Of a stretch of 35,258 bases of DNA, positions 1 through 35,258 are shown piece after piece. The first letter of the stretch is position 1. Each line of letters opens with the position of its first letter. The translations under genes and the position numbers were made by a program. This DNA is from Candidatus Flavonifractor merdigallinarum. Lineage in GTDB: Bacteria > Bacillota > Clostridia > Oscillospirales > Oscillospiraceae. Under the pieces are notes generated by a model that saw only the letters and a list, made by a program, of their open reading frames with translations, did no database searches and had not been told where the DNA came from. The stretch is taken from NCBI GenBank assembly GCA_019115265.1, contig DXDX01000052.1, forward strand, positions 1 to 35,258. The letters are read 5' to 3'.

Positions 1-367
1 GCCGCAGCCGGTCGATCTCCTCATTTACAGCCGAGTCCTTTTCGATAAAGGTGTCGGTGTGGGGGATATAGGCCTCCGGCTGGTAGTAGTCATAGTAGGA
101 CACGAAATATTCCACCGCGTTGTTGGGGAAAAACTCCTTGAACTCGGCGCACAGCTGGGCGGCCAGGGTCTTGTTGTGGGCCAGCACCAGGGTGGGCCGC
201 TGCACCGCTTCAATGACCTTGGCCATGGTAAAGGTCTTGCCCGAGCCGGTGACTCCCAGCAGGGTCTGCTCGTCCAGGCCGTTTTCGATGCCCGCCGCCA
301 GGGCGGCAATGGCCTCCGGCTGGTCGCCGGCGGGCTGATAATCGCTGACTACTTCAAATTTCGGCAT
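1..367 (-). CDS. uvrB: UvrABC excinuclease subunit B, N-terminal part (cut by window edge)
   Basis: UvrB is the damage-verifying helicase-like subunit of nucleotide excision repair; it is loaded by UvrA and then recruits UvrC. Only the first ~122 residues lie in the window. They begin [20 protein letters not shown] and hold the Walker A motif [20 protein letters not shown], and the beta-hairpin region reading [20 protein letters not shown], all diagnostic of UvrB. The ATG at 367 is preceded by GTGAGGTGA. The gene lies 65 bp downstream of radC on the same strand and has its own promoter with a LexA-like box. The remainder continues beyond position 1. Confidence 0.97.
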
Positions 368-386
368 ACCGTCACCTCACGCCCCC

Positions 387-415
387 ATTGTACCAAAACA
401 AATGTTCTAACGCAA
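387..415 (-). promoter_or_regulatory. uvrB promoter with LexA/DinR-type SOS box
   Basis: On the minus strand, TTGCGT (415-410), a 17-bp spacer and TACAAT (392-387, with an extended TGG before it) form a sigma-A promoter. The spacer carries AGAACATTTGTTTT (408-395), which matches 11 of 14 positions of the Gram-positive LexA box CGAACRNRYGTTYC. LexA bound there would block the promoter. uvrB is a classic SOS gene in Bacillus and clostridia, so location and sequence agree. Confidence 0.7.
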
Positions 416-432
416 CAGAAACTTCCAAGCCC

Positions 433-1107
433 TCAGGGCTGGTAATAGCCGCTGTCCCGAAGGGAAACCATATCGTCGTCCACAAAGATCAGGTGGTCCA
501 CCAGGGTGATGCTCATGGCGCTCAGGATAGCGGCCAGGCTGTTGGTGGAGGCCAGATCCTCCGGGGAGGGAAGGGCCAGCCCGGACACGTGATTGTGAGC
601 CAGCACTACACCGGCGGCGTTGAGGGACAGGGCGGCCTCGGCGATGAGCCGGGTGGTGATGGCCACGGCGTTTACGTTGCCCTCGCCCAGCCTGCGCACG
701 CCCAGCACCTTGTGCTTGCCGTCCAGACAGAGCAGGCACAGCCGCTCGTTGCGGGCGCCGAAGAAATAGGGCCGCAGCAGGGCGCAGTAGTCCCTGGAGT
801 TCCGGGCGATGTCGTCCACCTGGGTGCGGACGGTGAGGTAACGGCCGGCCAGCTCCTTTACCACCTTGAAGAGGACGGCGGCGTGCTCCCCCACGCCCTT
901 GACCTTCTGCAGCTCCTCCGGGGTAGCGTCCAGCACCCCGGCCAGGGAGCCGAAGCGTTCCATCAGCTCGTGGGCCAGGGGATTGGTGTCGCTGCGGGGG
1001 TTGGCGTAAAAGAGCAGCAGCTCCAGGACCTTGTGGTCGGGAAAGGAGTCCGGCCGGGCCAGAAATTCAGTTTTCATGCGCTGACGGTGGCCGTCGTGGG
1101 TGCCCAT
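433..1107 (-). CDS. radC: RadC family protein (JAB/MPN+ domain)
   Basis: A 224-residue protein of normal RadC length. An N-terminal helix-hairpin-helix-like part (residues ~20-85, with VKGVGEHAA) is followed by a JAB1/MPN+ metalloprotease-like domain. The zinc motif HxHx7SxxD is intact: H171, H173, S181 and D184 in HNHVSGLALPSPED. RadC was once linked to DNA repair, but that phenotype in E. coli was later assigned to another gene, and the true role of the family is unknown. The gene sits 23 bp downstream of pyrE and 65 bp upstream of uvrB on the same strand, so it is probably transcribed from the pyrE promoter. Confidence 0.93.
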   Translation of the reverse strand: MGTHDGHRQRMKTEFLARPDSFPDHKVLELLLFYANPRSDTNPLAHELMERFGSLAGVLDATPEELQKVKGVGEHAAVLFKVVKELAGRYLTVRTQVDDIARNSRDYCALLRPYFFGARNERLCLLCLDGKHKVLGVRRLGEGNVNAVAITTRLIAEAALSLNAAGVVLAHNHVSGLALPSPEDLASTNSLAAILSAMSITLVDHLIFVDDDMVSLRDSGYYQP

Positions 1108-1130
1108 GGCCGGACCTCCTCCCTGTCAGT

Positions 1131-1802
1131 TTAGCGGGCGCCGTACTCCTTCAGGTAGGCCTCCATTCTGCCCTTCATCTCGTCGTCGATATACACCTTG
1201 CCGTCGATCTCCCGGTTGTGGAGGAAGGCGATGATCTCCTTCACGGTGACGATGGGGTGGACGGCGATGCCGTAGTCCTCCCGCAGCTCGTCCAGAGTGG
1301 AGCAGTCCCGGGTGCCCCGCTCCATCCGGTCCACGGAGACGATGAGGGCCTTCATGTTCACCTTGGCCACGTGTTTGAACAGCTCGATGGACTCCCGGAC
1401 GGCGGTACCGGCGGTGACCACGTCCTCCACGATCACCACGTTGTCCCCGTCCTGGGGCTTGTAGCCCACCATGGAGCCGCCCTCGCCGTGGTCTTTGACC
1501 TCCTTGCGGTTGAAACAGTAGGGCAGGTCCCGGTCGTAGTTGCGGTACAGGGAGGCGGCGGCAGTCACCGCCAGCGGAATCCCCTTGTAGGCGGGACCAA
1601 AGAGGCAGGTCACGCCGTCGGGCAGGTTCTCCTGGATACAGGCGGCGTAGTAGTCGCCCAGCTTGGCAGCCTGAGCGCCAGTCTTGTAGTTGCCGGTGTT
1701 GATGAAGTAGGGGGTCTTGCGGCCCGACTTGGTGGTAAAGTCCCCGAAGGTCAGCACGCCGGAGCGCACCATAAAGGTGATGAATTCTTCTTTGTAAGTC
1801 AT
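1131..1802 (-). CDS. pyrE: orotate phosphoribosyltransferase
   Basis: Transfers phosphoribose from PRPP to orotate, giving OMP in de novo pyrimidine synthesis. The 223-residue protein begins MTYKEEFITFMVRSGVLTFG and shows SGRKTPYFINTG near residue 27 and the PRPP-binding loop VVIVEDVVTAGTAVRE. The ATG at 1802 follows GGGAGAG; an upstream in-frame extension of 49 residues reads through the promoter and a terminator hairpin and is rejected. It is the first gene of a probable pyrE-radC-(uvrB) transcription unit. The other pyr genes are not in the window, and the leader is too short (about 25 nt) to hold a PyrR attenuator. Confidence 0.96.
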   Translation of the reverse strand: MTYKEEFITFMVRSGVLTFGDFTTKSGRKTPYFINTGNYKTGAQAAKLGDYYAACIQENLPDGVTCLFGPAYKGIPLAVTAAASLYRNYDRDLPYCFNRKEVKDHGEGGSMVGYKPQDGDNVVIVEDVVTAGTAVRESIELFKHVAKVNMKALIVSVDRMERGTRDCSTLDELREDYGIAVHPIVTVKEIIAFLHNREIDGKVYIDDEMKGRMEAYLKEYGAR

Positions 1803-1835
1803 GGAACTCTCCCTCTCGATTGTGATATTCGGTAT

Positions 1836-1864
1836 ATTATACCACTTTACCCCCCTTCTTACAA
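1836..1864 (-). promoter_or_regulatory. pyrE promoter
   Basis: Minus-strand TTGTAA (1864-1859), a 17-bp spacer and an extended -10, TGGTATAAT (-10 hexamer 1841-1836). The -10 lies inside a perfect 13-bp palindrome, GGTATAATATACC, which could be an operator but may be chance. Confidence 0.65.
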
Positions 1865-1910
1865 GGGGAGAAGGGCTTCTGAGGGAAAGAGTGCTCTGGA
1901 TAGACCGACA

Positions 1911-1946
1911 GCGGCCCCGGAACAGATGCATCCGTTCCGGGGCCGC
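1911..1946 (-). terminator. hairpin downstream of the M56 gene
   Basis: Perfect 13-bp stem GCGGCCCCGGAAC / GTTCCGGGGCCGC with a 10-nt loop, just after the stop of the M56 peptidase gene at 1960. There is no clear run of T after it on either strand, so it may be a Rho-independent terminator without a strong U-tract or simply a stable 3' end. Confidence 0.5.
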
Positions 1947-1959
1947 CATGGATACCGTT

Positions 1960-3732
1960 TCATGATGCCGGCTGATAGGGGGTCATCCACAGCGCCTCCA
2001 CAATGGCGTTATCCACCACCGTCAGGCGCAGCAGGCAGTCCCCCTGGGAGTTTTCCAGCGGCTCTTCCCGGAATACTGAGCGCAGATACGCCTCCTCCGA
2101 GAACGTGGTCCCATTGTTGTACAGAGAAATAGGGGGCAGCATGGGGTTTTCCCCCAGAGAGAGGCTCCACCATCCATCCTCCCGCGCACTCCAGGTGCGT
2201 GTCACCTGGTCCACCGCCAGCGGCTGAAAGGTAAACGTCCGGCTCTCCCCGTCCCAGGTCCCGTACCGGGCCCACACCACCCCAGTCCAACGACTTCCAA
2301 AACAGGGGACCCAGCCCATTTCCGTCACCTCTCCCGCCTCATTTCGCTCACAGAAGAGAACAAGGGACTCCCCGCTCACCGACGGCCAGGCCAAAAATTC
2401 CGCCAAATTCCCGTTTCCGTCCCAATCCAGACGCACCTGACTGGCCAGATGGAGCGTCTCCTGAGGTAAATCCTCCGCCGTTCGGGCATAGAGCAGGCCG
2501 GAGCCGGTGGTCTCCACCCACAGCACCTCTATGGTACGCTCCTCCAAGTTATACCCCTGTAAGACACAGCCGCCCAAAAAGGACCAAATATCTGCCTCTT
2601 CCATGGTGATTTGGCTGCCCGGCTGGAGGGCAGTCTCCCCAACAGGCGGCTCACTGGCCGCCGGAATGGGAGTGACGCTGTCCTGGACCGCCGCCTGGGG
2701 CCCCTCCGAGCAGGAGGCCAGGGCGCTCCCCGCCAGTGCCAGCACAATAGCAACCGCAAGGACGCTCCGGCCCAGCGGGCGGTGCTTTCCGTCCACCAGG
2801 GCGGCAAAGCGCCGCCGCAGTCCCCCCATTCCCTGGGCAAAGCCGGTGGTGAGAGCCCCCTCCGCGCCGGCCCGGGCGGTCACAGTGTGCAGCAGGGCCA
2901 CGCCGTACCGCTGGCGGTATTCCAAATCCTTTCCCTCCAGCACTGCCTCGTCGCATGCCATCTCCAAATCCCGCTCACCCGCCCGGCGCAGCAGCCAGGC
3001 CAGGGGATTGAACCAGTGCAGGGCGTTGGCCACCAGCAAAAGCAGCTTGCGCCACAGGTCACCTCTGCCGCAGTGGGTATATTCGTGGAGGAGGGCGAAG
3101 TCCCGGTCCTCCCCCTCCATGCCCCGAGGCAGCACAATGGTGGGCTGGAGCCACCCCAGGAGCAGCGGGGTTTCCGCCGCCAAACACTCCACCACCGGAA
3201 TTCCCTCATACTGGCCCGCCGGGCGGCTCCACCGGCGCACCCGCTTGGCAAAGCGGAGGTAGGCCAGCGTGTGCCACAGCAGCATTCCTACCGCGCCCGC
3301 GGCCCACAGGAGAAACAACAGAGCGCCCACATTCAGGCTGTGCTCTGCGGCCCGGTCCACTCCGGCAGAAAATCCCGTTCCCTCCAGCGGGGCCAGGTCG
3401 GTACGGCTCTCCACACCGGTGTCCACCGTCCACTCTCCAGTCCCCAGCTCCAAATAGGTGACCTCGTCTCCCACACTCATCTCCATACTGTATTCCTCTG
3501 TTACAGGGGAATAGGCAGGCGTCTCACCCGGATCGGGGAAGGTCACATGCAGGGGGGACCACGGCCCGCTCCAGCTCCAGGGCAGTGCCAGACGGAGCGC
3601 CAGAACCAGCCACACCCAGCACCGCCACCGGGCGGAACAGAACCGCTCCAGCACCGGCCGCAGCAGCAACAGCAGCAAAATCACCGCGCTGGTGCCCAGG
3701 GACACCTCCAGCAGATGGGACAGCAGCGTCAT
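1960..3732 (-). CDS. BlaR1/MecR1-like M56 family membrane metallopeptidase (antirepressor)
   Basis: A 590-residue integral membrane protein. N-terminal membrane helices at about 8-28, 36-52 and 135-155 precede the cytosolic M56 zinc peptidase core, with HEYTH at 215-219 and ERDLEMACDE at 252-261 supplying the ligands. A further membrane helix at 322-339 ends in a lipobox-like SALASC. The C-terminal ~250 residues would be extracellular; they show none of the SxxK/SxN/KTG penicillin-binding motifs of true BlaR1, so the signal is probably not a beta-lactam sensed through acylation. It overlaps the BlaI-type repressor gene by 4 bp (ATGA). By analogy, a sensed signal activates the peptidase and relieves BlaI repression. 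The ligand is unknown. Confidence 0.88.
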   Translation of the reverse strand: MTLLSHLLEVSLGTSAVILLLLLLRPVLERFCSARWRCWVWLVLALRLALPWSWSGPWSPLHVTFPDPGETPAYSPVTEEYSMEMSVGDEVTYLELGTGEWTVDTGVESRTDLAPLEGTGFSAGVDRAAEHSLNVGALLFLLWAAGAVGMLLWHTLAYLRFAKRVRRWSRPAGQYEGIPVVECLAAETPLLLGWLQPTIVLPRGMEGEDRDFALLHEYTHCGRGDLWRKLLLLVANALHWFNPLAWLLRRAGERDLEMACDEAVLEGKDLEYRQRYGVALLHTVTARAGAEGALTTGFAQGMGGLRRRFAALVDGKHRPLGRSVLAVAIVLALAGSALASCSEGPQAAVQDSVTPIPAASEPPVGETALQPGSQITMEEADIWSFLGGCVLQGYNLEERTIEVLWVETTGSGLLYARTAEDLPQETLHLASQVRLDWDGNGNLAEFLAWPSVSGESLVLFCERNEAGEVTEMGWVPCFGSRWTGVVWARYGTWDGESRTFTFQPLAVDQVTRTWSAREDGWWSLSLGENPMLPPISLYNNGTTFSEEAYLRSVFREEPLENSQGDCLLRLTVVDNAIVEALWMTPYQPAS

Positions 3733-4109
3733 TTTCCCTTCCCTCCCTTCAAAATCTCCTCCAGCTCCGCCACATCCTTGGGGGAGATGGAGCGGCTCTC
3801 CATCAGCGCGGCCACCAGACTAGGCAGGGAGCCGCCGTGGAGCTTTTGGAAAAAGCGCCCGCTCTCGGCGGCCAGGTACTCCCGCTCCCCCACCAGCGGG
3901 CGGTAGTAGTTGGTCCGCCCCTCCTTCTGGGCGGCCACAAACCCCCGCTCCTCCAAGCGGGAGAGGAGCTTCAGCAGGGTGGGCAGCCGCCAGTGCCGCC
4001 CGGCCAGCTTTTCCATCAGCTGGGCCGAGGTGACGGGGTAGTCCTCCATCTGCCACAGGGCCTGCATCACCTCCAGTTCAGCGTCCGGCAGGCGATTTTC
4101 ACGGCTCAT
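3729..4109 (-). CDS. BlaI/MecI/CopY family transcriptional repressor
   Basis: A 126-residue winged-helix repressor (Penicillinase_R family). The N-terminal part reads LPDAELEVMQALWQMEDYPV, the typical start of BlaI; it is followed by the recognition region with LPTLLKLLSRLEERGFV and the wing RTNYYRPLV. The C-terminal helices mediate dimerisation and, in the family, contain the site cleaved on induction. The start at 4109 is chosen because AAAGGATGTGAGG lies directly upstream; a start six codons earlier has no such site. It is co-transcribed and translationally coupled with the M56 peptidase. Two cop-box-like operators lie in its own promoter, so it is probably autoregulated. Confidence 0.93.
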   Translation of the reverse strand: MSRENRLPDAELEVMQALWQMEDYPVTSAQLMEKLAGRHWRLPTLLKLLSRLEERGFVAAQKEGRTNYYRPLVGEREYLAAESGRFFQKLHGGSLPSLVAALMESRSISPKDVAELEEILKGGKGK

Positions 4110-4125
4110 ATCCTCACATCCTTTC

Positions 4126-4177
4126 ATTAGACATTTGTCTTTTTTCTTATTTTACAATTGTCTAATCAGAAAGTCAA
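4126..4177 (-). promoter_or_regulatory. blaI-type promoter with two cop-box-like operators
   Basis: Minus-strand TTGACT (4177-4172), a 17-bp spacer and TAAAAT (4154-4149) form the promoter. Operator 1, AGACATTTGTCT at 4129-4140, is an inverted repeat lying between the -10 and the gene. Operator 2, TACAATTGTC at 4153-4162, sits in the spacer and -10. Their centres are 23 bp apart, about two helical turns. An outer 8-bp inverted repeat ATTAGACA (4126-4133) / TGTCTAAT (4159-4166) spans both. The half-site (T/G)ACA..TGT(A/C) is that of BlaI/CopY family operators. Confidence 0.8.
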
Positions 4178-4183
4178 GTAAAA

Positions 4184-4212
4184 CCTCCCCCAGCGGATTC
4201 CGCTGGGGGAGG
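4184..4212 (-). terminator. terminator of the NYN gene
   Basis: Perfect 13-bp stem CCTCCCCCAGCGG / CCGCTGGGGGAGG with a 3-nt loop, followed on the minus strand by TTTTAC. It closes the NYN gene (stop at 4227) only a few bases before the -35 of the downstream BlaI promoter, which insulates the two units. Confidence 0.88.
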
Positions 4213-4226
4213 CTCAGCTGGAATAT

Positions 4227-5150
4227 TCAGCTCTTTTCCTCTTTGTCCCGCACATACATCTGCTTCACATGGGGCAGATTGGTGGGGCGGATGTCCAGCT
4301 CAAAGCGCTCCAGGGACTTAAAGAGCTGGCTCAACTTGGAGAAGCCGAAGTTGCGGGGGTCAAAGTCGGGCTGTTTTTTCACCAGAAGATTGCCCACATC
4401 CCCCATGAGGGCGTACCCGTCCTCGTCGGCCACACTCTCCACCGAGTCGGCCAGCAGCTCCACCACCGTCATGGGCACACCGCTCTCCACCTCCGGTTCG
4501 GCGGGCTTGGCCTGCTTTTTGGCGGTACGCTTGGCGGGCTTGGTCTCGCTGGCCTTGCGGCTCTCGGCAGTTTTCTCCGCCTTCCCCGCCTCGGCCTTGG
4601 CCGCCGCCTCCGCCTTTTCCTTTTTCTCCCGCTCCAGACGGGCCTTTTCCGCCTTCTCCTTCTCCAGGCGCTGCTCGGCGGCCCGGGCGGCGGCGCGGGC
4701 CTTCTCCCCGGCTGCCCGGATGACCTCGATGTAGATAAACTTGTCGCAGGCCACAATGAAGGGGGCGGGGGTTTTGCGCTCCCCCATGCCGTAGACCGTC
4801 ATTCCCGCCTCCCGCAGACGGGTGGCCAGGCGGGTAAAGTCGCTGTCGCTGCTCACCAGCACAAAGCCGTCCACCCGCCCGGAGTAGAGAATGTCCATGG
4901 CGTCAATAATCATCGCGGAGTCGGTGGCGTTCTTGCCGGTGGTGTAGGCGTACTGCTGGACTGGGCTGATGGCATTTTCCAGCAGCAGAGGCTTCCAGGT
5001 GCTCATATTGGGGCTGGTCCAGTCCCCGTAAATCCGCTTGATGGTGGGGGTGCCGTGAACCGCCACTTCCGCCATCACATCCTTGATGGCGGAGCGGGGG
5101 GCGTTGTCGGCGTCAATAAGGACCGCCAGGCGCAGTTCCGCCCGCTCCAT
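4227..5150 (-). CDS. NYN domain protein with C-terminal LOTUS/OST-HTH domain (putative RNase)
   Basis: A 307-residue protein. Residues ~7-145 form a PIN-like NYN (LabA/DUF88) nuclease domain with the conserved acidic residues D13 and D15 (LIDADN), D77 (NATD), D83 and D102/D104 (SSDSDF), which bind Mg2+ in this fold. Residues ~150-220 are a highly charged Ala/Lys/Glu linker. Residues ~225-300 look like a LOTUS/OST-HTH RNA-binding domain (MTVVELLADSV, YALMGDVGNLLVKKQPDF, FKSLERFEL). This architecture is known in bacteria as a presumed RNA-processing enzyme; substrates are unknown. The ATG at 5150 overlaps the stop of a small upstream ORF as TGATG; a GTG at 5165 is an alternative start. It ends at a strong terminator. 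Confidence 0.88.
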   Translation of the reverse strand: MERAELRLAVLIDADNAPRSAIKDVMAEVAVHGTPTIKRIYGDWTSPNMSTWKPLLLENAISPVQQYAYTTGKNATDSAMIIDAMDILYSGRVDGFVLVSSDSDFTRLATRLREAGMTVYGMGERKTPAPFIVACDKFIYIEVIRAAGEKARAAARAAEQRLEKEKAEKARLEREKKEKAEAAAKAEAGKAEKTAESRKASETKPAKRTAKKQAKPAEPEVESGVPMTVVELLADSVESVADEDGYALMGDVGNLLVKKQPDFDPRNFGFSKLSQLFKSLERFELDIRPTNLPHVKQMYVRDKEEKS

Positions 5151-5200
5151 CAGCGTTTCCCCCACAGTTCAAAAGCCCGGTGGGCCCCAAAAAATCTCAT
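5150..5200 (-). CDS. 16-codon leader ORF overlapping the NYN start
   Basis: ATG at 5200 sits a proper distance after GAGGAGG and opens the reading frame MRFFGAHRAFELWGKR, whose TGA shares an A with the ATG of the NYN gene (TGATG). This is the only strong ribosome binding site near the NYN start, so ribosomes probably load here and restart on the NYN frame. It may be purely a coupling device; the peptide resembles nothing I recognise. Confidence 0.5.
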   Translation of the reverse strand: MRFFGAHRAFELWGKR

Positions 5201-5342
5201 GCGAATTCCTCCTCGTATTTTGGATGTCTTTTCTTCCCGAAAGATTCCGGTCGAATCCTGCAATCCGACTTATGATGTGTCTGAGTTTCAAAATCCCTCC
5301 GCGCCCTCAGACGCGCGCTTGGAATCCTGTGCAATTCGCTCC

Positions 5343-5370
5343 TTGCGCTCTGACATCAGAAGACTATAAT
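5343..5370 (+). promoter_or_regulatory. cstA promoter
   Basis: TTGCGC (5343-5348), 16-bp spacer, TATAAT (5365-5370). Transcription would start near 5377, leaving a leader of about 110 nt before cstA. Confidence 0.65.
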
Positions 5371-5382
5371 AGAGCCGCAAAT

Positions 5383-5449
5383 AAAGGGGAGCGAGGCGGC
5401 CGCTCCCTCCCCTTTGTGCGCCCTGCGTCGGAGACAGCCTGCTGCCGAC
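5383..5449 (+). promoter_or_regulatory. structured leader of cstA (two hairpins)
   Basis: Hairpin A pairs GGGAGCG (5387-5393) with CGCTCCC (5401-5407); an alternative, enclosing pairing is AAAGGGG (5383-5389) with CCCCTTT (5409-5415). Hairpin B pairs GTCGG (5427-5431) with CCGAC (5445-5449). The ribosome binding site CAGGAGGG lies 30 nt further on. I do not recognise a known riboswitch class here. The two competing pairings of the first hairpin would permit a switch, but no U-tract follows, so any control would act on translation or RNA stability. Confidence 0.4.
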
Positions 5450-5488
5450 CATGCCGAGTCCTAGACACGAGACACAGGAGGGATTTTC

Positions 5489-6952
5489 GTGATCAGTTTT
5501 CTTATCGCATTGGTACTTCTTGTGGTAGGCTTTTTTACCTACGGCAAGTTGATTGAGCGTGTGTTCCACATTGATGAGCGCAAGACCCCCGCACTGGCCC
5601 ACCCGGACGGGGTAGACTATGTGCCCATGAAAACCTGGCGGGTCTTTCTGATCCAGCTCTTGAATATCGCGGGTCTGGGTCCCATCTATGGCGCGCTGGC
5701 CGGCGCATGCTGGGGCCCGAAGGTATATCTGTGGATTGTGTTCGGCACCATCCTGGGCGGCGGCGTCCACGATTTTCTCTCCGGTATGATGAGCGAGCGC
5801 CACGACGGTGCCTCCATCTCGGAGATTGTGGGTCTCTACATGGGTAAGGTGATGACCTTTATCATGCGCATCTTCTCCGTGGTGCTGCTGATGATGGTGG
5901 GCGTCAACTTCTCCGTTGGCCCGGCCAACCTCATCGCCAGTATGACGCCCGAGGCGCTCGGCACCGCATTCTGGTTGGCGGTGATTCTGCTGTATTATAT
6001 GCTGGCCACGTTCCTGCCCATTGATAAAATCATCGGCAAGCTCTACCCCGTCTTTGGCATCTGTCTGATTATTATGGCCCTGGGCGTGGGCGGCGCTATT
6101 CTCCTGCTCCCCCAGTATCAGATGCCTGAGCTGTGGGACTCCATGGCCATTGTCCATCCGAAGGGCTATCCCATGTGGGCCATGATGTTCGTCACCGTCG
6201 CCTGCGGCGCGGTATCCGGCTTCCACGCCACCCAGTCCCCCATGATGGCCCGGTGCATGACCTCCGAGCGGGAGGGGCGCACTATCTTCTACGGCGCCAT
6301 GGTGGCGGAGGGCGTCATCGCCCTCATCTGGGCCGCCGCCGGTGTGACCTTCTATAACGGTGTGGGCCCCCTCCAGAACGCGCTGGACTCCCTTACCCAG
6401 GGCGGCGTTGTGAAAGACATCTGCATCACCCTGCTGGGCCCCGTGGGCGGCATCCTGGCCATTATCGGAGTGGTGGCCTGCCCCATCACCTCGGGCGATA
6501 CCGCCTTCCGCTCGGCCCGTCTCACCATTGCCGACTGGTTCCACCTGGACCAGTCCAATGTGGGCAAACGGGCGGCGCTGTCTGTCCCGCTGCTGGCCAT
6601 CGGCGCGGTGATTGCCACCGCGCTGCCCTGGGACATTCTGTGGCGGTACTTCTCCTGGTCCAACCAGACGCTGGCCATGCTGGTCCTCTGGACCGGCGCG
6701 GTGTTCCTTCATAAGCACGGTTTCCCGCCCATTGCCTGTCTGATGGCGGCATTTCCCGCCACCTTTATGTCGGCGGTGTCCATCACCTACTTCTTCCAGG
6801 CCTCGGAGTGCCTGAATCTGTCCACCGCCATCGCCTACCCGGTGGGTATTGTGGCCGCGCTGGCCTTTCTGGCTATCTTCGTGTGGCGCACGCTCTTCCT
6901 GCACAAGGACGATGTCAACCATGAGCTGATTGCCGCCATGCAAAAGCAATAA
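5489..6952 (+). CDS. cstA: CstA family carbon-starvation/pyruvate-peptide transporter
   Basis: A 487-residue polytopic membrane protein, the short CstA type common in clostridia (E. coli CstA is about 700 residues). The N-terminus has the family signature VGFFTYGKLIERVF and YVPMKTWRVFLIQLLNIAG, then GPIYGALAGACWGPKVY and HDFLSGMMSERHDGASISEI. More than ten hydrophobic segments follow. CstA proteins import pyruvate and, in some species, peptides when carbon is short. GTG at 5489 is the start, with CAGGAGGG just upstream. The gene has its own promoter and structured leader and ends at a strong terminator that it shares with the convergent CPBP gene. Substrate in this organism is inferred, not shown. 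Confidence 0.92.
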   Translation: MISFLIALVLLVVGFFTYGKLIERVFHIDERKTPALAHPDGVDYVPMKTWRVFLIQLLNIAGLGPIYGALAGACWGPKVYLWIVFGTILGGGVHDFLSGMMSERHDGASISEIVGLYMGKVMTFIMRIFSVVLLMMVGVNFSVGPANLIASMTPEALGTAFWLAVILLYYMLATFLPIDKIIGKLYPVFGICLIIMALGVGGAILLLPQYQMPELWDSMAIVHPKGYPMWAMMFVTVACGAVSGFHATQSPMMARCMTSEREGRTIFYGAMVAEGVIALIWAAAGVTFYNGVGPLQNALDSLTQGGVVKDICITLLGPVGGILAIIGVVACPITSGDTAFRSARLTIADWFHLDQSNVGKRAALSVPLLAIGAVIATALPWDILWRYFSWSNQTLAMLVLWTGAVFLHKHGFPPIACLMAAFPATFMSAVSITYFFQASECLNLSTAIAYPVGIVAALAFLAIFVWRTLFLHKDDVNHELIAAMQKQ

Positions 6953-6964
6953 AGCCGCACAGGG

Positions 6965-6999
6965 CGGGACGCAGATCGGTGGATCTGCGTCCCGTTTTT
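6965..6999. terminator. terminator of cstA, shared with the convergent CPBP gene
   Basis: Perfect 13-bp stem CGGGACGCAGATC / GATCTGCGTCCCG with loop GGTG, then five T on the plus strand. The stop codon of the minus-strand CPBP gene (6998-7000) overlaps the T-tract, so the hairpin also lies just downstream of that gene. Confidence 0.9.
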
Positions 7000-7855
7000 A
7001 TCCCAGCGCCATCCGCGCTGCTGTATACAGGAAAGCCAGCACCACGCCGCCCTTCCGCCACCATCCACGCACTGGGACGGTATCCGCCGCCAGAGGCCAC
7101 CCTCTCCACAGGGGCCAGGCCAGGGCGCACCCGGCCAGCAGGAGGAGCAGCGTCACGCCCTCTCCCACTCTCCCCAGCCGGGGGAGAAGCAGGGCGGCGG
7201 CATTCACCCCCATATGGAGCAGCACGCAGCACCACAGCCGCCCGGTGCACAGGGCCACATAGCCCAGCATCAGCCCGCCCACCAGGGCATAGAGGAGCTG
7301 GTTGGGGCTGCCGTGGCTCAGGGCAAAGCACAGAGCGCTGGCCACCACTGCCCCCCGCTCCCCCAGCGGGGCAAGGCGGCGGAGCATCGCCCCCCGAAAG
7401 AGCCACTCCTCCGCCAGAGGGGCCAGTAGGACGGTCTGCACCGCAGTCAGCGCCGGGGGATAGGAAAAAACCGCAGCGGACGCCGGTTCAGCGCCGCTCA
7501 CCGCCTGCGCCAGCGCCGCCCCCAAGAGGGTGATCAGGTTGGCCAAATACAGCAGTCCGGGCAGCACAATGGCGCAGCACAGCAGCTCTCTCCCATGCAG
7601 CGGGGGGTGCTCCGGCCTGGACGGGGCAGGCACCTGCGCCATAGCCCATAGGGCCAGTGGGAGCCCCACGCCATAGCTGGACAGCACATTCACCGTCCAC
7701 CAAAGCGCGGGCGCGTTCCAGAAGTCCCCTGTCCATTGAAGAAGTGCGCTCTGGAGCAGCAGGGCGCACACATCCCGCCCCAGGGTCCACCCCAGCAGAG
7801 CCCAGCCCGCCGCGGCCACACAGGCCAGAGCGGACGGGCTGATTTTTTCCTCCAC
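6998..7855 (-). CDS. CPBP family intramembrane glutamic protease
   Basis: A 285-residue multi-spanning membrane protein of the CAAX-protease/bacteriocin-processing (CPBP, Abi) family. The three motifs are present: EEWLFR (E149, E150, R154), FALSH (F178, H181) and HMGVN (H214, N218), all on predicted membrane helices. Bacterial members cleave substrates inside the membrane and are linked to bacteriocin immunity, signalling or protein maturation; the substrate here cannot be told from context. The GTG at 7855 is chosen because GGGGGAG lies 8 nt upstream; an in-frame extension to 8032 would run through the promoter region and overlap nrdJ. It is divergent from nrdJ and convergent with cstA. Confidence 0.85.
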   Translation of the reverse strand: MEEKISPSALACVAAAGWALLGWTLGRDVCALLLQSALLQWTGDFWNAPALWWTVNVLSSYGVGLPLALWAMAQVPAPSRPEHPPLHGRELLCCAIVLPGLLYLANLITLLGAALAQAVSGAEPASAAVFSYPPALTAVQTVLLAPLAEEWLFRGAMLRRLAPLGERGAVVASALCFALSHGSPNQLLYALVGGLMLGYVALCTGRLWCCVLLHMGVNAAALLLPRLGRVGEGVTLLLLLAGCALAWPLWRGWPLAADTVPVRGWWRKGGVVLAFLYTAARMALG

Positions 7856-7900
7856 CGGCCGGCTCCCCCCTTCTCCTTGCGCTGCAAAGGACACGCTCTG

Positions 7901-7906
7901 ATTATA
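7901..7906 (-). promoter_or_regulatory. -10 element of the CPBP gene promoter
   Basis: Minus-strand TATAAT at 7906-7901, about 45 bp before the GTG start. No good -35 lies 17 bp upstream (TATACA at best); a TTGACA at 7938-7933 is too far for this -10 and could serve CAAAAT at 7916-7911 instead. Confidence 0.4.
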
Positions 7907-7942
7907 ACAGATTTTGCCCTCCCTGTATACTCTGTCAACATC

Positions 7943-7970
7943 TTGCTTAAAATTTTTACTGTGGTACAAT
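7943..7970 (+). promoter_or_regulatory. nrdJ promoter
   Basis: TTGCTT (7943-7948), 16-bp spacer, TACAAT (7965-7970). The leader to the nrdJ ATG is about 40 nt, too short for a cobalamin riboswitch, so B12-dependent control at the RNA level is not evident. Confidence 0.6.
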
Positions 7971-8015
7971 ATCTGGTGCCTATATCCACAAATGAGAGGA
8001 AAGGGAGCGCGCAAC

Positions 8016-10262
8016 ATGCCCATCAGCGACAACGCCCGCGCCGTGCTGGAGCGGCGCTATCTCATCCGGGACGCCCAGGGCCAGCCCACCGAGACGGTGA
8101 ACGGGCTTTTTCACCGAGTGGCCGACGCCATCGCGGCGGCAGATACCCACTTTGACCCCAACGCCGACCCGGCCGCCACTGCGGCGGAGTTCTACCAACT
8201 GCTGTCAGAGCTGGACTTTCTCCCCAATTCCCCCACCCTGATGAACGCCGGGCGACCGCTGGGTCAGCTCTCGGCCTGTTTTGTCCTGCCGGTGGGGGAC
8301 TCCATGGAGGAGATTTTTGACGCCATCAAGTACGCCGCCCTCATTCACAAGTCGGGAGGCGGCACCGGCTTCTCCTTCTCCCGCCTGCGGCCCAGCGGCT
8401 CAGCGGTGAATTCCACCGGCGGAGTGGCCAGCGGCCCGGTCTCCTTTATGAAGGTGTTCAACGCCGCCACCGAGGCGGTAAAGCAGGGCGGCACCCGCCG
8501 GGGGGCCAACATGGGTATTCTCCGGGTAGACCACCCGGACATTCTGGAGTTCATCACCTGTAAGAACGACACCAGCCAGATTACCAACTTCAACCTCTCG
8601 GTGGGGGTCACCGAGGCATTTATGCGCGCGGCGGAGGAGGGTGCCGAGTATGAGCTCATCAACCCCGCCACCGGGGCGCTGGCGGGGCGGCTCAACGCCC
8701 GCAGCGTGCTGGAGCGGATGGTGGACTCCGCCTGGCGCACCGGAGAGCCGGGCATTGTATTCCTGGACCGGCTGAACCGGGACAACCCGGTGCCCAGCAT
8801 GGGAGAAATTGAGTCCACCAACCCCTGCGGAGAACAGCCGCTGCTGCCCTATGAGGCGTGCAACCTGGGCTCTATCAATCTGGTCCGCCATGTGAAGGAG
8901 GGCCCTAACGGCCGGGAAATCCACTGGGACAAGCTGCGATGCACCATCCGCACCGCCGTCCACTTTCTGGACAATGTGATTGAGGTCAACCGCTACCCTC
9001 TGCCGGAGATTGACCGGGTCACCCGCCTGACCCGGAAAATCGGTCTGGGCGTCATGGGCTTTGCCGACCTTCTGCTCCTGCTGGGCATCCCCTACAACTC
9101 CAAAGAGGGGGTGGAAACCGCTCGGACCATCATGTCCTTTGTCCAGAAGGAGGGCCACGCCGCCAGTCAGGAGCTGGCCCAAACCCGCGGCCCCTTCCCC
9201 CTCTTCGGGGAGAGCGTCTACCGGGACGGCCCGCCTCTGCGCAACGCCACCGTCACCACCATTGCCCCCACCGGCACCCTGTCCATCCTGGCCGGGGTGA
9301 GCAGCGGGGTGGAGCCGGTGTTCGCCTACGCCTATATCCGCAACATCATGGACGGCACCCGCCTGGTGGAGACTAGCCCCATCCTCCGCGCCGCCCTGGA
9401 GGAGCGGGGACTGTGGACGGAGGAGCTGGTGCACCAGATTGCCCAGCAGGGCACACTGGCCCATCTGGAAGGGCTGCCCGCCGACCTGCGCCGGGTGTTT
9501 GTCTGCGCCCACGATGTCTCCCCCCAGTGGCATGTGGAGATGCAGGGGGCTTTTCAGCAGTACACCGACAACGCGGTGAGCAAGACGGTGAACTTCCCCC
9601 ACACCGCCACACGGGAGGATGTGGCCCAGGTCTACCAGCTGGCCTGGAAGCTGGGGTGCAAGGGCGTCACCATCTACCGGGACGGCTCCCGCAGCGAGCA
9701 GGTCCTCAATCTGGGGACCGCCACCCCCTCCGCCTGTCCCGACTGCGAATCCCCCTATGGGGCCATCCAGCCCCGGCCCCGCCCCTCGGTCACCACCGGC
9801 TTTACCGAAAAGGTGCACATTGGGTGCGGCAACCTCTATATCACGGTGAACTACGACGAAAACGGCATCTGTGAGGTGTTCACCAACACTGGCCGGGCGG
9901 GGGGCTGTCCCAGCCAGAGCGAGGCCACCGCCCGCCTGGTGAGCGTGGCGCTGCGCTCCGGCATGGACCCCCAGAACATCATCCACCAGCTCAAGGGTAT
10001 CCGCTGCCCCTCCTGTCTGCGGCAGAGCGATGTCACCGTCACCTCCTGCCCGGACGCCATCGCCCGCAGTCTGGAGAAGGTGCTGAAGGCCTCCCAGTCC
10101 GGGAGCCTCCCCGCCCCACTGGAGCCCGCTGCTCCCGCCGCTGGAAACAGCACCCCCGCGCAGGCCAAACTGGCCAAGTTCTGCCCCGAGTGCGGGGCCC
10201 GTCTGGAGCACGAGGGGGGCTGCGTCACCTGCCGGGAGTGTGGTTACTCCAAGTGTAACTGA
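8016..10262 (+). CDS. nrdJ: adenosylcobalamin-dependent (class II) ribonucleotide reductase
   Basis: A 748-residue class II enzyme that reduces ribonucleotides to deoxyribonucleotides with a B12-derived thiyl radical and needs no oxygen and no radical-generating partner. Visible features: LNFLPNSPTLMNAG-like start (LPNSPTLMNAGRPLGQLSAC), KSGGGTGFSFSRLRP, KQGGTRRGANMG, NPCGEQPLLPYEACNLGSIN, and APTGTLSILAGVSSGVEP. After the barrel there is a TSCPD domain (GCGNLYITVNYDENG to the motif TSCPD) and a C-terminal zinc ribbon with CPEC and CRECGYSKC. The start at 8016 follows AAAGGGAG; the in-frame extension to 7914 overlaps the promoter. It stands alone, without nrdR or a class III gene nearby. Confidence 0.96.
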   Translation: MPISDNARAVLERRYLIRDAQGQPTETVNGLFHRVADAIAAADTHFDPNADPAATAAEFYQLLSELDFLPNSPTLMNAGRPLGQLSACFVLPVGDSMEEIFDAIKYAALIHKSGGGTGFSFSRLRPSGSAVNSTGGVASGPVSFMKVFNAATEAVKQGGTRRGANMGILRVDHPDILEFITCKNDTSQITNFNLSVGVTEAFMRAAEEGAEYELINPATGALAGRLNARSVLERMVDSAWRTGEPGIVFLDRLNRDNPVPSMGEIESTNPCGEQPLLPYEACNLGSINLVRHVKEGPNGREIHWDKLRCTIRTAVHFLDNVIEVNRYPLPEIDRVTRLTRKIGLGVMGFADLLLLLGIPYNSKEGVETARTIMSFVQKEGHAASQELAQTRGPFPLFGESVYRDGPPLRNATVTTIAPTGTLSILAGVSSGVEPVFAYAYIRNIMDGTRLVETSPILRAALEERGLWTEELVHQIAQQGTLAHLEGLPADLRRVFVCAHDVSPQWHVEMQGAFQQYTDNAVSKTVNFPHTATREDVAQVYQLAWKLGCKGVTIYRDGSRSEQVLNLGTATPSACPDCESPYGAIQPRPRPSVTTGFTEKVHIGCGNLYITVNYDENGICEVFTNTGRAGGCPSQSEATARLVSVALRSGMDPQNIIHQLKGIRCPSCLRQSDVTVTSCPDAIARSLEKVLKASQSGSLPAPLEPAAPAAGNSTPAQAKLAKFCPECGARLEHEGGCVTCRECGYSKCN

Positions 10263-10280
10263 CACCCCCGGTGTGTGGGT

Positions 10281-10620
10281 GTCCTCGCCGGACGGGCGTC
10301 CTGCGCGGACAGCGCCCGATTTCTTTTCGCGGAAAAGAAAAGGCGGCCTTTTAATGGGGCCGCCCCATTTTGTGGGTGCGGACCTCCAGTCTTTGCAGTC
10401 ACCTGTCTTGCATGGCAGTACAACGCTTTCCGCATAGGCAGAAAGCCCGGTTCAAATGGCACCAGGCTGGCGCAATCCCACCGCAGCAGAAATTTAGCCC
10501 GGTTGCGCATTGGGGGGAGTGCAGAGGGGGCAGCGCCCCCTCTGCGCTTTCTTTCCCACCGCTTTCTTTGGCAAAGAAAGCGGTGCCCCGTCCGGGTAGG
10601 ACGCCTGCGCGGCGAGCGCA
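10281..10620. repeat. gene-free hairpin-rich intergenic element
   Basis: No credible gene lies between nrdJ and the MerR gene. The stretch holds several perfect hairpins: TTTCTTTTC/GAAAAGAAA at 10320-10340, GCAGAGGGGGC/GCCCCCTCTGC at 10521-10545, and a 13-bp stem CACCGCTTTCTTT/AAAGAAAGCGGTG at 10557-10585. GC-rich blocks that share CCTGCGCGG and AGCGC flank the first and last of these (about 10289-10314 and 10590-10619), so the two ends look like diverged copies of one unit. This pattern fits a dispersed intergenic repeat family, perhaps a small non-autonomous element, but copy number elsewhere cannot be seen here. Confidence 0.5.
10342..10371 (+). terminator. probable nrdJ terminator
   Basis: Stem GGCGGCC (10342-10348) / GGCCGCC (10358-10364) followed by CCATTTTG. 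It overlaps an alternative palindrome ATGGGGC-C-GCCCCAT. The T-tract is short, so strength is uncertain. Confidence 0.55.
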
Positions 10621-10678
10621 AAAACCGCCCGGTTTGGCCGGTACCCCCACTGCTTCCCCTGAAAATCTGAAAAAAGAC

Positions 10679-10709
10679 TTGACCTTCCACCCTGTGAAAG
10701 GTGTATGAT
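10679..10709 (+). promoter_or_regulatory. MerR-type promoter with 19-bp spacer and operator dyad
   Basis: TTGACC (10679-10684) and TATGAT (10704-10709) are 19 bp apart, the overlong spacing typical of promoters that MerR proteins activate by untwisting DNA. The spacer is a dyad at 10682-10702 with arms ACCTT / AAGGT and inner CAC / GTG; 8 of 10 pairs match around the centre. The regulator encoded 57 bp downstream is the natural ligand-dependent activator. Confidence 0.78.
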
Positions 10710-10766
10710 ACCCATGCCCCCAGGGATTGTATGCCCCATCCAGGGGCGGAGAGACGAGGTGAAACC

Positions 10767-11417
10767 ATGAAAATCAACGAGGTGGAGGAGCTGGTGGGCA
10801 TCACCAAGCGCAACATCCGCTTTTACGAGGCGGAGGGACTGCTCTCCCCCCGCCGGGACAGCCGCAACGGCTACCGGGACTACGGGGAGGAGGAGGTGGA
10901 GACGCTGCGCAAAATCAAGCTCCTGCGGAAGCTGGATGTGCCGCTGGAGGAGATTGGAAAACTCCAGGCCAGCCAGCTCACCCTGGAGGATGTGCTGCGC
11001 CGCCATATCATCCAGCTCCGCCGTGCCCAGGACAATCTGAACACCATGGAAGCTCTGTGTGAAAAACTGGCCGGCGCCGGGGAGCAATATGCCGCCCTGG
11101 ACGCCAGCGCGTGGTTAAGCGATATGGAGTGCATGGAACAGGAGGGAACGCGGTTTATGAATGTGAACAAGCAGGACACCCGACAGCGCTATGTGGGCCC
11201 CGTCATTGCGGCGGTGGTCTTTGTGCTGCTGATGGCGGGGCTGATGGCGCTGATGATCTGGGGCTTCACCATCAGTCCGGAGGAAGCGCCCCCCATGGTG
11301 CTCATTGTGGTGTTTGCAGCCATTCCGGGCGTCTTTATCATCGGGGTACTGCTGGCCCTGCGCCAGCGCATCCAACAAATCAAAGGAGGAGAAGAAGATG
11401 CTGCTTCTCAATATTGA
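10767..11417 (+). CDS. MerR family regulator with C-terminal membrane helices
   Basis: A 216-residue protein. Residues 1-70 are a MerR winged helix (KINEVEELVGITKRNIRFYE, then RNGYRDYGEEEVETLRKIKL), followed by a coiled-coil dimerisation helix to about 105. Unusually, it then carries two strong hydrophobic segments, about 143-167 and 176-198, with a short tail of basic and acidic residues. This points to a membrane-tethered transcription factor. No metal-binding cysteine pattern like that of MerR or CueR is seen. The start at 10767 follows GAGGTGAAACC; an upstream GTG at 10701 lies inside the promoter. It is co-transcribed with, and overlaps by 20 bp, a YbjQ-family gene, and probably activates its own promoter. 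Confidence 0.88.
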   Translation: MKINEVEELVGITKRNIRFYEAEGLLSPRRDSRNGYRDYGEEEVETLRKIKLLRKLDVPLEEIGKLQASQLTLEDVLRRHIIQLRRAQDNLNTMEALCEKLAGAGEQYAALDASAWLSDMECMEQEGTRFMNVNKQDTRQRYVGPVIAAVVFVLLMAGLMALMIWGFTISPEEAPPMVLIVVFAAIPGVFIIGVLLALRQRIQQIKGGEEDAASQY

Positions 11418-11724
11418 TTCCATTCCCGGCAAGCGGGTGGAGGCTTTGGGCCTGGTAAAAGGCAGCGTGGTCCAGGCCAAGAACTTTGGCAAAGATTTTA
11501 TGGCGGGGATGAAAACCCTGGTGGGCGGCGAGATTGAGGGGTACACCGACCTTCTGAATCAGGCCCGCCAGATTGCCACCAAGCGCATGGTGGATGAGGC
11601 GGAGGCGCTGGGCGCGGACGCGGTACTGAACATCCGCTACGCCAGCTCCTCCCTCATGCAGAGCGCGGCGGAGCTCACCGCCTACGGCACCGCCGTGCGC
11701 ATTGTGGGCGTGGAGGATTGCTGA
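11398..11724 (+). CDS. YbjQ/UPF0145 family protein
   Basis: A 108-residue member of the UPF0145 (YbjQ, 'heavy-metal-binding') family: GKRVEALGLVKGSVVQAKNF at the start, then GGEIEGYTDLLNQARQIA, and EALGADAVLNIRYASSS near the end, which are the family's conserved blocks. Members form small ring-like oligomers; their role is not established, and metal binding is only suggested by the family name. AAAGGAGGAGAAGAAG precedes the ATG at 11398, which lies inside the end of the MerR gene, so expression is tied to that regulator. Confidence 0.88.
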   Translation: MLLLNIDSIPGKRVEALGLVKGSVVQAKNFGKDFMAGMKTLVGGEIEGYTDLLNQARQIATKRMVDEAEALGADAVLNIRYASSSLMQSAAELTAYGTAVRIVGVEDC

Positions 11725-11726
11725 GC

Positions 11727-13571
11727 TCACACTGTGGTATTCAAATCCTTCAATAGGCCCATAAACTCCTCGCCGGTGATGGTCTCATGCTCATAGAGGT
11801 ACTGGGCCAGGGCGTTCAAATCCCGCATATGCTCCCGCAAAAGCCCCTCGGCTTTCTGGTACTGGCGCTTGACCAGCTCAATGACCTTCCGATCCACCTG
11901 GGCGGCGGTCTCAGCGGAACAGGCCAGGGAGGTATCCCCGCCCAGATACTGGTTGTTCACTGTCTCCAGGGCCACCATGCCGATATCGTCCTCCATGCCG
12001 TACCGGGTAATCATGGCCCGGGCCAGCTTGGTGGCCTGTTCAATGTCGTTGGAGGCGCCGGTGGTCACCGAGTGGAAGATGAGGTCCTCGGCCACACGTC
12101 CGCCGGTAAAGGTGGCGATCTTGTTCTCCAGCTCCTCCCGGCTCAGAAGGCTGTGGTTGTCCTGCTCCACCTGCATGGTGTAGCCCAGAGCGCCGGAGGT
12201 GCGGGGGATGATGGTAATTTTGGTGACCGGCGCGGAGTGGGACTGGAGGGCGGCCACCAGGGCGTGGCCAATCTCGTGGTAGGCCACAATCCGCTTCTCC
12301 TGGTCGGTGAGGATGGCGTTTTTCTTCTGGTAGCCCGCGATGACCACCTCCACGCTCTCCTCCAAATCAGACTGGGTGACCAGACTCCGGCCGGAGCGCA
12401 CCGCCCGCAGGGCGGCCTCGTTGATGATGTTGGCCAGCTCCGCGCCGGAGGCCCCCGCCGCCACTTTGGCGATGGCAGACAAATCCACGCTCTCGTCCAT
12501 CTTCACCTTTTTGGCGTGGACTTTCAGGATGTCCTCCCGGCCCTTCAAGTCGGGCAGCTCCACCGGAATCCGCCGGTCAAAACGGCCGGGCCGCAGAAGG
12601 GCGGGGTCCAGGCTGTCCGGCCGGTTGGTGGCCGCCAGGATGATGACGCCCTTGCGGCCGTCAAAGCCATCCATCTCGGTGAGGAGCTGGTTCAACGTCT
12701 GCTCCCGCTCGTCGTTGCCGCCTATGGCTCCGGCACCGTCCCGCTTTTTGCCGATGGTATCAATCTCGTCAATGAACACAATACAGGGGGCCTTCTCATT
12801 GGCCTGTTTGAAGAGATCCCGCACCTTGGCCGCGCCGGCACCCACGAACATCTCCACAAACTCCGAGCCGGAGATGGAGAAGAAGGGCACCTCCGCCTCA
12901 CCGGCCACCGCCTTGGCCAGCAACGTCTTGCCGGTACCCGGAGGGCCCACCAGCAGCGCGCCCTTGGGGATAGAGGCGCCGATGGCGGCGTATTTGTCGG
13001 GGTTGTGGAGGTAGTCCACAATCTCCCCCAGAAGCTCCTTGGCCTCATCTTCCCCGGCTACATCGGAGAAGCGAATCCCCTCCGTAGACTGGACATACAC
13101 CTTGGCGTTGCTCTTGCCGAAGGACATAGCGCCCCCCAGTCCGCCATTCTGGAGCATCCGCTTGTTAAGCTGCCGGGTCATCAGCTGGCCCACCCCAATA
13201 AAGAGGGCAATGGGCAGCACCCAGGACAGCAGGAACTGGAGCAGGGGGTTCATCTGTTGGATGATGGGGGTGCCATACTCGGTAATCCCCGCCTGTTGGA
13301 GCCGGTCTACCAGGAAGAGGTCCTCCATCCGCCCGGTCTTATAGAAGTTGGGCGGGTCGTTCTTGTCCGCAAAGACAATCTCCCCATCGGTGACCTGGAC
13401 CTTGCTGAGCTGGCCATTCTTCGCCATCTGGAGAAAGACGCCATAGTCCACCTCGGTCACCTGGGCCGAGAGGAGCTGGGGCGTCACCAGCATGTTGAAG
13501 AGGAAGAGCGCCAGCAAAACAATCCCGTAGTAGAAAATCAGCGGTTTTTTGGATCGCTTGACTTCTTTCAT
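11727..13571 (-). CDS. ftsH: ATP-dependent zinc metalloprotease FtsH
   Basis: A membrane-bound AAA+ protease that extracts and degrades membrane and short-lived cytosolic proteins as a hexamer. With the start at 13571 it has 614 residues: membrane helices at about 12-28 and 109-129 with a small external domain between them, Walker A GPPGTGKT (209-216), Walker [10 protein letters not shown] (263-271), the second region of homology [19 protein letters not shown], and the zinc motif HEIGH (432-436). It reads [10 protein letters not shown] where the housekeeping FtsH usually has VGASRVRDLF, suggesting a second clostridial FtsH paralogue. An ATG at 13592 would add 7 residues but has a weaker ribosome binding site than the AAAGGA before 13571. 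The C-terminus is short. It converges on the YbjQ gene, with 2 bp between the stops. Confidence 0.94.
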
Positions 13572-13679
13572 GTGTTCCCAATCCTTTCCCATTTTAGTGC
13601 CTATAATTTAGCACGCGAACGGACAAAGGTCTGTGCTATTTTGTGACCAAAGGGTGAACAATCTGTAAATAACAGCAAC

Positions 13680-13710
13680 GGAGGCCCTATCCGATTCGGA
13701 TAAGGCCTCC
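13680..13710 (-). terminator. hairpin after the DUF3343 gene
   Basis: A 14-bp stem with one mismatch (GGAGGCCCTATCCG / CGGATAAGGCCTCC) and a 3-nt loop, directly after the stop of the DUF3343 gene on the minus strand. The following bases are only moderately T-rich. Confidence 0.65.
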
Positions 13711-13718
13711 ATATTCTG

Positions 13719-13973
13719 TCACCAGGTATGCTGTTTTGGGGCGGCAAGTTCCTCCACCCGCTCGATTTCAATGCCATTCTCTTGGGCGGCCTCCTGTGCG
13801 CGGGGAAGGTCCGCCACATCCTCCAACCGAAGGGACACCCCACAGCACACACTGCACTCCCGGGGGGTGGGGGCCAGGGTACAGCGCACCTGCTGTGCCT
13901 TCATCACCTCATAGAGCCTCATAGCCTCGGTGTGGTTGGGGAAGAGGACATAGCCCAGACGCTTCTCCGCCAT
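13719..13973 (-). CDS. DUF3343 family protein (putative Se/S carrier-like)
   Basis: An 84-residue protein. It starts MAEKRLGYVLFPNHTEAMRL and has the family's central block PTPRECSVCCGVSLRL, where the cysteines sit at the position of the usual SSSCG motif. DUF3343 proteins are annotated as putative selenium/sulfur carrier-like and are often encoded beside 2-hydroxyacyl-CoA dehydratase-like proteins, as here; their biochemistry is not established. Its ATG overlaps the stop of the DCCP gene as TGATG, so translation is coupled and a joint role is likely, for example in thiol or cluster chemistry. Ends at a hairpin. Confidence 0.85.
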   Translation of the reverse strand: MAEKRLGYVLFPNHTEAMRLYEVMKAQQVRCTLAPTPRECSVCCGVSLRLEDVADLPRAQEAAQENGIEIERVEELAAPKQHTW

Positions 13974-15247
13974 CACTTCTCCAGCAGCTCCAGGAACGCG
14001 CCGATGCGGGTGCGCAGCTGCCCGGCGTCGGTGTCGGTGTAGTCGGTCTCCAGGCCCAGCACGGGGATGCCCTTCTCCCGCAGCGCCCGCTCCACGCTGT
14101 ATCCTTCGGTGTCGTACAGGGAGCAGAACTTCAAATTCACATCAATGACGCCGTCGGCGTGGTACTCGTCCACCAGGCGGAGAATGTCGTCAATGCGGGC
14201 GGTATTGGGGGTGAAGCAGGCGCAGTTGATACCCATGTACCGCTCCGCCAGGGCCTGAATCTGCCCGTCCAGGGTGGTCTGGGACTCGTCCACCAGGCGC
14301 TCAAAGTAGCGAGTGCCGGTACACATCTCCTCGGCCACCACCGCGCCGCCGCTGGTCTCAATGATGTGGTGGAGCTTCCAGTTGGGCACCGCCAGAGGGG
14401 TGCCGGTGAGGAGGATACGCTTGGTGCCCGCGGGGAACACCGACACGCCGTCCTTCACTCGCTGGTCCAGCTCGTCGCACAGCTTGTTGGTCATCTGGGT
14501 AAAACGGGTGGGGTCGTCGTAGAAGGCAATCTGGGAAATGACCAGCGCGTCCTTGCCGCTGATGGGCAGCTTCTCATTCTTTCGCAGCTCATAGAGCCGG
14601 GAGAGGGCGCGGCGCTTATCGTTGATGAGCTTGATGGCGCCCGCCAGCTTCTCGGCGGTGACGGTGTTACCGGTGACCTCCTCCACCTTGTCCTTAAAGG
14701 CGGCAATCTCCTCCGCCCACGCCTTCACATCCTTGGCCCGCTTCATCTGGGGGAGCTGCATGACGTAGACGGGCACGTCCTCCCCTAGAATCTCCCACGC
14801 CTTCTTCTTGCCGTCACAGGTAGTCTCCCCGATGTAGATGTCCGCAATGCGGAAGAAGGGACAGGTCCGGTCCAGGCGGGCTCCCACACTGGCCTTGATG
14901 AGGGGGCAGGTGTTAGCGGGCAGCACCTTCTCCCCGCCGGGGACCCAGAACTGGGAGCCGCCGCACAGGCCGGTGGCGATACCGTCGGCGGCAAAGACAA
15001 TCTCGTCGGGCACATAGACGCAGAAGGTGCCGAACACCTTGCCGCCCTTCTTCTGGTGCTCAATGAGCTCCGCGGGCCGAACGCCGTGGATTTCCGCGAT
15101 GACGAAGTTATAGTAATCCATCGCCTCCGGGCGGTTCTCCTGGGAGAGATACACCTCCCCAAAGAGCCCGGGGAGCACTTCGCACAGCTGGTCATGGACC
15201 TCCAGATTCATGCCCAGGGACTTCCACATCTCATGGTAATCTGCCAT
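13973..15247 (-). CDS. double-cubane-cluster protein (2-hydroxyacyl-CoA dehydratase-like reductase)
   Basis: A 424-residue protein of the HgdB/FldC-like superfamily, best matching the double-cubane [8Fe-9S] cluster proteins (DCCP; E. coli YjiM is a relative). Conserved parts: YHEMWKSLGMNLEVHD at the start, GTFCVYVPDEIVFAADGI (C76), ANTCPLIKASVG (C114), TCPFF (C129) and GETTCDGKKKAWEIL (C144), with further cysteines in CTGTRYF, NCACFTPN and KFCSLYD. DCCPs carry out ATP-driven low-potential reductions with electrons from a separate ATPase/[4Fe-4S] activator of the HgdC type; no such activator lies in the window. The physiological substrate is unknown. Start chosen at 15247 because AAAGGAAG lies upstream. 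It is divergent from the PadR operon and coupled to DUF3343. Confidence 0.85.
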   Translation of the reverse strand: MADYHEMWKSLGMNLEVHDQLCEVLPGLFGEVYLSQENRPEAMDYYNFVIAEIHGVRPAELIEHQKKGGKVFGTFCVYVPDEIVFAADGIATGLCGGSQFWVPGGEKVLPANTCPLIKASVGARLDRTCPFFRIADIYIGETTCDGKKKAWEILGEDVPVYVMQLPQMKRAKDVKAWAEEIAAFKDKVEEVTGNTVTAEKLAGAIKLINDKRRALSRLYELRKNEKLPISGKDALVISQIAFYDDPTRFTQMTNKLCDELDQRVKDGVSVFPAGTKRILLTGTPLAVPNWKLHHIIETSGGAVVAEEMCTGTRYFERLVDESQTTLDGQIQALAERYMGINCACFTPNTARIDDILRLVDEYHADGVIDVNLKFCSLYDTEGYSVERALREKGIPVLGLETDYTDTDAGQLRTRIGAFLELLEK

Positions 15248-15306
15248 TGCGGGACACTTCCTTTCTCCAGATGGGATGGGGGGCTCCATCCCTTTAGCCC
15301 CATCTT

Positions 15307-15336
15307 ACCATTCTCGACCAATTCTGACCAATTCCA
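15307..15336 (-). repeat. three phased 10-bp direct repeats upstream of the DCCP gene
   Basis: On the plus strand ACCATTCTCG, ACCAATTCTG and ACCAATTCCA follow each other without gaps at 15307, 15317 and 15327. A 10-bp period places each copy on the same face of the helix, as expected for a regulator site. They lie downstream of a possible minus-strand promoter (TTGATA, 16 bp, TATATT, within 15340-15380). A nested hairpin with arms GGGATGG/CCATCCC lies between the repeats and the ribosome binding site. Confidence 0.45.
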
Positions 15337-15386
15337 TTTCTCAATGCAATATATAAATATTATTGTTTTTATCAATATATATCCCC

Positions 15387-15434
15387 TTGACTTACCTCGG
15401 AACTCTAGGTATACTATACCTAGGAACCCGAGGT
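15387..15434 (+). promoter_or_regulatory. PadR operon promoter with tandem operators
   Basis: TTGACT (15387-15392), 17-bp spacer, TATACT (15410-15415). Two 17-bp pseudo-palindromes overlap it: ACCTCGGAACTCTAGGT at 15394-15410 and ACCTAGGAACCCGAGGT at 15418-15434, 24 bp apart. Together they form a large dyad whose core CTAGGTATACTATACCTAG is perfect and whose ends TACCTCGG / CCGAGGTA are perfect. One site fills the spacer and the other lies over the start point, so bound PadR would block transcription of its own operon. Confidence 0.85.
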
Positions 15435-15456
15435 ATCTTTGGGAAAGGAGGCTTTT

Positions 15457-15807
15457 ATGAAATCAGGCAGCAATCTGCCCACCGGCAGCACCGCTCTGCT
15501 GGTCCTCTCCCTGCTGGCGCCGGGGGACAAATACGGCTATGAGATGATTGCCGCGTTGGAGGAAAAGAGCGACCACACCTTCACCCTGAAAGAGGGCACC
15601 TTGTACCCTGTACTCCACAGTCTGGAGAAGGAGGGGGCGGTGACCGCCTACGAGAAGGAGGCCCCCACCGGCCGGAAGCGAAAGTATTATCGTATCACCC
15701 CCCGAGGTCGGCGGCTCCTGGAGGAAAAACGGACGGAATGGCAGTCCTTCAGCCGTCTGGTCAACGCCATTGTGGCCGAGGGGGAAGGGCTCCTGTCCCC
15801 CGTCTAA
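15457..15807 (+). CDS. PadR family transcriptional regulator
   Basis: A 116-residue PadR-type winged helix: STALLVLSLLAPGDKYGYEM, the recognition part TLKEGTLYPVLHSLEKEGAV and the wing GRKRKYYRITPRGRRLLEE, with a short C-terminal dimerisation helix. ATG at 15457 follows AAAGGAGG. PadR proteins of this size usually repress an adjacent membrane-protein or transporter operon and lose DNA binding on ligand contact. Its own promoter carries two matching operators, and the next four genes follow within 11 bp or with overlap, so it is the operon's autorepressor. Confidence 0.93.
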   Translation: MKSGSNLPTGSTALLVLSLLAPGDKYGYEMIAALEEKSDHTFTLKEGTLYPVLHSLEKEGAVTAYEKEAPTGRKRKYYRITPRGRRLLEEKRTEWQSFSRLVNAIVAEGEGLLSPV

Positions 15808-15818
15808 AGGAGGGCGCC

Positions 15819-16604
15819 ATGACCATCCCGGAGTACTGCGCGGCGGTGTGCCGCTTGGTCCGCTTCATCCCCGACCACCCCGCCATTGTCCGGGAACTCT
15901 CCGGCCACCTGGAGGACGCGGTGGAGGCCCATCAGGCAAAGGGCCTCCCCTATGACCAGGCGGTGGAACAGGCGGTAACCGCCATGGGGGACCCGGCCGA
16001 GGTGGGAAAAGCCCTGGATGCCCTCCACAGTCCCCTGCTGGGGTGGATACAGATCTGGGTGCGCCGGGCGCTGGTAGTGTGCGCGACGCTGATGCTCCTT
16101 CCCGCCCTGCTGGGTCTCTGGCGTCTGGGGGAATCCTGCTTTCCCCAGGAAGACCCCGCCCAGTGGCGGAGTACCCAGACGGGCGAAGGGCTGCCCGGTC
16201 TGCCCCAGCGGAATATAGTGGAGCACAGCGGCTACACCCTCTCTCTGTGGGACGGGGTACATACCACCGGCAAAGAGACAGACCAGGTCTCTCTCCTTCT
16301 GCGTCTGGACCACTTCTCCCCCTGGCTGCGCCGCCCCAGCGAGTGGACCTTTCAGTCCCTCACCGTAACGGACGATTTGGGGACCGAGTACCTCAACTGG
16401 GCCACCGCCTACCGGGAGCACCAGGCGGACTTTCAGGTGCTGGCATCCTCCAGCGGAGTCTATGACACTTTCTTCTCCGACTGGTTTGTGCTGACTATTG
16501 ATTCCATCCCGCCGGAGGCCCAGACACTGACCATCGCGCTGGAGCAAACCGGGGAGCCCTTCTCCTTTTCCATCCCACTGACAGGAGGTGGAGAAGATGA
16601 GTAG
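15819..16604 (+). CDS. permease-prefix-domain membrane protein A
   Basis: A 261-residue protein. Residues ~1-70 match the 'permease prefix domain 1' seen at the N-terminus of some FtsX-like ABC permeases: RELSGHLEDAVEAHQAKG, then AVTAMGDPAEVGKALDAL. One membrane helix follows at about 84-102, then an extracellular domain of ~155 residues with no recognised fold. The permease itself is missing. The protein is similar in plan to the product at 17250, suggesting duplication. ATG at 15819 is preceded by AAAGGAGGG, 11 bp after padR. Function unknown; expected to be single-span with the prefix domain inside. Confidence 0.82.
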   Translation: MTIPEYCAAVCRLVRFIPDHPAIVRELSGHLEDAVEAHQAKGLPYDQAVEQAVTAMGDPAEVGKALDALHSPLLGWIQIWVRRALVVCATLMLLPALLGLWRLGESCFPQEDPAQWRSTQTGEGLPGLPQRNIVEHSGYTLSLWDGVHTTGKETDQVSLLLRLDHFSPWLRRPSEWTFQSLTVTDDLGTEYLNWATAYREHQADFQVLASSSGVYDTFFSDWFVLTIDSIPPEAQTLTIALEQTGEPFSFSIPLTGGGEDE

Positions 16605-17238
16605 ACTTTTCCACAAGACGCCCACCCGCGGTGGAAAACTGCGGCGGGATTTGGTGTGCTTTCTGTTGTTGGGGGTATTGGGCTGGGTTCTTCTGGACTT
16701 CCCCTGTTTCACCCAGCAACAGGCGTTTGAGGCTCTGGAGGGCCGGAACTTCTATGGCGAGGGTCAGGTGCTGCGCACGCTGGAGGGTGAAAACGGCCAC
16801 CAGTACCGCATTACCCGTGCAGGTCATGCCTGCGCCTGGGAACAGGTGTGGCCGGTGCTCTTCTCCCGCTTTCTCTGGCAGCCGGGGCGGATGGAGATTG
16901 TCCCCGACGACCCCAGCACCCCTCTGGTGGCCCTGCCGGTAGATGCGGATTTTCTCCCCGGTGTGGTGGCGGTGCTGTGCCACGACAGCTCCATCGTCCG
17001 GGTAACGGCGGAGTACCCCGCCCTCTCCAATGCGCCGGAGGCGGAGGGCTGGCAGAAAATCCTGCTCTCCTCCACCGACTGCCGGAACAACTGCTTTCTT
17101 CTAACCGCACCGGCGGAAGAGGCCGCTTTTCTGGATGCCCAGGCCACGGATGCGCTGGTCCTCACCGGCTACAACCACGAGGGCGCGGTGGTCTGGAGGT
17201 CTCCGCAGCCCGACTGGTCCTTTTACGGATGGAAATGA
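16597..17238 (+). CDS. single-span membrane protein B of the PadR operon
   Basis: A 213-residue protein starting MSRLFHKTPTRGGKLRR, with a membrane helix at about 21-39 (LVCFLLLGVLGWVLL) after a basic N-terminus, so the remaining ~170 residues should be outside. No recognisable domain. ATG at 16597 lies 8 nt after AGGAGG and overlaps the stop of the previous gene by 8 bp, so the two are translationally coupled. The gene occupies the same place in the first pair as the product at 17999 does in the second. Function unknown. Confidence 0.78.
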   Translation: MSRLFHKTPTRGGKLRRDLVCFLLLGVLGWVLLDFPCFTQQQAFEALEGRNFYGEGQVLRTLEGENGHQYRITRAGHACAWEQVWPVLFSRFLWQPGRMEIVPDDPSTPLVALPVDADFLPGVVAVLCHDSSIVRVTAEYPALSNAPEAEGWQKILLSSTDCRNNCFLLTAPAEEAAFLDAQATDALVLTGYNHEGAVVWRSPQPDWSFYGWK

Positions 17239-17249
17239 GGTGACGCCCT

Positions 17250-18002
17250 GTGGCGCTCTTTGTACTGGAACGATACTGTGACGCGGTGTGCTCCCATATC
17301 CGCTCCAAGCTGGGCAAGCGGGAGACTTATCGGGAGCTGCGGGACCATCTGGAGGACCACATTCAGGCCCTCACCGAGCGAGGTGTCCCTGCAGACGCGG
17401 CCCCTGAGCGGGCGGTGGCCGCCATGGGGGACCCGGCGGAGGTGGGGAAGGCTCTGGACAAACTCTACCCCTACTGTCCCCCCGCCCTGCCCACTGCCTG
17501 TACACTCCTGACCGTGGCGGTACTGCTGGCCGCCTGGGGCCTACAAAGCCGGGATCACCGGCTGTCCGATCGTTTTTTCTGGCCGGACTACACCATTGAC
17601 CAGAGCCACCAACTCTCTCTGGCCTCCGGCACCGTCCGGGGCGGCGGGGAGTTGGGCCCCTACACCTTTACCCCCGCCGGGACGGCAGAGCTGATGGAAT
17701 TGTCTGGCGAGGTGGGCGAGGACGGCACCCCGCTGGCCCGTCTGCGGATGCCCATCACCATCTCCTGGTCCCGTCCCTGGCTGGACGGCCCGGCGCTGGA
17801 GGGCAGCGAGTGCTTTACCTTAGAGCACTTCCCCGACGCCCCCGGCTACTGGAATGAGGGCACACTGACGCCGCTGTCCGTCTCCGGCGAACTGGTCCTG
17901 GTGGTGGCGGAGGATTTCCACTCGGACACCCTTCTGCTCCAGGACGGGACCGGCAACACGCTCCGCTTTTCCATCGTTCTGTCCCAGGAGGTGACACCAT
18001 GA
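17250..18002 (+). CDS. permease-prefix-domain membrane protein C (paralogue of A)
   Basis: A 250-residue protein with the same layout as protein A: prefix domain in residues ~1-72 (YRELRDHLEDHIQALTERG, then AVAAMGDPAEVGKALDKL), membrane helix at ~81-98, and an external domain that ends in a similar beta-strand pattern (RFSIVL versus SFSIPL). The stretch AMGDPAEVGKALD is identical in A and C. GTG at 17250, after GAGGTGA, is the start; it lies 11 bp after gene B. Overlaps the next gene by 4 bp (ATGA). Function unknown. Confidence 0.82.
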   Translation: MALFVLERYCDAVCSHIRSKLGKRETYRELRDHLEDHIQALTERGVPADAAPERAVAAMGDPAEVGKALDKLYPYCPPALPTACTLLTVAVLLAAWGLQSRDHRLSDRFFWPDYTIDQSHQLSLASGTVRGGGELGPYTFTPAGTAELMELSGEVGEDGTPLARLRMPITISWSRPWLDGPALEGSECFTLEHFPDAPGYWNEGTLTPLSVSGELVLVVAEDFHSDTLLLQDGTGNTLRFSIVLSQEVTP

Positions 18003-18688
18003 AGTACCGCCTGCGTCTGCTGCGGGCCTGGGGGCCCGCCATTCTCTCCGCCCTGCTGCTCATCGGCTCTCTCCTCCTTCTGTGGACAGTGACCGACTTC
18101 CCCCTCCCCGCTGAGGCCACCCTCCGCCGCCTGGAGGATCAATCCCTTCTCCCCCACGGGTCCACCCTCGCCTCTGGTACGGTTGAACTGGAGCCCTTTG
18201 CAGACCGCATCCCCCGCTTCACCTGGACGCTCCGGGGAGATGGGGAGCGGAGCTGGGCGCTGCTCACGGAATCTTTTGGATTTTTGAGCCGCCCTTACTC
18301 CCGCTATATCCCCAACGCAGTGCAAGCGGAGGGCGGCCCTTTCTGGGGTACTCTGTTGGAAATCCAGACCTTTTCGACCTTTTCTCCCTCGCTGTACGGG
18401 CCCACAGAGACCAATTGGGCCACCCAGTTTTTCCTGCTGGCCCGCACCACGGACCCGGCGGTGGTGCGGGTGGAGGCCCAGGCGGGCTGGCAGGAGGAGG
18501 CGGGCAAAACGGACACCCTGGCCGCCGGAGGGTTGACCCCGGCGGAGGGCTGTGAGGGGGTCTGGACGGGCCTTCTCACCCAGGACCCCAGCGCCAACGG
18601 CCGACTGGTGTGGCGGCTGCGGGCCTATGACAAGGCCGGGTATCTGCTCTATGAGGATTGCTCTGACCCGGCACGCTTCGCCCCCTGA
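17999..18688 (+). CDS. single-span membrane protein D of the PadR operon
   Basis: A 229-residue protein with basic N-terminus MKYRLRLLRAWG and a membrane helix at about 12-32, followed by an external domain of ~195 residues without recognised motifs. The ATGA overlap with gene C couples translation. It is the partner of C, as B is the partner of A. A hairpin follows 5 bp after the stop and closes the operon. Function unknown. Confidence 0.78.
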   Translation: MKYRLRLLRAWGPAILSALLLIGSLLLLWTVTDFPLPAEATLRRLEDQSLLPHGSTLASGTVELEPFADRIPRFTWTLRGDGERSWALLTESFGFLSRPYSRYIPNAVQAEGGPFWGTLLEIQTFSTFSPSLYGPTETNWATQFFLLARTTDPAVVRVEAQAGWQEEAGKTDTLAAGGLTPAEGCEGVWTGLLTQDPSANGRLVWRLRAYDKAGYLLYEDCSDPARFAP

Positions 18689-18692
18689 TATA

Positions 18693-18732
18693 CCGCCTGT
18701 ACCGAGGCAATGCGGTACAGGCGGCGCTTGTT
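18693..18732 (+). terminator. terminator of the PadR operon
   Basis: Perfect 12-bp stem CCGCCTGTACCG (18693-18704) / CGGTACAGGCGG (18713-18724) with an 8-nt loop, followed by CGCTTGTTTG. Confidence 0.75.
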
Positions 18733-18785
18733 TGCCCCGCCATCTCCCCCACACCTCATGGTGCCATTTGAAAGACAGTCTTATG

Positions 18786-18814
18786 TTGACATTCACTCCC
18801 TATGTAGGTACAAT
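18786..18814 (+). promoter_or_regulatory. promoter of the chemoreceptor gene
   Basis: TTGACA (18786-18791), 17-bp spacer, TACAAT (18809-18814): a near-consensus sigma-A promoter, not the sigma-D/FliA type often found at chemotaxis genes. The leader is about 60 nt. Confidence 0.75.
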
Positions 18815-18879
18815 AGCACCGTATGTAAAGGATATTGTTCACCAAAAAATTCTACATGAGAGAGATGGAGAGATGTCCT

Positions 18880-20589
18880 ATGAAGCGTGCCATGAAGCAG
18901 TCCACTTTACTGTCAATCTTAAGCTTTGTCACCATTGGGCTTGCCGTTCTGCTAGCCGTTCTTTTTCTCGTTGTTATGCTGCTGAACGCGCAAATTCTCA
19001 ACAAACGACAACATCAACTGTACCTGAACCAGTATGCTCAGCAGTTTATTGACGCCTCGGAACTGTTGACGGAAAAGGTGCGCGCCTATGCAGCTTCCGG
19101 CAATGAGACCTACTACAATGAGTACAATCAAGAGGTGAACACCGACCAGAACCGGGAAAAAAGTGTAATGGCTATGGAGGAAATCGGCCTCACCGACGCG
19201 GAGGCTGAGATGATTGAGAACATGTCCTCCCTCTCCGATCAGCTGGTCCCTCTGGAAACCAGCGCTATGGAGAAAGTCCGCAATGGCGACACCACCAGCG
19301 CGCTGGCCTATGTCTATGGCGTGGAGTACTGTAACACGCTCAACCAGATTCACACCCTGGAAAGCCAGCTGCTGGACGAAATTCAGGTCCGCACCCAGAC
19401 CGAAATCAACCAGCTGACCGTGCGTATCTACATCCTGGAGTTTCTGGCCATCACGCTGGCCGTCATTGTGGTCATCTTCCAGGTGTGCAATCTCACGATT
19501 ACGCGGCGGCGGATTATTCGCCCCATCCAGACTCTTCAAGATGAGATGCTGGAGCTCTCCAAGGGCAATTTGAGTCACAGCTCCACGCTGGAGGCCGATT
19601 CCTCCGAGCTGGGTATGCTGGTCCACGCCATCCAGAGTACCCGCGAGACCCTCCAGCAGTACATCTCGGACATCCAGAAAAAGCTCACCGGCATGGCGCA
19701 GGGCAACATGAACCAGCAGGTGGACCTGGAGTATATCGGGGATTTCTCCCAAATCAAAACCGCCTTGGAAACCATTCTCTCCTCTCTGAATACTACACTG
19801 CACCGGATTGACGACTCCGCCGAACGGGTCAATATAAACGCCAGCCAGGTGGCCAGCGGCGCCCAGGCTCTGGCCCAGGGCTCTACGGAGCAGGCCTCCT
19901 CGGTGGAGGAGCTGGCCGCCACCATCAATGAGGTCAGTCATCTCGTCACCGATACCGCCCACCGGGTGGAGGAGGTCATGCAGGAGACCAATCTCTCCAG
20001 CCAGGAAGTGGAGCGCTGCAATCAGAAGATGGGCGAAATGACCGGGGCTATGGAGGAGATCCGAACCGCCTCTCTGCAAATTGGCGCGATTATCAAGACC
20101 ATTGAGGACATCGCCTTCCAGACCAACATTCTGGCGCTGAACGCGGCTGTGGAGGCCGCCCGGGCTGGTGCGGCGGGCAAGGGCTTTGCCGTTGTGGCCG
20201 ACGAAGTGCGCAACCTGGCGGGGAAGAGCGCCTCTGCCAGCCAGCAGACCGCCGATCTCATTCAAAATGCCGCCCAGGCGGTGGACAAAGGGGCCCAGAT
20301 TGCCATGGAGACCGCCGACGCTCTGACCCATGTGGTGGAGAGTATCCAGGCCACCGACCACCACATGTCCCAGATTTACCAGCAGAGCCAGCGTCAGGCG
20401 GAATCCGCGGCCCAGATCAGCCAGGGCGTGGAGCAGATCTCCAGCGTCATTCAGAACAATTCCGCCACCTCGGAGGAGAGTGCAGCCGCCAGTGTGGATC
20501 TGGAGGATCAGGCCACACGTCTGAAGTCTCTGGTGACCCAGTTCCACCTCCGTCCCGCTTCCTCCTATGACACCACTTCTGTCCAGTAA
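18880..20589 (+). CDS. methyl-accepting chemotaxis protein
   Basis: A 569-residue chemoreceptor. Membrane helix 1 at about 10-36, a helical external sensor of ~150 residues (four-helix-bundle type by its heptad-like pattern), membrane helix 2 near 187-210, a HAMP region starting [13 protein letters not shown], then a long signalling coiled coil. The hairpin tip [20 protein letters not shown] and [19 protein letters not shown] is intact, as required to bind CheA/CheW. Start at 18880 is preferred, since GGAGAG lies 7 nt upstream; in-frame TTG 18835 and ATG 18856 are possible. No che or flagellar genes are nearby. The gene has its own promoter and terminator; the ligand is unknown. Confidence 0.93.
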
Positions 20590-20610
20590 ATAAAATGACT
20601 TCTCAAATCA

Positions 20611-20651
20611 AACACCGCCTGCGCCGTACATACGGCGCAGGCGGTGTTTTT
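20611..20651. terminator. bidirectional terminator between the chemoreceptor and kbl
   Basis: Very stable stem AACACCGCCTGCGCCGTA (20611-20628) / TACGGCGCAGGCGGTGTT (20631-20648), with five T on the plus strand and TTTGATTT on the minus strand. It can end both the chemoreceptor and the convergent tdh-kbl operon. Confidence 0.9.
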
Positions 20652-20671
20652 ACTCTCTATACGCTTAGAAG

Positions 20672-21859
20672 TTAAATGCCCATTTCCTTTTTCACCTCGC
20701 CGAAGCACTGCACGGCGAAGTCCAAATCCTCCTTGGTGTGTCCGGCGGAGATCTGGGTGCGGACACGGTCGCGGCCTTTGGGCACCACAGGGTAGCAGAA
20801 GCCCACCACATAGACCCCCTTCTCCAGCATCCGGGCGGCGAACTCGTTGGCCACCTTGGGGTCGTAGAGCATCACGGGGACAATGGGGTGCTCGCCGGGG
20901 AGCAGGTCAAAGCCCAGCTTCCCCATCTCGGCGCGGAAGTAGCGAGCGTTGGCGTGGACCTTGTCCCGCAGCTCGGTGGAGGCGGTGAGCAGCTCCAGCG
21001 TCTTGAGGGTGGCGGCACAGATGGCGGGGGCCACGGTGTTGGAGAAGAGATAGGGGCGGCTGCGCTGGCGGAGCAAATCCACAATCTCTTTCCGGGCGGC
21101 GGTGTAGCCGCCGGAGGCCCCGCCCAGGGCCTTGCCGAAGGTGCCGGTGAGGATGTCCACACGGCCCATGACGCCGCAGTGCTCGGGGGTGCCCCGGCCA
21201 TGCTCACCCATAAAGCCCACGGCGTGGCTGTCGTCCACCATGACCAGAGCGTCAAACTCGTCGGCCAAATCGCAGATGCCCTTCAGGTTGGCGATGTAGC
21301 CGTCCATGGAGAACACACCGTCGGTGGCGATGAGCTTCACCTTGCACCCGCTCTTCTGGGCGTCCTCCAGCTGGCGGCGCAGGTCTTCCATGTCGTTATT
21401 CTTGTAGCGGTAGCGCTTGGCCTTGCACAGACGCACGCCATCAATGATGGATGCGTGGTTGAGCTCGTCGGAGATCACCGCGTCCTCGGGGCCCAGCAGG
21501 GTCTCAAAGAGGCCGCCGTTGGCGTCAAAGCAGGAGGAATAGAGGATGGCTTCCTCCATACCCAGAAACTCGCTGAGCTTCTGCTCCAGTTCCTTGTGGA
21601 TGGCCTGGGTGCCGCAGATGAAGCGGACGGAGGAGAGGCCGAAGCCCCACTGGTCATAGCTCTCCTTGGCGGCCTGGATAAGCTCTGGCCGGTCCGAGAG
21701 GCCCAGATAGTTGTTGGCGCACAGATTCACCACACGCTTGGCGGTGGTGGTGTCAATGCGGGAGCGCTGGGGGGTGGTGATGATGCGCTCGTTCTTGTAG
21801 GTGCCCTCCTGGCGAATCTGCTCCAGAGTGGCCTGGTACTGCTTGAGTGCGGATTTCAT
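20672..21859 (-). CDS. kbl: glycine C-acetyltransferase (2-amino-3-ketobutyrate CoA ligase)
   Basis: A PLP enzyme that cleaves 2-amino-3-ketobutyrate with CoA into glycine and acetyl-CoA, the second step of threonine breakdown. The 395 residues match Kbl in length. Features: [59 protein letters not shown], the PLP-contacting [16 protein letters not shown], and the Schiff-base lysine K243 in [24 protein letters not shown] precedes the ATG at 21859. It lies 17 bp after tdh, so the two form an operon in pathway order, ending at the strong hairpin. Confidence 0.95.
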
Positions 21860-21876
21860 AGCCCTTCTCCTCCTTT

Positions 21877-22911
21877 TTACTTGCTCCAGTCCAGAATGAC
21901 CTTACCGGACTTGCCGCTGTTCATGGCGTCAAAGCCGTCCTGGAACTGGGTGTAGTGATAGCGGTGGGTGATAACGGGGGTCAGATCCAGCCCGCCCTGC
22001 ACCATGTAGGACATCTGGTGCCAGTTGTCCATCTTGCGGCCATAGATACCCTGGAGGGTGAGGCCCTTGCAGATGATGTTGTTCATGTCAATTGGCACCG
22101 GCTTGTTGGAGATGCCCAGGAGACTGATTTTGCCGCCGTTGCGCATGACACTCACCATCTGGTCCAGGGCGCTGCCGCTGCCCGACATCTCCAGACCGAT
22201 GTCAAAGCCCTCCACCAGGCCCTGCTTCTGCATGATCTCCCCCAAATCCTCCCGGGAGATATTCACCGCCGCGTCGGCCCCCATGCTGCGGGCCAGCTCG
22301 AGACGGTAGTCGTTCACATCGGTGATGACCACCCGGCGGGCGCCGGCGTACTTACAGATGCCCGCGGCGATGATGCCAATGGGGCCCGCGCCGGTGATGA
22401 GCACATCCTCGCCCACCAGATTCCACATGAGGGCGGTGTGGGTGGCGTTGCCCACCGCATCAAAGAAGGCCACCACGTCCTCCGGCAGGTTTTCGGGGAT
22501 GAGAATAACGTTGGACTCGGGGATACAGACATACTCGGCAAAGGCGCCGTCCCGGTCCACACCCACGCTGTTGGTGTACTTACACCACTGGATGTTGCCG
22601 TTGTGGCAGTTGCGGCAGTGGCCGCAGGTGATATGGCCCTCGCCGCTGACCCGCTGGCCCACCGTGAGGCCGGTGACACCGGCGCCCAGCTTGGCAATCT
22701 CGCCCACATACTCATGGCCGATGACCATGGGGGGCTTGATGTGCAGCTGGGCCCAGGGGTCCCAGTTGTAGATGTGCACGTCAGTGCCGCAGATGGCGGT
22801 CTTATGCACCTTGATGAGGACCTCGCCGGGTCCGGGTTCCGGCACGGGCACCTGGCGCAGCTCCAGGCCCACACCGGGGGCGGTTTTCACCAATGCGTCC
22901 ATCATTTGCAT
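21877..22911 (-). CDS. tdh: L-threonine 3-dehydrogenase
   Basis: A zinc-dependent medium-chain dehydrogenase that oxidises L-threonine to 2-amino-3-ketobutyrate with NAD+. 344 residues, near the E. coli Tdh length. The catalytic zinc site is C41 ([13 protein letters not shown]), H66 and E67 (GHEYVG); the structural zinc cysteines C96, C99, C102 and C110 are all present. The Rossmann motif GAGPIG follows LVGEDVLIT, and [10 protein letters not shown] is also typical of Tdh. AGGAGG precedes the ATG at 22911. It feeds its unstable product to the adjacent kbl enzyme; together they turn threonine into glycine, acetyl-CoA and NADH. Confidence 0.95.
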
Positions 22912-22966
22912 CTTTACGTCCTCCTATCAAATACATTTATTGTGTATTCGTCTTTTTCTTATGGAC

Positions 22967-22995
22967 AATATACAATGGAACGGTCCGCCTGTCAA
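22967..22995 (-). promoter_or_regulatory. tdh-kbl promoter
   Basis: Minus-strand TTGACA (22995-22990), 17-bp spacer, TATATT (22972-22967), giving a leader of about 50 nt. Confidence 0.8.
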
Positions 22996-23123
22996 GTCTG
23001 GATGTGGAATTTTTTCCGCTTTCTTTTCGCCTTCTTTCTCAGTATCTCTCCGGGCATGTTTGCGGTGCTAACCCCCTTTCTCCTTACATATTGTAGGAAA
23101 AGCCCATATGAGGAGGTACTGCC

Positions 23124-23354
23124 ATGAAATGCATCATCCTGCACCGCCGTCTGCTCACCGTGATCGCCTGTGCGTTGGCGGCCTGCGCCATCTTCGCGGT
23201 GGTCAATCACCCGGTCGTGGTGGGCGCGTCCGCCACCACCCGGCAGCTGCCCATTTACAGCGTGGAGCGGGACCAGAAGATGGTCTCCATCTCCTTCGAC
23301 GCGGCCTGGGGTGATGGAAGATTGCGGCTCTTGGAATGGCGTCGGTTGGGGTAG
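23124..23354 (+). pseudogene. N-terminal remnant of a sporulation-type polysaccharide deacetylase
   Basis: GAGGAGG precedes an ATG at 23124 opening a 76-residue frame. It has a signal-anchor (about 8-27), then LPIYSVERDQKMVSISFDAA, which is how the catalytic NodB domain of PdaB-like polysaccharide deacetylases begins (VxxxFDxxWG). After FDAAWGD the similarity stops; the next residues GRLRLLEWRRLG and a TAG do not continue the domain, and no other frame restores it. About three quarters of a usual ~250-residue protein is missing, including the zinc histidines. The junction near 23310 lies directly in front of the kinase promoter, which suggests a deletion or recombination joined the two. Confidence 0.65.
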
Positions 23355-23357
23355 GGC

Positions 23358-23386
23358 TTGCGCTCGGCGGGCAAATGCAGTATCCT
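23358..23386 (+). promoter_or_regulatory. possible histidine kinase promoter
   Basis: TTGCGC (23358-23363), 17-bp spacer, TATCCT (23381-23386), 30 bp before the kinase ATG. Only moderately close to consensus; transcription from upstream of the deacetylase remnant is an alternative. Confidence 0.4.
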
Positions 23387-23415
23387 GTTTCACAAGAGAT
23401 GAGGAGGGATGTGCC

Positions 23416-25920
23416 ATGCCGCAAAAACGTCGTGCAGGCCGGTGGGGCCGCCGGATACTGGGGGCGGTGCTGCTGATTTTAGTGCTGCTGTTTGTGGGCA
23501 TCTTTTATGCCGCACAGCATATCTTGCTGGAAAACGCCCAGGCGCTGGGCAATGAGCTGGCCGACAGCTACTCCCTGGAGGAGAGCCGCAACATCCGCTC
23601 GGTGGAAATTCTCATAGACTTGGGCGCCCAATATCTGGACGACCAAATCCAGGCTGGAGCCTCCCAGAGCGCCCTGGAGGACTGGATGAAAAACTTCTTC
23701 CAAAAGGTGACTGCGGTCACCGGCCAGGAGGTGTTGGATCCCTACGGAGTGGTTCACGGCCAGATTGTGGCGGCGGTACCCTGGTGGGGGGACGCCGACT
23801 ACGACTATACACAGACCAAGTGGTATCAAATGGCCCTCCAGGCGCAGGGAGACCCCATTTTCACCGACGCCTACCCGGACGCCATCACCGGCCGTCCGGT
23901 CCTCACCATCGCCCAGAAGTGTCAGAACTCCGACGATGTGATCGCGTTTGACATCTTCCCGGAAAATTTCAGCGTACAGGACAACGCCCAGGCCCTGCCG
24001 GCGGGGAGCTCCTGCTTTTTCTGCGACTCCAGCGGCACTCTGCTCTACGCCCGCACGCAGATGGAGGAACAGGGGGAAGCGCTGACGGAATATGTCCGCG
24101 TTCTGTATGAAAAAATCCAGCTGGGACAGCTGGACGGCGCTCAGGCGTATATCTATGACCTCTCCGGTGAGAAGCAGGCGGTCTACTTCAACACCACGGA
24201 AAACGGCTGGCTCTCCATCATCACCATCCCCTATTCCGCCCTGCTGGGCGGTCTGCGTCTGGCCTTTCAGGCGGCGCTGCTCCTGTGCGGCGGGGCGCTG
24301 CTGATTCTGGCGGCCATGAGCCTGCGGGAGCGGCGCATCCAGCGGCGCATGGACCGGGTCAGTGAGACGGTGGCCGCGCTGGGCAACCTCTACTACGCCA
24401 TCTACCGGGTGGATGTGGCCCAGGGCACCTATGAGGCCATCAAGGGCTCAGAGCTCATTCAACAGCTCCCCCCCACCGGCCAGTACCCCCAGCTGGTGGA
24501 GGCGGTGAGCGAGGTGATCGACCCGGAGACCTTCTCCCAGTTTCAGAGCAGCTTTTCCCTCCCAAACCTCCAGCGCCTGCTGGAGGAAGAGGTCCCCGAC
24601 TTCGGCGGAGATTTTCGGCGGCGGTTTGGGGAGGAGTACCGCTGGGTCAATGTGCGCCTTCTCTTTGACCCCTCCCTCCAGCCCCATGAGGCGGTATTGT
24701 GCTTCCGCCTGGTGGACGGGGAGAAGGCGGCCCAGCTGCGTCAGTTACAGCTCATGGAGCACGCCCTGGACAGCGCCAAACAGAGCGAGGCCGCCCGGGA
24801 GCAGTTCTTCTCCCAGATGAGCCACGACATGCGCACCCCCCTCAATGTCATCATCGGCACTGCCCAGCTGGCCCAGCGGACCTGCGAGGAAAAAAGTCAG
24901 ACCTATCTGAAAAAAATCCAGGTGGCCGCCAGTCAGCTTCTCAACCTCATCAACGATATTCTGGAGATCTCCCGCATCGAGCAGGCGGGCCTCCATCTGG
25001 AGAACCGGCAGTTTGATTTAGGGGAGACGGTGCGCCAGTGTGTCTCCGCCTTCCAGCCCCAGGCGGAGCTCCAGGAGAAGGAACTCACCCTCTCCCTCCA
25101 GCTGGACCGCTCCCAGGTGTATGGGGACGCCTTCCGGCTCCAACAGGTGCTCAACAATCTGCTGTCCAACGCCCTCAAATTCACCGAAAAGGGCGACCAC
25201 ATTCAGGTTTCGGTGGAACAGCTCCAGCGGGACAAGCACGCCAAATACCGCCTCATCGTGGCGGATACCGGCATTGGGATGTCCAAGGAGTTTCTCCCCA
25301 AGCTCTTCCTCCCCTATGAGCGGGAGACCCGCTTCTCCACTCAGACGGTACTGGGTACCGGCCTGGGGATGCCCATTGTCAAGAGCATTGTCACCAGCAT
25401 GGGCGGACAGATTCAGGTGGACAGCACCCTGGGAGAGGGGAGCACCTTCACCCTCACCCTGCCCCTGGAGGCGGCAGAGGAGCAGACCCCGCCCCCGGAC
25501 GCCCCGGCTCCGCAGGAGCTGACCGGCTCCCTCTCCGGCAAGCGGGTACTGCTGGCGGAAGATTTTGATATGAATATGGAGATTACCACGGAGCTGCTCC
25601 AGATGTGCGGCGCTCAGGTCACGCAGGCCTGGAACGGCCAGGAGGCGGTGGAGCAGTTCCAGGCGTCCGAGCCGGGGTATTTTGATGTCATCCTGATGGA
25701 TATGAACATGCCGGTGATGGACGGATGCACCGCGGCGGCGGCCATCCGGGCGCTGAACCGGCCGGACAGCCAGTCGGTGCCCATTCTGGCCCTCACCGCC
25801 AACGCCTTTGCCGAGGACATCGCCGCCTCCTCTCAGGCGGGGATGAACGCCCACATCGCCAAACCCGTGGACATGGAACAGCTGGCCGCCCTTCTTCAGC
25901 GGCTGACCGCAGACAACTAA
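23416..25920 (+). CDS. hybrid sensor histidine kinase / receiver protein
   Basis: An 834-residue membrane kinase. Membrane helices at ~13-33 and ~272-297 enclose an external Cache-like sensor domain (with WYQMALQAQGDPIFTDAYPD). A region of ~150 residues resembling a degenerate PAS (LYYAIYRVDVAQGTYEAI) precedes the HisKA domain with H470 in SHDMRTPLN. The HATPase has NNLLSNALKFT, DTGIGM and GTGLGM. A C-terminal receiver follows with D762 in LMDMNMPVMDG and lysine in KPVD. Such a hybrid usually passes phosphate from its receiver to an HPt protein, and one is encoded just beyond on the opposite strand. The start at 23416 follows GAGGAGGG. The sensed ligand is unknown. Confidence 0.92.
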   Translation: MPQKRRAGRWGRRILGAVLLILVLLFVGIFYAAQHILLENAQALGNELADSYSLEESRNIRSVEILIDLGAQYLDDQIQAGASQSALEDWMKNFFQKVTAVTGQEVLDPYGVVHGQIVAAVPWWGDADYDYTQTKWYQMALQAQGDPIFTDAYPDAITGRPVLTIAQKCQNSDDVIAFDIFPENFSVQDNAQALPAGSSCFFCDSSGTLLYARTQMEEQGEALTEYVRVLYEKIQLGQLDGAQAYIYDLSGEKQAVYFNTTENGWLSIITIPYSALLGGLRLAFQAALLLCGGALLILAAMSLRERRIQRRMDRVSETVAALGNLYYAIYRVDVAQGTYEAIKGSELIQQLPPTGQYPQLVEAVSEVIDPETFSQFQSSFSLPNLQRLLEEEVPDFGGDFRRRFGEEYRWVNVRLLFDPSLQPHEAVLCFRLVDGEKAAQLRQLQLMEHALDSAKQSEAAREQFFSQMSHDMRTPLNVIIGTAQLAQRTCEEKSQTYLKKIQVAASQLLNLINDILEISRIEQAGLHLENRQFDLGETVRQCVSAFQPQAELQEKELTLSLQLDRSQVYGDAFRLQQVLNNLLSNALKFTEKGDHIQVSVEQLQRDKHAKYRLIVADTGIGMSKEFLPKLFLPYERETRFSTQTVLGTGLGMPIVKSIVTSMGGQIQVDSTLGEGSTFTLTLPLEAAEEQTPPPDAPAPQELTGSLSGKRVLLAEDFDMNMEITTELLQMCGAQVTQAWNGQEAVEQFQASEPGYFDVILMDMNMPVMDGCTAAAAIRALNRPDSQSVPILALTANAFAEDIAASSQAGMNAHIAKPVDMEQLAALLQRLTADN

Positions 25921-25924
25921 AACC

Positions 25925-26989
25925 TCAGTCCGAGGGACACTCCGCCAGCGCAGCCTGGATGGCCTGCCGCCCCTCTTCCAGCGTCTGATAGACCTCCTGT
26001 GTCACCACACTCCCCACCTCACTGGCCAGGGTGCGGATCACCCGGTCCAGCCGGTCCGGGTAGCCCTGGTAGTAGTGGAGATAGTGCTGGATACGCAGGG
26101 CCAGGCGGACAATCTGGGCGCTGAGGGGGGCGGTATCCTCCTCCGGGGGCCAGCCGGAGCCGTCGGCGTTCTTGTGGTGCCACCGGGCAATCTCGGCGGC
26201 GCAGCGGAAGAAGGGAATGTCCCCCTCCTGGGAGAAGAGCTCCCAGCCCAAATCCGTGTGGCGGGTCAAATCCTCCTCTTCCCCCTCCCCCACCGGCAGG
26301 CCCAGACGGCCAATGTCGCAGAAGGGCGCGGCCAGACCGATGAGCTCCGCCTCCTCTTGGGTGAGGGGGCCGTCCGGGTGCTGCTCCACATAGACGTGGG
26401 CCAACGCGCCGGCCAGTTTCCCCAGCTGCCGGTAGGCATCTATGGAGAGCTCTGGACGGTAGCGGCAGAAGCGGCACAGGGTATCCAGCCAGCGCTTGGA
26501 CAAGTGCCGCGCCTCCTCCAGGGTGAGGTCCTGGAAGAAAGAGCGCGCCTCCCCCTCCTTCTGAGTCTCCTCTTCCTGAGGGTGGTCCAGAATGGTGCTC
26601 CCCTCCGGCCAGGCCTTTCGGACGACCGCACACACCCGCTCCTGAACGGCGTGGGGATCCACCGGCTTGACCAGAAAGTCCACCGCTCCCCGCTCCACAC
26701 TGGCCCGCACGTCCTTCTCGTTGGCGTCGGTGGTGATGAGGATCACCGGCAAATCGGAGGTGGTCTGCTCCACCTGGAGCTGATAGAGCACCGCAAAGCC
26801 CACCCCCCGGCGGCCCAGGCAGATGTCCAGCAGCACTGCGCAGATGCGCTCCCGGTTCTGCTTGAGGAAGGAGAGTCCCTGGTGGGCGTCGCTGAGGCAC
26901 ACCACCTGGAAGAGATTTTTGAAAATCTCATTCAAAATCGCCAAATCCAGTTCCGAATCGTCAATGACCAGCAGTGTATCCCGTATCAT
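25925..26989 (-). CDS. response regulator with degenerate HD-GYP-like output domain
   Basis: A 354-residue protein. Residues 1-125 form a receiver: D10/D11, phospho-acceptor D55 (LLDICLG), T87 and K109 (FLVKPVD). After a linker, residues ~185-320 follow the HD-GYP phosphodiesterase plan: CDIGRLGLP (224-232) in place of HDIGKIGIP, RHTDLG (H244), and WHHKNADGSGWP (270-281) in place of HHExxDGxGYP. The first metal histidine is cysteine, and the later D of the family (DxxDAL) reads RIQHYL, so c-di-GMP hydrolysis is doubtful. Start at 26989 after AGGAGG, overlapping the HPt gene by 4 bp (ATGA). Only 4 bp separate its stop from that of the hybrid kinase. Confidence 0.85.
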   Translation of the reverse strand: MIRDTLLVIDDSELDLAILNEIFKNLFQVVCLSDAHQGLSFLKQNRERICAVLLDICLGRRGVGFAVLYQLQVEQTTSDLPVILITTDANEKDVRASVERGAVDFLVKPVDPHAVQERVCAVVRKAWPEGSTILDHPQEEETQKEGEARSFFQDLTLEEARHLSKRWLDTLCRFCRYRPELSIDAYRQLGKLAGALAHVYVEQHPDGPLTQEEAELIGLAAPFCDIGRLGLPVGEGEEEDLTRHTDLGWELFSQEGDIPFFRCAAEIARWHHKNADGSGWPPEEDTAPLSAQIVRLALRIQHYLHYYQGYPDRLDRVIRTLASEVGSVVTQEVYQTLEEGRQAIQAALAECPSD

Positions 26990-27369
26990 GCCTTTTCCTC
27001 CTTCTGGTACTGTTGAATGAGGTCGGACAGGCTCTCACTCTCCCGCCTGGCCTCCTCCACCAGGGAGAGGAGCTTTTTCTTATTCTGGAATTTGGAGGCG
27101 CGGAACTCCACCAGAATGGCCTGGGCACAGTCGTGGATGGACTCAATGCTCAGATTGCCCGCCATCCCCTTGAGCCCATGGACGCGCATGTAGAATTCTT
27201 CCTCGTCCTCCTGCTCCAGAGCCTGAAGGATGGGCTCAAATTGCAGTTTTTCGGGCAGCTTGCCAATGAAGCTGAGAAACAGGGCCTCATTGCCCATAAA
27301 GCGGCCCAGAGCCTGGGAGATGTTGACGCCGGAATCCTCCAGCAGAGCCAAAAAAACTTCTTTGTCCAT
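26986..27369 (-). CDS. HPt (histidine phosphotransfer) domain protein
   Basis: A 127-residue all-helical protein with the HPt phosphorylation motif VHGLKGMAGNL, in which H64 is the phosphate acceptor. Free-standing HPt proteins shuttle phosphate between the receiver of a hybrid kinase and a separate response regulator. Both are encoded here: the hybrid kinase convergent on the other strand and the receiver/HD-GYP protein immediately downstream with an ATGA overlap. The start at 27369 follows AAGGGAG; a longer in-frame reading to 27513 passes through the promoter and is rejected. Confidence 0.88.
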   Translation of the reverse strand: MDKEVFLALLEDSGVNISQALGRFMGNEALFLSFIGKLPEKLQFEPILQALEQEDEEEFYMRVHGLKGMAGNLSIESIHDCAQAILVEFRASKFQNKKKLLSLVEEARRESESLSDLIQQYQKEEKA

Positions 27370-27409
27370 AGTGGAACTCCCTTGCACATTGCGATGAGAT
27401 GTCCCCTCC

Positions 27410-27418
27410 ATTATACCA
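27410..27418 (-). promoter_or_regulatory. extended -10 promoter of the HPt gene
   Basis: Minus-strand TGGTATAAT (27418-27410) is an extended -10. No convincing -35 lies 17 bp upstream, which an extended -10 can tolerate. It drives the HPt and response regulator genes away from the divergent pfl operon. Confidence 0.6.
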
Positions 27419-27506
27419 GATTTTCCGCCGAACGCCATAGGAAAGCGCACCGCGCTTGCATCAAAGCCCCCACCAATCTGTTCCAAATTCTGCTTGTCCC
27501 ATCCGC

Positions 27507-27535
27507 TTGACAAGTTTCTCCCCTCATGTTATAAA
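27507..27535 (+). promoter_or_regulatory. pflAB promoter
   Basis: TTGACA (27507-27512), 17-bp spacer, TATAAA (27530-27535). The start point near 27542 lies at the beginning of the riboswitch, with a leader of about 125 nt. Confidence 0.85.
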
Positions 27536-27542
27536 TAGACTA

Positions 27543-27643
27543 TCATATGACTGACGGATAATGTGGAGCCTACCACATGGAGTATGATACAAAAAGCCGA
27601 CCGTCTGGGCGAGAGAAGCCTGGATTGCCGGCTTTTCTCTTTT
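27543..27643 (+). promoter_or_regulatory. ZTP riboswitch (pfl motif) with expression platform
   Basis: The leader reads as the ZTP/ZMP riboswitch known as the pfl motif. A perfect 6-bp helix ATGTGG (27561-27566) / CCACAT (27573-27578) is followed by the GGAG block, a short linker and the conserved 3' part GCCGACCGTCTGGGC (27596-27610). GACGG (27553-27557) pairs with CCGTC (27601-27605), the pseudoknot of this class. The expression platform holds AGAGAAGCC (27612-27620) / GGCTTTTCTCT (27630-27640) plus a T-tract, and an alternative stem AAAAGCCG (27592-27599) / CGGCTTTT (27629-27636) that would unravel the aptamer. Ligand (ZMP/ZTP, a sign of 10-formyl-THF shortage) is known to switch such genes on; here that would raise formate supply through Pfl. 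Confidence 0.8.
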
Positions 27644-27665
27644 GGAAAAAGGAGGAATTTTTCCC

Positions 27666-28388
27666 ATGACAGCGGGGCTGATCCACTCCCTGGAATCCAT
27701 GGGCCTGGTGGACGGGCCGGGCATCCGCACCGTGGTCTTTTTGCAGGGCTGCGCCCTGCGCTGCCGCTACTGCCACAACCCGGACACCTGGGCCCTCCAG
27801 TCCCCAGCGGCCCAGTCCATCACCCCGGCGGCGCTGGTGGAGAAGCTAATCCGCTTCCAGCCCTATTATGGCAAAAACGGCGGGGTCACCTTCTCCGGCG
27901 GGGAACCCTTGCTCCAGCCGGAATTTCTGGCTGAGGCCCTGAATCGCTGCCGGGAGGCGGGTATCCACACCTGCCTGGATACGGCGGGGGCGGGCCTGGG
28001 GGAATACGGGGCCATTCTCGCCCACACCGACCTCATTCTGCTGGACGTGAAGCACTACACCCCCGAGGGCTACCGGGCGGTGACCGGGGCGGACATGGGG
28101 GCCTTTGACAAGTTCCTGGCCGCCGCTCAGGAGGCGGAGATCCCCCTGTGGGTGCGCCATGTGGTGGTACCTGGCCTCACCGACGGGGAAGAGCACCTGG
28201 CAGGGCTGGAGCGGTACCTCCAGACCATCCGCCACATTCAGCGGGTGGAGCTGCTGCCCTACCACACGTTGGGCGTCCACAAGTACGCCGCCCTGGGCAT
28301 CCCCTACCCCCTGGAGGGGGTAGAGCCCCCCGATCCCTCCACTCTGGAGGACTGGACCCGACGCTTGAATCAAACTTGTTGTGAATAA
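27666..28388 (+). CDS. pflA: pyruvate formate-lyase-activating enzyme
   Basis: A radical-SAM enzyme that places the glycyl radical on PflB. 240 residues, the usual length. The start reads GLIHSLESMGLVDGPGIRTV, then the cluster motif CALRCRYCHNP (C29, C33, C36: CX3CX2C), GGVTFSGGEPLLQPEF, LDTAG, LLDVKHYTPEGYRAVTG, and VPGLTDGEEHL. The ATG at 27666 follows AAAGGAGG; an in-frame TTG at 27642 lies in the terminator hairpin and is rejected. It precedes pflB by 9 bp, the reverse of the E. coli gene order, and both are under the ZTP riboswitch. Confidence 0.96.
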   Translation: MTAGLIHSLESMGLVDGPGIRTVVFLQGCALRCRYCHNPDTWALQSPAAQSITPAALVEKLIRFQPYYGKNGGVTFSGGEPLLQPEFLAEALNRCREAGIHTCLDTAGAGLGEYGAILAHTDLILLDVKHYTPEGYRAVTGADMGAFDKFLAAAQEAEIPLWVRHVVVPGLTDGEEHLAGLERYLQTIRHIQRVELLPYHTLGVHKYAALGIPYPLEGVEPPDPSTLEDWTRRLNQTCCE

Positions 28389-28397
28389 GGAGTTTTT

Positions 28398-30641
28398 ATG
28401 AGTATTGATGTGAACTGTGCCGCCTGGAGCGGCTTCCGCACCGGCGAGTGGCGCCACCTGGTGAATGTCCGCAATTTTATCCAGAAAAATTACACTCCGT
28501 ACGCGGGCGATGCCTCCTTCCTGGCCCCCATTTCCACAAAAACCGCCGCTGTGTGGAAAAAGGCCCACGCCCTCATCATTGAGGAGGTGAAGAAGGGCAT
28601 CATCGACGTGGAGACGGACGCCGTCTCCGGCATTGACAACTTCGCCCCCGGCTACATTGACCAGGAAAATGAGGTCATTGTGGGCCTCCAGACCGACGCA
28701 CCCCTCAAGCGGATTGTCAACCCCTTCGGCGGCATCCGCAACGCCACCTCCGCCCTGGAGCAGTACGGCTACCAGCTCAACCCGGAGATTGAGCGCCACT
28801 TCCGCCTCTACCGCAAGACTCACAACGAGGGCGTGTTCGACGCCTACCCCAAGCGCACCCGTCTGGCCCGGACGGCGGGGCTGCTCACCGGCCTGCCCGA
28901 CGCCTATGGCCGGGGGCGCATTGTGGGCGACTACCGCCGGGTGCCCCTGTACGGCACTGACTTCCTCATTGAAGAGAAGAAGGCCGACCTGGACCGGATT
29001 GACGGCCCCATGACCGACGAGCGCATCCGCCTGCGGGAGGAGGTGCAGATGCAGATCCGCGCCCTGGAGGAGATGGCCCACATGGCGGCCCGGTACGGCT
29101 GCGACATCACCCGCCCGGCGGAAAACGCCCATGAGGCGGTGCAGAACCTGTATATGGCCTACCTGGCAGGCATCAAGGAAAATAACGGCGCGGCCACCTC
29201 TCTGGGCCGCACTTCCACCTTCCTGGACATCTACATCCAGCGGGACCTGGACCGGGGCCTGCTGGACGAGCAGGGGGCCCAGGAGCTCATCGACCAGTTT
29301 GTCATCAAGCTGCGCCTGGTGCGCCACCTGCGCACCCCCGAGTACAACGAGCTCTTCGGCGGCGACCCCACCTGGGTCACCGAGTCCATCGGCGGCATGG
29401 GGGTAGACGGCCGCACCCTGGTGACCAAAAACTCCTTCCGCTACCTCCATACCCTCACCAACCTGGGCACCGCCCCCGAGCCCAACCTCACCGTGCTGTG
29501 GAGCAAGGACCTGCCCCAGGGCTTCAAGGACTACTGCTCCAAAATGAGCATCGACACCGACTCCATCCAGTACGAGAGCGACGAGGTGATGCGGCCCATG
29601 TACGGCGACGACTACTGCATTGCCTGCTGCGTCTCCGCCATGGCGGTGGGCAAGCAGATGCAGTTCTTCGGGGCCCGGGCCAACCTGGCCAAGAGCCTCT
29701 TGTACGCCATCAACGGCGGCGTGGACGAGAAGAAGGGCATTCAGGTGGTACCGGGAATTGAGCCGGATACCGATGAGGTCTTGCAGTACTCCAAGGTGCT
29801 GGGCAACTACAAAAAAGTGCTCTCCTATGTGGCGGAGCTCTACGTGGACACCATCAACATCATCCACTATATGTACGACAAATACGCCTACGAGAGCAGC
29901 CAGATGGCCCTCCACGACACTCTGGTGGAGCGGCTGGCCGCCTTCGGGGTGGCGGGGCTGTCCATCGCCGCCGACTCCCTGTCGGCCATCAAGTTCGCCC
30001 AGGTAAAGCCCATCCGCAACGAGAACGGCATCGCTGTGGACTTTGAGGTGGAGGGCGACTTCCCCAAGTACGGCAACGACGACGACCGGGTGGACGACAT
30101 CGCCGTGGAGCTGGTGTCCTACTTTTCCGCTGAACTGAAAAAGCACCCCCTGTACCGGAACGCCATCCACACCCTCTCCGCCCTGACCATTACCTCCAAC
30201 GTGATGTACGGCAAAAAGACAGGGACCACCCCGGACGGCCGCAAGGCGGGAGAGCCCTTCGCCCCCGGCGCCAACCCCATGCACGGCCGGGACAAAAACG
30301 GGGCCCTGGCCTCCCTCAACTCGGTGGCCAAAATCCCCTACCGGGCGGTGTGTCAGGACGGGGTGTCCAACACCTTCTCTATTGTGCCCGCGGCCCTGGG
30401 CAAGAGCGACACCGAGCGGGTGGACAACCTGGTGTCCATCCTGGACGGGTACTTCCTCCAGGGGGCCCACCACCTGAACGTAAATGTGATGAACCGCCAG
30501 CTCCTGCTGGACGCCATGGACCACCCAGAGCAGTACCCCACCCTCACCATCCGGGTGTCGGGCTACGCGGTGAACTTCTCCCGCCTGAGCCGGGAGCAGC
30601 AGCTGGAGGTCATCAAGCGCACCTTCCACGAGCGCATGTAA
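28398..30641 (+). CDS. pflB: formate C-acetyltransferase (pyruvate formate-lyase)
   Basis: The glycyl-radical enzyme that splits pyruvate with CoA into acetyl-CoA and formate under anaerobic conditions. 747 residues, close to E. coli PflB. The active-site cysteine pair is C410-C411 in CIACCVSAM, and the radical glycine is G722 in VSGYAVNF near the C-terminus. Other blocks include [40 protein letters not shown] and [21 protein letters not shown], which mark a true pyruvate formate-lyase rather than a glycerol or choline lyase. AAGGAG precedes the ATG. It is co-transcribed with pflA; formate is a fermentation product and a one-carbon donor. Confidence 0.97.
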
Positions 30642-30700
30642 GCACCTATCTGACCGCGCCCAGCGCCCAATTTAAACCAAACAGCAGCCGCCCCAGAGCC

Positions 30701-30723
30701 GTGGATAGATCCACCACATTTTT
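30701..30723 (+). terminator. weak hairpin after pflB
   Basis: GTGGA / TCCAC with a 4-nt loop (30701-30714) followed by CACATTTTT. The stem is only 5-6 bp, so this is a tentative terminator for pflAB; the strong hairpin at 31082 is a backup. Confidence 0.35.
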
Positions 30724-30753
30724 GTCCTCATATGCCACTTCCGGAGAGATACC

Positions 30754-30831
30754 ATGGTAAAAGATGATTTCACAACCTGTGAGGGGTATTTTCCAGAGGA
30801 CTGGGCAGAGCTGCGGTGGGAGCGGACCTGA
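30754..30831 (+). CDS. 25-residue small ORF
   Basis: ATG at 30754 lies 7 nt after GGAGAG and opens MVKDDFTTCEGYFPEDWAEL plus RWERT, then TGA. Nothing recognised. It is the first of two tiny ORFs in a 500-bp stretch without other genes and could be a remnant or chance. Confidence 0.3.
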   Translation: MVKDDFTTCEGYFPEDWAELRWERT

Positions 30832-30934
30832 GCCTCCAAAGATGGTCTCCGCTGCCTATCTGGCTTAGGTCCACATATCCGCCCCAGTTTGCCACATACC
30901 ATAGAACACCGCCATCAAACAGGAGGGGATATCC

Positions 30935-31051
30935 ATGACGCCGCAGACCGCAGGGACCAAGCAGACAGCCTGGCGGGTTACTCGCCGCTTTGATGGAAAA
31001 CGGGAGCCGGAGGCCCTGCTCCGCTCGCTCATCCAGGCACACAAGAGCTAA
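30935..31051 (+). CDS. 38-residue small hypothetical protein
   Basis: ATG at 30935 has a strong ribosome binding site, AGGAGGGG. The product has the pattern WRVTRRFDGKREPEALLRSL followed by IQAHKS, a basic, probably helical peptide. I have an impression of short peptides of this style beside serine recombinases in clostridial mobile elements, but cannot confirm it, and no recombinase is present. A strong bidirectional terminator follows. The good ribosome binding site and coding-like composition make it more likely real than the ORF before it. Confidence 0.5.
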   Translation: MTPQTAGTKQTAWRVTRRFDGKREPEALLRSLIQAHKS

Positions 31052-31081
31052 CGCTGCCCTCTCTGTATCCGCTTCCCCGGC

Positions 31082-31125
31082 AAAACCGCGGGACCGAAGG
31101 AATTTCCTTTGGTCCCGCGGTTTTT
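31082..31125. terminator. bidirectional terminator
   Basis: Long stem AAACCGCGGGACC (starting at 31083) / GGTCCCGCGGTTT, extended by AAGGA / TCCTT after one mismatch, followed by TTTTTCTTG on the plus strand and TTTTGCCGG on the minus strand. It separates the pfl side from the convergent surface-protein gene. Confidence 0.88.
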
Positions 31126-31146
31126 CTTGTGTCTGTGCTAAGCATG

Positions 31147-34100
31147 TTACGCCATAGACTCCACAAAGCGCATGAGGATGGCGGCCACCTGGGCGCGGGT
31201 CGCCTCGCCCTGGGGATCCAGTGCACCGCTTCCGGTCCCGGCAATCAGGCCGTTCTCCACCGCCCAAGTCATGGCGTCGGTGGCATAGGCACTCACGCTG
31301 GCCCCATCCGGGTAGCCGGACAGGCTGCCGGTGACAGCGGGGCTTCCGGCGTAACGGTAGAGCATGGCGGCCAGCTGCTCTCTGGAGAGGTTCTGCTCCA
31401 TATTGGTGCCATCGGAGATTCCGTTGGCCATGGCCCACTGCCGGCCAGCCGTATACCAGGTCGCGCCGGTGGAGGTATCCACCCCCTCAAAACGGGCCAG
31501 AACGGTGACAATCATCGCGCGGGTCATGGGCGTCTCCGGCCCAAAGGTGGTGGCGCTGGTGCCCGCAAAGAGCTCCCGGCTGGTAGCAAAGTTCACCGCT
31601 TCGGACCCCCAGTGGGTGTAAGGCACATCCTGGAACGTCTTACCGTTATCCACAATCTTGACGGTGTCGCCGTCGCTGAGGGTGACAGACACGCCGTCGC
31701 GTGTGGTGACAGAGGTCTTGATAACCTCCTCGGTGCCGTCGGCCTTCACCAGAATGGCCACCGTACCGGTGGTGGGGTTCTTTACGGGGATTTCCACCTT
31801 GGCACTGCTGCCGGTGGGCAGGTCTACGGTAATTGTGGAGGCACCGGTGCGGCTGGTGGTGACCGGCACGCTGGGCATGGGCAGGGTCACAGCCGCACTG
31901 CCGGCCTCCTCCACCACACTGGCGGGGAGGGTCACTTCCGCTGTGACCTGGCCATTCTGGCTGAGAGTAGTGGTGCTGCCGGAGCCATCCCGGTTGGTCA
32001 CCGTTGTCTTGCTGGAGCCGTTGGGGTTCTCCACTGTCTTGGTCTCGTTACCCGACTTGTCTGTGCTCGTTGTGGTCACCGTGCCGTCCTTGGCTGTTTC
32101 CACAACCTCCTTGGAGCCGTCGGGGTGTTTGGTGGTCTCCGTCTTGGTGCCGTTGGGCTTGGTCACCGTGGTCGTAGTGGAGCCATCCGGGTTCCGTTCG
32201 GTGGTGGTGTTGCCGGAGGGGGTATAGTCGTCATCATCGTCATGCGAGGAGGACGAACCGCCGCCACCGCCGCTGCTGGGCGTCACCGTATAGAGGACCA
32301 CTATGCCGTTGATGGTGTTGTAATTCCCCTGGTCGGTGGGGGTAAAAATCCACTTGTAGGAGGTGTTGGACTGTACCGCCGTGGTGCCGGGAAGTTCCCA
32401 GGCCACGGTGCCGGGCACCGAGAAGGTGCCGCCCTGGACGGTCAGACCGGCATCTGCCAGGGTCTTGCCGCTGGTGGTGATGGCGGTGTACTTGGGCGCA
32501 CCGGTAGGTGTGGCCTTGGAAATGGTTACCTTTACCGTGGCAGTCACCGTGGTATAGGTCTTCTGGTCGTCGGGGGTAAAGAACACGGTATGTTCTCCGC
32601 TGTCGGCCACATTTACAGGGGGATTGGCACCGCTAGACCACGTCCAGGTGCCGCTCACCGATTCGCCGTTATAGGTGGCAGTGCCCTTGATGTCAGAATT
32701 CTTCAAAGCGCTGCCGGTATAGGTGATGCTGATGGGCTCCACGGTGACACTGGGAGTAAAGAGATTGGTACCGGTGAGTTTCAACGTCAGGGCCGAATCG
32801 TTGTAGTTGACGCCGCCATGAATGACCACCTTGAGGGTATAGGTACCACCCACAACCACAGACTTGCCGCCGGTGTAGCTCAGTTTGCTTCCGTCCAGGG
32901 TCAGATTGGTCACATACTCCGCCGTGGTGGCGGCGTCGCCAAAGGAGACCTCGCCATAGCTGGCCCCATCAGGCAGGGCGGGCAGAATGACATAGCCGGC
33001 AGTCTCCGCCTTCACATAGCCGGAAGCTGTGGTGGCATTGGGGTAGTCGGCCTTGTTGATGGTAATGGTGGCCTCGGCGCTGGTGATAGAATTGTAATTA
33101 TTGTCCCCGGCCTTGGTTGCGGTGACGGTGACATCGCCCACCTGTACGGGCACCAGATTGCTGCCGCTGATGGTGGCCTTGCCGGTGCCGTCGGTGACAG
33201 CGAAGGTCACCGCGCCGTCGCCGGAACCGCCGGAAGTGGTCAGCGGGTAGTTCTCCCCATAGGTGGCAGGACCGGCGCTGGTGATGGTCAGTGCGGCCTG
33301 GTCGGCCTTGGCGATGGTGAAGCTGCCAGCGGGAAGATCGGTGGCGGCGGCGTAACCGGTGCCCTCGGCCACATCAAAGGTGACGGTGTAGCTGCCTGCA
33401 TTAACGGGAGGGGTGGTATTGCCGTTGTACTTGATAGCGGTAACATTACCCATACCCGCCACAGTAGCGTTGACCGTTACAGAAGCTGTTTTTTCCTTGC
33501 CATCATACACCGCGCCCTGGGGCAGAGTGATGGAAAAATTCTCTGCAGTGGGAATGTTCAGAACAATAATACCACTCACAACAGCAGTTTTTCCGGCATA
33601 GGTGACGGTGACGTTGGTGGTACCAACAATCAGCGGATCGGGACTTACGGTGTAGCCTGACACCGGTGCGCTGCTGCCGTCATCATAGGTGGCGGTAACC
33701 TCCATACCGGCGGGGTCGAACGAGTCACCGTTTTTATATTTCAGAGTGGCGGGCTGCTTGGTGATGGTGATGCCGGTCACCGTCTTATTCGCTGTGGCTG
33801 GGAAGGTCTTGGTGAGGACCAGGCTGCCGTCAGAGCCAGGGGTCAGATTAGACACCTTTCCGTCCATTGACACGGCGGTGGGGTTGGCAAAGGGCTGGTC
33901 TCCGGTAACGGTCAGGGTGATCTTTGCGGTATAGACGGTATTGGCCTTAAACGTGCCTGTAGCAGGGGTCCCGGTGACGGAAGTCCCTTCATACCACGTT
34001 ACCTCACCGTTCACACCGGTGGCAGGTTCGGTAACAGTTGCATTCACAAACATACCAGTGCCGGTGACAGGTGCTGTGACACTGACCGTCACCGCCGAGA

Positions 34101-35258
34101 TGGGACCGGCCTTGGTGGTGGCAGTCAGGGCGGCGGACGGTGCAGAGGCGTTGTGGGTGGTTGTCTCCTTCACCCGGGCGACAATGGAGTACTCAGTGCT
34201 GGGAGACAGGCCGCTGAAAACATTGGAGGCCTGCCAGCTGCCGCCGTTGTCTTTGGAGTACTCCCAAGTATCATTGGCAGTCACGGTAATGGAATCGGAG
34301 GTAACCGATGTAGCAGTCAAATTCGTGGGCGCGGCGGGTCCATCGCCTTTGGCTATGGTGCTGGTCGTAGAAGAGGTCAGCTCGCCGGAGTAGTCCTCGG
34401 CGGTGACCTTTACCGTGATGGTCTTGCCCACATCCTCGGCGGTGGCAGGGGTGTAGGTGCTGCTGATGGCGCCGGAAATGGCCTCGCTGCCACGGTACCA
34501 CTGATAGGTAAAGGAGGAAGCGTTACTGCCGCTGACACTCGCCGTCAGCTGTTCGCCAATCTTCGCCGTACCGCTGATGGACACAGAACCGGTCAGATTC
34601 TCCTTGGGTGTGTATTTGTTCGTTTCCAGAGTGGGGTAAGTAAACTGGTACTGTGAGCTGCTGCTGCTCCAACTGCCGCTTTCTGTGTGGCTATTGCCAA
34701 AGGTTACATTAGAACCAAAGTTTGACGCAGGTGTATCTTTTCCAACCAGGAAGAAATCATGATAGGTAGTAGTCTTATCGTCATCGTCCCAGGTACAGTC
34801 CACAGCGTACCACTTGCTGTCGTCCATCTGGACATAGTTCCACATGTGGTCTTCCTGCTTGCCATTTGTTCCGCCTGTACCACTGACCAGCACACAGGGA
34901 ATCTTGTACTCGTCACACAGTACCTTGAACGCTTTGGCATAGCCGGCGCATACTGTCACATGCTCCACTAAAGCGCTGTATACTGTCTGGAACTTGCGGG
35001 GCGTCAAATCTGAACTTGTGGTATAGGATACAGTATCGCACACATAGTCATGAATGGCTTGGACCTGTTCATAGCGGGTCTTATCCGCTGCATCGACATT
35101 GTATGTTCCGCTGTCATTATTCAGAGTCGTGATGGCGCTATTCAGAGCTTGGGTATAATCAGAAGAGGTTCCAGTCTCATTACTGTAATCGGTCACAGTC
35201 ACTGTGATTCCGTTCAGGGTAATGGTAGCGGTGTAGTTGTTATCGCTTCCCTGCACAT
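31147..35258 (-). CDS. giant SLH surface protein with transglutaminase-like and Ig-like domains (N-terminus beyond window)
   Basis: At least 1369 residues are visible; the start and signal peptide lie beyond 35258. In order (visible numbering): a transglutaminase-like domain at ~60-165 with the triad C103 (VCAGYAKAF), H137 (DHMWNYVQ) and D153 (AVDCTW); a run of Ig-like modules from ~225 to ~990, including Big_3-like (VSGYTVSPDPLIVGTTNVTV); a Gly/Ser/Asp linker (SSGGGGGSSSSHDDDDD); eight ~11-residue Thr-rich repeats (about 31945-32200); a beta-rich region; and three SLH repeats at the C-terminus (HWGSEAVNFATSRELF, WYTAGRQWAMANGISDG, TDAMTWAVENGLIAG). SLH repeats bind pyruvylated cell-wall polymer, so this is a cell-surface protein, perhaps an adhesin or crosslinking enzyme/protease-like scaffold. 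The composition (Thr/Ser/Gly/Val) is typical of exported proteins. Confidence 0.92.
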   Translation of the reverse strand, partial: VQGSDNNYTATITLNGITVTVTDYSNETGTSSDYTQALNSAITTLNNDSGTYNVDAADKTRYEQVQAIHDYVCDTVSYTTSSDLTPRKFQTVYSALVEHVTVCAGYAKAFKVLCDEYKIPCVLVSGTGGTNGKQEDHMWNYVQMDDSKWYAVDCTWDDDDKTTTYHDFFLVGKDTPASNFGSNVTFGNSHTESGSWSSSSSQYQFTYPTLETNKYTPKENLTGSVSISGTAKIGEQLTASVSGSNASSFTYQWYRGSEAISGAISSTYTPATAEDVGKTITVKVTAEDYSGELTSSTTSTIAKGDGPAAPTNLTATSVTSDSITVTANDTWEYSKDNGGSWQASNVFSGLSPSTEYSIVARVKETTTHNASAPSAALTATTKAGPISAVTVSVTAPVTGTGMFVNATVTEPATGVNGEVTWYEGTSVTGTPATGTFKANTVYTAKITLTVTGDQPFANPTAVSMDGKVSNLTPGSDGSLVLTKTFPATANKTVTGITITKQPATLKYKNGDSFDPAGMEVTATYDDGSSAPVSGYTVSPDPLIVGTTNVTVTYAGKTAVVSGIIVLNIPTAENFSITLPQGAVYDGKEKTASVTVNATVAGMGNVTAIKYNGNTTPPVNAGSYTVTFDVAEGTGYAAATDLPAGSFTIAKADQAALTITSAGPATYGENYPLTTSGGSGDGAVTFAVTDGTGKATISGSNLVPVQVGDVTVTATKAGDNNYNSITSAEATITINKADYPNATTASGYVKAETAGYVILPALPDGASYGEVSFGDAATTAEYVTNLTLDGSKLSYTGGKSVVVGGTYTLKVVIHGGVNYNDSALTLKLTGTNLFTPSVTVEPISITYTGSALKNSDIKGTATYNGESVSGTWTWSSGANPPVNVADSGEHTVFFTPDDQKTYTTVTATVKVTISKATPTGAPKYTAITTSGKTLADAGLTVQGGTFSVPGTVAWELPGTTAVQSNTSYKWIFTPTDQGNYNTINGIVVLYTVTPSSGGGGGSSSSHDDDDDYTPSGNTTTERNPDGSTTTTVTKPNGTKTETTKHPDGSKEVVETAKDGTVTTTSTDKSGNETKTVENPNGSSKTTVTNRDGSGSTTTLSQNGQVTAEVTLPASVVEEAGSAAVTLPMPSVPVTTSRTGASTITVDLPTGSSAKVEIPVKNPTTGTVAILVKADGTEEVIKTSVTTRDGVSVTLSDGDTVKIVDNGKTFQDVPYTHWGSEAVNFATSRELFAGTSATTFGPETPMTRAMIVTVLARFEGVDTSTGATWYTAGRQWAMANGISDGTNMEQNLSREQLAAMLYRYAGSPAVTGSLSGYPDGASVSAYATDAMTWAVENGLIAGTGSGALDPQGEATRAQVAAILMRFVESMA

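Follow-up and report, generated by a model that had tools for sequence, protein, structure and literature searches.

A five-gene operon at positions 15,457 to 18,688 of a 35,258-nucleotide stretch of contig DXDX01000052.1 of Candidatus Flavonifractor merdigallinarum (this whole stretch is the window referred to below) reads as a self-contained HAAS-PadR envelope-signalling module, in which paired one-span membrane proteins would serve as both the sensors and the product. We put the probability of this reading at roughly 0.6; the signal would probably be envelope-active agents.

Two pairs of one-span proteins behind a PadR gene

All five genes lie on the forward strand. The first (15457..15807) encodes a winged-helix repressor of 116 amino acids, of the small, subfamily-2-like PadR type (Pfam PadR, 85 bits), whose relatives of solved structure in the PDB include LmrR (3f8b) and bcPadR1 (4esb). 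After a gap of 11 bp, gene A (15819..16604) encodes an N-terminal cytoplasmic HAAS/perm_prefix_1 domain, one transmembrane helix and a putatively Ig-like extracytoplasmic domain, which we call a-type. It overlaps by 8 bp with gene B (16597..17238), whose ATG at 16597 is preceded by AGGAGGTGG and whose product has one N-terminal transmembrane helix and a DUF5044 extracytoplasmic beta domain. A further gap of 11 bp leads to the GTG start of gene C (17250..18002), a paralogue of A with a HAAS domain, one transmembrane helix and a divergent, c-type extracytoplasmic domain. C overlaps by 4 bp (ATGA) with gene D (17999..18688), a remote paralogue of B/DUF5044 that again combines one transmembrane helix with an extracytoplasmic domain. 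A sequence-only reading had described an operon in which PadR heads two pairs of closely spaced genes, A/B and C/D, and the gaps of 11 bp and overlaps of 4-8 bp confirm it. The flanking genes are unrelated, with a 2-hydroxyglutaryl-CoA dehydratase D-component on the opposite strand 5' of the operon and a chemotaxis receptor 3' of it; a 12-bp perfect hairpin after D (18693..18724, forward strand) probably marks the operon's end before the chemotaxis gene.

Membrane prediction gives one segment each in A, C and D and one N-terminal segment in B, where a second hydrophobic stretch (residues 110-128) is a strand in the structure model, not a membrane segment. Together with the recurrent pairing in relatives described below, this supports the view of A-D as paired one-span envelope proteins. 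Searches of A-D with Pfam and NCBIfam profiles found no FtsX/MacB permease domain and no ABC ATPase, in agreement with the sequence-only reading. Nor does the operon hold PspC, LiaI-LiaF, toastrack, FtsX or VanZ parts, and profile searches of its proteins found no wall-anchoring domain. Among the anti-phage defence models of PADLOC no system matched, the one hit being a weak match of the PadR winged helix to Csa3 (19.4 bits).

The N-terminal domain of A and C had been taken as a permease prefix, implying a missing permease, and this did not hold. NCBIfam perm_prefix_1 matches A at 45.2 bits and C at 43.0 bits (cut-off 30), and Pfam HAAS matches them at 20.8 and 21.4 bits, below its cut-off of 27 but significant. 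As the two models cover the same residues of A and C, the 'permease prefix' is, on these profile matches, the HAAS domain. The paper that named HAAS (Ravi et al., 2024, PMC11237479) proposes that it forms, with PadR, a signalling dyad that needs no kinase, and describes it as a three-helix domain with a GxP motif that is stated always to adjoin a standalone PadR. The string AMGDPAEVGKALD, correctly noted before as identical in A and C, is this GxP motif (AMGDPAEVG; it reads MGDP). In the AlphaFold model of A, helices span residues 3-12, 17-40, 45-56 and 59-69, with MGDP at 56-59, and the domain with its motif is present in A, C and all 55 of 55 aligned relatives. The operon thus has a standalone PadR (15457-15807) directly upstream of HAAS gene A, a helical-bundle HAAS domain with the GxP motif in both A and C, and a fusion of HAAS to a transmembrane helix and an Ig-like domain.

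Two further HAAS genes lie elsewhere in the same genome. On contig C6 (L003:290-1979), a second PadR gene accompanies a HAAS gene with a multi-spanning membrane part and a different palindrome upstream. On contig C58 (L001:1489-2667), HAAS is joined to one transmembrane helix and a repetitive beta domain similar to toastrack/DUF4097, and no PadR gene was seen within the stretch examined.

Outside the membrane, the predicted folds are beta-rich. The AlphaFold model of A (pLDDT 87.6) shows the HAAS helices, one long membrane helix and a beta-sandwich, for which the best Foldseek matches among solved structures were Ig domains and two Bacillus anthracis proteins at E about 1e-3; full-length TM scores were low because the query is multi-domain. 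Given such E values and TM scores, we assign the ectodomain of A to an Ig-like fold with moderate confidence. B belongs to DUF5044 (PF16447), a Pfam family of unknown function, at 51.7 bits against a cut-off of 25, and the same model matches 36 of 52 aligned partners as well. Its own model (pLDDT 90.8) consists of a single helix at the N-terminus and a beta-rich domain, for which the PDB offers no convincing match, none falling below E 0.01. By sequence, neither A nor B has a significant relative in the PDB. D lies outside every Pfam model, with relatives found in genomes G022 and G119; in hhalign comparisons, B-type and D-type partners are related (probability 98.7, E 2.4e-16), as are A-type and C-type proteins over their whole length (E 1.3e-32).

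A double operator confined to the array

Upstream of the PadR gene, a forward-strand promoter and predicted PadR operator occupy 15387..15435, in a layout that is repeated 5' of PadR in related loci. The promoter consists of TTGACT (15387-15392), a 17-bp spacer and TATACT (15410-15415). Two dyads overlap it, TACCTCG-N5-CTAGGTA at 15393-15411 and TACCTAG-N5-CGAGGTA at 15417-15435, and together they make up a 43-bp element in which TACCTMG half-sites, four in all, follow each other every 12 bp in alternating direction. This element spans the promoter in most related loci. This double-dyad arrangement over the PadR promoter supports the autoregulation that the sequence-only reading had supposed.

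In ten genomes, our own and nine others, one of them complete, the operator dyads are confined to the array; the only other copies are isolated matches with one mismatch, at the level of a reversed-pattern control. Our own genome, at about 82% completeness, could hide a second target; the near-complete genomes could not. Since the predicted operator occurs nowhere else above background, PadR most likely controls this operon alone, and the receptors would then also be its product.

The variable spacers of the 23 best operators remain mutual reverse complements at 90 of 115 positions, a count inflated by relatedness, against a mean of 57 and a maximum of 74 in shuffled sets. This complementarity across the 43-bp dyad is kept between species though RNA made from the promoter would not contain both arms.

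Pairs that vary in number and diverge together

In the family, 39 of the 401 genomes have B-like genes; a class-wide sample yielded B-like genes in 1 of 391 genomes, our own apart. Dozens of genomes share the gene order of the PadR operon, far more than chance would give, and PadR is present at nearly every related locus. Of 75 partner genes at 41 loci, 72 lie directly 3' of a HAAS one-span gene. Two overlong ORF starts and one contig edge account for the three exceptions, so that all 75 in effect follow such a gene. One to six pairs accompany each PadR, and the same range is seen inside a single genus: PadR-A-B at L015, PadR-C-D-A-B at L013, and three, four, five and six pairs at L014, L012, L053 and L058, with PadR last in the variants L070, L071 and L081. 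Named carriers include Flavonifractor plautii ATCC 29863, which has three receptor pairs, other Flavonifractor, Pseudoflavonifractor phocaeensis and Intestinimonas.

The pairing is class-specific. An a-type ectodomain goes with a B-type partner 22 times and a c-type with a D-type 22 times, and crossed pairs are absent (44:0; the class profiles were seeded by 12 of the 44 pairs, which leaves an independent count of 32:0). Ectodomain and partner distances are correlated at r = 0.92, and HAAS and partner distances at 0.77. When partners were swapped among same-class paralogues within operons, the mean fell to 0.79 and 3 of 1000 shuffles reached the observed 0.92; when they were shuffled across loci within a class, the correlation never exceeded 0.50. 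Such correlated divergence would fit contact between A and B, and could also stem from pairs inherited as units without contact.

The sequence-only reading had seen a duplicated pair. Two pairs are indeed present, but A/B and C/D are paralogues that separated long ago and not the product of a recent duplication. For all but 1-2 of the 44 pairs the closest match lies outside the pair's own operon, so that most paralogue types would be older than the species. Mean identities are 0.57/0.51 for HAAS, 0.38/0.33 for the ectodomain and 0.38/0.35 for the partner. In several paralogue pairs non-synonymous change in the ectodomain comes near synonymous change; as synonymous sites are partly saturated, we do not formally claim positive selection. 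At L061, two genes (6039-6845 and 7554-8357) have HAAS parts near-identical at silent sites (pS 0.05) and ectodomains that are not (pS 0.46), which looks like gene conversion limited to the adaptor part.

An Ig-like fold, a copy number of 1-6 in one genus and fast-diverging outer domains would also suit structural surface proteins, adhesin-like or wall-associated and under phase or growth control, with their diversity serving surface variation rather than sensing. We consider this improbable: wall-anchoring domains were not found, each outer domain comes with a conserved HAAS domain on the cytoplasmic side, and a single-target repressor would be superfluous for a plain adhesin. The possibility, raised by the sequence-only reading itself, that A-D are remnants of degraded FtsX-type permeases has the prefix domain's name in its favour and can be set aside almost entirely, as the overlapping genes are intact, pairing and operator are conserved in dozens of genomes, and the C-terminal domains are of the Ig-like or DUF5044 kind and not of the FtsX kind.

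Many arrays adjoin a PBSX-like element comprising terminase, portal, head, sheath, baseplate and endolysin genes, whose baseplate/gpI end faces the array (L014:9331-10958, L012, L013, L015, L053-L056, L059, L061, L065, L069, L073, L074, L082, L085, L092, L096, L097, L102, L107 and L145). The baseplate gene was found in 131 genomes out of the family's 401, almost always as a single copy. In our own genome (L175:5938-6402) and in the near relative An92 (L176:7401-7862), the particle's last gene, after gpI, resembles a small carbohydrate-binding tail protein; at L014, by contrast, about 39 bp separate the end of the gpI gene from the array. If the array were tied to the resident phage-like particle, for instance as a self-protection or receptor module, then the convergent baseplate/gpI genes within about 4 kb downstream at about two dozen distinct loci, in several genera and including loci with other upstream genes, would be explained. 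Against this, the contigs that carry the particle genes in our own genome and in An92 are not those of the array, the operator is absent in front of them, and linkage can be inherited. We therefore hold such a tie to be very improbable and judge the linkage to be outside the window's own system.

A candidate kinase-free route to a transcription factor

In the signalling module that we favour, two PadR dimers on the double-dyad operator would cover the -35 and -10 elements and keep all five genes repressed. A/B and C/D pairs made at a basal level would assemble next to each other in the membrane, their Ig-like and DUF5044-type domains outside; there they would meet a signal, most probably a compound that acts on the membrane or the wall. 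HAAS on the inner face would then change state and take PadR off the operator, so that more pairs are made. As other operator copies are absent, the pairs themselves would have to be the output, for example by binding the agent or shielding against it. With several pairs under one PadR, different ectodomains could feed a single switch.

It is also conceivable, though we think it unlikely, that PadR is the direct receptor of a small molecule, like LmrR, with A-D just regulated envelope proteins and HAAS an assembly or anchoring domain without signalling. The closest well-studied small PadRs, such as LmrR, bind drugs directly, and HAAS-like domains of our own genome sometimes stand without PadR in the stretch examined (L001). 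Yet HAAS is the best-conserved part of paralogues under one PadR while the outside parts diverge, and the HAAS-PadR neighbourhood is general. A Bacillus cereus operon speaks against direct binding as well. There, BC4206-BC4207, a PadR-membrane-protein operon, is induced by enterocin AS-48, overexpression of BC4207 alone raises AS-48 resistance, and AS-48 leaves DNA binding by the PadR (bcPadR1) unchanged in vitro, which was taken as a hint of indirect sensing (PMC2774856, PMC3506622). The two operons are alike in that a small PadR represses its own operon holding a membrane protein, a likeness not based on HAAS; BC4207 differs in having four transmembrane segments, no pair and no array.

Another of the nearest operons studied by experiment is lltR-lmo0600-lmo0601 of Listeria (Hauf et al., 2019, PMC6624303). 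Its PadR is autoregulated, has a narrow regulon made up mostly of its own operon, and is followed, as here, by a DUF1700 (HAAS) membrane protein and then an extracytoplasmic-type partner. However, Lmo0600 is multi-spanning, Lmo0601 is a DUF4097 protein, and the set is single-copy. With the published dyad (PMC11237479), the operon shares a standalone PadR beside a HAAS membrane protein, the GxP three-helix HAAS and an envelope context. Unlike that dyad, the sensor here is one transmembrane helix plus an Ig-like ectodomain with an obligatory DUF5044-type partner, and several diverged pairs stand under one PadR. The claim that the complex had not been described therefore stands only in part. The signalling core is already known, HAAS being published and B being DUF5044; the receptor pair of one-span Ig-like and DUF5044-type proteins and the variable-number array per PadR are, as far as we found, undescribed in the literature searched (the supplementary tables of PMC11237479 aside). 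That literature yielded no mention of DUF5044, and we likewise found no description of its being constantly paired with a HAAS protein.

More tentatively, and with a low probability, the array may be a kinase-free multiplexed one: co-diversifying heteromeric surface receptors, gained and lost pair by pair, would report to one PadR through the HAAS adaptor and would also be what protects the cell, their evolution driven by an arms race against peptides or phage-like particles from neighbours in the gut.

The idea that HAAS-PadR signalling offers an alternative to histidine kinases comes from comparative genomics and has little mechanistic proof, and the transfer of a signal from HAAS to PadR is itself a proposal (PMC11237479). 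The module described here is small, with one promoter, one predicted operator, no other targets found and one to six pairs, in culturable gut bacteria. It gives DUF5044 the context of a role and would offer a clean test of how kinase-free one-span receptors may reach a transcription factor.
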